This document shows, piece after piece, positions 1-64,000 of a DNA stretch of 64,000 nucleotides; positions within the stretch are counted from its first letter, which is position 1, and each line of letters opens with the position of its first letter. Location: the NCBI GenBank assembly GCA_944326555.1, contig CALVEK010000003.1, forward strand, positions 1-64,000, written 5' to 3'. This DNA is from Candidatus Gastranaerophilales bacterium (GTDB lineage: Bacteria > Cyanobacteriota > Vampirovibrionia > Gastranaerophilales > Gastranaerophilaceae). Made by a program: the position numbers and the translations under genes. A model generated the notes under the pieces. That model saw nothing but the letters and a program-made list of their open reading frames with translations. It ran no database searches and was not told the DNA's origin.

Positions 1-3000
1 TCTGCGTGTTGGAATGCGTAGTTAAATGTTTGCACTTGGGTTGTATATGCACCTGCTTGGGTTGCTACGCTTGGGGCTACTACTGCAGGGTTAAAGTCTT
101 CGTGGGTTCCTGTTGAGCCTCTTGTAAACATGAAGTATCCCAATTTATCTTCAGAATTTACTGCGTAGCTTACGTCGTATTTATAGATTGGCGAGTATGC
201 TGTGTTAGTTCCTTTGTATGATGTTGGAGATTCTCCTGTAAATACAACGCTGTTTGCCAATGGTTCATCTGCAAAGAGAATTTTTACGCTTTCTTTTTCC
301 GTTGTTGAAAGCAAGTTAAGGTTATTTACATTAAGGATAGCATCATTTGTTATATTGTATGTATCTGCTGTAATTCTATCCATTGTTTCATTCGCAAGGT
401 CGACATCTACAGAGAGGTCTGTTGTTCCTGCAAGATTCAATGTAGGAAGGTGCATTGTTCCTATTGTATTGTTATTAAGGTACATTGTACCTGAATTGAG
501 GGTTAATGATTGAGAGTTGTCGAGTAAGTTTTCTTTGGACAAGTAAAGGTTTATATTATCTAATGATATGTTTGCGTTATTGATATTGTTGTTTACAGTG
601 ATTTTTGATTTGTCATCTCCGTTTAATTTAAGGCTATATCCTTGAGTACCGTCTATGATGTCGGATAGGACAATTTCGCCGGAGTTTAGAGAGTTCATGG
701 TTATTGTTTTATCGGCATTGTTCATTTGGATAGCTTGAGTATTGCCGGAGAACTCTGATTTTGCACCATCTGCTGTTACGTTTATATCTACGTTAGATTG
801 TATTGCTGTACCTTGAGTATCTTTAAATGATACGTTTGTAAGGTTAACGACTGAGTTTGCATTTTGGGCTTTTATTACAAAGTCTTTAGCGTTTTTGATT
901 ATTGTATCTTTGATGTTTAAAGTAGTTTCGTTTTGAAGGTCAAACATTTTGTGGTTGTTTGCATCTATTGTTGATGGTGTAGATTTGCCAAGGCCGTTTA
1001 TATTCAATGTGCCTTTGCTTGTTATTTCAAGGTCTTTTGTTGCAATGTAGTTGTCTGTTGTTCTGAATGTAAAATTGCGTTCGTCTGTTGTTTCTTTTGT
1101 TGTTATTACGTCTAATGTGTCATAAATTTTGTCTTTAATAGTTATACTGTCGTTTGTTGTATTTGTTGTAGAAAGTTCAATTGCACCTGCCTCTGATATT
1201 ATTTGATCATTATAGACTGTAGTATCAACAACAGGCAGTGTTATTATATTTTCAGTAAGAGCAAGTTGAAGTGCATCTGATTGAGTATTTAAGATTTGGA
1301 CAGTTACAGGAGTTCCTTCATATTTGCCAATGAAGTTAATAAGGTTTATAGTTATTGTGCCTGATGAAGTGTTTTGAGTTGTAATTGTATCTGCTATTTT
1401 GTCAGTTAGGCTAACATCTATATTTAATTTTGTATCATTTGCTGCCATTGATACAAAGTTGTAATCTCGAGTTTCATTGTTAGCAAAGTCAACAGTTATG
1501 TTATTTGATATAACTTTAGCGTTTTCTACATCGTTGTAAAGAGATACAGTACCTGTACCATCACCTGTTAAAGCTAAGTTATATGCATGATCTGAGGTTT
1601 CCCAGAATGTAGTATTATAAGAACTAAAATAATAAGACCCGCCTGAGATTGCATCATCTATTTGGATTTTACCGTTGTTTACAGCATTAAGTGTAAATGT
1701 TGTATTATGTTTTATAGTACCAGATTTATCGGCATAATTAGCAACATAGATCGCATTATTTTCTTTTACTCCGTTAGATTCCGTATAGTTGCCTGAGATT
1801 AAAGAAGTGCCGTTATCAGCGTTTAAGGTAAGGTTATAGTTAGTAAATATAGCACCGCCTTTTGCCATATCTGTGCCTGTTTGAGATATAGCAAAGTTGT
1901 TTAAGAAATTGCTGTTTGTAAGATCAATTGTTGCATAATTGTTGTTATAAATCGCTCCGCCATAGGCACCTTTTAAATTTGATTGAGCGTAGTTCCCAAT
2001 AAAATCACCAGTGATATTTCCAATTGTATCGCTATTATAAATCGCTCCGCCATAGGCATTAGCATACGACCCAGTACCAGTTGATTTAGCATAGTTGCCT
2101 ATAAAATCACCTGAGATATTTCCAATTGTTCCATCATTACAAATCGCTCCACCAGAGCTATAAGAAGAACTTTGGGCATAGTTTCCCATAAAACTGCTTG
2201 TGATGTTGCCAATTATTGCATTACTTCCATAGTTAAAAATCGCTCCGCCTTTGGTATAAATATTTGAGTTTGTACCAGATGCTTTAGCGTAGTTGCCTAT
2301 AAAATCACCTGTAATAGATTCGATTATTGCAGTACCTGTATCAGCATAGTTATAAATCACTCCGCCATATGCCTTGCTAGAACCTTTAACGTAGTTTCCT
2401 ATAAAATTTCCTATAATAGATTCGATTGTCGATGAAAAGTTTAAAAGAACTCCGCCTAGGGCAGAAGAACCGCTAGTGTAATTGCCAATAAAATCACCTG
2501 TGATAGATTTAATTGTTACTGAATAGTTATAAATCGCTCCACCACTGGCATTAGCATACGACCCAGTACCAGTTGATTTAGCATAGTTTCCAATAAAATC
2601 GCCTGTTATATTTCCAATTCTTCCTTTATAGCTATAAATCGCTCCACCTTCGCCAGAAGAGTTAGAATCAGATTGAACATAGTTGCCTATAAAATCTCCT
2701 GTGATATCTCCAATTCTTCCTGTTGAACTATAGTTATTTCCAACGTTATAAATAGCTCCACCATAGGCATTAAAATCAGGCCCAGTAGCAGATGTTAGAG
2801 AATAGTTGCCTATAAAATCACCCGTGATATCTCCGATTGATCCATAGTTATAAATCGCTCCGCCTTTGGTATCAGCGTACGTGTATGACATTGTGGTAGC
2901 ATTACTTTTAGCATAGTTACCTATAAAATCAGCTTTTAGATCTCCAATAATACCTGTATTTGCTAAAGCTCCACCGGAAGCATTCGTATATAAACGTCCG

Positions 3001-3959
3001 CTTGTTCTTGATGTAGTTGAATCAATACCGTTATTTACAAATGCACCTGAGATACATGTTATATCACCTGCGTTATAAACAGCTCCGCTCAGTACATCTG
3101 CATATTTATAATCTGATGTATTTGAAGTTATTGTTGCAGTTATTATATTATCTTTGAATAAAACATTGTCTATTTCAGTAGTAGAACCGCTTTGGTTATT
3201 TACTGCAGCTCCGCCCTCTATTATTGTATGGTTCGATGACGTACCTGATGGGTTTTTTATTGTACCTTTATTAAGTGTATGAGTTTCTTTTTTTAAAAAA
3301 TCAGATTCTGAATACTTGTACGTTATAGTTTGACCTACAGGTGTTGTCGGGTTTTGTTTAAATTCGAGGTTTCCTGTACCAGCATTCTTTTCCCAACCAA
3401 AGGTTAAGATTTTACTTCCATTTGTGTTTCCATATTCTGTTTGTTTTAGTGAAACATAATAGTATTTAGGCGTAACTGTTCCATCTGCATTTTTATCATA
3501 AAGGGTTATAGTATTAGGCTCGTCTGCCGACGTAGCTTCTAGCAGCGTATAACCTGAATCTTTTAATTTACTCGAATCATAGGTATAATATTTGCTATCT
3601 GGGGTTGTATAAAGCGCTTTATCTTGAGTTGTTTCTATTAACGCTACGCTTCCTGTTGAAGAAAGCAATTGAAGAACATCTTTATTATCCGCTGGCGTAT
3701 AGTAATATTTTTTATCTCCTATATTAACCGTTATTGCTCCATCAGGAACTGTTGTATCCAGTTTAACTTCCGTTAAGCTATATGTTGAATAATTAGTATT
3801 TAAAAATGACGATTGTTCTGCTTTTACCCTATCCAGTGTAGGAGTCGGTACATCTGCAAACACAGTCGCATTAGAAAGCAGGCTCAACAATACAGCTAAA
3901 AGAGGAAGAAGCATTACATTTATGACTTTTTTATCTGTCCAACTATTGATTTCGACCAT
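1..3959 (-). CDS. Large secreted repeat protein, autotransporter/adhesin-like, partial (C-terminus outside window)
   Basis: The reading frame is open from an ATG at 3957-3959 to the left edge, about 1319 codons. A GAGGG ribosome site lies about 10 bases upstream. The first ~35 residues form a signal peptide: a charged start, a Leu-rich core, and a likely cut after VFA. Residues ~330-700 (DNA ~1980-2950) hold about ten copies of a unit with core ITGDFIGNYAKS, each preceded by a GGAIYN segment. This is the beta-helix style of polymorphic outer-membrane and autotransporter passenger domains. The rest is Asn/Thr/Asp-rich with similar short strands. The last visible stretch (FNPAVVAPSVATQAGAY) has no family I can name. 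Export and surface display are inferred; the anchoring domain is not in view. It is transcribed divergently from the LdpA operon. Confidence 0.85.
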   Translation of the reverse strand, partial: MVEINSWTDKKVINVMLLPLLAVLLSLLSNATVFADVPTPTLDRVKAEQSSFLNTNYSTYSLTEVKLDTTVPDGAITVNIGDKKYYYTPADNKDVLQLLSSTGSVALIETTQDKALYTTPDSKYYTYDSSKLKDSGYTLLEATSADEPNTITLYDKNADGTVTPKYYYVSLKQTEYGNTNGSKILTFGWEKNAGTGNLEFKQNPTTPVGQTITYKYSESDFLKKETHTLNKGTIKNPSGTSSNHTIIEGGAAVNNQSGSTTEIDNVLFKDNIITATITSNTSDYKYADVLSGAVYNAGDITCISGAFVNNGIDSTTSRTSGRLYTNASGGALANTGIIGDLKADFIGNYAKSNATTMSYTYADTKGGAIYNYGSIGDITGDFIGNYSLTSATGPDFNAYGGAIYNVGNNYSSTGRIGDITGDFIGNYVQSDSNSSGEGGAIYSYKGRIGNITGDFIGNYAKSTGTGSYANASGGAIYNYSVTIKSITGDFIGNYTSGSSALGGVLLNFSSTIESIIGNFIGNYVKGSSKAYGGVIYNYADTGTAIIESITGDFIGNYAKASGTNSNIYTKGGAIFNYGSNAIIGNITSSFMGNYAQSSSYSSGGAICNDGTIGNISGDFIGNYAKSTGTGSYANAYGGAIYNSDTIGNITGDFIGNYAQSNLKGAYGGAIYNNNYATIDLTNSNFLNNFAISQTGTDMAKGGAIFTNYNLTLNADNGTSLISGNYTESNGVKENNAIYVANYADKSGTIKHNTTFTLNAVNNGKIQIDDAISGGSYYFSSYNTTFWETSDHAYNLALTGDGTGTVSLYNDVENAKVISNNITVDFANNETRDYNFVSMAANDTKLNIDVSLTDKIADTITTQNTSSGTITINLINFIGKYEGTPVTVQILNTQSDALQLALTENIITLPVVDTTVYNDQIISEAGAIELSTTNTTNDSITIKDKIYDTLDVITTKETTDERNFTFRTTDNYIATKDLEITSKGTLNINGLGKSTPSTIDANNHKMFDLQNETTLNIKDTIIKNAKDFVIKAQNANSVVNLTNVSFKDTQGTAIQSNVDINVTADGAKSEFSGNTQAIQMNNADKTITMNSLNSGEIVLSDIIDGTQGYSLKLNGDDKSKITVNNNINNANISLDNINLYLSKENLLDNSQSLTLNSGTMYLNNNTIGTMHLPTLNLAGTTDLSVDVDLANETMDRITADTYNITNDAILNVNNLNLLSTTEKESVKILFADEPLANSVVFTGESPTSYKGTNTAYSPIYKYDVSYAVNSEDKLGYFMFTRGSTGTHEDFNPAVVAPSVATQAGAYTTQVQTFNYAFQHA
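1980..2950 (-). repeat. In-frame tandem repeats of the large secreted protein
   Basis: About ten copies of an imperfect coding repeat lie here. The DNA core reads like tagttgcctataaaatcacc on the plus strand and encodes GDFIGNY. Spacing is irregular (about 80-130 bases) because the linkers differ in length. Two copies (near 2070-2120 and 2540-2610) share a longer identical stretch encoding KSTGTGSYANA, which suggests recent duplication or gene conversion between units. Confidence 0.8.
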
Positions 3960-4091
3960 ATAACTACCCTCATTCGTGTTTCGTGCAAAAATTATCTAAT
4001 CCTACTTTATATATTGCCCTGTTTTTTAGTTCTTTAAACATTTTCAAGATATTCCATTTGTGATACTATTAAATAAGGGGAGTGTTTTAGT

Positions 4092-5060
4092 ATGCTCAAG
4101 GATTTATTTGTTGCAAAGAAGTGTTTTAAGTTGGTGTGTGGTGCAGGTAATGAGGATGCAGCCGAGGTTGAAAAGTTAGTTGCACTTTATTCATTAGCCG
4201 GTTGTAATTTCTTTGATTTATGTGCAAAACCAGAGATTGTTGACGCAGCAAAGAGAGGTCTTGCTTACGCCGGTATTTGCGATGACAGGTATTTGTCCGT
4301 AAGTGTTGGTATTCAGGGCGATCCTCACGTTAGTAAGGCTGCAATTAATCAAAATTTATGCAAAAATTGCTCAGCTTGCCGGAAAGTTTGTCTGCAAAAT
4401 GCAATCCAAGATAATGAAAGTTCTCACTTTGTAAACAAAACCAGATGTATTGGCTGTGGTAAGTGCATTTCTGTGTGCCCTTTTGGCGCTATTAGCATAA
4501 CAAGCGAATTTAAAGATTTAAAAGAAGTACTTCCACCTCTTATCGCAAAAGGAATAGATTGTATTGAATTGCACGCACTAGGTGAGAATGAACAGGAAGT
4601 TGAAGATAAATGGAATGATATAAACAGTTGTTTTGATGGTTTATTGAGTATATGTATTGACCGTTCGAAACTTGGTAATGAAAAATTACTAAAAAGAGTT
4701 AACAGAATGCTAGAGTGCCGTAAACCTAACTCTACAATTATTCAAGCCGACGGGGCACCTATGTCGGGTGGCGATGACGATTTTAAAACAACTTTGCAAA
4801 CTGTTGCCACTGCAGAAATATTCCAAAATGCAAAGCTCCCTGTATTTATCCTTTTATCAGGTGGAACAAATTCTAAATCTACTGAATTGGCAAAGCAATG
4901 CGGTATAGTTGCACATGGGGTTGCTATTGGTTCTTATGCAAGAAAAATTGTAAGAAAATATATTGATAGAGAAGATTTTTTAGAAAATAAAGATGTATTT
5001 AATGAGGCACTTATTATTGCCAAAAATCTTGTTGATACATCGTTAAAATATATGGGTTAA
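4092..5060 (+). CDS. ldpA: LdpA-like [4Fe-4S] protein
   Basis: 322 residues, ATG start with AAGGGGAG just upstream. The N-terminus (FKLVCGAGNEDAAEVEKL then YSLAGCNFFDL) matches my memory of cyanobacterial LdpA (light-dependent period A). Two ferredoxin-type clusters follow: CKNCSACRKVC near residue 90 and CIGCGKCISVCP near 119, each able to hold a 4Fe-4S cluster. The C-terminus has the LdpA-type segment LSGGTNSKSTELAKQCGI followed by GSYARKIV. In Synechococcus LdpA is a redox-active protein linked to the circadian clock. No Kai-type protein is visible here, so the role is probably redox sensing or catalysis. It is the first gene of a run of six, one base from the next. The family call is fairly firm, the role is not. 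Confidence 0.75.
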   Translation: MLKDLFVAKKCFKLVCGAGNEDAAEVEKLVALYSLAGCNFFDLCAKPEIVDAAKRGLAYAGICDDRYLSVSVGIQGDPHVSKAAINQNLCKNCSACRKVCLQNAIQDNESSHFVNKTRCIGCGKCISVCPFGAISITSEFKDLKEVLPPLIAKGIDCIELHALGENEQEVEDKWNDINSCFDGLLSICIDRSKLGNEKLLKRVNRMLECRKPNSTIIQADGAPMSGGDDDFKTTLQTVATAEIFQNAKLPVFILLSGGTNSKSTELAKQCGIVAHGVAIGSYARKIVRKYIDREDFLENKDVFNEALIIAKNLVDTSLKYMG

Positions 5061-5061
5061 G

Positions 5062-5817
5062 ATGATTTCTGTTATTAGTAATGAAAATAAATTTTCGGAT
5101 ATAGATACTGTACTTTTTGATAAGGACGGTACATTTATTGATTCGCACGTATATTGGGGCAGAATTATTTCAAGACGTGCAAAGAGTATAATAAAATTTT
5201 ATAATCTGGATAATTCTCTTTTTAAAAAATTGTGCTTTGTAATGGGTTATGATTTAGATTTATGTCGTTTGATTGAGGCCGGGCCAATTGCTCTTTTACC
5301 TCGCAGTGATGTTATCAAAGTCCTTAAAGATTTTTTATTTAGTATCAATATTGATGCCAATATAGATGATTTGGTAGTTATTTTTGATGAAGTACATTTG
5401 AAATTTGCAGATGAAATGTTTGATTATATAAAACTCCTAGACGGAGCAGTTGAGCTTTTTGACAAATTAAAATCACACGGAGCAAAATTAGCAGTTGTTA
5501 CCTCTGATTCCGTATCAAATACAGAAAAAATCCTTGATTATTTTAAAATAAGTGGTTATTTTGATACTGTTATTGGTAAGGACTCCTGTGTCGAACCTAA
5601 AAGAACTGGTATCCCTGCTTTGTATGCATTGGAAAAGTTAGGCTCATTACAAGACAATACTATTGCAATAGGCGATGCAAAAATGGATTTTGATATGGCT
5701 AATACTGCAGGATTAAGAGGTTCAGTTCTTGTTGCAACAGGACAAATTCCCTACAACAAGCTGAAATTATACTCTGAATTTTGTGTAAATTCTTTAAGGG
5801 AGATTGATATTAAATGA
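5062..5817 (+). CDS. HAD-superfamily phosphatase
   Basis: 251 residues. HAD motif I is FDKDGT near residue 20 (nucleophile Asp and acid/base Asp). Motif II Thr/Ser lies in AVVTSDS, the motif III Lys in EPKRTG, and motif IV is GDAKMDFDMA. The inserted helical cap between motifs I and II is of the phosphoglycolate-phosphatase (C1) type. It probably removes phosphate from a small sugar or acid intermediate of the operon's pathway. The start is one base after the ldpA stop, and its own stop overlaps the next start by four bases, so it is translationally coupled. The substrate cannot be read from sequence. Confidence 0.8.
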   Translation: MISVISNENKFSDIDTVLFDKDGTFIDSHVYWGRIISRRAKSIIKFYNLDNSLFKKLCFVMGYDLDLCRLIEAGPIALLPRSDVIKVLKDFLFSINIDANIDDLVVIFDEVHLKFADEMFDYIKLLDGAVELFDKLKSHGAKLAVVTSDSVSNTEKILDYFKISGYFDTVIGKDSCVEPKRTGIPALYALEKLGSLQDNTIAIGDAKMDFDMANTAGLRGSVLVATGQIPYNKLKLYSEFCVNSLREIDIK

Positions 5818-7532
5818 CTGTAAAAATTCTGGATTGTACGATAAGAGACGGCGGACACCTTAATGGTTGGAATTTTTCAGATGAACTTGTCAGAAGTGCT
5901 TATTATTCTGCATGCAAAAGTGGTGTGGACTACTTTGAAGTCGGTTATAGATTCAAGTCTCCTAAAGAAGGCTTTGGAAAGTTTGCTAAATGTAGTGATG
6001 AGTATTTGTCAAAATTGTTTGATGTCAAAGATGATTGTAAGTTGACTGTAATGATTGATGCAGGAAAGTCTGACACAAATGAGTTTGTAGATCGTAATAA
6101 AGATTTAACACCTATAAGAGCTGTCAGAGTCGCTTCTTATCCATATGAAATTGAAACTGCACTAAGACAATGCGAAGAACTTAAAAACAAAGGCTATGAA
6201 GTTTTTCTTAATCTAATGGTTATATCTGAGTACAAAGATAATGAGTATGAAATTTTGAAAAACTGGAATAACAAAGATATTCTCGAAGCATTGAGTTTTG
6301 CAGATAGTTTTGGTTCTTTTATTCCTGATGACATAGTTAAATATGTCGGTAAGTTGAAATCAATCGGATATTCTAAGATTGGATTCCATTCTCACAATAA
6401 CTTACAGCTGGCTTTTGCAAATGCATTAAAAGCAATCGAATGTGGAGCTTACATTGTTGATGCTTCTGCTTTTGGTATGGGGAGGGGTTCAGGAAATCTT
6501 CCTATTGAAATACTTACTGGCTATTTGGAAAAAACAGGAGTAAACAAATATAATCCTGTTGCTTATATTGATTTAATTGACAGGTTCTTCCTTGAAGAAA
6601 ACAAGAAAACTCCTTGGGGGTACAGAATTCAATCATTGATTGGCGGCTTAAAGAACATTCATCCTTATTATGTCGATGGTTTGTACAAAAAACATCTGTA
6701 TACTATCAACGAGGTCTGGAATGCCGCCGAATTGGTCAAAAATAATTGTCCTATTTCTTTCAATGAAAAGGAAATGAATAATATTTTGTCAGACAGATTT
6801 GTTAATTATGATGACATAAGTATTATTAATAAAATTCCAATAACACCGGCTAAAGATGCTTTTTGTCAAGGCAAACCGGATTTTGTGAATCTTTACCAAG
6901 ACAGAAATTTTCTTATCATTGCTAATGGTCAATCAGTCAGTGATTATAAAGATGAAATTTTAAAATTTATTAAAGATAAAAATTGCGTTACTATTGGTAC
7001 AAACTTTTTGAATAATTTGTATACACCTGATTTTCATTGTTTTGTTAACAGGAAAAGATTTCTTAAATATGTCAATTCAGTTTCACCAACAAGTACACTT
7101 TTGCTACCATCATTCATGGGTAGAGAGTTTGTAGTACAAAATACAAATAACATTGCGATGTTTTTTGACGTTAGACTAACTGACAATTCCTTATATAATC
7201 TTTTTTCTGACTATAGGCATAACTACCTTGGGGTGAATGTTGCGATTAGTGCGATATACTGTGCTATACAGATGGGTGCAAAAGAAATATTTGTCGCTGG
7301 CATGGACGGATTTGGCAAAAATGCTCAGCATATTGATTATTTCTATAAAGAGGCTGATACGGAAGAAGATAAAAAGTTATTAATAAGAGCTTATGAAACC
7401 TTGTCAGAAGATTTGAAAAGAGTTAATACTTATCTTGAAAAGTCATCAATTCCTTTTTCTATAATTACGCCAACATCACATAGTATGTATTACAAAAATC
7501 AAATTGGAGTTAATAATGTCGTTAAAATATGA
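5814..7532 (+). CDS. DRE-TIM (HMGL-like) aldolase fused to an MptE/DUF115-like domain
   Basis: 572 residues. Residues 1-~290 are an HMG-CoA-lyase-like TIM barrel: LDCTIRDGGHLNGW carries the D-x-T-x-RDGG metal and substrate signature, and GFHSHNN supplies the metal-binding His pair. The relatives are 4-hydroxy-2-oxovalerate aldolase and 2-isopropylmalate synthase. Residues ~345-572 are a second domain starting FLIIANGQSV and containing FVAGMDGFGKNAQHIDYF. This recalls the MptE/DUF115 and family-42 sialyltransferase-like Rossmann fold, which handles nucleotide-activated substrates. The fusion suggests that carbon-carbon bond formation or cleavage is joined to use of an activated sugar or alcohol. 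The barrel is confident; the second domain is tentative. It overlaps both neighbours. Confidence 0.75.
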   Translation: MTVKILDCTIRDGGHLNGWNFSDELVRSAYYSACKSGVDYFEVGYRFKSPKEGFGKFAKCSDEYLSKLFDVKDDCKLTVMIDAGKSDTNEFVDRNKDLTPIRAVRVASYPYEIETALRQCEELKNKGYEVFLNLMVISEYKDNEYEILKNWNNKDILEALSFADSFGSFIPDDIVKYVGKLKSIGYSKIGFHSHNNLQLAFANALKAIECGAYIVDASAFGMGRGSGNLPIEILTGYLEKTGVNKYNPVAYIDLIDRFFLEENKKTPWGYRIQSLIGGLKNIHPYYVDGLYKKHLYTINEVWNAAELVKNNCPISFNEKEMNNILSDRFVNYDDISIINKIPITPAKDAFCQGKPDFVNLYQDRNFLIIANGQSVSDYKDEILKFIKDKNCVTIGTNFLNNLYTPDFHCFVNRKRFLKYVNSVSPTSTLLLPSFMGREFVVQNTNNIAMFFDVRLTDNSLYNLFSDYRHNYLGVNVAISAIYCAIQMGAKEIFVAGMDGFGKNAQHIDYFYKEADTEEDKKLLIRAYETLSEDLKRVNTYLEKSSIPFSIITPTSHSMYYKNQIGVNNVVKI

Positions 7533-8271
7533 TTTAAAAGTTAATAAGCAAAAATTTGGTACTTGGTGTATTTTACCGAGTCCCGAATGTGTTAATGTTT
7601 TGTGTAAATCAGGACTTGACTTTGTGCTAATTGATATGGAACATAGCCCTGTCGAGTTTATTACTGCACAAAAAATGGTTATGGCTGCTCATGCCGAGGG
7701 AAAAGAAGCAGTTGTAAGGGTCGGAAAGCTAGATGAATTAGCAATATTGAAAGCTCTGGATATCGGTTCTGACGGCATTATGGTCCCTCACGTTGAATCA
7801 AAGGATGATATTGATAAAATTGTATCTTTTGCAATGTATCCTGCTTGTGGTATTCGTGGATATTCTCCATACACCAGAGCTGGTGGATATTGTGTAAAGG
7901 ATAATTATACCTATGATGAGAACAACCGTATATTTATTAGTGTAATCATTGAAAGCCAAAAAGGACTTGATAATCTTGATGAAATCTTGTCTAACCCCTA
8001 TCTCGATATGATATATCTCGGTCAGTATGATATATCAATTGCATTAGGTCATCCTGGAGAAATAAATCACCCCGAGGTTATCTCAATAGTAGAAAATTGT
8101 GTTAAAAAAGCAAAAAAAGCGGGTAAAGCAGTAGGTGCTTTATATCATACAAAAAAAGATTATGAATATTTCACAAAAATTGGTGTAGATTTTCTTGTTT
8201 ATAAAGTTGATACAGCTATAATAAATGATGGCTTGCGGGAAGTTAGAGAGGTAATAAAAATAAATGACTAA
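7516..8271 (+). CDS. HpcH/HpaI-family aldolase
   Basis: 251 residues from ATG 7516. The upstream TTG at 7504 is part of the TTGGAG ribosome site, so I reject it as start. Family marks are DFVLIDMEHSPVEF (metal/base region), VPHVESKDDI, and GIRGYSPYTRAGGY, close to the class II pyruvate-aldolase pattern of 2-dehydro-3-deoxyglucarate and HpcH aldolases. ESQKGLDNLDEI supplies the metal-binding Glu, and the later YLGQYDIS the usual Asp. The reaction is probably reversible aldol addition of pyruvate or a keto acid to an aldehyde, giving a 2-keto-3-deoxy acid. It overlaps the upstream gene by 17 bases and the next by 8. Confidence 0.85.
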   Translation: MSLKYDLKVNKQKFGTWCILPSPECVNVLCKSGLDFVLIDMEHSPVEFITAQKMVMAAHAEGKEAVVRVGKLDELAILKALDIGSDGIMVPHVESKDDIDKIVSFAMYPACGIRGYSPYTRAGGYCVKDNYTYDENNRIFISVIIESQKGLDNLDEILSNPYLDMIYLGQYDISIALGHPGEINHPEVISIVENCVKKAKKAGKAVGALYHTKKDYEYFTKIGVDFLVYKVDTAIINDGLREVREVIKIND

Positions 8272-10045
8272 TGTTTCTGAATATATTATGGACAGACTAT
8301 CTGATGAGGGCGTAGAAAAAGTTTTTATGGTCTCAGGTGGTGGCGGTATGTTTCTTATCGAAGCACTCGGAAATCATCCTAATTTACAACATGTATGTAA
8401 CCATCATGAGCAAGCTAGTGTTATGGCCGCAGAAGGTTATCAACGTGCGACAAGAAACCTCGGTGTTGCATTGGTTACTACTGGGCCAGCTGCAACTAAC
8501 ACATTAACAGGTGTTTGTTGTGCTTGGAATGATTCTATACCAATGCTTATTCTCTCAGGACAAGCCAAAACAAAGACTCTTATTGGTGATACAGGTATGA
8601 GACAAAGAGGAACCCATGAAGTTAATATTGTTCCAATTGTCTCATCTGTTACCAAATATGCGGTAACTATAAAAAATCCAAACGAAATAAAATATCATCT
8701 GGAAAAAGCTATATATCTCGCTAAAAACGGTCGTCCAGGACCTGTCTGGCTGGATATTCCTCTTGATGTTCAGCAAGCCCAAATTGAACCTGACAAATTA
8801 GATGGATTTATTCCAGATACACAACCAATTTATGATTACAAGTTAGATGAATTATTCAATCTGATAAAAATTGCTAAAAGGCCAATATTTATCGCAGGTT
8901 ACGGTTTAAAATTAAGTAAAACCGATAAATTGTTTTTAGAGTTAGCAAAGGAATTTAATATTCCCATTGTTACGCCCAAAAATGGTTTTGACACTGTTGC
9001 TGATGACAATCCTCTACTTGCAGGTAGAATTGGTATCAACGGTCAAAGAGCAGGTAATATTTCTGTACAAAATGCAGATTTAGTCATTGCCTTAGGGGCA
9101 AGGTTGCCTTTGGTTACAGTTGGATACGAAACAAATTTGTTTGCACCAAATGCTAAAAAGGTTCTGATAGATTGCGATGATGCACAGTTAGAACATTGCC
9201 ATATAGCTTTAGATTTAAAAATTAAAGCTGACTTAAAAGATTTTATTCCTGCTTTTTTAGATAGGTTAAGAGCTGAAAAGTTTTCATACAATTCTTCTAA
9301 GTGGGTTCAAAAGATACAGGATTTAAGAAAACGATTTCCTGTTATAACAAATGAAATTGTTAATCAGAAAAAGTATGTAAATTCATATTACTTCTTTGAT
9401 ATTTTATCTGATTTTATGAATAAAGATGATGTGTTGGTTACAGATCAGGGGGCAACCTTTTACTCCTTTACGACTGCTTTTAAAGTTAAAGAGAATCAAT
9501 TGGCCTACACAAACGGAGGATTCTCTCCTATGGGATATGGATTACCTGCATCAATTGGTTCTTGCTACGGTCCGAATGTAAGTAGAGTCGTATCTGTTAA
9601 CGGTGATGGCGGGTTGCAAATGAATTTGCAAGAATTGCAGACTGTAAAGCATAATAACTTGAATCTAAAAATATTTGTTTTTAATAATGAGGGATATCTT
9701 AGTATAAAACACACTCAAAATTCATTTTTCAACGGGCATTTTGTTGGAAGTGATCCTAAAAGTGGTGTTTCATGCCCTGATACGATTAAGCTCGCAAAAG
9801 CGTACGGCTTCAGACATTACAGGATTAAAAGAAATTCAGATGTAAAAGGTGTAATAAAAAAAGTAATGGACTACAAAGGTCCGGTTATGGTTGAGGTCTT
9901 GATTAATCCTTTACAACCATTTATGCCAAAGGTATCATCAAAGCGACTTGAAGATGGTACAATGGTATCTACACCGATTGAGGATATGACTCCGTTTATT
10001 TCAAGAGAAGAACTTGAAGAGGTTATGACAAATGAAGAAAATTAG
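8264..10045 (+). CDS. Thiamin-diphosphate enzyme, acetolactate-synthase-like
   Basis: 593 residues with the three-domain ThDP layout. The N-terminal PYR domain carries the activating Glu in HHEQASVMAAEGY. A central Rossmann domain includes FIAGYGLKLS. The C-terminal PP domain holds the cofactor motif NGDGGLQMN, about 25 residues before NNEGY. The family includes acetolactate synthase, YerE and other ligases that attach a ketol unit to a sugar or aldehyde. No small regulatory subunit (ilvN) or other branched-chain amino-acid gene lies nearby, and both neighbours are aldolase and glycosyltransferase genes. A specialised role in sugar or keto-acid synthesis is therefore more likely than valine synthesis (inference). 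Confidence 0.8.
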   Translation: MTNVSEYIMDRLSDEGVEKVFMVSGGGGMFLIEALGNHPNLQHVCNHHEQASVMAAEGYQRATRNLGVALVTTGPAATNTLTGVCCAWNDSIPMLILSGQAKTKTLIGDTGMRQRGTHEVNIVPIVSSVTKYAVTIKNPNEIKYHLEKAIYLAKNGRPGPVWLDIPLDVQQAQIEPDKLDGFIPDTQPIYDYKLDELFNLIKIAKRPIFIAGYGLKLSKTDKLFLELAKEFNIPIVTPKNGFDTVADDNPLLAGRIGINGQRAGNISVQNADLVIALGARLPLVTVGYETNLFAPNAKKVLIDCDDAQLEHCHIALDLKIKADLKDFIPAFLDRLRAEKFSYNSSKWVQKIQDLRKRFPVITNEIVNQKKYVNSYYFFDILSDFMNKDDVLVTDQGATFYSFTTAFKVKENQLAYTNGGFSPMGYGLPASIGSCYGPNVSRVVSVNGDGGLQMNLQELQTVKHNNLNLKIFVFNNEGYLSIKHTQNSFFNGHFVGSDPKSGVSCPDTIKLAKAYGFRHYRIKRNSDVKGVIKKVMDYKGPVMVEVLINPLQPFMPKVSSKRLEDGTMVSTPIEDMTPFISREELEEVMTNEEN

Positions 10046-10976
10046 TATTGTTACTGCGTGTTATAACGAAGAAGCTAATATTCGTGATTTATACATTCAA
10101 CTTAAGCGTGTACTTGCTTCTCTTGACAAATATAGCTATGAGATTATAGCTATAGACAATAAATCTACTGATAAAACTGCTGATATATTAAGAGAAATTG
10201 CAACTGAAGATAAAAATTTTAAGGTAATTCTAAATTCAAAAAACTTTGGTCCTGTAAAGTCTCCATTTTACGCAATGCAACAAAGCAGTGGTGATTGCAT
10301 GGTTTATTTGGTATCAGATTTGCAAGATCCACCGGATGTTATTCCTAAGCTCATTGAGAAGTGGGAAAATGGTGCCAAAATAGCTGTAGCAGTTAAAGAT
10401 AAAAGTAAAGAATCTCCTTTAATGTGGTTTTTTAGGCAACTGTTTTATAAATTTATTTCTTATACGGAAATGGAAAGCTCAAACATTATAGAAAACTTTG
10501 CAGGCTTTGCTTTATATGATAAGAAAATTGTTGATATCATGAAATCTTGCGATGATCCAAATCCTGAGATAAAAAGTTTTGTTTCGGATGTCGGTTTCGA
10601 TGTTGAAATTGTTAAATATACCCAATCTGCAAGACAAAAAGGTAAATCTACATACAATTTGATGAGATTATACGGTTATGCAATGACAATAATTACCAAA
10701 AACTCTTTCTTCCCAATAAGATTTGCGACTTTTGCCGGTTTCATCTTATCCATACTCAGTTTTTTAATTGCAATTTTTTATTTTGTAATGAAACTACTCT
10801 TTTGGAATGAGTACAACATAGGAATGGCATCATTGATTATTGGTTTGTTCTTCTTTTCTGCCGTTCAATTGTTTTTTATAGGTATTATTGGTGAATATAT
10901 TGCCGCCATATACACAAGAGTCAATAAAAGACCACTTGTAATAGAAGAAGAAAGGCTTAATTTTGATGATAAATAA
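10032..10976 (+). CDS. Family 2 glycosyltransferase with two C-terminal membrane helices
   Basis: 314 residues. The GT-A start ISIVTACYNEEANI is followed by the metal site VSDLQDPPDV (DxD-like) and the later QSARQKGKSTYNL acceptor region. Two membrane helices lie at ~230-255 and ~270-295. This layout matches ArnC, GtrB and DPM1 enzymes, which transfer a sugar from a nucleotide donor to undecaprenyl phosphate at the inner membrane. It overlaps the ThDP gene by 14 bases and ends the operon, suggesting that the product of the upstream enzymes ends in an envelope glycan. Confidence 0.85.
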   Translation: MKKISIVTACYNEEANIRDLYIQLKRVLASLDKYSYEIIAIDNKSTDKTADILREIATEDKNFKVILNSKNFGPVKSPFYAMQQSSGDCMVYLVSDLQDPPDVIPKLIEKWENGAKIAVAVKDKSKESPLMWFFRQLFYKFISYTEMESSNIIENFAGFALYDKKIVDIMKSCDDPNPEIKSFVSDVGFDVEIVKYTQSARQKGKSTYNLMRLYGYAMTIITKNSFFPIRFATFAGFILSILSFLIAIFYFVMKLLFWNEYNIGMASLIIGLFFFSAVQLFFIGIIGEYIAAIYTRVNKRPLVIEEERLNFDDK

Positions 10977-11124
10977 GGTCCAAACGGTACTAGTGTTGTG
11001 TGGTGTGTTATTACGAAACTTCATACAATAGCGATAATAAACACCGTAACACTTGACTCGACTTATATCTACTCTTTATATGGTATAAACATTCTAAAAA
11101 AGCAAATAGCAGAAAGTGATATTA

Positions 11125-12420
11125 CTATTTAAATTGACCTTCCATTATTTCAGATGTATATTTTGCGACAGCTTCGCCCATCGAAAAACATGAAGTTTGT
11201 ATTCTCAATGCTGCTTGTGCACTAAAATCGGCAGACACGTTTCTACCTGCAATAAAAAGATTATCATAATCAGATGACATCAAACATTCTATAGGCAACT
11301 CATAATCAACACTTGAGTGCTGTAATGTCGAGCTGTCTTTTTTATATGAATGTATATCTATAGGATAATCTGCATGTAATACAGGATTTTTTATTGAAGT
11401 ACCTGATAAAATATCGTTTTTTGTATAAATTTTCTGGCCTTGAACTCTTCTTGACTCTCTTATACCAACCATATCTGCAATATTAGATATGTATGCTTCT
11501 TCAAATCCGGGGAAATATTTGCGCAAAAATGAATAAATACGCCATATTTGCTCTCTTGCTTTTATCAAAGCGTTAGACATGTCATAAGGGTTAAGTGGGT
11601 CTATATCCTCTCCTATAAGGATTCTAGGGCAATTTAGCGAAATAGTCCCAGACATACCCGGGATAGTAAAAATCTGGAAATAAGATGCGTCTTCTTCTGT
11701 AATATCGCCATTTTTAATGCCTTTTTCAAAGATAGGCCATAACGCCCAGTTCTTGTCCTTATCCCAAGTACAAGCAGTAGACAGGTGTATTTCTCCATCT
11801 ATCTTGCATGATGTGGTAACATTCCTATCTTTATCAAAATCTAAAAGCCAATTTGAAAATTTTTCCAAATTGATATTTGATATGTGAAAACGAAGTGTCA
11901 TCGGCTGTCTCGATAAATTATTTTCTAAAATTTTATTTTTTAAAATTGCAGAAAAATTTGCATCACCGGTTGCGTCCACAAAATAAGACGATTCGATATA
12001 TAATGATAACATTTTTGAGGATACACAAATAGCTTTAACATGATTTTTATCTGTAATGCCACTTTGGATTTCTGTATCATATAGTATATTGCAACCTACT
12101 TTCTTCATCATTGAATCAAGTGCAATTTTCGTAAGCTCTGGGTTAAACCAACCCGTATTACCATCTTCGTAGGTTATTTGGCCACCATAGCATTTTAGCT
12201 CATTAATAAAATCAGTTAAAAATTCGCAATTAATATCATTAGTATTAGACTTCATTGCAGGCATAACCAAGGCAGATGTAATAGTACCACCGAGATGTAT
12301 ATTTTTTTCTATAATTAGAGTTTTTAGTCCTTTTTTTGCTGCAATATAACCTGCGGCACACCCTGCAGTACCACCACCGCAAACTACCAAATCATACTTA
12401 TCATTAACATGAGATTGCAT
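11125..12420 (-). CDS. FAD-dependent oxidoreductase (FAD_oxidored type)
   Basis: 431 residues. The N-terminal dinucleotide fold is VVCGGGTAGCAAGYIAAKKG with the ribose-binding Glu in TLIIEK, followed by LGGTITSALVMP. The second FAD contact YFVDATGDANF and the C-terminal LFIAGRNVSADFSAQAALR (flavin contact) complete the pattern. This is the flavoprotein group often annotated PF12831, whose substrates are mostly unknown. The start overlaps the upstream methyltransferase by 17 bases, so the two are co-translated. The pairing echoes MnmC, in which a methyltransferase is fused to a flavin oxidase, but this flavoprotein is of another family than the MnmC oxidase. Confidence 0.75.
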   Translation of the reverse strand: MQSHVNDKYDLVVCGGGTAGCAAGYIAAKKGLKTLIIEKNIHLGGTITSALVMPAMKSNTNDINCEFLTDFINELKCYGGQITYEDGNTGWFNPELTKIALDSMMKKVGCNILYDTEIQSGITDKNHVKAICVSSKMLSLYIESSYFVDATGDANFSAILKNKILENNLSRQPMTLRFHISNINLEKFSNWLLDFDKDRNVTTSCKIDGEIHLSTACTWDKDKNWALWPIFEKGIKNGDITEEDASYFQIFTIPGMSGTISLNCPRILIGEDIDPLNPYDMSNALIKAREQIWRIYSFLRKYFPGFEEAYISNIADMVGIRESRRVQGQKIYTKNDILSGTSIKNPVLHADYPIDIHSYKKDSSTLQHSSVDYELPIECLMSSDYDNLFIAGRNVSADFSAQAALRIQTSCFSMGEAVAKYTSEIMEGQFK

Positions 12421-13546
12421 CGTTATTCTCCTGCTTATTTTTTGAAAAATTTTTTATAAACTTACTGGATGATTCTAAATTAGAATTTTGGCGTCTTTTA
12501 TTATAATCATCAATAATTTCTTTAGCTGTAGAATTAAGATTTTCATCTTTATAATAAATTCCCGCAGTTGTGTTAATTAAACCAAAATCAAAATCAGTTA
12601 ACGGGTGTTCAATCAAAAGAGTATTTTTAGAAGCAATTGTACCGCTGCTGCGTCCACTCGTATCAAAAATTTTGCCTACATAAAATCCTGCATCAATAAG
12701 AGCATGTCTGACGGCAGCTGAATTAGAGTAAGTAACGAGCAGAGAATTATAAGAAGACAATTTATAGAGTTGTTTAAAAAAGTCAATTGACCAAAGAGTA
12801 GGAAGTTTTGACGGTGTAAAAGCATCAAGAAATATAATGTCGTATTGTTTATCTAGTTTTTGTATAGTAACTCTTGCATCATCAAAATGAGGGTTTATAG
12901 TAACATCCTTTAAAATACGTTGTTTTGAGGTCGTTTTCATGCGTTGCGATATACAGTGATAATATATATTATGTAAAAAGGCTTTATTGTGTCTTAATAT
13001 ACTATAACTATACCCCCAATATTTATATTTTTTAATTAAACTGTTATAAAATGGTTCAAAATATTTTTGATTACTTTTATTTATAAAAATTCGGCTTAGA
13101 GAATTCTTATTTAAAATAATTGAATCAATCAAGGATTTGCATATCACTTGAGATATCTCCGGATATGTTTTAAAATAACCGTCTTTTATAAATGGTGATA
13201 GAAGTACAAGCTCTTTATTATACTCTAGTGCATCAATAAAAACTCTGCCATTATATGATGATGTAATAATTTTTTTTAAAAGTGCTTTGGTGTTATATCC
13301 AATACCGTAGCATATATCTAAGACATTTATCTCCTTTTTGTTAAAAAAGACTTTATCAAAATTAAGAGGTTTTATAAATTTTTGCCAACCTTCATCTTTT
13401 GCCCCAAATATTGAGTGGTAGATATCTTTTACATCATTATTATACAGACCTACTGAGCCATCATTGGTAAATAAGAAATTATATAACTCTTTATTTGTAG
13501 AATCTTTTAGCTTTTTTTCAATAATTTTATCAATTTTATCAGACAT
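12404..13546 (-). CDS. mnmD: MnmD-like tRNA 5-methylaminomethyl-uridine methyltransferase
   Basis: About 380 residues from ATG 13546 (MSDKID). An in-frame extension upstream to 13672 is hydrophobic and unlike the family, so I reject it. The SAM site is NVLDICYGIGYNTKALL, and the motif IV analogue YDIIFLDAFTPSKLPTLW is diagnostic of the MnmC N-terminal domain family (DUF752). TYSNSAAVRHALIDAGF near the C-terminus is also typical. It would methylate the wobble uridine side chain nm5(s2)U to mnm5(s2)U in tRNAs. It is longer than a bare MnmD because of extra Lys/Asn-rich segments around residues 100-200. The tRNA role is inferred from family. Confidence 0.7.
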   Translation of the reverse strand: MSDKIDKIIEKKLKDSTNKELYNFLFTNDGSVGLYNNDVKDIYHSIFGAKDEGWQKFIKPLNFDKVFFNKKEINVLDICYGIGYNTKALLKKIITSSYNGRVFIDALEYNKELVLLSPFIKDGYFKTYPEISQVICKSLIDSIILNKNSLSRIFINKSNQKYFEPFYNSLIKKYKYWGYSYSILRHNKAFLHNIYYHCISQRMKTTSKQRILKDVTINPHFDDARVTIQKLDKQYDIIFLDAFTPSKLPTLWSIDFFKQLYKLSSYNSLLVTYSNSAAVRHALIDAGFYVGKIFDTSGRSSGTIASKNTLLIEHPLTDFDFGLINTTAGIYYKDENLNSTAKEIIDDYNKRRQNSNLESSSKFIKNFSKNKQENNDAISC

Positions 13547-13809
13547 ACATAAATTATAGAATTTAATATCTATTAAGTAAAAAATGTCTCGATATGTTAC
13601 ACAAATGTTATCACAATATAACGACACGATATACAATGATAAAATTATACAAGGAGCAAGTTGTGTTATCATTATATATCGGTTAGTATTAAATATATTT
13701 TGAGCTTTTAAATTTAAAAATTATAATAAACTAAATTTTTTTGGGGCGATGTCTGCTAAAAAACTTTTTCTTATATTTTAAATATAAAAATTGAGTGGAG
13801 AGTCTTATT

Positions 13810-14472
13810 ATGAAATCAATATCTGTTCTTATGGTAGAAGACCATAAGTTGTTAAGAGTGGGTCTGAAGTCTTTATTCGATGAGACTAATGATATAAAAG
13901 TTATTGCAGAGGCAGAAACAGGCAAGGATGCAGTCGAAAAGGCAAAAATAATGAATCCTGACGTAATACTTATGGATATAGGTCTACCGGATATATCAGG
14001 TATAGAGGCAACTAAGCGTATTTTAAATAATAATGTTAATCAAAAAGTAATAATGCTGACATCTCATATAAGCGAAAAAGAGGTGATGGACTCTTTAACA
14101 GCAGGTGCATACGCTTATGTACTAAAAGATATCAATACAGAATTGCTTATTATGGTTATCAAATCCGTAAATGACGGTGCAATCTGGCTTGACCCGCAAA
14201 TTGTACCACTTATTAGAGATAAATCATCTTGTTTTATTCCTCAAAAACAGAGTTCCAGAGCTGCTTTTAGGGCACAACATGGGAATTTAACAGAAAGAGA
14301 ATACGAAGTCCTTAAACTTGTTGTTGCAGGTCAGTCTAATTCTGAAATTGCTAACACATTGAGCATAAGCGAACATACAGCCAAGGCTCATGTGTGCAAT
14401 ATTATTCAAAAATTAGTGGTAGACGACAGAACACAAGCTGCTGTGAAAGCGATTAAAGATGGGCTTGTTTAG
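13810..14472 (+). CDS. NarL/FixJ-family response regulator
   Basis: 220 residues from ATG 13810; GTGGAGAG at 13795-13802 is the ribosome site, so the GTG there is not the start. The receiver domain (1-120) has the acidic pair in MVEDHKLL, phospho-acceptor Asp in VILMDIGLPD, Thr in MLTSH and Lys in YVLKD. The C-terminal LuxR-type helix-turn-helix is NLTEREYEVLKLVVAGQSN...EIANTLSISEHTAKAH. It should bind DNA as a phosphorylated dimer. No histidine kinase is beside it, so the partner is elsewhere. Its 3' end overlaps the 3' end of etfA by 20 bases (convergent). Confidence 0.9.
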   Translation: MKSISVLMVEDHKLLRVGLKSLFDETNDIKVIAEAETGKDAVEKAKIMNPDVILMDIGLPDISGIEATKRILNNNVNQKVIMLTSHISEKEVMDSLTAGAYAYVLKDINTELLIMVIKSVNDGAIWLDPQIVPLIRDKSSCFIPQKQSSRAAFRAQHGNLTEREYEVLKLVVAGQSNSEIANTLSISEHTAKAHVCNIIQKLVVDDRTQAAVKAIKDGLV

Positions 14473-15448
14473 ATTTTACAGACAATTTTTCTATCATGTC
14501 TTTCAAAACAGCAGCAGCATCAGCGACAATAGCTATATCTGATTGACTCATGATAGGAGCATTTGTATTAGTATTTATTGCAATAATTTTATCTGCATTG
14601 GAAATTCCTACCATGTGTTGCATAGCACCTGATATCCCGAATGCCAGATACAGTTTCGGGGAAACAGAGCTTCCTGTTTGTCCAACCTGTATTGATTCCG
14701 GTGCCCAACCAAGCTCTACTGCGGCACGAGTAGCTGCAGGCTTGGCTCCAATGAGCTCTGATAATTTATATATCAAATCAAAATTATCCTTGCTATTTAG
14801 CCCTAACCCGCCTGAAACAATAATTTCAGCACATGTCCAGTCTTCAGCTTGCGGTTTCGGTTTACAACTTATTACTTGAAACAATGCATCAATATTGTTT
14901 ACATTCGGGTTTATTTTTATAATTTCAGGTTCTTTGTCTGAATTTAAGTCTGTACAAGCAAAAGCTCCAGAGCGAACAGTCGCAAAATTAGGTTTGGTTC
15001 TGGATACTATTGTTGCGAGTAACTTTCCTCCATAAGTCGGTCTGGTAGCGAGTAAGTTGCCATTTTCGTCAATTTGTAAATCCGTACAATCTGCAGTTAA
15101 GCCTATATCCAAATTAGAAGCTGTTCTTGGTGCAAGATCTCTGCCGTTTGTCGTTGCACCTATCAAAAAAATATCCGGAGTATTTTCTCTTAAAAAATTA
15201 CTCAAAACATCTGAAAACAGACAAGTATTATAGCTATCAAATAATTTATCGACAATAACGTACAATTTGCTTATATTTAATCCGCATAATTCATTGTAAA
15301 CATGCTCATAAGTATTCTCATCTGAAATAAGAACTGCATTAACTTCTGAGTTAACAAAGGATTCAGAGGCCTTTGCGATTATTTCTTTTGATACTTTTTC
15401 TATTTTATTATTATTTATTTCTACGTATACAAGAACTTTATTGCTCAT
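14453..15448 (-). CDS. etfA: Electron-transfer flavoprotein alpha subunit
   Basis: 331 residues. The C-terminal FAD domain carries ELGWAPESIQVGQTGSSVSP and LYLAFGISGAMQHMVG, both hallmark flavin-binding blocks of EtfA, then IAINTNTNAPIMSQSDIAIV. The N-terminal half is the usual alpha/beta ETF fold (FLIGATTNGRDLAPRTA). With EtfB it forms the heterodimer that carries electrons between flavin dehydrogenases and a membrane or bifurcating acceptor. The start overlaps the etfB stop by 11 bases. Its place after nadB-nadC suggests a link to aspartate oxidase reoxidation (inference). Confidence 0.93.
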   Translation of the reverse strand: MSNKVLVYVEINNNKIEKVSKEIIAKASESFVNSEVNAVLISDENTYEHVYNELCGLNISKLYVIVDKLFDSYNTCLFSDVLSNFLRENTPDIFLIGATTNGRDLAPRTASNLDIGLTADCTDLQIDENGNLLATRPTYGGKLLATIVSRTKPNFATVRSGAFACTDLNSDKEPEIIKINPNVNNIDALFQVISCKPKPQAEDWTCAEIIVSGGLGLNSKDNFDLIYKLSELIGAKPAATRAAVELGWAPESIQVGQTGSSVSPKLYLAFGISGAMQHMVGISNADKIIAINTNTNAPIMSQSDIAIVADAAAVLKDMIEKLSVKSKQAHL

Positions 15449-16253
15449 TATTTATCCTGCATTTTTCTATTTCACCTAGTATAAAGTCCGCACAGTCAGC
15501 ATTTGATTGATTATCAATTACCAAAGTGTTTTTTTGATAATTGGGTCTGAATGCTGTTTTAACTTTTGTAGGTGAACCTTTGAGACCTATTTTATTTGAA
15601 TCAAGTGCCAAGTCTTCTGCAGACAGAATTTCTATCTTTGTATTATGAGCTTTTATATAGCCGTTTATATTTGGCAACAAATCTAAATCTTTCAATTTTG
15701 TTGCAACGAGAAGCGGATAACCAGACTTAATTTCCTGATATGAATCAGTAGTGTCCGTTGACCATATAGAATAGGCTTCATTAACTTCTTTAATACCAAT
15801 TACATTTGTAATTTGTCTTATACCAAGTTTTTCTGCCATGCTTGATGGTGTTTGTGCGGTATCACCGTCTATAGCTTGCTGTCCGCATATAATCAGTTTA
15901 TAATCAGGCACTTTTATATGTACAAATTGAGAAAGCGTATATGCCGTTGCCAGGGTATCTGCGCAAGCAAATTTTTTGTCTGACAACATATATGCTCCAT
16001 CGCATCCAAGTGAAATTGCCTTTTTTAATACATCTTGTGCTTGTGGCGGTCCCATTGTTACAGCTATAATTTCAATATTTGACAAGCGTCTTGAAAGCAT
16101 TAACTTAAAATTTTGGGCTAACTTTATTGCTCCTAAATCATACGGATTTATTATCGAGTCTAAGCCCTCTCTATTTATAGTATTATGCTCAGTCCATTTG
16201 ATATCAGCAGTGTCAGGAACTTGCTTTACACATACAATGATTTTGAATGTCAT
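15438..16253 (-). CDS. etfB: Electron-transfer flavoprotein beta subunit
   Basis: 271 residues. It begins FKIIVCVKQVPDTADIKW, the standard EtfB opening, and continues with NPYDLGAIKLAQ, AVTMGPPQAQDVLKKAISLGCDGAY, and LIICGQQAIDGDTAQTPSSMAE, the nucleotide-binding signature. It pairs with EtfA directly downstream. It starts immediately after the nadC stop on the same strand, so nadB, nadC, etfB and etfA read as one transcript. I see no acyl-CoA dehydrogenase or FixC-like partner in the window. Confidence 0.93.
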   Translation of the reverse strand: MTFKIIVCVKQVPDTADIKWTEHNTINREGLDSIINPYDLGAIKLAQNFKLMLSRRLSNIEIIAVTMGPPQAQDVLKKAISLGCDGAYMLSDKKFACADTLATAYTLSQFVHIKVPDYKLIICGQQAIDGDTAQTPSSMAEKLGIRQITNVIGIKEVNEAYSIWSTDTTDSYQEIKSGYPLLVATKLKDLDLLPNINGYIKAHNTKIEILSAEDLALDSNKIGLKGSPTKVKTAFRPNYQKNTLVIDNQSNADCADFILGEIEKCRINNEQ

Positions 16254-17099
16254 CTATGAAAAATCCAATCCTAAATCAATAACCGGTGCTTGTGCGACAA
16301 TAGCACTTGTAGAAATCACATTTACTCCGGTAGATGCTATTTCGTTTATTGTATTTATTCTAACATTTCCACTAGCTTCGACAATAGCTTTATTGTTTAT
16401 TAATTCAACACATTTTTTCATGTCGTCTATTGCCATATTGTCTAACATAATAATGTCACAGCCGACAGATAGTGCCTCTTTGACTTGTTCGATATTATCG
16501 CATTCAACCTCAATTTTATGTGCGTGAGATATATTTTCTTTAATCATTTTTACCGCATTTGTCAGTGAACCTGAGTGTTTGATATGATTATCTTTTATCA
16601 TTACGCAATCACAAAGATTAAATCTGTGCAATTTAGCACCACCAACCATTACTGAGTATTTTTCAAACATCCTGAATCCGGGAGTATTTTTTCTCGTATC
16701 AGTAACATAAGCATTATATGGAGCTATTGCTTTTTGATATTTTCTAGTCTCTGTTGCAATACCGGACATTCTTTGCATATAGTTAAGGGCTGTTCTTTCT
16801 CCGGTAAGAATAGCTCTTGCCGGGCCAGTAATTGCAGCTATTGTATCGCCTTTTTTAGCTATGTCTCCATCTTTAAAAAATGATGAAACTTTTACATCGG
16901 GCGATAGAATTGCAAATACTCTTTTCATTACATCAATACCACACACAACACAATCTTGTCGTGTATTTAATTTTGCAACTATTGAGTCTGCTTCATTGTA
17001 CAAAAAATCCGTAGTAATATCGCCGTATCCGATATCTTCTTTTAATGAGTTTTTTATATGTTCATCAATTACAAATTCTTGCAGTAGTCTTCTGCTCAT
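16254..17099 (-). CDS. nadC: Nicotinate-nucleotide pyrophosphorylase (quinolinate phosphoribosyltransferase)
   Basis: 281 residues from ATG 17099. The TTG at 17105 can be rejected because TAAGGGA sits at the right distance for the ATG. The N-terminus IKNSLKEDIGYGDITTDF is typical. TGERTALNYMQRMSGIAT, YVTDTRKNTPGFRMFEKYSV and HRFNLCDCVMIKDNHI form the active site, and KIEVECDN and IIMLDNM close the barrel. The enzyme converts quinolinate and PRPP to nicotinate mononucleotide with loss of CO2. It overlaps the 3' end of nadB by about 35 bases. Confidence 0.95.
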   Translation of the reverse strand: MSRRLLQEFVIDEHIKNSLKEDIGYGDITTDFLYNEADSIVAKLNTRQDCVVCGIDVMKRVFAILSPDVKVSSFFKDGDIAKKGDTIAAITGPARAILTGERTALNYMQRMSGIATETRKYQKAIAPYNAYVTDTRKNTPGFRMFEKYSVMVGGAKLHRFNLCDCVMIKDNHIKHSGSLTNAVKMIKENISHAHKIEVECDNIEQVKEALSVGCDIIMLDNMAIDDMKKCVELINNKAIVEASGNVRINTINEIASTGVNVISTSAIVAQAPVIDLGLDFS

Positions 17100-18714
17100 G
17101 TACAAAATCCCTTACATTATCTTGTTTATCATTATTCACTTGTATGCTATCAGCTCTAAAATGGGCGCCAACAGATTCTTTTCTTGATAATGCAGCATTT
17201 ATTATACATTTTGCAACATATATCATATTTCTTAACTCATACTCTCTAATGGAGTTGCATTTGCTATCTGTATTAAACTCTTTCTCAATAGTTTCAATCT
17301 CTTTTATAGCACGCGATAGTGAGGATTCAGTTCTTATAATACCAACTTTTTCCCACATAGTTGTTTTTAGATTTAAAAGTAAACTATCAATGTCTACAAA
17401 AGTTTCATCTGATACAGATTCAGAATTATCATCAGAATATTTTTTAATTATATTCATGATTGTTTCATCAATAACCTTTGTCGGATGTAATTCTTCTTTT
17501 GATATATGATTAACAAGCTCATAAGCCGTAACAACACACTCTAAAAGAGAATTACTTGCAAGTCTGTTAGCACCGTGTAAAGATGTACATGCCGCCTCAC
17601 CAATTGCAAAAAGATTATTTATTGAAGTTTTACCGTTAATTTCTGTCTTAATGCCGCCCATACAATAATGTGCTGCAGGAGAAACCGGTATAAAGTCTTT
17701 TGTAATATCAATACCATTTTCAAGGCATGTTTTATAGATATTAGGAAAACGCTTTTTAAACAAATCAACATCAATAGAAGTTGTATCCAAAAATACTCTA
17801 TTACCTCTCGACAACTGTGAATAAATAGCCCTTGCAACAACATCTCTTGGCGCCAAATCCTTTTGCGGATGGTCTTTCATAAAATATTCACCATCTTGGT
17901 TTACCAATTTTGCACCTTCACCTCTTACAGACTCTGAAATGAGAAATCTGGAGTCGTCATTTTCTATTGAGAGAGCTGTCGGATGGAATTGTATAAATTC
18001 CATATCTTTAATATCTGCTCCGGCTCTAATTGCAAGAGCTAAGCCATCGCCTGTCGTAACAGAAGGATTAGTAGTGTATTTGTATACTTGACCTGTTCCG
18101 CCCGTTGCAAGAATTGTGTATGGAGCATAAACTGTCTCATACTCATGAGAAACTGAATTGTATGCGATAACGCCTCTACAAGTGTTCTTTGAATCAACGA
18201 GTAAATCAGTAGCAAGAGTTTGCTCATATATAGTTATATTTGAAGAGATTACAGGATCATTTTTAACTTTGTTTACAAGTTCTTTTTCAATACCATATCC
18301 GGTAGCATCACCGCCGACGTGGAGGATTCTTCTTACACTGTGTGCACCTTCAAGTGTAAAGTTAAGCTGATTTTTTTCATTTCTATCAAACTTAACACCA
18401 TATTTCATCAAATCTTTTATGGCATGGTTGCTGTTTTCAGAAATAAATTTGACTACGTTAAAATCACACAAACCACAGCCTGCTTTGATAGTGTCAGAAA
18501 CATGCAGACTAATTGAATCTGTTTTATTTTCAGGCAAAACACCTACTATACCGCCTTGAGCATATCTGGAATTGCATTCCGAAATTTGAGATTTAGTCAG
18601 CAATAGTACACCATCAGGGACAGACATTGTCTCAGAGATTTTTATAGCCGCATACAAACCGGCTATACCGCTTCCTACAATGATTACTGAATAAGTTGAA
18701 TGTTTCATCGGCAT
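17065..18714 (-). CDS. nadB: L-aspartate oxidase
   Basis: 549 residues, ATG with AGAGG six bases upstream. The FAD fold is VIIVGSGIAGLYAAIKISE. NSRYAQGGIVGVLP, TILATGGTGQVYKYTTNP, EFIQFHPTALSI, RGEGAKLVNQDGEYFM and PAAHYCMGGI are the succinate-dehydrogenase/NadB family blocks. It oxidises aspartate to iminoaspartate for quinolinate synthesis. In anaerobes the acceptor is not oxygen, and the downstream etfBA pair is a plausible route for the electrons (inference). NadA is not in the window. Confidence 0.95.
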   Translation of the reverse strand: MPMKHSTYSVIIVGSGIAGLYAAIKISETMSVPDGVLLLTKSQISECNSRYAQGGIVGVLPENKTDSISLHVSDTIKAGCGLCDFNVVKFISENSNHAIKDLMKYGVKFDRNEKNQLNFTLEGAHSVRRILHVGGDATGYGIEKELVNKVKNDPVISSNITIYEQTLATDLLVDSKNTCRGVIAYNSVSHEYETVYAPYTILATGGTGQVYKYTTNPSVTTGDGLALAIRAGADIKDMEFIQFHPTALSIENDDSRFLISESVRGEGAKLVNQDGEYFMKDHPQKDLAPRDVVARAIYSQLSRGNRVFLDTTSIDVDLFKKRFPNIYKTCLENGIDITKDFIPVSPAAHYCMGGIKTEINGKTSINNLFAIGEAACTSLHGANRLASNSLLECVVTAYELVNHISKEELHPTKVIDETIMNIIKKYSDDNSESVSDETFVDIDSLLLNLKTTMWEKVGIIRTESSLSRAIKEIETIEKEFNTDSKCNSIREYELRNMIYVAKCIINAALSRKESVGAHFRADSIQVNNDKQDNVRDFVHEQKTTARICN

Positions 18715-18875
18715 GTTTACCTCTTCACATTATATTAATACAAACACTAAATTTTTACTACTATCCCTGTAGAGAAACTTAACTATTTGCATTTAAAACT
18801 TGTTAGCCGTATGCTATAGAAAGGTTTTGCACATTAAGTGTAGTAAGTACAGGTAATGTGTTAACTTTTGTTAAA

Positions 18876-18936
18876 ACTAGACACATAAACTAACAAAAAA
18901 AAAATTGTTCTTTCATTAACCAAATAGAACAAGAAT
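18876..18936 (+). promoter_or_regulatory. Leader of the Gln/Pro-rich gene: ACTAGAC element and small hairpin
   Basis: ACTAGAC at 18876-18882, preceded by TTAAA, recurs in the leaders at 29994, 30035 and 47852. Downstream, TTGTTCT and AGAACAA around 18904-18932 can form a 7-bp stem. The ribosome site GGAGG lies at ~18951. A conserved untranslated-leader or operator role is inferred from the recurrence only. Confidence 0.35.
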
Positions 18937-18959
18937 CCTATTCACATGACGGAGGAAAA

Positions 18960-19211
18960 ATGATACAACAACCTACAAACTATTTGCCTGTACAACAAGC
19001 AGCTGTACAACAGCAAATTCAGCAAGGGCAAGTACCAATGCAGCAGCCAATGCCACCTATTGCGCCAATGCCAAGAAGTGAGTACAACGCTATTAAAATT
19101 GATATAAAAGGCGCTACGGTAGGTACACCACAAGAGCAGATGGGAATTAATATTCCACAACCTGCATTGTACCCTGAAGCTCCAGGACAGAAATTGAATT
19201 ATATTGCATAA
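18960..19211 (+). CDS. Small Gln/Pro-rich protein with EYNAIKI motif
   Basis: 83 residues, strong ribosome site (GACGGAGGAAAA) before the ATG. Residues 1-38 are rich in Gln and Pro and lack charge (VQQAAVQQQIQQGQVPMQQP). Then follows RSEYNAIKIDIKGATV, and a short tail PALYPEAPGQKLNYIA. The same start (MIQ) and the same EYNAIKI block recur in the next gene. There is no signal peptide and no known domain. It stands alone between two strong terminator-type signals, so it is probably well expressed. Function unknown; the shared block could be a docking peptide. Confidence 0.75.
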   Translation: MIQQPTNYLPVQQAAVQQQIQQGQVPMQQPMPPIAPMPRSEYNAIKIDIKGATVGTPQEQMGINIPQPALYPEAPGQKLNYIA

Positions 19212-19213
19212 AT

Positions 19214-19245
19214 AAAAAGCAGCTAATTCTCATTAGCTGCTTTTT
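19214..19245 (+). terminator. Rho-independent terminator
   Basis: Stem AAAGCAGCTAAT pairs perfectly with ATTAGCTGCTTT across a four-base loop, followed by T residues. It closes the small Gln/Pro-rich gene. Confidence 0.9.
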
Positions 19246-19359
19246 AGCAATAAGAAATATTTGTTAAGATTTATTAATTTAGTCAAATAAAATAGCAATT
19301 TTAATCATTCATATTTATTTAATAGGTATCAAAATAAATATATTAATAAGGGGAAAAAA

Positions 19360-20436
19360 ATGATACAAGCACCTTTACCAGCAAATTACGGATATGCAGC
19401 ACCTGTACAACAGGCTTATCCTCAGCAAGCACCTGCAGAATACAACGCAATCAAAATTAACATTGTAGATCCCAAGGTAAATGCTCCAGGATATCAACAA
19501 CAATCTGCTTATTCATATCCGCAAGCTCCAATATATAATTATCCACAGGCTACACAAGTTCCTGTGTACTACCCGCCGGTTCAGCAAGCACCTGTACAAC
19601 AGCAAGGTCAAGTTGTGGTTACACAACCGCAAGCACCAGCTCAACCAGCTCCGGTAGAAGTGCCTGCTCCACAGGTTATCAATCAACAAACAATTAATCA
19701 AGTACCTCCTTCAGTAGTTCCTGCTCCTGCACAAGAAGCCCAAGCTCCACAAGCTCAAGCTCCAGTTGCAGCACCAGAGGCACCAGCTCCTGAAGCAAAG
19801 CCTGCTGAAACATTAAATATACCTTCAATGGCAGCAGCAATTAAATCAGAAGATTTGCAACAAGCTGGTGATGCAATAGAAAATGTTGCAGAAATCGCTC
19901 AAAGCAAACCAGAGTTAGCTCCACAGTTGCTTGATACAGATTTGATGGAATCTTTACTCAGCGTAATAGGTAAAGATACAACAACTCTTGAAGGTCCAAC
20001 TGATAAGCAAAAAGAATTAAGACAACAAGTTCTTGCTGGTAAACAACTTTCTGAGGCTGATATGGCAGAAGCTAACAAAATATCTCCTTTAGAAATGGCT
20101 GAAAGAAATAAACAATACGCATTGTTTACAACAGCAATTCTTCAAAATGTTTTAGTTGACGAATTTAAGAAAACTAACAACATGACACCTGATATCAAAG
20201 ATTTACCAGGTATGGAACAAATAGTTACAACTATCAAAGACAATCCAAACCCAATGTTAAGAGCTAGCGGCCTTGCTGCATTAGCTTACAACGCTAGACC
20301 TGAATACAAACCGGTTATGAAAGAAATCTTTGAACTTTCTAAACAAGATGCTGATGAAAACGTACAAAAAGTTGCAGCAGAAGGATTAGCTAAACTTGAT
20401 ACTATCCCGGATGCAGCTCCTGCTCAAGCAGCATAA
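19360..20436 (+). CDS. Gln/Pro/Ala-rich protein with EYNAIKI motif and HEAT-like C-terminal domain
   Basis: 358 residues, ribosome site AAGGGGAAA. Residues 1-~155 are low complexity (Gln, Pro, Ala, Tyr) and include AEYNAIKINIVDPKV near residue 27, the motif shared with the preceding gene. Residues ~165-358 are helical and resemble HEAT/ARM repeats: IKSEDLQQAGDAIENVAEIA, then MLRASGLAALAYNA and ENVQKVAAEGLAKL. No signal peptide is seen. The shape (disordered tail plus helical-repeat scaffold) suggests a protein-binding role. No named family is recognised. Confidence 0.75.
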   Translation: MIQAPLPANYGYAAPVQQAYPQQAPAEYNAIKINIVDPKVNAPGYQQQSAYSYPQAPIYNYPQATQVPVYYPPVQQAPVQQQGQVVVTQPQAPAQPAPVEVPAPQVINQQTINQVPPSVVPAPAQEAQAPQAQAPVAAPEAPAPEAKPAETLNIPSMAAAIKSEDLQQAGDAIENVAEIAQSKPELAPQLLDTDLMESLLSVIGKDTTTLEGPTDKQKELRQQVLAGKQLSEADMAEANKISPLEMAERNKQYALFTTAILQNVLVDEFKKTNNMTPDIKDLPGMEQIVTTIKDNPNPMLRASGLAALAYNARPEYKPVMKEIFELSKQDADENVQKVAAEGLAKLDTIPDAAPAQAA

Positions 20437-20455
20437 ATTCCAAAAATCATTTAAA

Positions 20456-20494
20456 TAAAAAGGTGTAATCAAAGTTTTTGGTTACACCTTTTTT
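20456..20494 (+). terminator. Rho-independent terminator
   Basis: AAAAAGGTGTAA pairs with TTACACCTTTTTT around a loop of about a dozen bases. It lies just after the HEAT-like gene. Confidence 0.9.
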
Positions 20495-20545
20495 AATATT
20501 TGTAAATAGTTAGACAAAGACATCAAAATCAATTTTAATAGAGTT

Positions 20546-20890
20546 ATGTCTGAAGAAATAAGCAAGAAAGTTATAAATATTTTTAGTAAACACGGTAAGC
20601 AAAAAACAACAAATCCTGAGGAGAAAGTTAGAACTTTTGCAGGATTTAGTTATGTAAGAATGGATAAAGATGTTAATGGCTATCCTTTTAAAGAAGAAAA
20701 ATTGTTGGATTATGCAAAAGATTGCCATTACATTGTGAAAGTTATGAGAGACAAAAATGGCTCACCGTCCTTATATAGCTATAATGTTCCAAATGATAAA
20801 TTGCTTGATTTTCTTCTCATGTTTAGAAATAATAAACTTAACGGAAGTATCATAGAAATAGATAAATTTTTGCCGAAAAGTATAATATAG
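20546..20890 (+). CDS. Small protein of unknown function upstream of the radical SAM gene
   Basis: 114 residues, ATG with only a weak ribosome site (ATAGAG). Charged and soluble, no signal or membrane segment. A central stretch TFAGFSYVRMDKDVNGYPF is followed by alternating strands and helices (HYIVKVMRDKNGSPSLYSYN, then KLLDFLLMFRNNKL). I recognise no family. It ends five bases before the radical SAM gene and is probably co-transcribed with it. The coding call rests on clean frame, codon use like its neighbours, and position. Confidence 0.65.
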   Translation: MSEEISKKVINIFSKHGKQKTTNPEEKVRTFAGFSYVRMDKDVNGYPFKEEKLLDYAKDCHYIVKVMRDKNGSPSLYSYNVPNDKLLDFLLMFRNNKLNGSIIEIDKFLPKSII

Positions 20891-20895
20891 AAAAA

Positions 20896-23433
20896 ATGAA
20901 AAAATTAGATAAAGTTTCACTGGAAAAATTGCTTTACAGCGTTAACAAGCCATATCAGTATGCAGGTAATGAGCTATATTCATATAACAAAGACTTCGAT
21001 TCTTCATTTGTTCGTTTTGCAATAGCATTTCCAGACAAGTATGAAGTCGGTGCAAGCAATTTAGGTCATAGAATCATATATGAAACACTAAACTCCATCG
21101 ACGATTGCATGTGTGATAGAGCTTATGCACCTGATACCGACTGCAAAGAAGAAATAAAAAAGCAGGGTTTGTTTTTATACGGTGTTGAATCTAAGGTTTG
21201 TTTAAATGATTTTGATTTGCTGGGTTTCTCACTTCAATACGAATTAGCATATCCAACTGTACTTGCAATGCTTGATTTAGCAGGTATACCTTTGCACAGC
21301 AGCGAGCGTAATGAAGATAATCCGATTGTTCTTGCAGGTGGACCTTGCGTTTTTAATCCAGAACCAATGAAAGATTTTATCGACGGATTTCTTATCGGAG
21401 ACGGCGAAGACATCTTAAAAGAGATTGTAAGTGTCTATAAACAATGCAAAACTGACAAGAAAAATAGAGAAAGTATTCTTATTGAACTTTCAAAAGTAGA
21501 CGGATTGTACATTCCTGCAATCCATAAAGATAGCATTATAAACAAAAGAATTTACAATTTTTCAAGTGAAAGTATTCCTTTAAAATATCCTGTACCTTTT
21601 TCCACATCCATACATGACAGAGCTGTAGTAGAAATAAGACGAGGCTGTGGAAGAATGTGCAGATTCTGCCAACCCGGTCATGTTAATTTACCTATCAGAG
21701 AAAGAAAGGCTGAAGAGATAATTAAGGCAACGAAAGAGCTTGTAAAAAACACAGGTTATGATGAATTTTCAATGTTATCTTTATCATCAAATGATTATAC
21801 AAACATAGAACCGGTGCTTGAAGAGTTAACCTGTCATTTTAGCGACAAGAAGGTATCAGCATCGCTCCCTAGCCAAAGAATAGACCGCTTTAATATCAGA
21901 CTGTCTAATCTTGTAAAAGATGTCAGAAAAACGACAATAACACTCGCTCCGGAAGCAGGCTCACAAAGATTAAGAGATGTTATTAATAAGAATATATCCA
22001 GAGAACAAATAATAAATACAACTCTTGATTGTTATAAAAACGGATATGACAGTATTAAATACTACTTTATACTTGGTTTGCCAACAGAGACATATACAGA
22101 TATAGATGAAATGTTGGATTTACTAAGAGAAATCAAGTATAAAGCAAAACAAATTAAATCTGAACTTGAGCTTAAGCAAGATTTAAAACTAAATTGCACT
22201 TTATCAATATTCGTACCAAAACCGTTTACCCCTTTCCAGTGGTTAGGTCAGGACTCTTTGCAAACAATAACAGAAAAAATTGCATACATAAGAGAAAATT
22301 CCAAATCATTAAAAGGCGTACGCCTAAAAATACATGAAAAATATATCTCAGAAATTGAGGCCGTATTAACACGTGGCGATTCATCTTTGTGTAAATACAT
22401 AGAAGAACTGTACAAAAACGGCTGCTATCTTGATGCATGGGATGAAAATTTTGACAGGAACAAGTGGTATGATATTGCACAAGAATGTGGAATATCGATT
22501 TCAGATATGTCTCAAAAAGTGTATTCTCTTGAAGAAACACTCCCCTGGGATTTTATAAATGTAGGCATTAAGAAAGAATGGTTTATTCAGGAATATAAAA
22601 AAGCGATGGACAGTATAGCAAGTATACCTTGTGAGACAAAATGTTCTGATTGCGGAATATGTACAAATTACAAAGTAAAAAAGGTTATCGATAAGCCTTA
22701 TGTGCCTGCTATTGTTAAAGATAAGACGAAAAACAAACCTGAAATAAAAAAATACAGGGCTAAAGTAACAAAAAAAAGCTATCTGAAATTTCTTTCGCAT
22801 TTAGATTGGCAAAACACTCTTGTTAAAGGTCTTTTTAGATCACAGCTGCCTATTGTTTTCACAGAGGGATATAATCCTATTCCAAGGATATCACTTGGTT
22901 CTGCTTTGCCAATATTTATTGAAAGTGAAACAGAATTTATTGATTTTGAGCTTTATTATAATCAAGATGACACATTGTTTATCGGAACAGAAGCAGAAAC
23001 TTTGAATAAAATTAAGAATACACTTAATGATTCTCTTGATCCGATGGCAAGAATTATTAATATTTGTGAAATTGATAAAAGCGTTAAATCACTTGATATC
23101 ACTACACAATGGGCAGAATATGAAATTAAACATTTAGATGAAGATATTTCAAATTTTGACGATTTAATGTATATTAAAGAGAGACTTACTTCTGATGAAG
23201 ATATTTGCATAAAGAAGAAGTCAAAAAAAGGTATAGAGAAATTAATTAACATTAAAAAATCAGTTAGAAATGTCAAAGTTGTTAATAACAAACTTTATAT
23301 AACATTAAAATGCGGACAGAATCAAGATATTCCGTCTGTTAGAGCTGATGATTTGATGAAAGTTTTCTATCCTGATAAAAAGTTTAATATTACAAGAATC
23401 ACATTCTTTGATGATGAATTCAACGCACTTTAG
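20896..23433 (+). CDS. Radical SAM protein (TIGR03960) fused to a DUF2344 (TIGR03936) domain
   Basis: 845 residues. The N-terminal part (~40-210) resembles the cobalamin-binding-like region of this family (FAIAFPDKYEVGASNLGHRI). The radical SAM cluster motif is RRGCGRMCRFCQPGH (C-x3-C-x2-C) near residue 250, with APEAGSQRLRDVINK and YYFILGLPTET following. A small cysteine cluster CETKCSDCGIC lies near 580. From ~615 the DUF2344 domain begins (KYRAKVTKKSYLKFLSHLDW, then FTEGYNPIPRISLGSALPI). In many bacteria this pair lies next to RNase E/G, as here. The substrate is unknown; RNA modification is the usual suggestion. Confidence 0.88.
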   Translation: MKKLDKVSLEKLLYSVNKPYQYAGNELYSYNKDFDSSFVRFAIAFPDKYEVGASNLGHRIIYETLNSIDDCMCDRAYAPDTDCKEEIKKQGLFLYGVESKVCLNDFDLLGFSLQYELAYPTVLAMLDLAGIPLHSSERNEDNPIVLAGGPCVFNPEPMKDFIDGFLIGDGEDILKEIVSVYKQCKTDKKNRESILIELSKVDGLYIPAIHKDSIINKRIYNFSSESIPLKYPVPFSTSIHDRAVVEIRRGCGRMCRFCQPGHVNLPIRERKAEEIIKATKELVKNTGYDEFSMLSLSSNDYTNIEPVLEELTCHFSDKKVSASLPSQRIDRFNIRLSNLVKDVRKTTITLAPEAGSQRLRDVINKNISREQIINTTLDCYKNGYDSIKYYFILGLPTETYTDIDEMLDLLREIKYKAKQIKSELELKQDLKLNCTLSIFVPKPFTPFQWLGQDSLQTITEKIAYIRENSKSLKGVRLKIHEKYISEIEAVLTRGDSSLCKYIEELYKNGCYLDAWDENFDRNKWYDIAQECGISISDMSQKVYSLEETLPWDFINVGIKKEWFIQEYKKAMDSIASIPCETKCSDCGICTNYKVKKVIDKPYVPAIVKDKTKNKPEIKKYRAKVTKKSYLKFLSHLDWQNTLVKGLFRSQLPIVFTEGYNPIPRISLGSALPIFIESETEFIDFELYYNQDDTLFIGTEAETLNKIKNTLNDSLDPMARIINICEIDKSVKSLDITTQWAEYEIKHLDEDISNFDDLMYIKERLTSDEDICIKKKSKKGIEKLINIKKSVRNVKVVNNKLYITLKCGQNQDIPSVRADDLMKVFYPDKKFNITRITFFDDEFNAL

Positions 23434-23484
23434 TGTGCATTTGTAATTATTATAAGAGTTTATACAATTTTAAAGGAATTTTTT

Positions 23485-25425
23485 ATGGCTAAATCAATAG
23501 TAATTGCTGAGCGTGATAACATAGCAGCTGTGTTTGAAGATAATAAAATTACTGAGTTTTTTATAAACAGAGGAGAAATTCTCCTTGGAGATGTATATTT
23601 AAGTAAAGTAGAAAACATACTTCCAAGTATAGAAGCGGCTTTTGTAGATGTCGGTTCTGACAAGATGGGATTTTTGCATGCCGCTGATGTAATAGGTAAG
23701 GGTGGACTACAAGATAAATTAACCCCAAAACAAAAACTTGTGGTTCAAGTTGTAAAAGAACCTACAGGACACAAAGGTCCAAGAGTTACTACATCATTAA
23801 GTCTTCCAGGAAGATTTTGCGTTTTGATGCCTCAAGAATCTGGAATAAGTGTAAGTAAAAAAATAATGTCATCTAAAGAAAGAGCAAGACTAAAGTCAAT
23901 TGTTAGCTTGCTAAAACCTGTTGGACTTGGTGTAATCATCAGGACTGAAGCAGAAGGTCAGACAGAAGCTGAAATACAAGAAGACTTGGAAATATTACTT
24001 GAAAAATGGAATACAATAGTTACACAGGCAGAGCTTGTTGATGCGCCAAACTTGCTGTACAGAGACCAAGACTTGCTCTATAGAGTTATTAGAGAAGCAT
24101 GCACAGAAGATGTTAAAGAAATTGTTGTAGACACTCCTTATGCAATGCATAGAGTTCAGCAATTAATACAAAACTGGAACTTACACAAAGAAATTGATAT
24201 TTCTGTGTACAAGGGAAGCGAACCTCTTCTTGTTGCATCAGGTGTAAAGAAAGAAATTGAACAAGCACTTCAAATAAAAGTAAATTTACCGTCAGGCGGA
24301 TATCTGTTCATACAAACGACAGAAGCTCTGACAGTAATAGACGTAAACAGCGGTAAATTCATAAGCTCTGCGACTCAGGATGAAACGATATTAAAGACAA
24401 ATAAAGAAGCAGTTAAAGAAATCGCTCGTCAGCTAAAACTTAGAAATATAGGTGGCATGATTATAATTGACTTTATTGATATGCTAAGCAGAGCCGATAA
24501 AATAGCGATATTAGAAGAATTAGAACTTGCTGTTGAATCTGACAAAGCAAAACCTCAAGTTGGCCAACTATCTGATTTGGGTCTTGTTGAAATGACAAGA
24601 CACAGACAAGGTCAAAGTCTAGCCGAAATATTTACTAAAAAATGTACTCATTGTAACGGAACTGGGCAAATAATTGATGATTTTGGCTTTGCATCTTCAC
24701 TTAGTGAGGGAGAACAAAAAGTTAAAGCAGCAAAACTTAAACTACCTACAAATAACGGAAAAAACAAACACAATAACGACAGACACAATAACAACAAAGT
24801 CTTTAATTACCAAAACCCAAATCAAAATAATCCTCAAAGAAATGAATATGACAGACGCAATCACAGCAAGGACGAGGAACAAAGGGACAATAACCAAAGT
24901 TCTGAACAATTACAACAAATTGACAATGAAACTAAAAACAGAAAAAATCAAAAAAATAACAGATTTAATAAAAACAGAAGAAATCAAAAAAGAGATGAAG
25001 TAAAATCTCAAGAAAATATTCAAGAACAAGAAGAAAATTCTACATTGCTAACACAACCCGCAGTAGAGATTGAGGAAACTCAAATTGAAACTACTGACAA
25101 ACAAACTATCAACGAAAAGGTAGAAACATCTGATACTGAAACGACAAATCAAGTTAAAGAAGAAGCTCTTGAATCAACAAGCGAACCAACACAAAAAACA
25201 AGGAAAACAAGAAAAAGAGCAACTTCAAGAAAAAATAAAGAAGTTGCTGAAGAAACACAAAAAGTTGATTCACAGGTAGATCAGCAACAAAGTGAAAATG
25301 TAGTAACTGATACTCCAGCAGAACAAGAAGATGCAAAGCCAGTAAAAAAGACTAAAACAAGAAAAGCATCGAGAACAAGAAAGAAAACTGCTGACAAAAC
25401 TCAAGACACAGAAAATGCTTCATAA
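23485..25425 (+). CDS. Ribonuclease E/G with low-complexity tail
   Basis: 646 residues, AAGGAA ribosome site. The S1 RNA-binding region is at ~35-120 (GEILLGDVYLSKVENILPSIEAAFVDVG). The catalytic DNase-I-like region has LTVIDVNSGKF and GGMIIIDFIDM, supplying the metal-binding Asp pair. The zinc-link is CTHCNGTGQI near residue 390. Residues ~410-646 form a disordered tail: first Asn/His/Arg-rich, then Glu/Thr/Gln-rich, ending in Lys/Arg blocks (KTRKASRTRKK). In RNase E such tails bind RNA and partner proteins. It should cleave single-stranded RNA for rRNA and mRNA processing. E versus G cannot be decided; the tail favours E-like use. Confidence 0.9.
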   Translation: MAKSIVIAERDNIAAVFEDNKITEFFINRGEILLGDVYLSKVENILPSIEAAFVDVGSDKMGFLHAADVIGKGGLQDKLTPKQKLVVQVVKEPTGHKGPRVTTSLSLPGRFCVLMPQESGISVSKKIMSSKERARLKSIVSLLKPVGLGVIIRTEAEGQTEAEIQEDLEILLEKWNTIVTQAELVDAPNLLYRDQDLLYRVIREACTEDVKEIVVDTPYAMHRVQQLIQNWNLHKEIDISVYKGSEPLLVASGVKKEIEQALQIKVNLPSGGYLFIQTTEALTVIDVNSGKFISSATQDETILKTNKEAVKEIARQLKLRNIGGMIIIDFIDMLSRADKIAILEELELAVESDKAKPQVGQLSDLGLVEMTRHRQGQSLAEIFTKKCTHCNGTGQIIDDFGFASSLSEGEQKVKAAKLKLPTNNGKNKHNNDRHNNNKVFNYQNPNQNNPQRNEYDRRNHSKDEEQRDNNQSSEQLQQIDNETKNRKNQKNNRFNKNRRNQKRDEVKSQENIQEQEENSTLLTQPAVEIEETQIETTDKQTINEKVETSDTETTNQVKEEALESTSEPTQKTRKTRKRATSRKNKEVAEETQKVDSQVDQQQSENVVTDTPAEQEDAKPVKKTKTRKASRTRKKTADKTQDTENAS

Positions 25426-25436
25426 TGCAGGAATAA

Positions 25437-25787
25437 ATGATGATTAAATATGGCAAAAAAGCATTATTAACCTTATTTATATTAACAGTAGCGGTTTTTA
25501 GTTCAGCGCAAATAAGCTACTCAGATAATGCGCAGGACAATAATAGCAAGATTAAAGCCAAAACAGAAAGTGTAAAAAAATCCGAAGCACAAACTGTATG
25601 GCTTAAATTTCTAAAATCTATGTTGCTTGTTACTGGTTCTTGTGGTGCTATTTTTTTATTATTATTAGCTTACAAAAAAATAAAAAGAACACCTGTCATA
25701 GGTATCAAGCAAATTGATATAGAAAAAAACTTGAATACACCTGAAACAGTAGAAGATGCAACAAAGTTTGTAATTGAAAAATTTTAA
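25437..25787 (+). CDS. Small membrane protein of unknown function
   Basis: 116 residues; the tandem ATGs at 25437 and 25440 are both possible, with AGGAA upstream. The first hydrophobic segment (8-27, ending SSAQISYS) may be a cleaved signal. A second (57-76, GSCGAIFLLLLAYKKIK) is a membrane helix, followed by a short cytoplasmic tail. It starts 12 bases after the RNase E/G stop and is likely in the same operon. A membrane-anchoring link to RNase E/G would be speculative. No family recognised. Confidence 0.65.
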   Translation: MMIKYGKKALLTLFILTVAVFSSAQISYSDNAQDNNSKIKAKTESVKKSEAQTVWLKFLKSMLLVTGSCGAIFLLLLAYKKIKRTPVIGIKQIDIEKNLNTPETVEDATKFVIEKF

Positions 25788-25791
25788 TGGT

Positions 25792-26040
25792 TCATGCTTG
25801 CTTGAGATTTTGTTCATATACAGGCTCACCATAGACTTTAAGGAGAGCTTTAACAATTTTGGGCATTTGACATACAAATGAGTAATTGCCTGCGGATAAA
25901 GAGCATTTAGAACAATCAGAGTTTATCTCGTAACACTCAATAGCTTGCTTAGTCCAATTTTGCATGATTGATGCAGATATTTCACCGTTAGTCTGCGGCA
26001 TGTACAATTCATCGATTCTGGTAACCTTAGAAATACACAT
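25792..26040 (-). CDS. Small cysteine-containing protein of unknown function
   Basis: 82 residues from ATG 26040, chosen because a G-rich ribosome site (GGGGGGTG) precedes it; the longer frame to 26073 would bury that site. The centre has CYEINSDCSKCSLSAGNYSFVC, which could bind a metal ion. The N-terminus MCISKVTRIDELYMPQ is polar. It converges with the membrane-protein gene (stop to stop within five bases). Function unknown. Confidence 0.65.
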   Translation of the reverse strand: MCISKVTRIDELYMPQTNGEISASIMQNWTKQAIECYEINSDCSKCSLSAGNYSFVCQMPKIVKALLKVYGEPVYEQNLKQA

Positions 26041-26150
26041 AACACCCCCCGAATAAGAATTAAAAGAAACCACCTATTTATAGGTTAAACTATACTCGTT
26101 AACTTTTACTCGGCTTAATGTATGATATTTGTAGCAGTAAAAAGTATAAT

Positions 26151-26918
26151 TTACTTCACATGGGCATCATAAACGAGTTTAAGCCCCTCAAGAGTAATAT
26201 AAGGATTAATATAATCAAACTTTCTTTGCATGTATTGTGCAATAATTTCAGAATAACCACCGGTAGCAATTATTACAGCAGTTGTCCCCAGCTCTTTTTC
26301 ACATTCTTTTATTAAGCCGTCGATCATACAAGCATGCCCTCTTACAATTCCTGAAAGCATCGCATCAATAGTGTTATGCCCGATAGCGTTATGCGGAGCT
26401 TCAATTTTTATCAATGGAAGTTTTGATGTAAATTTCTTAAGGCTTTCTGCTTGAATTTTCATTCCTGCACAAATTACACCACCCAGAAACTCACCGCTAG
26501 ATGTAACTATGTCAAAAGATGTAGCAGTACCCATATCAACAACAATAGCAGTCTTTTTATAAAGACTGTACGCAGCAAATGCGTTCACAATCCTATCTGC
26601 ACCGAGTTCCTCGGGATAATCAACTTTGTAAGTCAACAAATTAGTAGTTTTATTTGAAACTACAAATGGTTTTATTCCTAAATAACGCTCAATAGCATTT
26701 TTATATCGTTCTGTCAGGCAAACTACAACGCTGCACAAACAAGCCGAGTCAACATAACACTCATAATCGTGTATTTTTAACAAGTTTGTGAGCAAAATAC
26801 CAATTTCATCCTCAGAACGATTTTTTTCTGACGCAATTGTCCAAGTATCTACCAGTTTATCTTTATCAAATAGACCTATTGTAGTTGATGTGTTTCCAAT
26901 ATCCAGTGTTAATAACAT
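26151..26918 (-). CDS. coaX: Type III pantothenate kinase
   Basis: 255 residues. The ATP site LLTLDIGNTSTTIGLF opens the protein, EELGADRIVNAFAAY is the pantothenate-binding block, and AIVVDMGTATSFDIV is the second phosphate motif. GGVICAGMKIQAESL and the C-terminal IIATGGYSEII complete the family pattern. It makes phosphopantothenate, the first step of coenzyme A synthesis. The type III enzyme needs a monovalent cation and is not inhibited by CoA. With panB and panC (37593-39321) the window covers much of the pantothenate-CoA route. Confidence 0.95.
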   Translation of the reverse strand: MLLTLDIGNTSTTIGLFDKDKLVDTWTIASEKNRSEDEIGILLTNLLKIHDYECYVDSACLCSVVVCLTERYKNAIERYLGIKPFVVSNKTTNLLTYKVDYPEELGADRIVNAFAAYSLYKKTAIVVDMGTATSFDIVTSSGEFLGGVICAGMKIQAESLKKFTSKLPLIKIEAPHNAIGHNTIDAMLSGIVRGHACMIDGLIKECEKELGTTAVIIATGGYSEIIAQYMQRKFDYINPYITLEGLKLVYDAHVK

Positions 26919-27067
26919 ATTTACCTCGACAACATTCTATCAAAAAAATAATATTAAGTATTTAGTTCTTAAAAATAATTTTTGTTATAATACATTTGTA
27001 AGCAAACTATGATTTAATTTTGGGTTGATTTACAGAGTATATTTTATAGAATCAAGAGAGAGTAAAT

Positions 27068-28033
27068 ATGAAAAGAATTATACTGGTTGGAATAATTGCA
27101 TCTACATTATTAATTGGTCTTTTTGATAAAACTTACGCACAGAAAAAAGTTGATACAGCAAAAGATAAAACAGTTCAACAAACCTCAATCACAAAAGAAG
27201 ATTTGCATGAAATAGGATTCCATAAACGATCGGATATTCCTACGGAAATACAAATAAGAAAGATATTTGAGGATTATCAAAAAGCAACAAATAACAAGGA
27301 TATTGATTCTTTCTTGAGTTTACATGATGACGCATACAAAAGTTCTGACGGGTACGATAAATCTCGCTTAAAAGAGCTGGCTCTGGCTTCTTGGCAAGAA
27401 TTTCCAAATGTTAGGTATAATATTAAAGTTTTATCTGTAAATGCTGATATGGACAATGCTACGGTTCTCACACAGGAAAGATTGACGGGGCTGACTCAAT
27501 CAACAGTTGAATATATAAAAGGCAACGGATATATTGATTCTGAGTCAACAGCAATATATTATCTTAAAAGGTTTTCAAATGAATGGCGCATTACATCAGA
27601 ATTTGTTATTAATGAAAAGACTTCTATGAGATACGGAGCAGCAAGATTTATACCAATGAAACTTGATGCCCCTGCTATGGTTGCACCAAACGAAGATTAT
27701 ACAGCAATACTAAAAATAAATGTGCCTGATAACCTTGTTGCACTGATTTCAATAAATAATGAGCCAATAACTTATCCTATGGAAAAGAGCACTGAAGTTT
27801 TCAGAAGCGTTAAATCAGATGGAATAAGAGAAAGAATACTTAAAAGCAATGATGGCAATAAAAACGAAAATGCAATCGCATCTATTGGCATAGCTCGTCC
27901 AAAAGTCAAAGATGACAACTTAAATGTCAATATAGTTGGTATTGCCTTTTTGTCAAGCAGAGTCAATGTTGTAAAACATAAAATTGACAGTGCAACACAA
28001 CAGAATACAAAAAATAACGTAAATAACAAGTAA
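27068..28033 (+). CDS. Secreted protein with an NTF2-like domain
   Basis: 321 residues, GAGAGAG ribosome site. Residues 1-26 are a signal peptide (RIILVGIIASTLLIGL, cut near TYAQ). Residues ~60-185 look like an NTF2/SnoaL-like cone: IRKIFEDYQKATNNKDIDSF, FLSLHDDAYKSSDG, a middle of strands, then YYLKRFSNEWRITSEF. The remaining ~130 residues (beta-rich, KLDAPAMVAPNEDYTAILKI) resemble an Ig-like extension. It precedes lspA but has no lipobox cysteine, so it is not a lipoprotein. Periplasmic location inferred; ligand unknown. Confidence 0.7.
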   Translation: MKRIILVGIIASTLLIGLFDKTYAQKKVDTAKDKTVQQTSITKEDLHEIGFHKRSDIPTEIQIRKIFEDYQKATNNKDIDSFLSLHDDAYKSSDGYDKSRLKELALASWQEFPNVRYNIKVLSVNADMDNATVLTQERLTGLTQSTVEYIKGNGYIDSESTAIYYLKRFSNEWRITSEFVINEKTSMRYGAARFIPMKLDAPAMVAPNEDYTAILKINVPDNLVALISINNEPITYPMEKSTEVFRSVKSDGIRERILKSNDGNKNENAIASIGIARPKVKDDNLNVNIVGIAFLSSRVNVVKHKIDSATQQNTKNNVNNK

Positions 28034-28052
28034 TAGGTGGTTTTGAGTATAA

Positions 28053-28526
28053 ATGATAAGAATACAAAATAATAAAATATCAAAAATACTATTATTTACT
28101 GTTATCGTGGCATTTTTTTCACTTTTATCTTTCTTTCTGAGAAATATTCTTGTAGAAAAATTTAATGGAATCGATTTATTTCTAATAAAAATAGATTTTA
28201 TAAAAAATTACGGTGCAGCTTTCAGCTTGTTTCACACACATACGTCCTTTTTAATAACTGTTTCTATATCAATACTGTTTATTCTTTTAATGTATATCTA
28301 TGAAGCAATAGAACAGTTCAAAACACCTGATTTGATATTTTATTCATTGCTTACTTCCGGCATTATATGTAATTTAACAGAAAGGCTGACTGATGGATAT
28401 GTAACAGACTACATACGCCTAAATTTTATCGTATTTCCAATATTTAATATATCTGATTTGTTTATATGTATAGGTGCATTCGCACTTGTTTGTAATATAC
28501 TTTTTAATAATGAACAGCGAGAATAA
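28053..28526 (+). CDS. lspA: Signal peptidase II, divergent
   Basis: 157 residues with four predicted membrane helices. KNYGAAFSLF is the LspA N-x-G-AAFS block. The second block reads NLTERLTDGYVTDYI, where the family normally has NxxDR and a later Asp, and FPIFNISDLFI is the final FNxAD block. The two acids usually taken as catalytic (the Asp after YV and the Asp of FNISD) are kept, while the Asp of the DR pair is replaced by Glu. It cleaves lipoprotein signal peptides at the inner membrane. It overlaps the downstream pseudouridine synthase by 17 bases. Confidence 0.85.
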   Translation: MIRIQNNKISKILLFTVIVAFFSLLSFFLRNILVEKFNGIDLFLIKIDFIKNYGAAFSLFHTHTSFLITVSISILFILLMYIYEAIEQFKTPDLIFYSLLTSGIICNLTERLTDGYVTDYIRLNFIVFPIFNISDLFICIGAFALVCNILFNNEQRE

Positions 28527-29436
28527 AGAAACATATACTGTAGATATAGATGATGCAGGGCTTAGAATAGATGCCTTTCTTGTAAATATATACAAGGATT
28601 TGTCCAGGTCAGGTATTCAAAAAGAAATTAAAAATGGTAATGTAACTGTTAATCAAAAAACAGTAAAACCTTCATATATAATAAAATCTGATGATATTGT
28701 TTGTGTATCATTTAAATTTGATGCAAAATATTTGCCGGAGCCAGAAAATATTGATTTAGATATTGTATATGAAGATGAATCAATGCTGGTAGTAAATAAA
28801 CCATCAGGAATGTTGACACACCCAACATCAAATGAAAATACAGGAACATTAGTAAATGCACTGTTAAACAAATATGGAGCTAATCTTTCAAATATAAATG
28901 GTTTAAACAGACCTGGAATTGTACACAGACTTGATAGAAACACATCAGGGTTGCTAATGGTTGCCAAAAATAATGCTGCAGCAGAATATTTAAAAGAACA
29001 AATGCAAAATAAAGACATAATAAAAAAATATTATGCGATTGTTTGCGGGAATATAGATACAGACGAGGGGACAATATCTGCAGATATCGGCAGACATCCG
29101 ACAAAACCCCAAAAAATGGCTATTATTATCGGGGGAAAACCATCAATAACACATTATAAAGTTTTGGAAAGATTCGGCTCATATACATTTTTGGAAATTA
29201 GAATAGAAACAGGCAGGACTCATCAAATTAGAGTACACATGTCTCACATTGGTCATCCTATAGTAAATGACACACTGTATGGAGGCAAAAAAATTCCTGT
29301 TAAAACAGATGAACAAGCTCTTCAGGCCTTCCATTTGGAATTTACATCACCATTTGACAAAGAACATCATTCAATTACTATTGAGCCTGATAATGCTATA
29401 ATAAAAACGTTAAATTACTTAAGGAGTCAAAGATGA
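28510..29436 (+). CDS. RluA/RluD-family pseudouridine synthase
   Basis: 308 residues from ATG 28510 (MNSENKETYTV). The frame is open further upstream into lspA, but the S4 domain start argues for this ATG. Residues 15-75 are the S4 RNA-binding domain (GLRIDAFLVNIYKDLSRSGIQKEIK). The catalytic block is GIVHRLDRNTSGLLMVAKN, with the nucleophile Asp in HRLD. IETGRTHQIRVHMSHIGHPI is the second conserved block. It isomerises uridines, most likely in 23S rRNA as RluD does. The order lspA then rluD-type is common in bacteria. Confidence 0.93.
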   Translation: MNSENKETYTVDIDDAGLRIDAFLVNIYKDLSRSGIQKEIKNGNVTVNQKTVKPSYIIKSDDIVCVSFKFDAKYLPEPENIDLDIVYEDESMLVVNKPSGMLTHPTSNENTGTLVNALLNKYGANLSNINGLNRPGIVHRLDRNTSGLLMVAKNNAAAEYLKEQMQNKDIIKKYYAIVCGNIDTDEGTISADIGRHPTKPQKMAIIIGGKPSITHYKVLERFGSYTFLEIRIETGRTHQIRVHMSHIGHPIVNDTLYGGKKIPVKTDEQALQAFHLEFTSPFDKEHHSITIEPDNAIIKTLNYLRSQR

Positions 29437-29795
29437 TTAAAAATATAGAAAAGATTGTATATATACTGATAAATCTATTAGTTTTATTGGGCTTTGTTCT
29501 ATTTGTTTGTTTTAATTTTAACAAAACAACAGAATTTTTCTGTCCGATAATGGGTAAAGTTTATTCAACAAAGCTGGTTTTACTTACCGGAATACAGTTT
29601 TTAGCTGCATATATATCAGGATATATATTATGTTTAATTTTCAAACAAAAAGCTGATAAATTGTGTGATGCTTATCAAAAAAGACATGAAAGCATATCTG
29701 TGGCAAAAGATACTGACGCAGCAAAGATTGCAGCCTTAGAAGCAAAAATAGAAACTTTAGAAGTTGCATTAGAAAGTGCACTTAAAAACAAATAA
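29433..29795 (+). CDS. Two-helix membrane protein with coiled-coil tail (LapA-like shape)
   Basis: 120 residues. It overlaps the synthase stop by four bases (ATGA). Two membrane helices lie at 8-28 and 48-70. A charged tail with heptad pattern (AAKIAALEAKIETLEVALESAL) follows. This topology matches LapA/DUF1049 envelope-assembly proteins, but I see no diagnostic residues, so the name is only a suggestion. Last gene of the lspA operon, followed by a strong terminator. Confidence 0.65.
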   Translation: MIKNIEKIVYILINLLVLLGFVLFVCFNFNKTTEFFCPIMGKVYSTKLVLLTGIQFLAAYISGYILCLIFKQKADKLCDAYQKRHESISVAKDTDAAKIAALEAKIETLEVALESALKNK

Positions 29796-29828
29796 CTATA
29801 TTTAAAAAGTATATACTAGTTTTTTTTT

Positions 29829-29858
29829 AAAGAGATGATATAAAATCATCTCTTTTTT
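29829..29858 (+). terminator. Rho-independent terminator
   Basis: AAAGAGATGAT pairs with ATCATCTCTTT over a five-base loop, followed by T residues. It ends the lspA operon. Confidence 0.9.
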
Positions 29859-29938
29859 GTGTTATTTAACGGTTTTGGACAAATGTTACAAAATGTAAAG
29901 CATTATATATTAAATATAGCAATTTTAAATAACGATTT

Positions 29939-30041
29939 TACTTTATATATATACAAGAGAGAAAAAAGAAAATCCAAATAAAAGGATTTAAAAACTAGAC
30001 ATACCTAATACCATTTATTAAATTACCCGTTACCACTAGAC
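29939..30041 (+). promoter_or_regulatory. Promoter/leader element shared with the gene at 47904
   Basis: A 15-base string TACTTTATATATATA at 29939-29953 is identical to one at 47834-47848 upstream of another lineage-specific gene. It is followed by two copies of ACTAGAC (29994-30000 and 30035-30041). Between them AAATCC and GGATTT can form a small stem. The AT-rich string could be a -10 region, which would place ACTAGAC in the transcribed leader. Function inferred from recurrence only. Confidence 0.4.
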
Positions 30042-30062
30042 AAAGTTTTAAGGAGAGCAAAA

Positions 30063-30368
30063 ATGACTATAGGGGCTATCAACACAAGATTGTTATCATT
30101 AACAATGTACAAAAGTAATTTAGAGTACAGTATCACTTCTATAAGCAATAAAAGACAACAAATTGCATACCAAACAATGCAGTTGGCTGATGCAGATTGG
30201 GAAAGCGATCCAAGAGTACAACAGTTACAAGCTATGGATTCATATCTTGAACTTCAACAAAAGAATTTAGAAACTCAACAAAAAGCTGCTACTTCTGAAT
30301 TAGAAAGTATGCAAAAAATATTAGATACTAACGTTAAGAAAGACTTTACTTTGAACTTGAATGCATAA
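30063..30368 (+). CDS. Small coiled-coil protein of unknown function
   Basis: 101 residues, strong ribosome site AAGGAGAG. The protein is almost entirely helical and Gln-rich: SNKRQQIAYQTMQLADADW, then SYLELQQKNLETQQKAATSELES. There is a break at Trp-Glu-Ser-Asp-Pro, as in a helical hairpin. No signal peptide or membrane segment. This is the size and shape of secreted needle, chaperone or filament-capping proteins, but no diagnostic motif is present. It stands alone behind a long untranslated leader, so it is probably regulated separately. Confidence 0.75.
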   Translation: MTIGAINTRLLSLTMYKSNLEYSITSISNKRQQIAYQTMQLADADWESDPRVQQLQAMDSYLELQQKNLETQQKAATSELESMQKILDTNVKKDFTLNLNA

Positions 30369-30492
30369 TTATCCTAGGTACGCATTTAAGTATATGTAAA
30401 AAGTTATTAGTTAATTATCCTAATTTTATTTTCCGTTACAAAATGATGTTATAAATTGAATTTGGCACTCTTATTTGATAAGATATGCTCAA

Positions 30493-30759
30493 ATGAGAAT
30501 GAATATTTTTAAATCATTTGAATTATTTTTATCCCAACCGCTTAGTATTATTCGAGACAGAATAATACATATTTGTCATGTTGAGGCAAATGGCGTAGAT
30601 GTAGGTAACAAGGTACAGTTTAATTTATCTAATGAATCAGCACAGATAAATGTTTACAATAGTCCCAAAATGTATAATTTGCTAACAACAGTGCTGTATA
30701 AGAAAAAGAAATTAAAAGAACTTAATTATGATAATCAAAAAAGCAAAGTTTATAACTAG
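30493..30759 (+). CDS. Possible small protein overlapping engB
   Basis: An open frame of about 88 residues from ATG 30493 (or 30499). The frame is also open from a TTG at 30475. It contains IHICHVEANGVDVGNKVQFNLSNES, soluble and without known motif. It overlaps the start of engB by 32 bases, which would couple their translation. No convincing ribosome site precedes it. Codon use is ordinary for this genome. It could be a genuine short gene or a chance frame. Confidence 0.4.
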   Translation: MRMNIFKSFELFLSQPLSIIRDRIIHICHVEANGVDVGNKVQFNLSNESAQINVYNSPKMYNLLTTVLYKKKKLKELNYDNQKSKVYN

Positions 30760-31300
30760 TGCGCCAAAACTTGCACTTTGCCCAAACTTTAACAAGCCTG
30801 AAATTGCACTGCTGGGCCGTTCTAATGTTGGCAAGTCATCATTTATAAATGGTTTGTGTAACAATACCAAATTGGCAAAAACAAGTAACAAACCCGGCAA
30901 AACTAGACTAATAAACCTTTTTGAATTTGATGAAAAATATATTGTAGCCGATTTACCAGGATATGGTTATGCACAAGTATCTGCAGAAATGCAAAATGAA
31001 TGGCAAAAAAACCTTGAAGAATACCTGCTAAACAGAGATTCTTTAAAATTGCTTATACAATTTATAGATTCACGTCATGAAATACAAAAGAATGACCTGC
31101 AAATGCAAGAATGGTTGTTCCACAACAATCTTAAATCAATTGTCATAGCGACAAAAATAGATTTAACGTCAAAATCCAAAATTCATTCAAAAATTGCAGA
31201 ATTAAAGAAAATAACTCATAGAGATGTTTTGCCGTTTTCATCAATAGATAAAAGATATAACGAAACTATTATAAAATATATTGAATCAGCAATACTATAG
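30728..31300 (+). CDS. engB: Ribosome-biogenesis GTPase EngB (YsxC/YihA)
   Basis: 190 residues. G1 is GRSNVGKSSFIN, the switch region has NKPGKTRLINLF, G3 is ADLPGYGYA, G4 is ATKID near residue 140, and G5 is PFSSID. PGYGYA is specific for the EngB group. The GTPase helps assemble the large ribosomal subunit. Length is normal. Confidence 0.95.
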   Translation: MIIKKAKFITSAPKLALCPNFNKPEIALLGRSNVGKSSFINGLCNNTKLAKTSNKPGKTRLINLFEFDEKYIVADLPGYGYAQVSAEMQNEWQKNLEEYLLNRDSLKLLIQFIDSRHEIQKNDLQMQEWLFHNNLKSIVIATKIDLTSKSKIHSKIAELKKITHRDVLPFSSIDKRYNETIIKYIESAIL

Positions 31301-31302
31301 CA

Positions 31303-31644
31303 CTAGATATTCTTTTTTAAATTTTCCGGAATATATTTTTCCCAACCTTCATCAAGATTTTTGAAGAAATTATGTGCATCAATGACATCATCGTAACAAA
31401 TGGCATCAGGTCCATCTTGTATCTGCAAGGCAAGTTCGTCTTGAGATTTGCTTGAAAAATCTTTCTCCTCACAACCTCCCAAAAGGGCAATTCCAAAGGA
31501 TTTACCACAATTTTGACATGTGATTTGCAATACGGTCAGATTATCTTCCCTACGCAGTACAAACAAGGAATCCTCATTAAAATCCGATTTACATTCTGAA
31601 CAACACATGTCAGAAAATAGCATATTAACAATCTTTTTATTCAT
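31303..31644 (-). CDS. Small zinc-ribbon protein of unknown function
   Basis: 113 residues. Two cysteine knuckles CCSEC (15-19) and CQNC (44-47), about 25 residues apart with beta strands between (FVLRREDNLTVLQITC), form a likely zinc ribbon. The C-terminus is acidic and includes DVIDAHNFFKNLDEGWEKYIP. No catalytic motif. It converges on engB with only two bases between the stops. Role unknown; binding to nucleic acid or a protein partner is possible. Confidence 0.7.
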   Translation of the reverse strand: MNKKIVNMLFSDMCCSECKSDFNEDSLFVLRREDNLTVLQITCQNCGKSFGIALLGGCEEKDFSSKSQDELALQIQDGPDAICYDDVIDAHNFFKNLDEGWEKYIPENLKKNI

Positions 31645-31808
31645 ACAACCCTCTCTAATCTGTATTTTAACTCTTAAATAACTGATCTTCTAAAATCTTT
31701 ACAAAAATTTTAAACTTTTACACCAAAAAGATGTTTAGAAATTTTTTTATGGGGAATTATAATCATGTAGATGATAAATGTAGTTTAATAGATAAAGTAG
31801 GTGGCATC

Positions 31809-31904
31809 ATGGAAATTTTAAGTTTAGTAGCATTTGGTGGTTTAATGTATCTGTGCTTCATTACTATTCCTGAAATTATGGAAAAAAGAGCTGCACAACA
31901 CTAA
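31809..31904 (+). CDS. 31-residue membrane peptide
   Basis: A short frame that begins ATGGAAATTT with AGGTGG about 6 bases upstream and ends TAA. The translation starts MEILSLVAFGGLMYLCFIT, one membrane helix, and ends with a charged tail EKRAAQH. A strong terminator begins about 20 bases after the stop, so the frame has ribosome site, stop and terminator of its own. It resembles single-helix small membrane proteins that assist larger complexes. No family recognised. Confidence 0.6.
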   Translation: MEILSLVAFGGLMYLCFITIPEIMEKRAAQH

Positions 31905-31924
31905 ATCAAAACAAGTTATTTTAA

Positions 31925-31963
31925 GGAATGTCCCTTAACGATTTTTGTCAAGGGACATTTCTT
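31925..31963 (+). terminator. Rho-independent terminator
   Basis: AATGTCCCTT pairs with AAGGGACATT around a loop of about a dozen bases, followed by TTCTT. It closes the 31-residue ORF. The T tract is short, so efficiency is uncertain. Confidence 0.75.
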
Positions 31964-32003
31964 ATGACGTAATTTAGAAAAAAAAGTTTCTACTTTAAAA
32001 TCA

Positions 32004-32747
32004 CTATTTTACATAAAACTCTGCTCTAACATATGCTTGTAGTTTTATTTTTCCATACTGAACAGATGCATCTTTTAAATATTGCTGAGATTTTGGATTA
32101 CTTTTCATAGATGCATATCTCGGTTCAAAGTTGTTTTGAGAAGATATATTTACACTTATTGACTTAACACCTGACAATTTTTGATTAAGAGTGTTTGCAG
32201 TAAAACCTGCTATTATTTTTGCTTTGTTTATGGCTTCCTTAGCCAGTTCACCTGAATATTGTTTTTCATTTTCTATAGAAAAACACAAATCGCTAACACT
32301 TGTTGCATTGTTGGCAACTGCAGTATCAATCAATTTTGAAACATTATCAATATTCTTTGTTTTCACGTAAATTATATTAGATGCTACATAATTTTGAAAA
32401 GTCTTTTTTCCATTTTTGTCATATGAATAATTAGGTCTTAGTATAAAATTTTTAGTTTGAATTGAATCGGACTTATCCAAAGCCAATATAGGTTTTAAAG
32501 CTAATATCAAAGAAGATGTTATTTCTTTGTTTTTATCTACAGCAGATTTAGAATCCTTAGCTGAAGTTTCTACGTTAAAATATATAGAAGCCGTATCAGG
32601 GAGAACCTCCTTTGATGCAGACGAGTTTACTGAAATATACCCCATATCCTTATGCACAACAGTTATGGCATTTGCAGATAAAGGTGATTTAAAATAAAAA
32701 AATGATGTCAAAAGAAGCAAGCTAATTGCCAATACAATCTTTTTCAT
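32004..32747 (-). CDS. SIMPL-domain (DUF541) periplasmic protein
   Basis: 247 residues. Signal peptide 1-27 (VLAISLLLLTSFFYF, cut near SANA). The mature part begins GYISVNSSASKEVLPDTASIYF, the usual SIMPL start. It continues with ILRPNYSYDKNGKKTFQNYVASNII and ends in beta strands (IKLQAYVRAEFYV). Members form rings in the periplasm and are linked to oxidative and envelope stress. Length is normal. Confidence 0.85.
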   Translation of the reverse strand: MKKIVLAISLLLLTSFFYFKSPLSANAITVVHKDMGYISVNSSASKEVLPDTASIYFNVETSAKDSKSAVDKNKEITSSLILALKPILALDKSDSIQTKNFILRPNYSYDKNGKKTFQNYVASNIIYVKTKNIDNVSKLIDTAVANNATSVSDLCFSIENEKQYSGELAKEAINKAKIIAGFTANTLNQKLSGVKSISVNISSQNNFEPRYASMKSNPKSQQYLKDASVQYGKIKLQAYVRAEFYVK

Positions 32748-32783
32748 AATACTCTCCTAAATATTCTCAACTAAATTGTTATA

Positions 32784-33197
32784 TTACTTATTCAACATTT
32801 TGTCATCATGATTGTCTTTAAGATCAGATTTATCTACATCAGAATCTGTAAATTTATCTAAGGGAACAATCTGAGCATTTTTTTCATTTATACGTTTAAT
32901 AATTTCCTTTATACGTTCTTCATTTGCAGGCATAGGAACAGATGTACCAAAAGAGACAGAAAAATTTCCTTTATTTAATGCATAAGCAGAAAGAGCAATA
33001 ATAGCCCAAAGCATAATTCCATGAATCATTTGCATTGAAGGCATTTGGTAAAAGAAACTTGCAACATAGTTCCAGATATTCATACAGACCCAACCCGGGA
33101 ATATTAAAAATCCTGCTACCAAACAGCCTACAACAAAAGCAGCAATTACAAGACCTTTGAAGCCGTTTATTCTTATGACATTAAAATTTCTTTTCAT
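32784..33197 (-). CDS. Two-helix membrane protein of unknown function
   Basis: 137 residues. Hydrophobic segments at 14-38 (GLVIAAFVVGCLVAGFLIF) and 56-76 (IHGIMLWAIIALSAYAL), with a charged, Asp/Lys-rich tail from 95 on. No known motif. It sits 36 bases upstream of the SIMPL gene and 20 bases after ligA on the same strand, so the three may be co-transcribed. Confidence 0.65.
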   Translation of the reverse strand: MKRNFNVIRINGFKGLVIAAFVVGCLVAGFLIFPGWVCMNIWNYVASFFYQMPSMQMIHGIMLWAIIALSAYALNKGNFSVSFGTSVPMPANEERIKEIIKRINEKNAQIVPLDKFTDSDVDKSDLKDNHDDKMLNK

Positions 33198-33217
33198 AAT
33201 CTACACTTTCATTTAAA

Positions 33218-36665
<3,448 letters not shown>

Positions 36666-37592
36666 CTACTTTCTCTGTAGAGCATACAACATTGTATCTT
36701 GACGATTTTCAGGATTACCGCTTAGATTATATTCACCAAGCACTAAAAAGTTATATGCGTTTGGCTGAATATTATCAAAATAGAGCTTAAATCTCGGTGT
36801 TACAACTATTTTATTGGGAATTTTTAAATCAATTATTCTGTTAAGATACACAGCCTTTGAATCTATGTCTTCGATTTTATTAAGAAGAGCGGCTCCACAA
36901 TAGAAACCTATTTTCAATTTTGGCCTTAGATAGTTTTTTATTAACTTTGATGATTGTTCAACAAGTTCAGTTAAAAATTCTTTGGAATCTTTTATACTTG
37001 ATATAACAAAATAAACAGAACCATCAGCTTCACCTTTTTTATAAACAATATTCGACTGAACTGATTCAAGAATAAGTTTTTCAATTTCTTTTTCCAACTC
37101 ACGAGAATTTACTTCAGTATCAGTCATTGCTGTAAGGTAAGAAACATGTTGTTCGGCAACGACTTTTATTTTTACAAGCATATAAGTATTCTTTTTCAAT
37201 TCATTAACAAAATCCTTATGTAATTCTTTGTTGATTGTTTTTGCGAGTTTTTCTTTATAATTGTCCACAGATTTTCTATACGATTTTTGATAGTTATCAA
37301 AAAACACCAACAAACAATTAGCAATATATGTAAGTACACCAAATATAACAGAAGTTAAAACCGGTAAAATTTCAATATTTTCTCTGTAAGATGGAGTATT
37401 CTTAAAACTTTGCGCAAAGAAATCAATAACAGCCCACACAAAGGAATTCAACCACGAAGGCATGGATAATTTTGCACAAAAAGCAAACCAATAAAGCAAC
37501 ATTAGTATTGCCATACTTATAAAAACAAATGAAACTATTGAAATAATATGTTTTATATCATCAAAAATTTTATCAAATGATTTAAAAAACAT
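36666..37592 (-). CDS. Membrane protein with a degenerate nucleotide-cyclase-like domain
   Basis: 308 residues. Membrane helices at ~18-40 and ~72-95, then a basic linker to ~135. From ~140 the order of strands resembles a class III cyclase: VSYLTAM, GSVYFVISSI, KIGFYCGAALL, DSKAVYLNRIIDLKIPNKIVVTP, with the final YALQRK. The metal-binding Asp residues and the catalytic Asn/Arg pattern of active cyclases are not evident, so it is probably a sensor or binding domain rather than an enzyme. The assignment rests on pattern only. It begins one base after the panC stop. Confidence 0.5.
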   Translation of the reverse strand: MFFKSFDKIFDDIKHIISIVSFVFISMAILMLLYWFAFCAKLSMPSWLNSFVWAVIDFFAQSFKNTPSYRENIEILPVLTSVIFGVLTYIANCLLVFFDNYQKSYRKSVDNYKEKLAKTINKELHKDFVNELKKNTYMLVKIKVVAEQHVSYLTAMTDTEVNSRELEKEIEKLILESVQSNIVYKKGEADGSVYFVISSIKDSKEFLTELVEQSSKLIKNYLRPKLKIGFYCGAALLNKIEDIDSKAVYLNRIIDLKIPNKIVVTPRFKLYFDNIQPNAYNFLVLGEYNLSGNPENRQDTMLYALQRK

Positions 37593-38462
37593 CTAAACCT
37601 CAAGTATAACGTTATCTATTAACCTAACACCACCAACTCTGGCAGCTATAGCACATATTACATTTTTTGTTATAGTATCAGAACTGTCAATTTTTTTGAA
37701 TGAGTCTTCACAAACAAATTCCAGATACTCAAGTTCAACATTTTTATCGAGATTTGTCAATCCAACATCAAATAGTTTTTTAACATCCTTAATTCCCAGT
37801 TTAAAGGAATCACGTATTGCAAATAAAGCCTTACTTATTGTTAAAGCTGAAGTTTTATCACTATCTGATAAATATTTATTTCTTGAACTTAAAGCCAAAC
37901 CACTTTCTTCGCGAACAAGAGGACAAGGAATAATTTCAATAGGAAAATTCAAATCCGCAACCATTTTCTTTATCAAAAATAATTGCTGAATATCTTTCAT
38001 ACCGAAACAAGCCTTATCAGGTTGAACGATATTAAATAGTTTTGTTACTACTGTTTCAACCCCATCAAAATGTCCAACTCTCGACTTTCCGCACATAATA
38101 TCCGTTAACTCGTAAGGCGGTGCAACCATAGTTAAATCTGAAAATTTATTCAAATTAGGATACATTTCGTTTACAGATGGAGCAAAGATAACATCAATGC
38201 CTGCTGATTCAGCAACTAACTTGTCTGCATCAAGAGTTCTTGGATATTGGTCGTAATCCTCACCAGGACAGAATTGAATTGGATTGACAAAAACTGATAC
38301 AACAGTGAAATCAGCGATAGAACACGCTTTTTCCATAAGAGACTTATGTCCGCCATGCAAACAACCCATAGTTGGGACTAACGCCACTGACTTGTTTTGT
38401 AGTTTTACGTTTTTTATAATATCTCTTAATTCATCAATTTTATTTATTACAACAGTACTCAC
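37593..38462 (-). CDS. panC: Pantothenate synthetase
   Basis: 289 residues, GTG start at 38462 with AAGGAG ten bases upstream. The nucleotide motif PTMGCLHGGHKSL (HIGH-like) and the SSRNKYL loop (KMSKS-like) are present, together with FVNPIQFCPGEDYDQYPR and FGMKDIQQLFLIKKM. It joins pantoate and beta-alanine using ATP. It overlaps panB by 23 bases. No panD (aspartate decarboxylase) is in the window. Confidence 0.96.
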   Translation of the reverse strand: MSTVVINKIDELRDIIKNVKLQNKSVALVPTMGCLHGGHKSLMEKACSIADFTVVSVFVNPIQFCPGEDYDQYPRTLDADKLVAESAGIDVIFAPSVNEMYPNLNKFSDLTMVAPPYELTDIMCGKSRVGHFDGVETVVTKLFNIVQPDKACFGMKDIQQLFLIKKMVADLNFPIEIIPCPLVREESGLALSSRNKYLSDSDKTSALTISKALFAIRDSFKLGIKDVKKLFDVGLTNLDKNVELEYLEFVCEDSFKKIDSSDTITKNVICAIAARVGGVRLIDNVILEV

Positions 38463-39321
38463 AGTTCTCTAGCTCCTTTAATTCGACTAATGCCTCCACT
38501 GGTAAATGAAAAATTTCTGATTCATCAGGAAATCTTCCGCTAGTTACATCATCTATATACTTACTGCAAGATTCAGATATAACAGATTTTAAATCTGCAT
38601 ATCTTCTGGCAAATTTTGGCTTAAATTCGGAAAACTTACCCAAAATATCGTCTGCAACTAAAATTTGCCCATCAGTATATCGGCCGGCACCAATACCTAT
38701 TGTTGCTATATCGAGTTTTGATGTTATAAGTTTTGCCGATTCTTCAGGCACCATTTCAAGAACAATTGCAAATGCACCAGCATCTTGCAACTTTAGAGAT
38801 TGCTCCAAAATAAATTTTGTCTTATCCACAGATTTACCTTGAACTTTATATCCACCCAGAACATTTAAATACTGAGGAGTAAACCCTAAGTGTCCGACAA
38901 CAGGAATACCACTTTCGACACATCTTTTTACAACATTTAAAATAAAATCGCTCGCACCCTCTAGTTTTATTGCAGAAGCACCTGCACGTATTAATTCACC
39001 AGCATTTTTTACAGCTTCTTCAACAGTAAGATGGTAACTCATAAAAGGCATATCTGCAACAACCATTGCCCTTTTAGCGCCTCTTGCAACAGCTGCAGTA
39101 AAGACTTCCATTTCTTTCATTGTAACTTTTGTCGTGGAATCATAGCCCAAAATAACCATCCCTAATGAATCACCAACCAATATTGCATCAATACCGGCCT
39201 CATCAAAATACTTTGCAGTCGAACAATCGTATGCTGTCAGCATTGTTATTTTCTGATTCTCGTTTTTTTTCTTAAAGAATGTATTTACAGTTATGTCCTT
39301 AAGTTTTGTTTCTACAGACAT
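38440..39321 (-). CDS. panB: Ketopantoate hydroxymethyltransferase
   Basis: 293 residues. ITMLTAYDCSTAKYFDEAG, ILVGDSLGMVILGYDST, VVADMPFMSYH, VKLEGA-type block (AIKLEGASDF) and GHLGFTPQYLNVLGGYKVQG are the standard blocks, with GIGAGRYTDGQILV near the C-terminus. It makes ketopantoate with methylene-tetrahydrofolate. The family usually ends around residue 265-280, so the C-terminal tail is slightly long. Confidence 0.96.
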   Translation of the reverse strand: MSVETKLKDITVNTFFKKKNENQKITMLTAYDCSTAKYFDEAGIDAILVGDSLGMVILGYDSTTKVTMKEMEVFTAAVARGAKRAMVVADMPFMSYHLTVEEAVKNAGELIRAGASAIKLEGASDFILNVVKRCVESGIPVVGHLGFTPQYLNVLGGYKVQGKSVDKTKFILEQSLKLQDAGAFAIVLEMVPEESAKLITSKLDIATIGIGAGRYTDGQILVADDILGKFSEFKPKFARRYADLKSVISESCSKYIDDVTSGRFPDESEIFHLPVEALVELKELENCEYCCNK

Positions 39322-39340
39322 TCTAATCGCCTTTATTAAA

Positions 39341-40654
39341 CTATTTTTTCTGTTTTAGTTGTTTTTTATACCAATATGCTATAGCCCTTGCCAACCTTGA
39401 GGGACTATGACGAACATATTTTTCTTCATTTTCTTCATATAACCTTGTACTTACAACGTTTATTTTTTTAGTTTTAATTTCATCTACATCAACTACAACA
39501 GGGAAAGAGTTTGATTTTTCGTAATCAGGAGACAAATCCTCAGGTAAAGAGTTATTTACTAAAACAGCTTGAATCATGTTCGGGTACCCTGCATGATCAA
39601 GTATTGCCTGAATATGATCAGATGCTTTGTAATCTGTTGTTTCACCTGGTTGAGTCATAATATTACAAACATAAATTTTCTTAGCTGAAGATTTTGATAT
39701 AGCCTCAGAAATTTCCTTTATCAACAAGTTGGGAATAACACTTGTATAAAGACTACCGGGCCCCAAAATAATCAAATCCGCCTCTTTTATTGCCTGCAAA
39801 ACATCAGGCAAAGCCTTACAGTGAGAGGGTGTTGTGAAAAGTCGTTTAATCTTTTTGCCTGTTTCAGGTATATTCGATTCGCCTTCAACAATTGTACCAT
39901 CTTCCATTTCAGCTGATAATTTCATGTCATCAAGCGTGGACGGTAAGACACGCCCTCTTATGTTTAAAACCTTAGCGGATTCTTGAACAGCCCGAACCAT
40001 ATTGCCTGTAATTGCACATAGAGCAGTTAAAAACAAGTTGCCAAAACTATGACCTTCAAGACCTTCACCGGTTTTAAAACGATACTGAAAAAGTTTTGTT
40101 ACTAAATCCTCATCATCAGCCAAAGCAGCAATACAATTTCTGATATCACCTGGGGGCAATACTCCCATTTCTTGCCTCAATCTGCCGGAACTGCCTCCAT
40201 CATCTCCAACTGTAACAACAGCAGTTATATTGTTGGTGATTTTCTTTATACCTTTCAACATTGTCGAAAGACCAGTGCCACCACCTACAGCTACAATCTT
40301 AGGACCATAATTAAGCTTTCTTCTTTTATATAAAGACTCAAGTAGAGCATGTCTATCTCTTTCTTCATTCAAGTCTAATATGGAATAGTTAGAATTCTTC
40401 CAACCTTTCAAAAACACATAGGCACCAACCAGCAAAAGCAAGATACCTAAAAGCTCCTGATTTACGGTTACTGCTATATACTTGAGAATACCGACGGCAA
40501 AATAAACAGGTCTCATATTAAATAGAACACAAAGACCAAGCAAAGCTAGTATCGTGCCTAAAATAATCAAGCCAAACCATCTTTTAACTTGCAATCCGGG
40601 CAATAACCATCCTGCATCTTTCGGCATTCTTATTTTGTATAATATCTTTTTCAA
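39341..40654 (-). CDS. yvcK: YvcK/CofD-family protein with membrane anchor
   Basis: 437 residues. The start is TTG at 40654 with AGGAGAG six bases upstream. Two hydrophobic segments lie at ~30-48 and ~58-82. From ~118 the family core begins: KIVAVGGGTGLSTMLKGIK, VVTVGDDGGSSGRLRQEMG, PPGDIRNCIAALAD, GHSFGNLFLTAL, and LGPGSLYTSVIPNLL. Soluble YvcK (GlmR) of Bacillus binds UDP-GlcNAc and affects envelope precursor supply and cell shape; the N-terminal anchor form is seen in other groups, including cyanobacteria. It lies upstream of panB on the same strand. Confidence 0.92.
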   Translation of the reverse strand: MKKILYKIRMPKDAGWLLPGLQVKRWFGLIILGTILALLGLCVLFNMRPVYFAVGILKYIAVTVNQELLGILLLLVGAYVFLKGWKNSNYSILDLNEERDRHALLESLYKRRKLNYGPKIVAVGGGTGLSTMLKGIKKITNNITAVVTVGDDGGSSGRLRQEMGVLPPGDIRNCIAALADDEDLVTKLFQYRFKTGEGLEGHSFGNLFLTALCAITGNMVRAVQESAKVLNIRGRVLPSTLDDMKLSAEMEDGTIVEGESNIPETGKKIKRLFTTPSHCKALPDVLQAIKEADLIILGPGSLYTSVIPNLLIKEISEAISKSSAKKIYVCNIMTQPGETTDYKASDHIQAILDHAGYPNMIQAVLVNNSLPEDLSPDYEKSNSFPVVVDVDEIKTKKINVVSTRLYEENEEKYVRHSPSRLARAIAYWYKKQLKQKK

Positions 40655-40681
40655 AACAACTCTCCTACAAAAAATAATTAA

Positions 40682-41455
40682 CTATTCAACCCAACCGGAT
40701 GTAACAACATTATTGTAGTTTACCGGTCTTGGTGTTACGACAAGATTAGCTTCTTTTATGAGGTCAAGAGCATTATCTGCTGACACATCAAAATGAATTG
40801 TATCAAAGTTTAATTTAACGTACTCTTGTTCAGAAACCTCAACATCAGAAAGGTTAAGAAAACGTCTAAGACGAATTAATGAATGAGCAGTATTATTAAC
40901 AGAATCTACTTCAAAATCAACTTCTCCATTGTTTTTATAAAACTTGTCGATAAAAACTTCACTAGCAACATTAATATTTAAATCAGCAGAAACCTCTTCG
41001 AGAACAGATCCTGACGGACCGTATAAAACCAACCATTCACTGAACTTTTTAACTGCTTTTGCAATAGATGTTGCGAAATCTTTGTTATTGTACATAAGCC
41101 TATACAACAAACCACACGGACGAACATGCTCTAAATTTAAACTATGTGCTTTCGTAAAAGAGCTCAAAGCACCAATTTGATAAAGAACAATTGCCTGTAT
41201 ATCATCGTCAGATAAGGAATTCACATCATCTATACTATCAGGCAAAGCTATCAAAGCGCCAATTTCTTTACTCTTAAACTTACAGCTTTCTACTGTTTTA
41301 AACAATGAAAGAGGAGACTTTATATTATAAAAGCATGCAACATTAACAGAACTCGCATAATCTATTAATTCCAAACCTTTATCATTTTGATTTCCATCAA
41401 AATATCTACCCAAATCTATATTAAAATCAACACACTTCTTGATTGAATTTTCCAT
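40682..41455 (-). CDS. LamB/YcsF (PxpA)-family protein lacking the usual active-site residues
   Basis: 257 residues from ATG 41455; the TTG six codons earlier lies within a GGAG element and is less likely. The scaffold of 5-oxoprolinase subunit A is recognisable: FNIDLGRYFD (family NCDLGE), SSVNVACFYNIKSPL (family ANIACGFHAGD), EIGALIALPD (family IGAHPGYPD), IVLYQIGALSSFTKAHSLNLEHVRPCGLLYR (family KPHGALYN). At each site the charged or His residues expected for catalysis have been replaced. It lies just upstream of yvcK. It is probably not an active oxoprolinase; no pxpB/pxpC partners are seen. Confidence 0.65.
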   Translation of the reverse strand: MENSIKKCVDFNIDLGRYFDGNQNDKGLELIDYASSVNVACFYNIKSPLSLFKTVESCKFKSKEIGALIALPDSIDDVNSLSDDDIQAIVLYQIGALSSFTKAHSLNLEHVRPCGLLYRLMYNNKDFATSIAKAVKKFSEWLVLYGPSGSVLEEVSADLNINVASEVFIDKFYKNNGEVDFEVDSVNNTAHSLIRLRRFLNLSDVEVSEQEYVKLNFDTIHFDVSADNALDLIKEANLVVTPRPVNYNNVVTSGWVE

Positions 41456-41543
41456 TTTAGAAGATAACTCCAAAAACTATTCTACAATCAGAATTATAAC
41501 TCAAGGAAATTTGGTTATGAAACAAAGAACATAAAACTTAACA

Positions 41544-41571
41544 TTGAAAAATTCAATTTTAATGTTATTAT
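41544..41571 (+). promoter_or_regulatory. Sigma-70-type promoter of rimP-nusA
   Basis: TTGAAA at 41544-41549 and TATTAT at 41566-41571 are separated by 16 bases. Transcription would start near 41578, just before the hairpin at 41586-41613. Confidence 0.6.
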
Positions 41572-41585
41572 AAACAGGTAGGTAA

Positions 41586-41613
41586 AAGAAACGGCTAACC
41601 CGTTTCTTTTTTT
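41586..41613 (+). terminator. Attenuator-like terminator in the rimP leader
   Basis: AGAAACGG pairs with CCGTTTCT over a four-base loop, followed by seven T residues. It lies between the putative promoter and the rimP start, so it must be read through for rimP-nusA to be expressed. No upstream gene on this strand needs it. Confidence 0.7.
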
Positions 41614-41631
41614 CTTAAGGATAAAGATTTT

Positions 41632-42120
41632 ATGGAGCAAAAACATTTCAACAAAATTGAAATTCAGGAAAAACTGATTCCTCTTATAGAAAATACAGCT
41701 ATGAGATATGGGATGATACCATTGGAAGTTGATTTCACAAAAGAATCAGGAAAATGGTTCCTCAGAATTTTTCTCTACAAGGATAGCGGTGTTACTCTTG
41801 ATGATTGCGAAAATGTGTCAAGAAGCCTAAACCCGTTTTTGGATGAACTTATTCCTGTTAAATTTTATCTTGAAGTTAGCTCACCAGGACTCGACAGAAA
41901 ATTAAAGTCTGATAAAGAATTCATAATTTTTCAGGGTAAAACAATAAATCTTAAGCTAAAATCATTGGTAGAAGGCATTGAAGAAAAACAATTTCTCGCA
42001 AAAATAATTGATTTTGATCCGGAAAACGGTCTTACTATTGAAAAATTAAGTGATAACAATAGATATCAAATACCTAAAGAAAAAATTTACAGAGCACAAT
42101 TACACATAGATGATATATAA
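41632..42120 (+). CDS. rimP: Ribosome maturation factor RimP
   Basis: 162 residues. The N-terminal domain shows LEVDFTKESGKWFLRIFLYKDSG and TLDDCENVSRSLNPFLD; VKFYLEVSSPGLDRKL is the diagnostic RimP block, followed by an SH3-like C-terminal half (KTINLKLKSL...FLAKIIDF). It assists 30S subunit maturation. It is followed by nusA after 11 bases, the usual partner. Confidence 0.93.
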   Translation: MEQKHFNKIEIQEKLIPLIENTAMRYGMIPLEVDFTKESGKWFLRIFLYKDSGVTLDDCENVSRSLNPFLDELIPVKFYLEVSSPGLDRKLKSDKEFIIFQGKTINLKLKSLVEGIEEKQFLAKIIDFDPENGLTIEKLSDNNRYQIPKEKIYRAQLHIDDI

Positions 42121-42131
42121 AGGAGAAAAAG

Positions 42132-43367
42132 ATGATTAAAATCGGTACGGCTCTTTTTGAAGCAACAGAAGAACTCGAAAGAGAAAAAGGAATTTCTAAA
42201 GAGGTCATTATTGAATCATTGAAAGATGCTCTTGTTGCAGCATACAAAAAACACATAAGAGTAAAAGATGCACCAAACGTAGAAGCAATTCTTGATGAAG
42301 TATCAGGAGAAATTGGCGTATTTAGAACAAAATTGGTTGTAGAAAACGTTGAAGACGAAAATCTTGAAATTTCACTCGAAGATGCAAAGGAAATTGATGA
42401 CGAAGTTGAACTCGAAGATGAAGTAAAAATCGAAGTTACACCTGAAAACTTCGGCAGAATTGCAGCTCAGTCAGCAAAACAAGTTATTACTCAAAGAATC
42501 AGAGAAGCTGAAAGAAAACTTGTTTTGGATGAATTTTTGGAAAAGAAAGGTACTCTCACTACAGGTATAATCCAACGTGTAGAAAACAGAAATGTATTTG
42601 TTAACATAGGTAAAACTGATGCAATTCTTCCATTTAGAGAACAAATCCCTGGTGAATACTATAAACCGGGTAACAGAATCAGAGTATTTGTTTTGAACGT
42701 AAAAGAAACAAATCGTTCACCTCAAGTTATAGTTTCACATGCTCACGCAGAAATCGTAAGAGAACTGTTTGAACTTGAAGTTCCCGAAATAGAAGACGGC
42801 ATTGTTGAAATAAAATCAATAGCAAGAGAAGCAGGATATAGAACAAAACTAGCCGTACATTCAAACGACCCTGAAATCGACTCAGTTGGAGCTTGTATCG
42901 GACCAAGAGGTTCAAGAATCCAAACTATTGTTGGCGAACTTAAAAACGAAAAAATCGATATAGTAAGATGGTCTCCGGATCCTGTTGAATATATAGTTAA
43001 CGCGCTATCTCCAGCAAGAATAATATCTGTTGATATTTTGGCAGATGACGAAAATGCACACGAAGCACTTGTCGTTGTTCCTGACGATCAATTAAGTCTT
43101 GCAATAGGTAGAGAAGGACAAAATGTAAGACTTGCTCACAAATTGACAGGTTGGAAGATAGATATTAAAAATGAATCTCAGGCTGCACAAGCAGAAGCAG
43201 CTTATCAAGCACAATATGAAGAACAACCTGAATCAGATGATGATTACATAGATGAATCTGTGGATACAGAAGAAGAACCGATTGTCGAAGAAGAATACGG
43301 AATCGATGCAGAAGATATGGTAGAAGAAGTTTCTTCTGATGAAACAGAATCCGAAGATGAGGAATAA
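42132..43367 (+). CDS. nusA: Transcription elongation/termination factor NusA
   Basis: 411 residues, AAGGAG ribosome site. Residues 1-~130 are the RNA-polymerase-binding domain (IIESLKDALVAAYKKHI). S1 domain ~140-205 (GIIQRVENRNVFVNIGKTDAILP). KH1 carries ACIGPRGSRIQTIV and KH2 carries AIGREGQNVRLAHKLTGW. The last ~60 residues are an acidic tail (Glu/Asp-rich), without the E. coli-type AR repeats. The usual downstream partners (rnpM/ylxR, infB) are missing: a terminator follows at once. Confidence 0.96.
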   Translation: MIKIGTALFEATEELEREKGISKEVIIESLKDALVAAYKKHIRVKDAPNVEAILDEVSGEIGVFRTKLVVENVEDENLEISLEDAKEIDDEVELEDEVKIEVTPENFGRIAAQSAKQVITQRIREAERKLVLDEFLEKKGTLTTGIIQRVENRNVFVNIGKTDAILPFREQIPGEYYKPGNRIRVFVLNVKETNRSPQVIVSHAHAEIVRELFELEVPEIEDGIVEIKSIAREAGYRTKLAVHSNDPEIDSVGACIGPRGSRIQTIVGELKNEKIDIVRWSPDPVEYIVNALSPARIISVDILADDENAHEALVVVPDDQLSLAIGREGQNVRLAHKLTGWKIDIKNESQAAQAEAAYQAQYEEQPESDDDYIDESVDTEEEPIVEEEYGIDAEDMVEEVSSDETESEDEE

Positions 43368-43395
43368 CAATAAATATTACAGTTTGTAATAACTG

Positions 43396-43429
43396 ATAGA
43401 GGAACCGCTAACTACGGTTCCTCTATTTT
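43396..43429. terminator. Bidirectional terminator between nusA and the U32 gene
   Basis: ATAGAGGAACCG pairs with CGGTTCCTCTAT across a seven-base loop, with T residues after the + strand stem and A residues before it. The U32 stop codon (43412) lies in the loop, so its last codons double as terminator. Confidence 0.8.
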
Positions 43430-45217
43430 CATCAAGCATTTTTTGCAATCAAACGAGAGCGGATATTTTTTGCCAAATGAATCAACTAAAAATAATTTTT
43501 TATTGTCCTTAGTTTTTTTCAAACAAATATTAGCAAAATCCCTCAAACAGTGTTTTGTAGTCATTAATGTAATCTTATGTTTTAAATTTTTACATTCAGG
43601 TGCATTTTCAATAACACTACAGCCGCATTTTTCATAAAATTTTCTTGCAAAATCATTAGAGATATTAAATGAATAATCTAATCTATCAAAAGGATATTTT
43701 GAATACTCAAAATCAATATCTCTTTTTTGAAAGTTGTATTTATTTATTAGTTCATCTTGCAATTTTTCAACGAGATTTCTTCTGATTTCATTTAATGAGG
43801 AAACAGGAATAAAGTAATCAAAATCATCAGTTATATCGACATTAAGCATATAAAATGAAGAAGAACCTAACTTAGAAAACTGTTTTATAAGATTTTCTCT
43901 GGCATTTTCTTTGTTCTTAGCTTTTTCATACCCATTGTCTTTATCAAACGGATAAATAGCCTTACAATCGAATAAAGTTTTAAATTCAACCCCAACGGAT
44001 GAAACAGAAGCCGATAAAGGTATTTTTCTCAAAAATTGAGCTTTCTCCAATTCATTATTCCATTTAGCATCATAATTTCTGTATATACGGGTGCTTGTTT
44101 TTATTTGACCTACATCCAAAACTTCAAAACAATCCGAATAGACTTTTGTAACGGTAGTTCCTGTCAATTCACCGTTTTCTTTAAAATATGTCAACTTATC
44201 CGCAACATTTATTTTATGCTTAGTATCGACAAAAAGTTTATTTGATTTTAAAGAGGTTACTTTACCTATGTACTCACCGACAAATTTTGGCGAAGTTGAA
44301 TTTATAAATGCTTTTCTTTTTGCATCAAAGAAAAAATCAGTATAACTTCTATTAAAAGTCTTGTTTACATTAGGAACAAACGATGTAATAGATTCGCCAA
44401 TAGATGGTTTTAGAGCCTTAGATATATTATCAATTTCTTTTCTGTAGAAAGATACAACATTGGAAACGTAATCTTTGTCTTTTAAACGCCCCTCAATTTT
44501 TAAAGAAGTAACACCTGCATCAACCAGCTCTCTTAAATGAGACGACAGATTATTATCTTTCATAGAGAGCAGATATTGAGGTTTTAGAATAATATTGCCT
44601 GATTCGTCTTGAAGAGAATATTTCTTGCGGCAAGGCTGAGCACAATCCCCCCTGTTAGCACTTCTTGAACCAAAATAATTACTAAAATAACACTGACCGC
44701 TATAAGAAACGCATAAAGCACCATGAACAAAAACTTCAGTTTCTATATCAACATTTTTTGTAACTTCTTTGATATTATCAAGTGAAAATTCTCTGGGTAA
44801 AACAACTCTTTCTACATTTAAAGTTTTTAAAAATTTGATTTTATCAATAAAATCATTGTTGCACTGCGTACTTGCATGAAGAGGAATCGGTGGTAAATTC
44901 ATTTCAAAAATAGAAAAATCCTGAAAAATTATCGCGTCAACACCGATTTTATAGAGTTTCCATATCAATTTTTCGACATTTTTCAGTTCTTTATCAAAAA
45001 ATATGGTATTAACAGTAACATATATTTTTACCCAAAATTTATGAGCATATTCAACTATTTGTTTAATATCATCAAGAGAATTTGATGCATTTTTTCTTGC
45101 GCCAAAACAATCCGCACCGATATAAACAGCATCAGCACCGGCATCTATAGCAGCGATGGCACACTCTTTATTTTTTGCAGGAGCCAACAATTCAATTTTT
45201 TTAGTACTATCAATCAT
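43412..45217 (-). CDS. Peptidase U32 family protein (RlhA/YrrO-like)
   Basis: 601 residues. It begins IELLAPAKNKECAIAAIDAGADAVYIGAD, the family start, and continues LHASTQCNN, RVVLPREFSLDNI, EVFVHGALCVSYSGQCYFS and ANRGDCAQPCRKKY, the signature with clustered cysteines. SLKIEGRLKDKDYVSNVV follows, then a C-terminal DUF3656-like region. Some members (RlhA) are needed for hydroxylation of a cytidine in 23S rRNA rather than proteolysis. The conserved cysteines here fit an iron-sulfur or redox role. Substrate not determined. Confidence 0.9.
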   Translation of the reverse strand: MIDSTKKIELLAPAKNKECAIAAIDAGADAVYIGADCFGARKNASNSLDDIKQIVEYAHKFWVKIYVTVNTIFFDKELKNVEKLIWKLYKIGVDAIIFQDFSIFEMNLPPIPLHASTQCNNDFIDKIKFLKTLNVERVVLPREFSLDNIKEVTKNVDIETEVFVHGALCVSYSGQCYFSNYFGSRSANRGDCAQPCRKKYSLQDESGNIILKPQYLLSMKDNNLSSHLRELVDAGVTSLKIEGRLKDKDYVSNVVSFYRKEIDNISKALKPSIGESITSFVPNVNKTFNRSYTDFFFDAKRKAFINSTSPKFVGEYIGKVTSLKSNKLFVDTKHKINVADKLTYFKENGELTGTTVTKVYSDCFEVLDVGQIKTSTRIYRNYDAKWNNELEKAQFLRKIPLSASVSSVGVEFKTLFDCKAIYPFDKDNGYEKAKNKENARENLIKQFSKLGSSSFYMLNVDITDDFDYFIPVSSLNEIRRNLVEKLQDELINKYNFQKRDIDFEYSKYPFDRLDYSFNISNDFARKFYEKCGCSVIENAPECKNLKHKITLMTTKHCLRDFANICLKKTKDNKKLFLVDSFGKKYPLSFDCKKCLMKIEEP

Positions 45218-45321
45218 TACAAAAATTATACAATAATTAAAAAAAATAACCGAAAATAGATGACAAATAACTATGTTTTTATTACGATTAAGGTAAATGA
45301 AATTAATTAAAGGAGAAAAAT

Positions 45322-45825
45322 ATGCAAGTTATTTTAAGAAAAGATGTACAAAACGTAGGTGAAGCGGGCGATTTGGTTACTGTAAAAGACGGTTATGCAA
45401 GAAATTACTTGTTACCTCAAAATTTTGCAGAAGTAGCTACAGATGGTGCATTGAAAAATAGAGAACAAAATTTGGCTAGAATTAAAGCTAAACAAGAAAA
45501 ATTACACCAAGAAGCACTTGAATTGGCTAAGAAAATTGAAGCACTAGAAAAACTTGAATTATCAGCTAAAGCCGGTGAATCAGGAAAATTATTCGGTACA
45601 ATTACTACAAAGAAATTGGCAGAAGAATTAAATGCAAAACTTGGTACAGATATCGACAGAAAAATAATCTCTCTTGATGCAGCTATCAACAAAGTAGGCG
45701 AATTCAAAATGCTAATTAAATTAACATCAAAAGTTAAAACAGAATTGCCTGTTGTTGTTACAGCATCAGAAGTTATTAAATCAGAAATCGAAGAAGCTGA
45801 ACAAACAGAAGAATCAGCTGAATAA
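45322..45825 (+). CDS. rplI: 50S ribosomal protein L9
   Basis: 167 residues, AAGGAG ribosome site. VILRKDVQNVGEAGDLVTVKDGYARNYLLP is the L9 N-terminal signature, followed by the long connecting helix and the C-terminal domain with LFGTITTKKLAEEL. The last ~15 residues (Glu/Ser-rich) extend beyond typical L9. It stands alone, without rpsF, ssb or rpsR, and has its own terminator. Confidence 0.97.
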   Translation: MQVILRKDVQNVGEAGDLVTVKDGYARNYLLPQNFAEVATDGALKNREQNLARIKAKQEKLHQEALELAKKIEALEKLELSAKAGESGKLFGTITTKKLAEELNAKLGTDIDRKIISLDAAINKVGEFKMLIKLTSKVKTELPVVVTASEVIKSEIEEAEQTEESAE

Positions 45826-45842
45826 TTTTTAATTAACAAACA

Positions 45843-45874
45843 AAAGAGAGTCCGAATAACGGGCTCTTTTTTTT
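45843..45874 (+). terminator. Rho-independent terminator of rplI
   Basis: AAGAGAGTCCG pairs (one mismatch) with CGGGCTCTT over a five-base loop, followed by eight T residues. Confidence 0.88.
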
Positions 45875-45966
45875 GTTACAAATATTAATAAAGATTTTTA
45901 TTTAAACAATATTTTTTACGATAGTGTTTTTATAATAGTAAGTGGAAGATTGTTATAGGTTAGAAC

Positions 45967-47733
45967 ATGACTCAGAATGTCTCAAATTTACATCAGAATA
46001 TACCATATTATCAAAAACAGTATGGTCAAAGTGCCGTAAATCCCAATTTTACAGCAGGAGCAATGCCTGTTTCCAGTGGTAATGCAATAGTAGACAAGAA
46101 CCCTATTTTGAGTCGTGCAGAGAGTTCTCAAAACAATATGAGCGTGTTAGCACCTGCTGTTGGAGTAAGTGCATTGACATTATTTGGCATTAATAATTTT
46201 ATAAATAATCCGCTACAGTCAAAAAAATATGAAGACACTATTTTTAATTCAATTGAAAAATCAATTGATAATTTTACATCAAAATATAAAGATGTTCCGC
46301 GAGTTAAATCAATAAAGAACTTTATAAATAGCATTAATGACGGAATCAAAAATAGAATAAACAACTCAGAAATATTAAGAACATTATTCCAAAAGCCGAG
46401 TATTGGGGGGCCGCAAGTACAATCACAAGCTGCAGGAGCAAGAGGACACGTTGCCTCAAGAGCTCTTGAAGTGATGAAAAAGTATAAAGAAGCAAATCCT
46501 GGTTTTACAGAATTTGACGCAATATTAAAGAAAGCAAGCAAAGATTCATACAAATATTATGATGAAATTATAAGTACCATTGAGAAATCTTCAGCAAATT
46601 TAACGCAAATAATACAAAAAAGACCTTGGTGGGGCTTAGGTCTCGTTAAAAACAAGGCATCACTTCAAGAAATCCTAAATAAATCAAGACTGGTCGAAAA
46701 CTACAAACTTGCAGGAAAAACACTCGGCCAAAAAACAGCAGGTTACTTGATGAGAGCAACAGAATGTCTCACAAATGGTATGTTCTCAGGCAAAGGTCAA
46801 GTATTAATACAGGCATTTGTTATTGCACAATCATTCCAAGAAGCAATGAAAGCAGAAAAAGGCGAAAAAGCCCAAGTATTTATGGCATCTCTTGCAGAGT
46901 TAATGGCATTCTTCGCAACAATGGGTATTCAAATGCGTGTTGTTAACCATCTTGCAGGTCTGAAGTTTATAGGTATGGGTAAACCACAACACAAAGCCTA
47001 TCAAAAATATATGGAACTTGTTAACAAATATGCTGCAGAAGGCAATCATCAGAAATACCATAAAGCACTGCTTAAAATAAATCAATTAAAACAAGAAGCA
47101 AAATTAAATACTAAGTGGTATCAAAAACCGATAAAATGGATTGGTAATATAATGAGCTACGGAAGACTTAGAGAAACAGTAAAACCTCTCAAATTCTCCA
47201 AAGTAGCAAACGTATTTGCAAAAATACCGTACGGATTAAAAGTCGGTCTTGGCTATGCAGGAAGATTTGCACTTGTAGCAGCAGTAATAATGCCATTCTT
47301 CTCAAATATTGGTAAAAAGGTATCTTACGCTATATTTGGTAAACCTGTAAAAACTATTGCAAGAGAAGAAGCTGAAGCAAAAAAAGCTGAACAAGAAACA
47401 ACAGCTACACAACAACAAACAGTTCAACAACCGCAACAAATCAAACCACAAACTGTTCAACAACCGACCCAGGTATCTAAACCGGGTAATCTGTTAGATA
47501 CAATGAAAAATATGCAACAGGCAAACCCAATTGCCTCTCAAACAATTACCCCAACTACATCGGCTGCAACATCAGTTCAATCACCTGATGCAGGTATAAA
47601 GAGAACATACATTCCAAACCCTGTATTAGGATACGAAAACAGTATAAATGCCGCATCTACTCGCACAGCACAAATTGATGCCGTAATGAGACAAGCAGAC
47701 TACGCCGAAGCAATGGCTCAAAGATATCTATAA
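45967..47733 (+). CDS. Large protein of unknown function with membrane segments
   Basis: 588 residues; ribosome site weak (TATAGG). Residues 1-55 are polar and Gln/Asn-rich. A hydrophobic stretch lies at ~58-75 (SVLAPAVGVSALTLFGI). The middle (90-270) is helical and basic. Hydrophobic segments recur at ~310-325 (ASLAELMAFFATMG) and ~425-445 (GYAGRFALVAAVIMPFF). The tail (480-560) is low complexity: Gln/Thr/Pro-rich (QQQTVQQPQQIKPQT). No known domain. Together with the two neighbouring large proteins it probably belongs to a lineage-specific set. It may be membrane-associated rather than classically secreted, since no cleavable signal is seen. Confidence 0.75.
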   Translation: MTQNVSNLHQNIPYYQKQYGQSAVNPNFTAGAMPVSSGNAIVDKNPILSRAESSQNNMSVLAPAVGVSALTLFGINNFINNPLQSKKYEDTIFNSIEKSIDNFTSKYKDVPRVKSIKNFINSINDGIKNRINNSEILRTLFQKPSIGGPQVQSQAAGARGHVASRALEVMKKYKEANPGFTEFDAILKKASKDSYKYYDEIISTIEKSSANLTQIIQKRPWWGLGLVKNKASLQEILNKSRLVENYKLAGKTLGQKTAGYLMRATECLTNGMFSGKGQVLIQAFVIAQSFQEAMKAEKGEKAQVFMASLAELMAFFATMGIQMRVVNHLAGLKFIGMGKPQHKAYQKYMELVNKYAAEGNHQKYHKALLKINQLKQEAKLNTKWYQKPIKWIGNIMSYGRLRETVKPLKFSKVANVFAKIPYGLKVGLGYAGRFALVAAVIMPFFSNIGKKVSYAIFGKPVKTIAREEAEAKKAEQETTATQQQTVQQPQQIKPQTVQQPTQVSKPGNLLDTMKNMQQANPIASQTITPTTSAATSVQSPDAGIKRTYIPNPVLGYENSINAASTRTAQIDAVMRQADYAEAMAQRYL

Positions 47734-47768
47734 TAAATTTTTTCTATACAAAAACTGTTAAATAGTAT

Positions 47769-47803
47769 AAAAATGTTACAAATTAATTATTTGTAACATT
47801 TTT
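47769..47803. terminator. Rho-independent terminator
   Basis: AAAAATGTTACAAAT pairs perfectly with ATTTGTAACATTTTT over a five-base loop, followed by more T. It ends the 45967 gene. The symmetrical A/T flanks allow action in both directions. Confidence 0.85.
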
Positions 47804-47833
47804 TAACATAAAAGCAATTAAATATATAAAATA

Positions 47834-47858
47834 TACTTTATATATATAAGAACTAGAC
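47834..47858 (+). promoter_or_regulatory. Promoter/leader element shared with the gene at 30063
   Basis: TACTTTATATATATA at 47834-47848 matches 29939-29953 exactly over 15 bases. ACTAGAC follows at 47852-47858. The element lies 46-70 bases before the ATG. Likely a promoter -10 region and transcript start with a shared regulator; inferred from the match only. Confidence 0.4.
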
Positions 47859-47903
47859 TTTACACTTGGGTTCAAAAGAGAGAGACAAAGGAAAAAAGAA
47901 AGA

Positions 47904-49748
47904 ATGAGCATCGGATTCGATAGTTCAAAAGTTAATATAAACCCATTTGGCGTAACAGAGACAAGCAGTAATGTTACAACTAACACTTCGTCTGTAGAAG
48001 TATACACAAATACACAGACAGCTGATAGCGTTGGTACTACTGTTGAAAAAGAAGAGAAAGAAGATAAAATAAACAGAAATTTTGATATAGATGAACTTGT
48101 AAAAAAATACAAGAATGACCCATTAAAAGTTCTGGAAGTTTTGGGAATTGATTATACAGATGAACAAATAGAAGAACTAAAATTAATAATTAATGATAAA
48201 AAATCTTTAAAATCATTCTTAGAAATTGTAAAACAAGACAATTTGAGTGCAAGTGATATCTTTGCAGGTATTAAAAAAGCCGCAACGCAAAAAACATCAG
48301 GTATATTTTCAAGAATCAAAAATGTTATAACAACTGCGATTGAAGAAGGCATTGAAGAAGCCTTTAACCTTGCTCAAAGTGAACAGGTATACAAAGCAGG
48401 TAAATTAGGTTCAAATATGAACGATATAAGAGAAGAAAGAGAAGACTTCTCCTCTGAGGGTGTTGCAAATATTGCCCAAACAATTGTTGATACTCCGGAA
48501 ATAAAAGAAAATACAATGCACTTTGTTACAAAAAACGAAAATGACGGTAAAAAACTCTATACAGAAGAAGATGTAACAAAAGCTACAGAGATTATGGCGC
48601 AAAATCCGCAAGATGCAAACCTATTTACAGCTAACGCAGTAGAATTAGAATCAATAAAAGACAACAAAAATAATATCAAATATAAAGGTTCAACCATTAT
48701 CAACGTAGATGAAAAAATGGTTCAAAACAAAGACCTACAATCAACTATGCTAAATACGGCAAAGAAAAAAGATATGACAGACAACTATTTAGTCGGAATA
48801 ACAGACAATTTAGTTGAAAATCCCAATATGAAAAAAGCATTGGATGAATTTCTTAATATGAAAGACGATAAAGGTAACGACAGGTTTAGTGCCTCAAATA
48901 TCTTGAATCAAACGGATTACATGGCTGACAAAGATATTGATATCATCAACGATTACTTGATAAACACAAAAGAATTAGCAATACACGACAAGTTATCAGG
49001 AGACAACATTGTATCAATTTCAGGTAATATAACTGACAAACCTGAAATAAAAAATGAAGTATTGACTCTTATTGAAACACAATCTGTAAACGGAAATGAA
49101 GTTGAAAAATATGCAGAAAGTGCATTAGTAAACAATAATAATGAACAAACTCAAAAAGAATATACAAAAAGCAATACAATAAGCACACAGACAACTACAA
49201 ATCCTATAATAAATAATAAGAGCATAACAAACAATGCAGAGATAAAATCAGCAACAGAGCCCGAAGAAAAGATTTTTGCAACAACAACTACAATAAACGG
49301 CAAAATATATGACAGGAATCTTGTACAAAATGCACTTTACAGAAAGTTTGGAACAAGCGCCGAAGGAATCCTACAAAACTTAGAAAAAGATCCAAGATTT
49401 ATTGAAACAATAAAAAAATACGGAAATCAAAAAGTAATTCTTGATTCAATAATCAACCAACCGGGTCTCGTTGAAAAATTAATGAGATCACTTAGAAGTA
49501 TAAGTACAGATGAATTAGCAAATATGTTACCACTCTGCACAAACTCAACAATGACAGAAACGCTTATAAAACTAACTAGTAAATACGGTGCGACAAAAGC
49601 AGTATCAATGCTTACGGAAGCTAAAAACAATAATACAATTGACCAAATACTAGCAATACTGGATAACGGCACAATGGATACTTCAACTAAGAAAACAAAA
49701 ATAGAAAATATAAATAGCAGACAAAATAAAGCTAGCATATTTGCATAA
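47904..49748 (+). CDS. Asn/Thr/Lys-rich protein of unknown function with three internal repeats
   Basis: 614 residues. There is no signal peptide or membrane helix. Three divergent repeats start near residues 196, 306 and 378 with a P-E-I-K / P-N-M-K core: TPEIKENTMHFVTKNEND, NPNMKKALDEFLNMKDD and KPEIKNEVLTLIETQSV, each followed by a second helix ending in an alanine-rich turn. The repeats recall HEAT-like helical pairs. A region at ~420-460 is Asn/Thr-rich and probably disordered, and the C-terminal ~150 residues are again helical. No known family. Leader element shared with 30063 suggests common regulation. Confidence 0.75.
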   Translation: MSIGFDSSKVNINPFGVTETSSNVTTNTSSVEVYTNTQTADSVGTTVEKEEKEDKINRNFDIDELVKKYKNDPLKVLEVLGIDYTDEQIEELKLIINDKKSLKSFLEIVKQDNLSASDIFAGIKKAATQKTSGIFSRIKNVITTAIEEGIEEAFNLAQSEQVYKAGKLGSNMNDIREEREDFSSEGVANIAQTIVDTPEIKENTMHFVTKNENDGKKLYTEEDVTKATEIMAQNPQDANLFTANAVELESIKDNKNNIKYKGSTIINVDEKMVQNKDLQSTMLNTAKKKDMTDNYLVGITDNLVENPNMKKALDEFLNMKDDKGNDRFSASNILNQTDYMADKDIDIINDYLINTKELAIHDKLSGDNIVSISGNITDKPEIKNEVLTLIETQSVNGNEVEKYAESALVNNNNEQTQKEYTKSNTISTQTTTNPIINNKSITNNAEIKSATEPEEKIFATTTTINGKIYDRNLVQNALYRKFGTSAEGILQNLEKDPRFIETIKKYGNQKVILDSIINQPGLVEKLMRSLRSISTDELANMLPLCTNSTMTETLIKLTSKYGATKAVSMLTEAKNNNTIDQILAILDNGTMDTSTKKTKIENINSRQNKASIFA

Positions 49749-49775
49749 AAAAAGCTCCCAAAGGAGCTTTTTTAA
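49749..49775. terminator. Bidirectional terminator between the 47904 gene and the tRNA
   Basis: AAAAAGCTCC pairs with GGAGCTTTTT over a four-base loop. T residues follow on the + side and A residues precede, so it can also end the tRNA transcript on the - strand. Confidence 0.88.
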
Positions 49776-49777
49776 AT

Positions 49778-49849
<72 letters not shown>

Positions 49850-49903
49850 GTGACGACTTTACTAAAATACCATCAACAAAATGCATGGTCAAGCAAAAGT
49901 TTA

Positions 49904-50665
49904 TTATACTTCTGATTGATCTTTTTCAGGCAACAGTTCATTAATAGACTTGTACATGCAATATTTTTCTTGAACATTAACTGCAGCTTGCTTTACTTCT
50001 TTGTTGAATCGTAATAAAGCAGATATTGCAATCACAGGAGCTGCAACACAAGCTATTGTCTTAACTGCAGCATTATGATACGGATGTTTTGCCAGAAAAT
50101 TATCTGCAGGTTTAATCAACCTTTTATTCACAAAAGAGTCATTTAATACATTTTTCAAAGGTTCTTTTACTCGATTATCAAATGCTTTTAGCATGTTAGG
50201 AAACTTATTGTTCAACTTAGTCTTTGCAGAAAGCAGAGATTCAGTAAACAAAGAAACAGCACCAAACATAGCAGTCAAATCCAAAGCAAAAGATGCAACT
50301 CTATGTTTTTTATCAAAACTATCAAGTTTAGGTGTAACTGCATTTATCATTCTTTTAACACCAACAACTGCAGTTGCCGCTGAAAGCACTATACCCCAAC
50401 GGCCCAATGTACTTGCAGATTTAGCCAATTTAGAAGACAACTGACCGTTATGAGCAACACCTGACATAACAACATCAGCTAGTGGCATGCCAATTAAAAC
50501 AGCTTTAGATACATTTTTTGAAACTTTTGAAACTCTATCTCTAGGCTCTTGTGCCGCAATTTCGTACAACAAATCATCATCTAATCTGCTTACTTCAAAA
50601 GGCTTAAAACTTTGATTTTTATAACCACCAAAGCTATACTGCGCACTCACTTTTGGAACTGTCAT
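49904..50665 (-). CDS. Protein of unknown function with hydrophobic core segments
   Basis: 253 residues. The N-terminal ~50 residues are polar (QYSFGGYKNQSFKPFEVSRL). Hydrophobic segments occur at ~52-68 (KAVLIGMPLADVVMSG), ~85-105 (LGRWGIVLSAATAVVGV) and ~210-225 (TIACVAAPVIAISALL). The C-terminus carries charged helices. Similar in style to the 45967 protein (polar N-terminus, several Ala/Val-rich helices), but I can show no homology. Likely membrane-bound. It diverges from mtaB and lies just upstream (on its own strand) of the tRNA. Confidence 0.65.
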   Translation of the reverse strand: MTVPKVSAQYSFGGYKNQSFKPFEVSRLDDDLLYEIAAQEPRDRVSKVSKNVSKAVLIGMPLADVVMSGVAHNGQLSSKLAKSASTLGRWGIVLSAATAVVGVKRMINAVTPKLDSFDKKHRVASFALDLTAMFGAVSLFTESLLSAKTKLNNKFPNMLKAFDNRVKEPLKNVLNDSFVNKRLIKPADNFLAKHPYHNAAVKTIACVAAPVIAISALLRFNKEVKQAAVNVQEKYCMYKSINELLPEKDQSEV

Positions 50666-50761
50666 CTTAAAATACCTGCTTAAATTTAGGACTAGGACAT
50701 AATTATACTACACAAATAAGATTTTGTTTATAATTTAATTTTGTGTTAAATAATATTTACC

Positions 50762-52060
50762 ATGCAAAAATTCATAATAAAAACACACGGCTGCAAAGCA
50801 AATCAACTGGAATCATCTGTTATAAGAGATAAGCTCACCAAAAACGGTTTTTCTGAAGCAGAGAACATAGAAGATGCTGACCTATTTATACTTAATTCTT
50901 GTTCCGTAACAGAAAATGCAGATAATGAAGCTCTTCGCATGCTGAGAAACATAAAAGCAAAAAATAAAAATATAACGACAATACTAACAGGCTGCTCCGC
51001 TCAATTAAATGTAGAAAAGCTAAAAGACAACGAGTACGTGGATTTAATTGTTGGTAATGATGACAAATTTCAATTAGCTGACCTAATAAAAAAAAGAGAA
51101 AATAAAGTTACAGATATATTTTCGATAGATAAATTTAATAATCAACCTGTATACGAATACAAAAAGACAAGAGGATACCTAAAAATACAAGACGGATGCA
51201 ATAATGCATGCAGTTACTGTACCATCAGATTAGCAAGAGGCAAAAGCAGAAGCAACTCTATAGAAAATATTATTGAACAAGTTAATATATATGTAAAAGC
51301 AAACATTAAAGAAATAGTTTTAACAGGCATACACATAGGTCAATGGGGAGAAGACTTCACTCCAGCTCAAAGCCTGATCGATTTACTGAAAGAAATTGAA
51401 AAAACTGATATTGTCAGGTACAGACTTGGTTCGCTTAATCCTTTAGAAATAACAGATGAGCTACTTGATTTCTTATCAAAATCAGATAAATTCTGTCCTC
51501 ACTTTCATTTATCAATTCAATCACTAACTGATAAAACACTGCAAGCGATGAACAGAAAATATACCGCAAAAAATTGTCTTGATGTAGCAGAAAAAATTGA
51601 CAAAATGTTTAATTTGCCGTTCATAGGAAGTGATATTATAGTTGGTTTTCCTGGAGAAACACTTGAAGATTACAATAAAACTATAGAAAATGTTATAAAA
51701 TCAAAATTATCCAATATTCATGTATTTCCATATTCAATAAGATTAAATACGCCTGCAGCAAAGATGTCAAACCAAATTTCGGAACAAGAAAAAAAGCAAC
51801 GTGCCGAAAAATTACACAAAATTGCTAATGAAAAATTCATGAATTTTATTGAAAAAAATATTGGAACAACGGCGAAGGTTCTAATTGAAAAAAGACCGGA
51901 TAAACATACAAGAAAATTAAAAGGTGTAACAGAAAACTACCTTAACATACATATTGACAGTGAGGATAAAGCATTTCTGAACACTATTCAACAAGTTAAA
52001 ATAAGATCAATAGATAAAAATAATCAGATTAAAGGTATTATCCAAACTGTTAAAATGTAG
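50762..52060 (+). CDS. mtaB: tRNA t6A37 methylthiotransferase MtaB
   Basis: 432 residues. The N-terminal UPF0004 domain supplies three cysteines (THGCKANQLES, LNSCSVTENADNEALR, LTGCSAQL). The radical SAM cluster is GCNNACSYCTIRLARG (C-x3-C-x2-C). VLTGIHIGQWG and SDIIVGFPGET follow, with a C-terminal TRAM-like domain. HGCKANQ and SVTENAD distinguish MtaB from MiaB and RimO. It adds a methylthio group to t6A at position 37 of ANN-decoding tRNAs. Confidence 0.93.
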   Translation: MQKFIIKTHGCKANQLESSVIRDKLTKNGFSEAENIEDADLFILNSCSVTENADNEALRMLRNIKAKNKNITTILTGCSAQLNVEKLKDNEYVDLIVGNDDKFQLADLIKKRENKVTDIFSIDKFNNQPVYEYKKTRGYLKIQDGCNNACSYCTIRLARGKSRSNSIENIIEQVNIYVKANIKEIVLTGIHIGQWGEDFTPAQSLIDLLKEIEKTDIVRYRLGSLNPLEITDELLDFLSKSDKFCPHFHLSIQSLTDKTLQAMNRKYTAKNCLDVAEKIDKMFNLPFIGSDIIVGFPGETLEDYNKTIENVIKSKLSNIHVFPYSIRLNTPAAKMSNQISEQEKKQRAEKLHKIANEKFMNFIEKNIGTTAKVLIEKRPDKHTRKLKGVTENYLNIHIDSEDKAFLNTIQQVKIRSIDKNNQIKGIIQTVKM

Positions 52061-52092
52061 CCTTTAAGGTTAAAAAATAATATAATACGAAA

Positions 52093-52923
52093 ATGAAGTT
52101 AAAAGTTTTAGTAATACAAAATAGTGCAATTATAGGCAATAAAGATGCAACAATCTCTAATGCAGAAAGATTGCTTGACAAGTATAAAGACAGAAAACCT
52201 GACTTAATAATTTTTCCGGAGGTTTGGTCTGTAGGTTGGTACTGCAAAAATTTCAAAAAGGAAGCAGAAACGCTGAAAAATTCAAAAACTATTGAATTTT
52301 TAAAGGAATGTGCAATAAATCACAACTGCATAATAATTGGTGGGTCATTTATAAGAAAAGTTAATAATGAATACAAAAATTCCTGTCCGATAATAAACAG
52401 AAAAGGTGAACTTAGTACGATATATGACAAAATGCACCTTTTTTCTCACACAGGCTCGGAAGAAAACAAATATGTAACAACCGGTGAAGAATTAAAGCTG
52501 ATAGATATAGGTATCACAAAGATAGGAATATCTGTTTGCTACGACATCAGATTCCCTGAAATATACAGAGCATATTCAAAAGCAGGAGCTGAAGTCCTAA
52601 TTAATGTTGCAGCATGGTCAAATAAAAAACTTGAACATTGGGAAATTATGCATAAAGCAAGAGCAATAGAAAACCAATGTTTTATGATAGCTGCCGACCA
52701 AACAGGAAAGATAACAGAAGATGAATACAATCTTGGACACTCAATGGTAATAAATCCTTGGGGAGAAGTTATAAATTCACTCAAACAAGAGGAAGATTGT
52801 CTATATACAGAAATTGAAATCGATGAAGTAAAAAAACTTAGAAAATCATTCCCTCTAATTTCGGATAGAAGAGATTATGGTATTGAATACTTTAAATGCA
52901 AGGAGATAAAGATAAATGAATAG
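52093..52923 (+). CDS. Nitrilase-superfamily carbon-nitrogen hydrolase (omega-amidase-like)
   Basis: 276 residues. The catalytic triad is visible: Glu in IIFPEVWSVGW, Lys in IYDKMHLFSH, Cys in GISVCYDIRFPE, with a second Glu in EHWEIMHKARAIENQ. NPWGEVI near the C-terminus is typical of the family. The relatives include omega-amidase and YafV, which hydrolyse alpha-ketoglutaramate and similar amides. Position between mtaB and dacB gives no substrate clue. It overlaps dacB by 8 bases. Confidence 0.88.
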   Translation: MKLKVLVIQNSAIIGNKDATISNAERLLDKYKDRKPDLIIFPEVWSVGWYCKNFKKEAETLKNSKTIEFLKECAINHNCIIIGGSFIRKVNNEYKNSCPIINRKGELSTIYDKMHLFSHTGSEENKYVTTGEELKLIDIGITKIGISVCYDIRFPEIYRAYSKAGAEVLINVAAWSNKKLEHWEIMHKARAIENQCFMIAADQTGKITEDEYNLGHSMVINPWGEVINSLKQEEDCLYTEIEIDEVKKLRKSFPLISDRRDYGIEYFKCKEIKINE

Positions 52924-54274
52924 AATAAAAAAAATTACTGTTGCCATGTTTCTTTTAATAACAGGCATGTTTTTAAGCAATGCTGCTCAAGCATCAAGTA
53001 TTGATAATCTTATTCAAAAATCAGATTTAAACAAGACTTCAACTATAGCCGTATCAGTAAAAAATGCACAAAGCGGAAAAACTGTGTACGAATACAATGA
53101 ACACAAACTAATGAATCCCGCATCCGTACAAAAAATCTTTACAATGAAAACAGCTTACAATGAACTTGGAGCAGATTATACATTTAAAACCACAGCATTT
53201 ATTGATAAAAAAGGAAATTTATACATAAAACTCGGAGCAGACCCAACTTTAACAAAGGACAAATTGATTACACTTTTAAAAGAAGTAAAACAAAAACACA
53301 AAAAAGCAATCAATGACATAGTTGTTGATGGCTCAATCATCGACAATACCCAATGGGGTACAGGCTGGATGTGGGATGACGAAACAAATCCTCTCTTACC
53401 AAAATATTCACCTTACTCAATTAATCAAAACAAAATTGACATAGTGATAACACCAGGTAAAAATGGTTTATCTCCGGAAATAAAAAACAAAAGTTCTTAT
53501 GCAATAAACATAATCAATCTTACAAAAAATGGTGATTCAAATGAAATTGTATTTGAAAGAACACCTTGGATAAGTTCTGACACAACAAAAATAACAGGTA
53601 CAGTTAAATCACAGATAAATATAAAATTACCTGTAAGCAATGTTCAAAGATATTTCATGAATGAACTAAATTCAGCTCTTGCATCAGCAGGAATAAAGCC
53701 AACAGGTATAATAAAAACAGCGCCTGTTATCAAAGATACGACAAAGATTGCAGAAATCTCGAGTATCCCTCTTGAAGACATAATTGCAGACACTTTAAAA
53801 AACAGCAATAACTTTTACTCAGAAATGATATTTAAAACAGCAGCAAGTCATAGCACAAAAAGTCAAGGTACTACAGATAAAGCTATAGATCTTTTTAAAC
53901 AATACTACTCTGATATAAAAAGTGATAATTACATCATTGCAGATGCATGCGGAATATCAAGAAACAATCTTATTACTGCTGACTGGATAACAAACGGACT
54001 CAATAAAATATATAAAGAAAACGATTTTGAAAGATTTGTAACACTTTTACCCAAGCCAATGGAAGGTACTCTAAGAGACAGGCTCTTAGACATAAGTCTC
54101 AAACTTAGAGCCAAAACTGGTACAGCCAGTGGAATAAGTTCTATAGCAGGATATATAGACACAAAATCTGGTAAAAAATATACATTCGCAATATTGATTC
54201 AAAATCACACTCAAAAAACAGTTGACATAAAAAAATTCGAAGACGAAATTATAAGAGAGATATATAAATTGTAA
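52916..54274 (+). CDS. dacB: D-alanyl-D-alanine carboxypeptidase/endopeptidase (PBP4, class C)
   Basis: 452 residues. Signal peptide 1-26 (VAMFLLITGMFLSNAAQA). The S-x-x-K motif is NPASVQKIFT near residue 68, S-x-N is ACGISRNNLI, and K-T-G is LRAKTGTASG. YIKLGADPTLT marks the beginning of the inserted domain typical of PBP4. It trims or cuts peptidoglycan peptides in the periplasm, consistent with a Gram-negative-type wall. Length is normal. Confidence 0.93.
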   Translation: MNRIKKITVAMFLLITGMFLSNAAQASSIDNLIQKSDLNKTSTIAVSVKNAQSGKTVYEYNEHKLMNPASVQKIFTMKTAYNELGADYTFKTTAFIDKKGNLYIKLGADPTLTKDKLITLLKEVKQKHKKAINDIVVDGSIIDNTQWGTGWMWDDETNPLLPKYSPYSINQNKIDIVITPGKNGLSPEIKNKSSYAINIINLTKNGDSNEIVFERTPWISSDTTKITGTVKSQINIKLPVSNVQRYFMNELNSALASAGIKPTGIIKTAPVIKDTTKIAEISSIPLEDIIADTLKNSNNFYSEMIFKTAASHSTKSQGTTDKAIDLFKQYYSDIKSDNYIIADACGISRNNLITADWITNGLNKIYKENDFERFVTLLPKPMEGTLRDRLLDISLKLRAKTGTASGISSIAGYIDTKSGKKYTFAILIQNHTQKTVDIKKFEDEIIREIYKL

Positions 54275-54341
54275 GAATCTTAAAACATTTTAGACTATTT
54301 ATACTAGGTAATCTAAAAAAATATATTATATAATTAGAAAG

Positions 54342-54369
54342 TTGACAAAAGTTGTTTTACTATTAAATA
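54342..54369 (+). promoter_or_regulatory. Sigma-70-type promoter of the TPR-fliW-csrA group
   Basis: A perfect TTGACA (54342-54347) and TAAATA (54364-54369) are spaced by 16 bases, about 29 bases before the ATG of the TPR gene, with AAAGGA in between as ribosome site. Confidence 0.55.
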
Positions 54370-54397
54370 TTAATTAAATTGCAAAGGATATAGAAGT

Positions 54398-55150
54398 ATG
54401 AATTTGAAAAAGTTAGTTTTAGGTATTACGTTAATTTGTTTTATTGGATGCTATCAAGCAGCTATTGCACAAAATGTTCCGGATTCAACAGTCAGGTCAA
54501 TCATTTCTCTTTATAAAGCTCAAAATTATACCGGATGCATGCAATCAGCAGAAAAAGCACTTAAAATAAACCCTTCTAACGCATACATACAATATTATTT
54601 GGGAATGTCTTATATGCAACTTGGAATGACAGAAAAAGCTACAGATGCATTTAACAAAGTAATCACCCTTAATACCAATAAAACACTTACAAAATATGCA
54701 CAGAAGGGTGTTGCATGCATAAAATCACCTGAAACTTGCGGACAAGATGATTCTAATCAAGATGAATTAGATTTGTTCATAAAATCAAATAAATTTTACG
54801 ATAAGTCGGTACAGACAGAAGTAAATAAAAAGAAACTTGACAGAATAAGAGAAAATATTAACGACGAATTGGGACCACAGAGAAAAAAATCAGAAATCCC
54901 ATCAAATGAAGAAATAGCAAATGCCGTTAAAACATTAGCTAAAGTTGGTTTTAATCCAATGACAGGAATAAATTATCAAAATCCTGAAATGATGCAGATG
55001 AATATGTTATTGGGCAATAATGACGGATATCAAAATAATGGAATGAATATGTTGCCGTTTTTATTGATGAGCCAAAATCAAAACGGATCGCAAAAAATGT
55101 CTCCAGAATTGATTCAATCAATGATGATGTCTCAGATGCAGATGTATTAA
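54398..55150 (+). CDS. Secreted TPR protein
   Basis: 250 residues. Signal peptide 1-25 (KLVLGITLICFIGCYQAAIA). The Cys in FIGCYQ is not in a good lipobox, so a plain cut near AIAQ is more likely. Two TPR units lie at ~32-100: IISLYKAQNYTGCMQSAEKALKINPS and AYIQYYLGMSYMQLGMTEKATDAF. The C-terminal half is polar and ends Met/Gln/Asn-rich (PEMMQMNMLLGNN). Periplasmic scaffold inferred. It precedes fliW by 44 bases. Confidence 0.75.
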   Translation: MNLKKLVLGITLICFIGCYQAAIAQNVPDSTVRSIISLYKAQNYTGCMQSAEKALKINPSNAYIQYYLGMSYMQLGMTEKATDAFNKVITLNTNKTLTKYAQKGVACIKSPETCGQDDSNQDELDLFIKSNKFYDKSVQTEVNKKKLDRIRENINDELGPQRKKSEIPSNEEIANAVKTLAKVGFNPMTGINYQNPEMMQMNMLLGNNDGYQNNGMNMLPFLLMSQNQNGSQKMSPELIQSMMMSQMQMY

Positions 55151-55194
55151 TAATAAACTAACACAAAAAATTATACAAACAGGGCTTGGGGAAA

Positions 55195-55626
55195 ATGATA
55201 ATAGATACAGAAAAATTTGGTCAAATAGAGATTAATGATGATCTAATATTTGATTTTGTTGAACCTGTAATTGGGTATGATAATTTAACTAAGTATGTAC
55301 TAGTTGAACATTCGGAAAATTCTTCATTCAAGTGGTTACAATCTATAGAAGATAAGAATCTGGCATTTCCGGTTACTTCACCCGCGTTTTTTGAAATTGA
55401 TTATCAATTTGAAATACCGACAGATAAAGCAGAAAAGATTTCATTAAATTCAGTAGAATCATTGATATCACTTAATATAGTCTCTATACCGTCAAATAAC
55501 CCGAGAAAGGCAACAATAAACTTGTTAGCTCCAATAATAATTAATGCGGCGAATAAACAGGGAATGCAAATTATACTTTCAAGCTCAAATTATCCTGTTA
55601 AATATCCTCTATTCAAGGATGAATAG
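55195..55626 (+). CDS. fliW: Flagellar assembly factor FliW
   Basis: 143 residues from ATG 55195 (the TTG at 55186 is in the ribosome site TTGGGGA). FGQIEINDDLIFDFVEPVIGY is the family start, FKWLQSIEDKNLAFPVTSP the central signature, and KATINLLAPIIINAANKQGMQI the C-terminal strand pair. FliW binds both flagellin and CsrA, releasing CsrA to repress flagellin translation when flagellin is consumed. The csrA gene follows directly, the classic pair. No flagellin gene is in the window. Confidence 0.93.
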   Translation: MIIDTEKFGQIEINDDLIFDFVEPVIGYDNLTKYVLVEHSENSSFKWLQSIEDKNLAFPVTSPAFFEIDYQFEIPTDKAEKISLNSVESLISLNIVSIPSNNPRKATINLLAPIIINAANKQGMQIILSSSNYPVKYPLFKDE

Positions 55627-55666
55627 TATAAAAATAGGATTAATAATTTAGGGATAGGAGATAAAC

Positions 55667-55948
55667 ATGCTTGTATTGGCAAGGAAAATAGGCGAAAAAA
55701 TAATACTTAACGACAATATAGAAGTTATAATTCTTGATGCAAATCAAAATACAGTCAGAATAGGTATAAATGCACCAAAGGATGTTGGTGTTTACAGGGA
55801 AGAATTATACAAAGAAATAAAAAGTGCAAATGCTGATAGTATAAATGCTTCTACCAATACAATGGCTGCATTGCATGAGTTGATAAAAGACAGAAAAAAC
55901 TCATTTTCAGAAAGCAGCTATGACTCTCTAACTAATAAGATAAAATAG
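55667..55948 (+). CDS. csrA: Carbon storage regulator CsrA with C-terminal extension
   Basis: 93 residues. MLVLARKIGEKIILNDNIEV and VRIGINAPKDVGVYREELY are canonical CsrA, including the RNA-binding N-terminal strand and the Arg in the VxREE segment. CsrA usually has 60-75 residues; here about 30 extra residues (NTMAALHELIKDRKNSFSES) follow. In FliW-containing bacteria the extension is part of the FliW contact. It blocks translation of target mRNAs with GGA sites. Confidence 0.95.
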   Translation: MLVLARKIGEKIILNDNIEVIILDANQNTVRIGINAPKDVGVYREELYKEIKSANADSINASTNTMAALHELIKDRKNSFSESSYDSLTNKIK

Positions 55949-55949
55949 T

Positions 55950-56639
55950 ATGCAAAAACAGGATTTAATGAGAGAGTTCTATATAAACAAGAACTTTAAA
56001 TATCTCAAAGAGTGTTTATATGGCACAAACGAAACAGAAGAAAAAGAATATCTTGCAAAAATATATATTGAAGAAAAAGATTATTTAAAAGCTGCATCAA
56101 TATATTCACAACTAAATTTTAGATACGAACTTGGCAGATGTACGCTTTTAAGTGGAAATCTCAAAGAAGCAAAAAAGATATGGTTAAGCATAAAAGAAGA
56201 TAATCCTGCAACACTATGGGGGAAGTCGTTAATTGAATTTATAGACTTATACGTAACTCGCATTCCGACGTTCTTTCAGATTAGAGCGTTTCTGGAAGTA
56301 GATTTAGATGCAATGTTAAATGCAAATCTAATAACATATTGTGAAAATATTGTGAACGGTGCTCACCTTTTTGCGCAGAATAACCAAGAAAGCTACAAAT
56401 TTATAGGAAGAGTATTTGTTAACAATGAATACTTTGATTTAGCCGAACTGTTCCTACAAAAAGCGAAAGATATTTGTTATGTTGACCCAGAAGTCCATTT
56501 TATGCTCGCTAAATGCCATATGCATAATGGAGATAAAGAAAGAGCAATATCCTCATTAAAAACGAGTTTAGAAAAAGGCTATGGCTACTATCCCGCCAAA
56601 AAGATGCTAAAAAAACTCATGGAAGATAAACATGTTTAG
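55950..56639 (+). CDS. TPR-like protein downstream of csrA
   Basis: 229 residues. It starts one base after the csrA stop. TPR-like helix pairs: YLAKIYIEEKDYLKAASIYSQL, ELGRCTLLSGNLKEAKKIW, FIGRVFVNNEYFDLAELFLQKA and HFMLAKCHMHNGDKERAISSLK. No signal peptide, so cytoplasmic. Its tight coupling to fliW-csrA suggests a part in flagellar or motility assembly or its control, but no motif proves it. Confidence 0.7.
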   Translation: MQKQDLMREFYINKNFKYLKECLYGTNETEEKEYLAKIYIEEKDYLKAASIYSQLNFRYELGRCTLLSGNLKEAKKIWLSIKEDNPATLWGKSLIEFIDLYVTRIPTFFQIRAFLEVDLDAMLNANLITYCENIVNGAHLFAQNNQESYKFIGRVFVNNEYFDLAELFLQKAKDICYVDPEVHFMLAKCHMHNGDKERAISSLKTSLEKGYGYYPAKKMLKKLMEDKHV

Positions 56640-56969
56640 GAGAAACATAGCTTATAAAAGTTAACACAATAGATGTAGTTAATTGCCAAAACGCTAATCA
56701 CAAGAGTGGTAAATATTAGCAATGAGAAAACAGTTTACGAACGAAAGAGTAAAAAAACAGTAACCACTCCCAACAGAGTAAAACAATCCAATGAGTCGTT
56801 TTATGAGAGATAAAGTAAGTTTTCTAGAGTATACGAATCCAAATTAGTCAAATTGTTGTTAAAAAAAAATAATAAGTTGAAACATACGTATGTTATGAGG
56901 TAAAATAATGCATAGGGTGAGGTGTTATAATTAACACAAGCCTTTAAAATATACGGACAGGAGTTAATA
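56640..56969. other. 330-base intergenic region upstream of clpC
   Basis: No ORF with ribosome site was found. GAGTGGT (56704-56710) and ACCACTC (56762-56768) form an inverted repeat with a 51-base spacer, A/G-rich between the arms, which could belong to a small RNA or be chance. The right third holds the clpC promoter and a 10-base palindrome (CATACGTATG, 56883-56892) between -35 and -10. Confidence 0.5.
56877..56906 (+). promoter_or_regulatory. clpC promoter with palindromic operator candidate
   Basis: TTGAAA (56877-56882) and TAAAAT (56901-56906), spacing 18. The palindrome CATACGTATG lies in the spacer, where a repressor would block polymerase. It is not a CIRCE or a CtsR tandem heptad. 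Confidence 0.5.
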
Positions 56970-59432
56970 ATGTTTGAACGTTTTACAGAAAAAGCGATAA
57001 AAGTTATCATGCTTGCCCAAGAAGAAGCGAGAAGATTAGGACATAATTTTGTAGGTACAGAACAAGTTCTTTTAGGTCTCATTGGTGAGGGTACCGGTGT
57101 TGCATCAAAAACTTTGAAGTCAATGGGAATTACTCTTAAAGATGCAAGGGCTGAAGTAGAAAAAATTATTGGCAGAGGCTCAGGTTTTGTTGCTGTAGAA
57201 ATACCATTTACACCAAGAGCAAAAAGAGTTTTGGAATTATCATGGGATGAAGCAAGACAATTGGGTCATAACTATATAGGAACAGAACACCTTTTACTTG
57301 GTTTAATTAGAGAAGGTGAAGGTGTTGCTGCAAGAGTATTAGAAAATCTTGGTGTTGACTTAAATAAATTGAGAAGCAATATAATCAAAATGCTTGGTGA
57401 ATCAAAACCAGCATCTCAAACTGCAACCGCAGGTACTGCTTCGGGTGGAAAAACCAAAACACCATCATTAGACGAGTTTGGTACGGATTTAACACTTGCA
57501 GCTCAAGAACAAAGACTTGACCCTGTAGTTGGAAGAGAAAAAGAAATCGAAAGAGTTATACAAATACTCGCAAGAAGAACAAAAAACAACCCTGTACTAA
57601 TAGGTGAACCGGGTGTTGGTAAAACTGCTGTAGCAGAAGGGTTAGCAATAAGAATAGTTAACTCGGATGTTCCTGATATTCTTGAAGGCAAAAAAATCAT
57701 TCAACTTGATATGGGTCTTCTTGTCGCAGGTACAAAATATAGAGGCGAATTTGAAGAACGACTTAAGAAAATAATGGATGAAATAAGACAAGCAGGCAAT
57801 GTAATTTTAGTCATTGATGAAATGCATACATTGATTGGTGCAGGCGCAGCTGAAGGCGCAATTGATGCGGCAAATATTCTTAAACCTGCATTATCAAGAG
57901 GAGAAATACAAGTAATAGGTGCAACAACTCTTGATGAATACAGAAAATACGTAGAAAAAGATGCAGCTTTGGAAAGAAGATTCCAATCAGTAATTATTGA
58001 TGAACCATCAATTGATGAATCTATTGAGATTATAAGAGGCTTGAAATCAAAGTATGAAGAGCACCATAGATTAAAAATATCTGATGAAGCAATCATTGCA
58101 GCGGTTTCACTGTCTGATAAATATATTACAGACAGATTCCTGCCTGATAAGGCTATAGATATTATTGATGAGGCAAGCTCTAAAGTACGTCTAAACGTAA
58201 GTTCTCTTCCGCCTGAAGGAAAAGAGATTGAAAGAGAATTAAAAAGCATCATTAAACAAAAAGAAGATGCTATCAGAAATCAAGAATTTGAGCATGCATC
58301 AAACTTGAGAGATAAAGAAGCTGATTTAAAAGAAAAAATCAGAGAAATGTCTCAACAATGGAAAGAAGCACATGATGCAAACAAACCTGTCGTAACACCG
58401 GAACATGTCGCAGAAGTTGTTAGTACAATGACAGGTATACCAACAACTAAAATTACAGAAAAAGAATCGGAAAGACTCTTAAAGTTGGAAGAAACACTTC
58501 ACAACAGAGTAATAGGACAAGATCAAGCAGTAGTTGCTTTATCAAAAGCTATCAGAAGAGCACGTGTAGGATTAAAAGCGCCAAACAGACCTATTGGTAG
58601 CTTCATATTTGCAGGTCCTACAGGTGTTGGTAAAACAGAACTTGCAAAAGCTCTTGCTGAAGCAGTTTTTGGTTCCGAAGACAACATGATAAGAGTAGAC
58701 ATGTCAGAGTTTATGGAAAAACACTCAACAGCTAAACTTATCGGCTCACCTCCGGGATATGTTGGCTATGATGATGGTGGACATCTCACAGAAACAATAC
58801 GCAAAAAGCCTTATTCTGTTGTATTGTTCGACGAGATAGAAAAAGCACATCCTGATGTATTCAACATTATGTTGCAAATTCTGGATGATGGACGTTTAAC
58901 AGATGCCAAAGGAAGACACATAAACTTTAAAAACACAATCATAATTATGACATCTAACGTCGGTGCAAGTATGATTACGACATCATCAAAATTAGGATTC
59001 TCTGTTTCAAACGATGAGTCTAAAGACAAATATGAACATCTCAAAGACACAGTTATGGAAGAAATGAAAAAATCTTTCAGACCAGAGTTCCTTAACAGAA
59101 TTGATGATATCATAGTATTTGCACATTTGAGTAAGCCTGAAATCAGAGAAATCGTTGATCTTATGTTCAAAGATTTAGTTAAACGTATACAGTCGCACGA
59201 CTTTACTATCGAAGTATCTGATGAAGTCAAAGATTACTTGGCAGATGAGGGTTACTCCGAAGCCTATGGTGCAAGACCATTGAGAAGAGTTATCCAAAAG
59301 AAAATTGAAGATACTCTTGCAGAAGAAATTCTCAATGGAAAATATGTTGCAGGCGATAAAATATACGCAAAACTCGAAGATAAAAAGATAATCTTTGAAA
59401 AAGCCAATGAACCTGCTGAATCTACAAAATAA
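56970..59432 (+). CDS. clpC: ClpC-type AAA+ unfoldase
   Basis: 820 residues, AGGAG ribosome site. The N-terminal double Clp domain (1-150) shows [22 protein letters not shown] and its repeat. First AAA+ module: Walker [15 protein letters not shown], Walker [19 protein letters not shown]-like middle segment (~420-455, [20 protein letters not shown]) places it in the ClpC group. Second module: Walker [15 protein letters not shown], Walker [15 protein letters not shown]. The loop KLGFSVS carries the (I/L)GF tripeptide that docks on ClpP. It unfolds proteins for ClpP. Own promoter and terminator. Confidence 0.97.
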
Positions 59433-59448
59433 ATGATTGTACAATATA

Positions 59449-59487
59449 GAAAAAGAGGAAGATAAAGATTTCTTCCTCTTTTTTTAT
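59449..59487. terminator. Bidirectional terminator between clpC and the O-methyltransferase gene
   Basis: AAAAGAGGAAGA pairs with TCTTCCTCTTTT over a loop of about eight bases, with T runs on both strands. It separates two convergent genes. Confidence 0.88.
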
Positions 59488-59502
59488 TAGTAAATAAAAA
59501 AA

Positions 59503-60057
59503 CTAATCCAATTTTAAAGCCATCAAAAGACCTGCAGGCAAATCTAAAACTTGTGATTGAAATCTTTTATCAGAACTTATAGCATTGAGAAAATCCTCAA
59601 CTTTAGCTGCATGAGAAATCACATTGTCTGCTAATATAATAGCACCCTTAGGCAAATTGTCTTTTAAGATATCAAAATACTGAATATATTCTGACTTGTT
59701 TGCGTCTATAAAAACAAAATCAGGAGTAAAATCTAAATTTGACAAAATCTCTAATGCTCGTCCCTGTTTAAAAGAAACATAATTTGACAAACCACATTTT
59801 TCAACGTTCTCACGAGCAATAGATTGTCTTTTTTCATAGAATTCAATTGTCGTAAGACGACCAGTTCCAACTGTTTTGAGTGCATCAGCAATCCATAATG
59901 CAGAATACCCATTAGACGTACCAATCTCGAGAACGTTTTTTGGTTTAGATATTTTAATCAACATGCTTATAAACTCGGCAGTTTGATGAGAAATGTTCCA
60001 AAACTCATGCTGAGTTTTTTCTAGTTCTAAAGATATTTTCTCTGTAACAATATCCAT
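59503..60057 (-). CDS. O-methyltransferase (COG4122, catechol/caffeoyl-CoA type)
   Basis: 184 residues. The SAM site KNVLEIGTSNGYSALWIADAL, a motif II Glu in TTIEFYEKRQ, and DFVFIDANKSEYIQYFDIL with the metal-binding Asp and the later LADNVISHAAKV match this family. It should methylate a hydroxyl on a small molecule or a tRNA base (the TrmR subgroup acts on tRNA wobble uridine). Its stop-to-start gap from the upstream beta-propeller gene is one base. Substrate not resolved. Confidence 0.85.
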   Translation of the reverse strand: MDIVTEKISLELEKTQHEFWNISHQTAEFISMLIKISKPKNVLEIGTSNGYSALWIADALKTVGTGRLTTIEFYEKRQSIARENVEKCGLSNYVSFKQGRALEILSNLDFTPDFVFIDANKSEYIQYFDILKDNLPKGAIILADNVISHAAKVEDFLNAISSDKRFQSQVLDLPAGLLMALKLD

Positions 60058-60058
60058 A

Positions 60059-61501
60059 CTAATTTAACCTTTTATTTAACAGTTGCAAATCATTTATATA
60101 AACAGATGTTTGCACAGTTTGTAAAATTGTATTCTTTACCATATCATAAACGTAATATTTTTTATCAGATACATTTGTTATCAAAAGCAAGTTTGAATTT
60201 GGAACAACTACCAATTTCTTTGAAAAGCCACCTGCAGGTAGCTGCAACGCCCTTATACATTCAAAATTATTAAGATTGAATATATCGAGTTCATTAGTTG
60301 CACACAAAATATACAACTTATCTTTAATTAAAAGCATATCAACAGGCTTTTTAGCCAAATCCTGCTTATATATTATATCTTTAATTTCGGAATCGATAAC
60401 CTGCAAACAATTTTCGGTTCTTGATAAGAGATATATATTATTGCCATCAACCACGATTTTTGAAATATTTGAAGCATTATAAACGTACTTGTTAAGATAA
60501 TTAGCCTCAAGAGATAATGTATAAATATCACCTGTATTCTTATCTTGGTAAGCAATTTGCTTGTTATCAGGGCTAATTGCAATATGTTTAGGATAACCTT
60601 TTACCTTAATTTTCTCTAACAAAGACATACTTTTTATATCAATAACAAAGATAGATTGATCATCAACAACAGAGACAAATGCCTTAGACTTGTCAGAGTT
60701 CAGAACAATTTCTGAGGGCTGAAAAGTCAAATCAATTTTTTTAGCAAGTACTTCGTTTTTAACATCAGCTACATCAATATACGTTTTTCCTGCAGCAGCA
60801 ATTAAAACATAATCATCATTCGAAACAGGCTGAACAAATTTCGGTAAATTTTCTAATCTTAAAGTAAACTTTGGAGTAGTTGAATCTGACGGTATAACAC
60901 TCAATAAAGTGGAATCTAAAGTTGTAACAAGCAAAGTCTTACCTGCCATATAAGGAATAGGAACAATTTTGTTCGCAGTTGTTTTAGATTTTGAATCTAC
61001 TCCAACGGTAGTTTTAAATATGTCATTGACTCTTGATGATACTGTAGCAATCTTTAAATCGCCCATCATTATTTGTAAATCATCCGGAATAACAAGTCCT
61101 GGAGGAACAAGCATATCCTGAGGGAAAATGCCTGTCTTGACAATAAAAGGAATTTGACTCGAAGGAGCGATTCCCAATTTACCATCTTTTGACTTTATCA
61201 CTCTTAAAAGAGCAAAATTAGAGTCAAAAAGCACTATATCGGGTTTTTGAGACAATTTTCTATTAGCAGGAACCGTACTGACGATTTTTCCTTGAGCATT
61301 TCTCTTAGGATTTGAAGGAAGAACAGGAATATAAATTGTACCATCCTGCAATGTAATTAATCCGTCAAAGCGTACAGAGACATTGGGACACTGTGATTTT
61401 ATAGTTTGTAAGACATTATCAGGCAACGTAGTCGACATTGCAGACAAAGCTGTGAAATACATTGCAACAATAAAAACTAAAATCTTTCTCTTTATACTCA
61501 T
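60059..61501 (-). CDS. Secreted beta-propeller-like protein
   Basis: 480 residues. Signal peptide 1-~23 (ILVFIVAMYFTALSAMSTT). The N-terminal ~150 residues form a separate domain (VRFDGLITLQDGTIYIPVLP). From ~190 repeated four-strand blades appear: KTLLVTTLDSTLLSVI, SKAFVSVVDDQSIFVIDIKSM, KQIAYQDKNTGDIYTLSL, NNIYLLSRTENCLQVIDS, KLYILCATNELDIFNL, LLLITNVSDKKYYVYDM, the pattern of YncE/NHL propellers. Periplasmic binding or structural role inferred; no catalytic residues identified. Downstream of dnaJ on the same strand. Confidence 0.75.
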   Translation of the reverse strand: MSIKRKILVFIVAMYFTALSAMSTTLPDNVLQTIKSQCPNVSVRFDGLITLQDGTIYIPVLPSNPKRNAQGKIVSTVPANRKLSQKPDIVLFDSNFALLRVIKSKDGKLGIAPSSQIPFIVKTGIFPQDMLVPPGLVIPDDLQIMMGDLKIATVSSRVNDIFKTTVGVDSKSKTTANKIVPIPYMAGKTLLVTTLDSTLLSVIPSDSTTPKFTLRLENLPKFVQPVSNDDYVLIAAAGKTYIDVADVKNEVLAKKIDLTFQPSEIVLNSDKSKAFVSVVDDQSIFVIDIKSMSLLEKIKVKGYPKHIAISPDNKQIAYQDKNTGDIYTLSLEANYLNKYVYNASNISKIVVDGNNIYLLSRTENCLQVIDSEIKDIIYKQDLAKKPVDMLLIKDKLYILCATNELDIFNLNNFECIRALQLPAGGFSKKLVVVPNSNLLLITNVSDKKYYVYDMVKNTILQTVQTSVYINDLQLLNKRLN

Positions 61502-61533
61502 TGTAAATCTTTCATACTTTAAAATGACACTAA

Positions 61534-62661
61534 TTAACCATGAATTGCGCTTTTAAATTTATCAAATAATTTTTCATTAGGTTTCTTATTTTGAGACAAT
61601 TCAAACAGTTTTGCATATAATCTGCGTTCTTCATCATTTAATGATTTAGGAGGCAGATATTTTATCATAACGAGATGATCCCCACGCTTTTCAGGATGTC
61701 CAAGGTAAGGAATACCAGCATTCTTTATAGTCAATATTTTACCATACTCTATACCTGATGGTATAGAAATTTCTTTCTCTCCATGTATGGTATTTACGAC
61801 AACAGTATCCCCTAACACTGCTTGAGGAAAAGTAATATTTAATTCAGAATAAACATTAAATCCATCACGTTTAAACTCTTTGTGAGGCTTAACATATATA
61901 ACAATATAAAGATCACCGCTGGAACCACCATTTTTGCCAGCATCACCCTCTTTTGCAACACGAATTTTTGCATTGTTATCAACACCGGCAGGGATTTTTA
62001 CCTTAACTGTTTTTTCAACTTCAATACGTCCTTCACCATTACATTTTTTGCAAGGTGTACCAATTATTTGACCTGTACCACCACACTTGGGACAAGTTGT
62101 AACCTGCTGAATACTGCCCAATATGGTTTTTGTGAGTCTTACAACTCTTCCTTGTCCATTACATTCGGGACACACTGAAGGCTTTGTACCGGGTTGAGCA
62201 CCAGTACCATAACACTCCTTGCACATTTCCAAATGGTCAATTTTAATCTCTTTTTCAACACCAAAAGCAGCTTCTTCAAAATCTAACTCAATATCTAATC
62301 GTAAATCATGACCTCTTTGAGGTGCATTTGGATCAACGGTGCTTCCGGAAGAAAAACCACCCATTCCACCAAAAAATGACTCAAAAATATCATTTATATC
62401 ACCGAATCCAAAGTCAAATGGGCCTGAAGAACTATATCCGGCATTTGAAAGCCCCTCTTCTCCATACCTGTCATACAATGATCTCTTTTCATTATCAGAA
62501 AGGGTTTCGTAGGCTTTACCCAACTCTTTAAATCTCTCTTCTGCATCAGGAGTCTTATTTACGTCCGGATGCAGCTCCCTTGCTTTTTTTCTAAAAGCAC
62601 TCTTTATTTCGGCTTGAGTAGCGTCCTTGCTTACACCTAGTATTTCATAATAGTTTGTCAT
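61534..62661 (-). CDS. dnaJ: Chaperone DnaJ
   Basis: 375 residues. J domain 1-70 with the HPD tripeptide in ARELHPDVNKT. Gly/Phe-rich region (GPFDFGFGDINDIFESFFGG). Four zinc motifs CxxCxGxG: CKECYGTG, CPECNGQG, CPKCGGTG, CKKCNGEG. Then the substrate-binding C-terminal domains. Full-length type I DnaJ, which delivers clients to DnaK. It follows grpE; dnaK and hrcA are not beside them. Confidence 0.97.
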   Translation of the reverse strand: MTNYYEILGVSKDATQAEIKSAFRKKARELHPDVNKTPDAEERFKELGKAYETLSDNEKRSLYDRYGEEGLSNAGYSSSGPFDFGFGDINDIFESFFGGMGGFSSGSTVDPNAPQRGHDLRLDIELDFEEAAFGVEKEIKIDHLEMCKECYGTGAQPGTKPSVCPECNGQGRVVRLTKTILGSIQQVTTCPKCGGTGQIIGTPCKKCNGEGRIEVEKTVKVKIPAGVDNNAKIRVAKEGDAGKNGGSSGDLYIVIYVKPHKEFKRDGFNVYSELNITFPQAVLGDTVVVNTIHGEKEISIPSGIEYGKILTIKNAGIPYLGHPEKRGDHLVMIKYLPPKSLNDEERRLYAKLFELSQNKKPNEKLFDKFKSAIHG

Positions 62662-62669
62662 AATCTTCT

Positions 62670-63251
62670 CTATTCACCTACAGCAACATTAACCAACGAT
62701 GGGCGTAGTACCTTATCCCCCAATTTATAACCTTTTTGAAGCTCAGCAATAATAACGTTCTCAGGATACTCTGAAGTAGGTGTCTGCATTACAGCTTCAT
62801 GCAAAGTCGGATCGAATTCTTTACCATTTGTATCTATAACTTCTAGTCCCATCTTTGCTAATACATCACGAATTTGTTTAAAAACAAGATTATAGCTATC
62901 TTTAACAGTATTAACATCCTCAATATTTTCTATTGATGCAGATGCTCTGTCCATATTATCAAGCGCTTCTATCATCTTCTTAAGCGCTTCCTCTGCACCA
63001 TATTTTAACAGAGACTCACGCTCTTGCATTTGACGTTTTCTATAATTATCAAAATCAGCAGCAAGTCTTATGTATTGATTATTTATCTTGTCTAATTCTT
63101 CTTTGAGTTTTGAAATTTCGTCTTCTACTTTATTTACATCTGATTCATCAGAAACCTCATTCTGCTCGACATTATTGTCATCAGAAGCAAAAGGATTGTT
63201 CTGAGATATAATTTCATCCGAATTTTGTTTGTCAGTTTTATCATTCCCCAT
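62670..63251 (-). CDS. grpE: Nucleotide exchange factor GrpE
   Basis: 193 residues from ATG 63251, where GAGGGG lies nine bases upstream; the in-frame codons to 63299 lack a ribosome site. The N-terminal ~50 residues are acidic and disordered. A long coiled coil follows (DEISKLKEELDKINNQYIRLAADFDNYRKR), then the beta domain with GLEVIDTNGKEFDPTLHEAV, KGYKLGDKVLRPSLVNVA. It releases ADP from DnaK. It lies eight bases upstream of dnaJ. No CIRCE element is seen before it. Confidence 0.95.
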   Translation of the reverse strand: MGNDKTDKQNSDEIISQNNPFASDDNNVEQNEVSDESDVNKVEDEISKLKEELDKINNQYIRLAADFDNYRKRQMQERESLLKYGAEEALKKMIEALDNMDRASASIENIEDVNTVKDSYNLVFKQIRDVLAKMGLEVIDTNGKEFDPTLHEAVMQTPTSEYPENVIIAELQKGYKLGDKVLRPSLVNVAVGE

Positions 63252-63364
63252 AATAAAGCCCCTCAATATACTAACAATACTATAATTATAAGTTATCAAA
63301 AGTTTTACTCAAGGAAATTTAATTTTTTCTTAATTATTTGTTAAGAGCTATAACTATTGACAAG

Positions 63365-63386
63365 ACTAATTATGATAAAAATTAGT
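63365..63386. promoter_or_regulatory. Palindrome upstream of grpE and the repeat-peptide gene
   Basis: ACTAATT (63365-63371) and AATTAGT (63380-63386) form 7-base arms over an 8-base spacer, just after a TTGACA at 63356-63361. It lies between two divergent units and may be an operator for either. Confidence 0.4.
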
Positions 63387-63516
63387 TCCAATTGTTAAGA
63401 AATGTAATGAAAAAAATCAATTTTGAAATCTTAAAATTCGAAATGTTTTTATATAGGTACGAGGTATATAAAAAATATTTCAAGAGTAGATAAGTAAATT
63501 AAATAAGGAGTAAATT

Positions 63517-63678
63517 ATGAACGTAACAGCAGTTGGAAATCTTTTTGCACACAAACCTGAAACAGCAGGAACACTTGCACACCAGCCTGAAACAGCAGGA
63601 ACATTGGCTTTAGGCGGAGTAGAAACAGCAGGATCTCTAGCAAACAACGCCGGTGGTTCTTTCTGCGCAATGGCTTAG
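63517..63678 (+). CDS. 53-residue tandem-repeat peptide (possible modified-peptide precursor)
   Basis: Strong ribosome site AAGGAG six bases before the ATG. The peptide opens MNVTAVGNLFAHK, then repeats PETAGTLAH / PETAGTLAL / VETAGSLAN, and ends NAGGSFCAMA. The DNA of the first two repeats is identical over 18 bases at a spacing of 30, the third follows at 33. There is no signal peptide or membrane segment. A short leader, repeated cores rich in Thr/Ser and one Cys near the C-terminus are features of ribosomal-peptide precursors, but no modifying enzyme, protease or exporter lies in view. It could equally be a small structural protein. Followed by a second small ORF and a terminator. Confidence 0.65.
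   Translation: MNVTAVGNLFAHKPETAGTLAHQPETAGTLALGGVETAGSLANNAGGSFCAMA
63556..63633 (+). repeat. Three in-frame repeats in the small peptide gene
   Basis: CCTGAAACAGCAGGAACA occurs at 63556-63573 and 63586-63603. GAAACAGCAGGA recurs at about 63622-63633. The period is 30 then 33 bases, so the frame is kept. Confidence 0.9.
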
Positions 63679-63737
63679 GCAAAGTTGTCATCATAGATAA
63701 AATCAAATGGCAGACTACTTGAACACCGGGGTGGAAA

Positions 63738-63881
63738 ATGAATGAAATAAGAATAGCAAACTACACATTGCTAATAACATTACTAATAATCATGACAACA
63801 TTTTGTGTTTCGTTGCAAATGATGCAAAAAACAAATGATTACGGAAAATATCCATCAATAATTTCATGCTACAGTTACTAA
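63738..63881 (+). CDS. 47-residue membrane peptide
   Basis: Ribosome site GGGGTGG four bases before the ATG. One hydrophobic helix (TLLITLLIIMTTFCVSL, residues ~10-26) follows a polar start NEIRIANY. The tail KTNDYGKYPSIISCYSY carries a single Cys and several Tyr. It lies 59 bases after the repeat peptide, before a shared terminator, so both are probably in one transcript. A helper, immunity or holin-like role would be speculation. Confidence 0.55.
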   Translation: MNEIRIANYTLLITLLIIMTTFCVSLQMMQKTNDYGKYPSIISCYSY

Positions 63882-63900
63882 AATAAAGAGAAAAGCTACA

Positions 63901-63931
63901 AAAAAGAAGCACCCTACTGGTGCTTCTTTTG
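63901..63931. terminator. Terminator of the small-peptide transcript
   Basis: AAAGAAGCACC pairs with GGTGCTTCTTT over a five-base loop, flanked by A on the left and T on the right. It can serve both this unit and the convergent zinc-protein gene. Confidence 0.88.
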
Positions 63932-63935
63932 TTAT

Positions 63936-64000
63936 TATTCATGTTGCTGAAGAGCCTTAAAGCATTCCTTGCAATAAACCTCTTTACCCATTATAGGTTT
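63936..64000 (-). CDS. C-terminus of a zinc-binding protein (partial)
   Basis: The last 20-odd codons of a minus-strand gene, reading KPIMGKEVYCKECFKALQQHE then stop. The pattern GKxVYCxxCF is the second knuckle of small CxxC...CxxC zinc-ribbon proteins. The first knuckle lies beyond the window edge. Confidence 0.7.

Follow-up and report, generated by a model that had tools for sequence, protein, structure and literature searches.

An LdpA-like protein heads a mobile gene cassette that probably makes and attaches the branch of a branched-chain sugar

Introduction

The window analyzed here, a stretch of 64,000 nucleotides from a Candidatus Gastranaerophilales bacterium, raises the question of why a homologue of the clock-associated protein LdpA stands at the head of a compact set of aldolase, ThDP enzyme and glycosyltransferase genes. 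In cyanobacteria, LdpA is described as sensing the redox state of plastoquinone and acting on CikA abundance, and a 2026 review lists its mode of action on the clock as unknown (PMC13421787); according to another report, the protein occurs in Cyanobacteria alone (PMC5520375). Our literature search found no paper joining LdpA with Melainabacteria and no biochemistry for the proteins of this cassette. The most likely role of the set is to make the side branch that an unusual surface sugar carries.

Gene organization

Six open reading frames, all on the plus strand, occupy positions 4092 to 10976 of the window. Their coordinates are those of the first-pass annotation, and Pfam supported each family assigned there. 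The first gene encodes an LdpA-like protein of 322 amino acids (4092..5060) with LdpA_C and Fer4 domains. After a gap of 1 nt it is followed by a HAD-type phosphatase of 251 amino acids (5062..5817; Pfam HAD_2), in which the DxDGT motif is intact. The third product (5814..7532) is a 572-residue fusion of an HMGL-like DRE-TIM domain, resembling 4-hydroxy-2-oxovalerate aldolase, with an MptE-like domain. Then come an HpcH/HpaI class II pyruvate aldolase (7516..8271), a YerE/JanthE-like ThDP carboligase of 593 amino acids with three TPP domains (8264..10045) and a GtrB/ArnC-like GT2 with C-terminal membrane helices (10032..10976; Pfam Glycos_transf_2). A TTG at 7504 is a possible start for the HpcH/HpaI frame, the ATG at 7516 being likelier.

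The last four junctions overlap by 4, 17, 8 and 14 nt. Promoter-like and terminator-like sites across the region (36 and 4, respectively) were no more numerous than in shuffled sequences, so it is only from the overlaps that a single transcript is proposed. Outside the cassette, a FAD oxidoreductase gene (11125..12420) and a gene for a Methyltransf_30 (MnmC2-like) protein (12404..13672), both on the minus strand, form a flank of the insertion site that is conserved in the genus.

Distribution of the cassette

The six genes had been presented as one set to be sought in Vampirovibrionia. As a complete set they proved rare (6 of 286 genomes of the order), while the first five stay together across phyla. 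These five were found in the same order and tightly coupled in genomes G014, G139 and G303 and in four MAGs, belonging to Aquicultor (Actinomycetota), Omnitrophota, Elusimicrobiota and Magasanikbacteria; the recurrence of both order and coupling places the arrangement beyond chance. The glycosyltransferase must be removed from the conserved set, since in the four non-cyanobacterial cassettes no GT2 follows the ThDP gene: it is a lineage-specific addition that ends the operon. HpcH is dispensable, the cassettes of G228 and G262 having no counterpart of it.

The trio LdpA-HAD-DRE was present at all seven loci with ThDP identity of at least 53% and at none of the 73 with identity of 47% or less. 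In the tree the cassette ThDP enzymes occupied one side of a branch with 100% support, separated from the 74 remaining YerE-like sequences of the comparison. As they all fall into this one clade, the five-gene module probably arose once and then spread, and it is a set that has moved among at least five bacterial phyla. A search for foreign base composition gave a negative result: in GC and GC3 the six genes resemble the other window genes, and the case for transfer thus rests on phylogeny and synteny.

The ThDP enzyme and the aldolases

The only PDB entry matching the window ThDP enzyme below 1e-80 was 8rph, which is JanthE (PMC12188165), a YerE-like enzyme coupling 2-keto acids to ketones (PMC12247030, PMC12188165). 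The match ran end to end with 439.6 bits, and with an alignment profile JanthE reached 624 bits, whereas the top-scoring acetolactate synthase reached 401. The catalytic Glu (E49) and the GDG motif (G447-D448-G449) were invariant in 13 sequences. By E-value the best NCBIfam model was that of the acetolactate synthase large subunit (TIGR00118), but the score fell below its equivalog cut-off (355.6 vs 538.35 bits), and a separate housekeeping IlvB-type paralogue on contig C1 of the same genome shares 29% identity with the window enzyme. Amino-acid acetolactate synthase was rejected as an assignment on these three grounds. Sequence comparison places the enzyme in the YerE-like carboligase family, with a coupling reaction predicted accordingly from the family, and the earlier placing of the ThDP enzyme and aldolases outside amino-acid metabolism stands.

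The DRE-TIM part of the fusion matched HMGL-like with 67.5 bits, and the residues corresponding to the catalytic Arg and the metal-binding Asp and His (D7, R11, H192, H194) were invariant in 22 sequences. Its MptE-like domain (PF01973; residues 355-498, positions 6876..7307) scored 36.2 bits against a cut-off of 34.6. Sequence-profile search and fold comparison both gave BVU_2661 of Bacteroides vulgatus (3dxi) as the best PDB match of the DRE domain, but this is titled only 'putative aldolase' and covers the N-terminal domain of that protein. MhpE is 4-hydroxy-2-oxovalerate aldolase and MhpF the acylating acetaldehyde dehydrogenase; the window fusion shares aldolase-domain fold and catalytic residues with MhpE/DmpG. 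True MhpE and MhpF, reaching their curated cut-offs, adjoin YerE-like genes at three other loci (L151, L161, L176). In contrast, the window fusion lies below the 4-hydroxy-2-oxovalerate aldolase equivalog cut-off (TIGR03217; 99.1 vs 286 bits), carries the additional MptE-like domain and belongs to an operon without MhpF. The HpcH/HpaI protein was well above its Pfam cut-off (PF03328; 127.9 vs 25 bits) and below the equivalog cut-offs of GarL (166 vs 407) and HpaI (160 vs 369).

Acceptor genes

RfbF, RfbG and RfbH synthesize CDP-4-keto-3,6-dideoxyglucose, and cassettes usually adjoin their genes. In G139, G303 and G228 the RfbF-G-H genes immediately precede LdpA, and in G262 they are separated from it by a single gene; in the window's genome they are on contig C28, unlinked to the cassette, as they are unlinked in G014. 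RfbH was present in all six cassette genomes. Curated NCBIfam models confirmed all three proteins in G139 and in the window's genome, with the exception of the window genome's RfbF, which is truncated by the contig end and falls just under its cut-off. Within 10 kb of 80 YerE-like loci, RfbF-like genes were found at 44 and RfbH-like genes at 50, some of these matches being weak; at L146 no clear RfbH occurred within 10 kb. A NAD-dependent epimerase/reductase adjoins RfbH.

The LdpA-like protein

The window protein scored 75.8 bits with LdpA_C (PF12617; gathering cut-off 22.2) and has two 4Fe-4S motifs. Its ferredoxin insert (residues about 83-140, positions 4338..4511) carries C90/93/96/100 and C119/122/125/129, all eight invariant in 41 homologues. 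Homologues in four other phyla also exceeded the LdpA_C cut-off, at 56-65 bits; outside Cyanobacteria LdpA was observed only through the neighbours of ThDP genes. Against the clock-LdpA equivalog NF045992 (cut-off 450 bits) the window protein scored 158 and those of the other phyla 128-141.

The AF2 model (pLDDT 94.2, pTM 0.92) is a TIM barrel of the phosphate-binding type with an inserted 2[4Fe-4S] ferredoxin. Comparison with phosphate-binding barrels by VIA gave Z of about 17, and neither Foldseek nor VIA singled out one close structural relative, many such barrels scoring alike. Polar residues of the kind typical of enzymes are conserved on the barrel strands. Because the cassette and cyanobacterial groups have these residues in common, the modelled LdpA-like protein is probably an enzyme.

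It shares LdpA_C and both [4Fe-4S] motifs with clock LdpA of Synechococcus elongatus (PMC5520375, PMC13421787), and barrel residues are among the roughly 36 positions conserved at 90% or more. Unlike clock LdpA, it scores far below the equivalog cut-off, sits on a long tree branch, is fixed as the first gene of a sugar cassette, in keeping with the biosynthetic setting given in the first-pass annotation, and occurs in phyla reported to be without LdpA. LdpA, HAD and DRE are also used outside this pathway, since LdpA-HAD and LdpA-DRE pairs exist without ThDP or RfbH: a second locus in the window's genome pairs LdpA with HAD alone, and G019, G021 and G124 have only LdpA-DRE and no RfbH.

Discussion

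We consider it fairly probable that the operon is a mobile cassette which makes and attaches the carbon branch of a C-4-branched 3,6-dideoxyhexose by a route of the YerE/ErwE type. Known YerE-like ThDP enzymes are YerE (yersiniose A), ErwE (erwiniose), MMAR_2332 (caryophyllose) and JanthE, and ErwE favours 4-hydroxy-2-oxo acid donors (PMC12247030, PMC12188165). JanthE is the closest solved relative of the window enzyme, and the cassettes are linked to acceptor genes of the RfbFGH type. Acids of the kind that ErwE prefers are the product class of aldolases like DRE-TIM and HpcH. The fusion, helped by HpcH where present, would join pyruvate to a probably phosphorylated aldehyde, giving a 4-hydroxy-2-oxo acid, as its family and intact catalytic residues suggest; the HAD enzyme would remove the phosphate. 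At the weakest step, the LdpA-like protein may carry out a redox reaction or dehydration on the donor or its phosphorylated precursor. The ThDP enzyme, by its family, would then decarboxylate the 2-oxo acid and attach the resulting acyl group at the 4-keto carbon of CDP-3,6-dideoxy-4-ketoglucose, the acceptor expected from RfbF-RfbG-RfbH. The epimerase/reductase beside RfbH and the GtrB-like GT2 could finish the sugar and pass it by way of a lipid carrier to the cell surface. We infer both the reaction of LdpA and the exact sugar.

The first-pass annotation had proposed a branched or higher-carbon sugar acid. A branched or higher-carbon sugar is supported, but the association with RfbFGH suggests a CDP-3,6-dideoxyhexose branched at C-4 and not a sugar acid. 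A Kdo- or sialic-type ulosonic acid, trimmed or extended by the ThDP enzyme, is very unlikely: more distant DRE-MptE fusions, one of them on contig C16 of this genome, do adjoin KdsB- and NeuA-like cytidylyltransferases, but a KdsB query gave no match in cassette loci L142-L147 and L149, and the cassettes accompany CDP-glucose genes instead. Ordinary acetolactate or amino-acid metabolism with unrelated neighbours is scarcely credible; the top NCBIfam model speaks for it, against which stand the score below cut-off, the separate IlvB-type paralogue, the JanthE-like structure match and the lack of any amino-acid genes seen in cassettes.

Other roles for LdpA itself were also weighed. As an Fe-S shuttle it could donate electrons to RfbH (E1) in the 3-deoxygenation of CDP-4-keto-6-deoxyglucose, in place of the missing E3 reductase (DdhD/AscD/RfbI). 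RfbH adjoins LdpA in G139, G303, G228 and L144, the E3-type FAD domain PF00970 is missing in five of the six cassette genomes, including the window's, and the ferredoxin domain has its eight invariant Cys. We regard this role as unlikely, however. Cassette-free genomes with RfbH clusters also often lack PF00970, or have it only in proteins of 260-290 amino acids, a length fitting PyrK-like proteins better than E3, so its absence is not specific to the cassette; this control weakens LdpA as a specific E3 replacement. LdpA also occurs paired with DRE where a genome lacks RfbH, and its barrel has conserved pocket residues of its own. A non-catalytic role in redox sensing or in regulating the operon, as described for the cyanobacterial protein (PMC13421787), is unlikely too: the gene is the fixed first member of a biosynthetic set that moves horizontally, in phyla with no described LdpA clock partner, the conserved polar barrel residues, of a kind typical of enzymes, are shared by both groups, and the score lies far below the clock equivalog cut-off.

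On the best reading, what is new in the branched-sugar cassette is the donor-making module with its fixed first gene, and the coupling step is of the known YerE/ErwE type (PMC12247030). The earlier statement that no pathway with this exact set was known is changed by the coupling step, which is of a described kind. As for the gene set, an LdpA-like/HAD/DRE-MptE/HpcH donor module was not found described for YerE, ErwE, MMAR_2332 or JanthE, and the cassette ThDP enzymes form their own clade. A donor module is thereby added to YerE-like branched-sugar pathways, most of which have unknown products.

The data suggest that LdpA-type proteins are metabolic enzymes and not clock parts only. Tentatively, they may be TIM-barrel enzymes with Fe-S clusters whose substrate is a phosphorylated sugar acid or aldehyde, a metabolic role that the cassette would show in at least five phyla, with clock LdpA as a relative. 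If clock LdpA keeps the same pocket, its action on the clock may run through a metabolite. The candidate pocket residues K13, D42, H79, E159, H161 and D220 name positions whose counterparts are targets for mutation in Synechococcus, and the sugar-operon homologue in four other phyla offers a concrete biochemical setting in which the LdpA-type reaction may be found.

Organisation of the gene cluster

The six open reading frames placed by the first-pass annotation between 4092 and 10976 were correctly positioned: all lie on the + strand, and neighbours overlap or stand apart by no more than a few bases. With HpcH taken from ATG 7516, which is a likelier start than TTG 7504, adjacent genes overlap by 4, 17, 8 and 14 nt, apart from a single 1-nt gap. 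Pfam analysis identified, in order, LdpA_C with two 4Fe-4S motifs, HAD, HMGL-like fused to MptE-like (DRE/MptE), HpcH_HpaI, three TPP domains and Glycos_transf_2. Promoter- and terminator-like matches across the six-gene region were in no excess over shuffled sequences, so it is the overlaps that suggest a single transcript. Divergently from LdpA, a 1319-aa open frame (3-3959, - strand) runs off the start of the window; it gave no Pfam matches, and the underlying DNA has the repetitive look of surface-protein genes.

The ThDP enzyme and its proposed acceptor

The ThDP enzyme scored under the acetolactate synthase cut-off and is only 29% identical to the IlvB-like protein of the same genome. 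Its best solved relative, 8rph, is the YerE-like enzyme JanthE (PMC12188165). Enzymes of this kind add 2-keto acids to CDP-3,6-dideoxy-4-ketoglucose, and ErwE prefers 4-hydroxy-2-oxo acids (PMC12247030). RfbF, RfbG and RfbH, the makers of this acceptor, adjoin LdpA on its upstream side in three cassettes; in a fourth, at a contig break, a single gene lies in between. In the window's own genome (2.08 Mb, 99.6% complete) the order RfbF-RfbG-RfbH-epimerase is found where contig C28 ends, and G014 carries the three genes on a contig other than that of its cassette. RfbH was not found in G019, G021 and G124, which carry LdpA-DRE without the cassette. Besides its cassette, G228 has another YerE-like cluster (L140, G228:C39), in which RfbF-RfbG-RfbH are accompanied by genes for a single-domain DRE aldolase and for ThDP, epimerase, GtrA and GT2 proteins.

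Distribution of the cassette

A cassette was counted as complete when the DRE/MptE fusion adjoined the ThDP gene or only HpcH lay between them. LdpA homologues are present in 92 of 99 relatives; among the order's 286 genomes, six, representing four genera, have a complete cassette (G000, the window's genome, G014, G139, G303, G228 and G262). Within the genus, one site, recognisable by its FAD oxidoreductase, Methyltransf_30, response regulator, Etf and Nad genes, is occupied by the full cassette in G000 and G014, by LdpA with single-domain DRE in G019 and G021, and by LdpA alone in G003. Two carriers from one genus share 74% (LdpA), 67% (DRE) and 77% (ThDP) identity, and the values between genera are 75-76%, 58-62% and 64-72%. 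Cassette proteins thus diverge about equally within and between genera, unlike ClpC (96-97% within the genus and, for complete matches, 81-86% between genera), which fits a variable, horizontally moving cassette. The GC content of the six genes is host-like.

When the ThDP alignment was scanned against 84,980 species genomes, 80 loci were obtained. Each of the seven loci at or above 53% ThDP identity has LdpA-HAD-DRE, against none of the 73 at 47% or below; in a quick tree (SH-aLRT only) the ten cassette ThDP enzymes were separated from 74 others by a 100% branch. The order LdpA-HAD-DRE/MptE-HpcH-ThDP is kept, mostly with few-base gaps, in MAGs of Candidatus Aquicultor, Omnitrophota, Elusimicrobiales and Magasanikbacteria. 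A published screen of 11,264 genomes had reported LdpA from no group other than Cyanobacteria (PMC5520375). All four non-cyanobacterial proteins, which were reached solely through their ThDP neighbours, pass the LdpA_C cut-off and are 56-59% identical to the window LdpA over the aligned part. Every one of these cassettes comes from a MAG, but the loci have their own GC values (31-54%) and three sit on contigs of 52, 182 and 735 kb, which speaks against simple contamination.

LdpA outside the full cassette

LdpA also occurs in LdpA-HAD or LdpA-DRE pairs, which may be left over from the cassette or reflect an older use. The window's genome encodes another LdpA-like protein, which shares 61% identity with the first and whose gene precedes one for a HAD phosphatase (C33, L055:3547-5294); such pairs are also present in many relatives. 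In G062, which belongs to another family, LdpA is the leading gene of a YerE-like operon with a different content of epimerase, HpcH-like, ThDP, GtrA and GT2 genes (L037:3623-9545), whose ThDP enzyme is only 43-44% identical to that of the window.

When the LdpA tree is rooted on the cyanobacterial proteins, the four cassette LdpAs from other phyla fall together (99) and branch basally to the main Gastranaerophilales group (94); rooting there is unsure because long branches part both groups from other Vampirovibrionia and Cyanobacteria.

Possible function of LdpA

The LdpA model is confident (pLDDT 94.2, pTM 0.92) and shows a TIM barrel whose third strand is followed by an inserted 2[4Fe-4S] ferredoxin; it resembles the barrels of ribulose-phosphate epimerase, tryptophan synthase alpha and KDPG aldolase (Z about 17). 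K13, D42, S71, H79, K82, E159, H161, Q218, D220, GGTN 257-260 and G280 are at least 90% conserved across cyanobacterial, cassette and other LdpA, and by secondary structure most of these residues are on or just after barrel strands. That the residues are shared is a direct observation; the enzymatic role of LdpA is an inference, and any reaction assigned to it is putative. RfbH normally depends on an E3 reductase in ascarylose and 3,6-dideoxyhexose pathways. An E3-type FAD domain is absent from five of the six cassette genomes, which pointed to LdpA as a candidate electron donor to RfbH, but this absence is not specific to them, as the domain is often missing from RfbH-bearing genomes without the cassette as well.

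A proposed donor module

The catalytic residues of the DRE domain are intact, and in structure it is best matched by BVU_2661 and 4-hydroxy-2-oxovalerate aldolases. Assignments of the cassette product, its starting aldehyde and the part played by the MptE-like domain are putative. A second DRE/MptE fusion of the window's genome (C16, L088:6496-10594) adjoins KdsB-like cytidylyltransferase and DegT-type aminotransferase genes, possibly as a ulosonic-acid pathway. Distant fusions, 36-61% identical to this copy, have YerE-like ThDP genes as immediate or close neighbours in Bacterium 1xD8-48, an uncultured bacterium, a Spirochaetaceae MAG and Clostridium thailandense (L202, L209, L212 and L218).

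Aldolase and acylating dehydrogenase genes for 4-hydroxy-2-oxovalerate and acetaldehyde, respectively, lie beside YerE-like ThDP genes at L151:6171-8109, L161:11790-13659 and L176:6249-8153, and are likely to be the donor supply route for these enzymes. YerE-like clusters with 3-dehydroquinate-synthase-like and HpcH-like genes, often with HAD (L166, L184, L203 and others), would perhaps make a carbocyclic or longer branch. Donor genes vary among the other YerE-like clusters, the types being HpcH-like with DHQ-synthase-like and HAD, NeuB with HAD, and true 4-hydroxy-2-oxovalerate aldolase with acylating acetaldehyde dehydrogenase; LdpA-HAD-DRE/MptE-HpcH looks like another donor module of such clusters.
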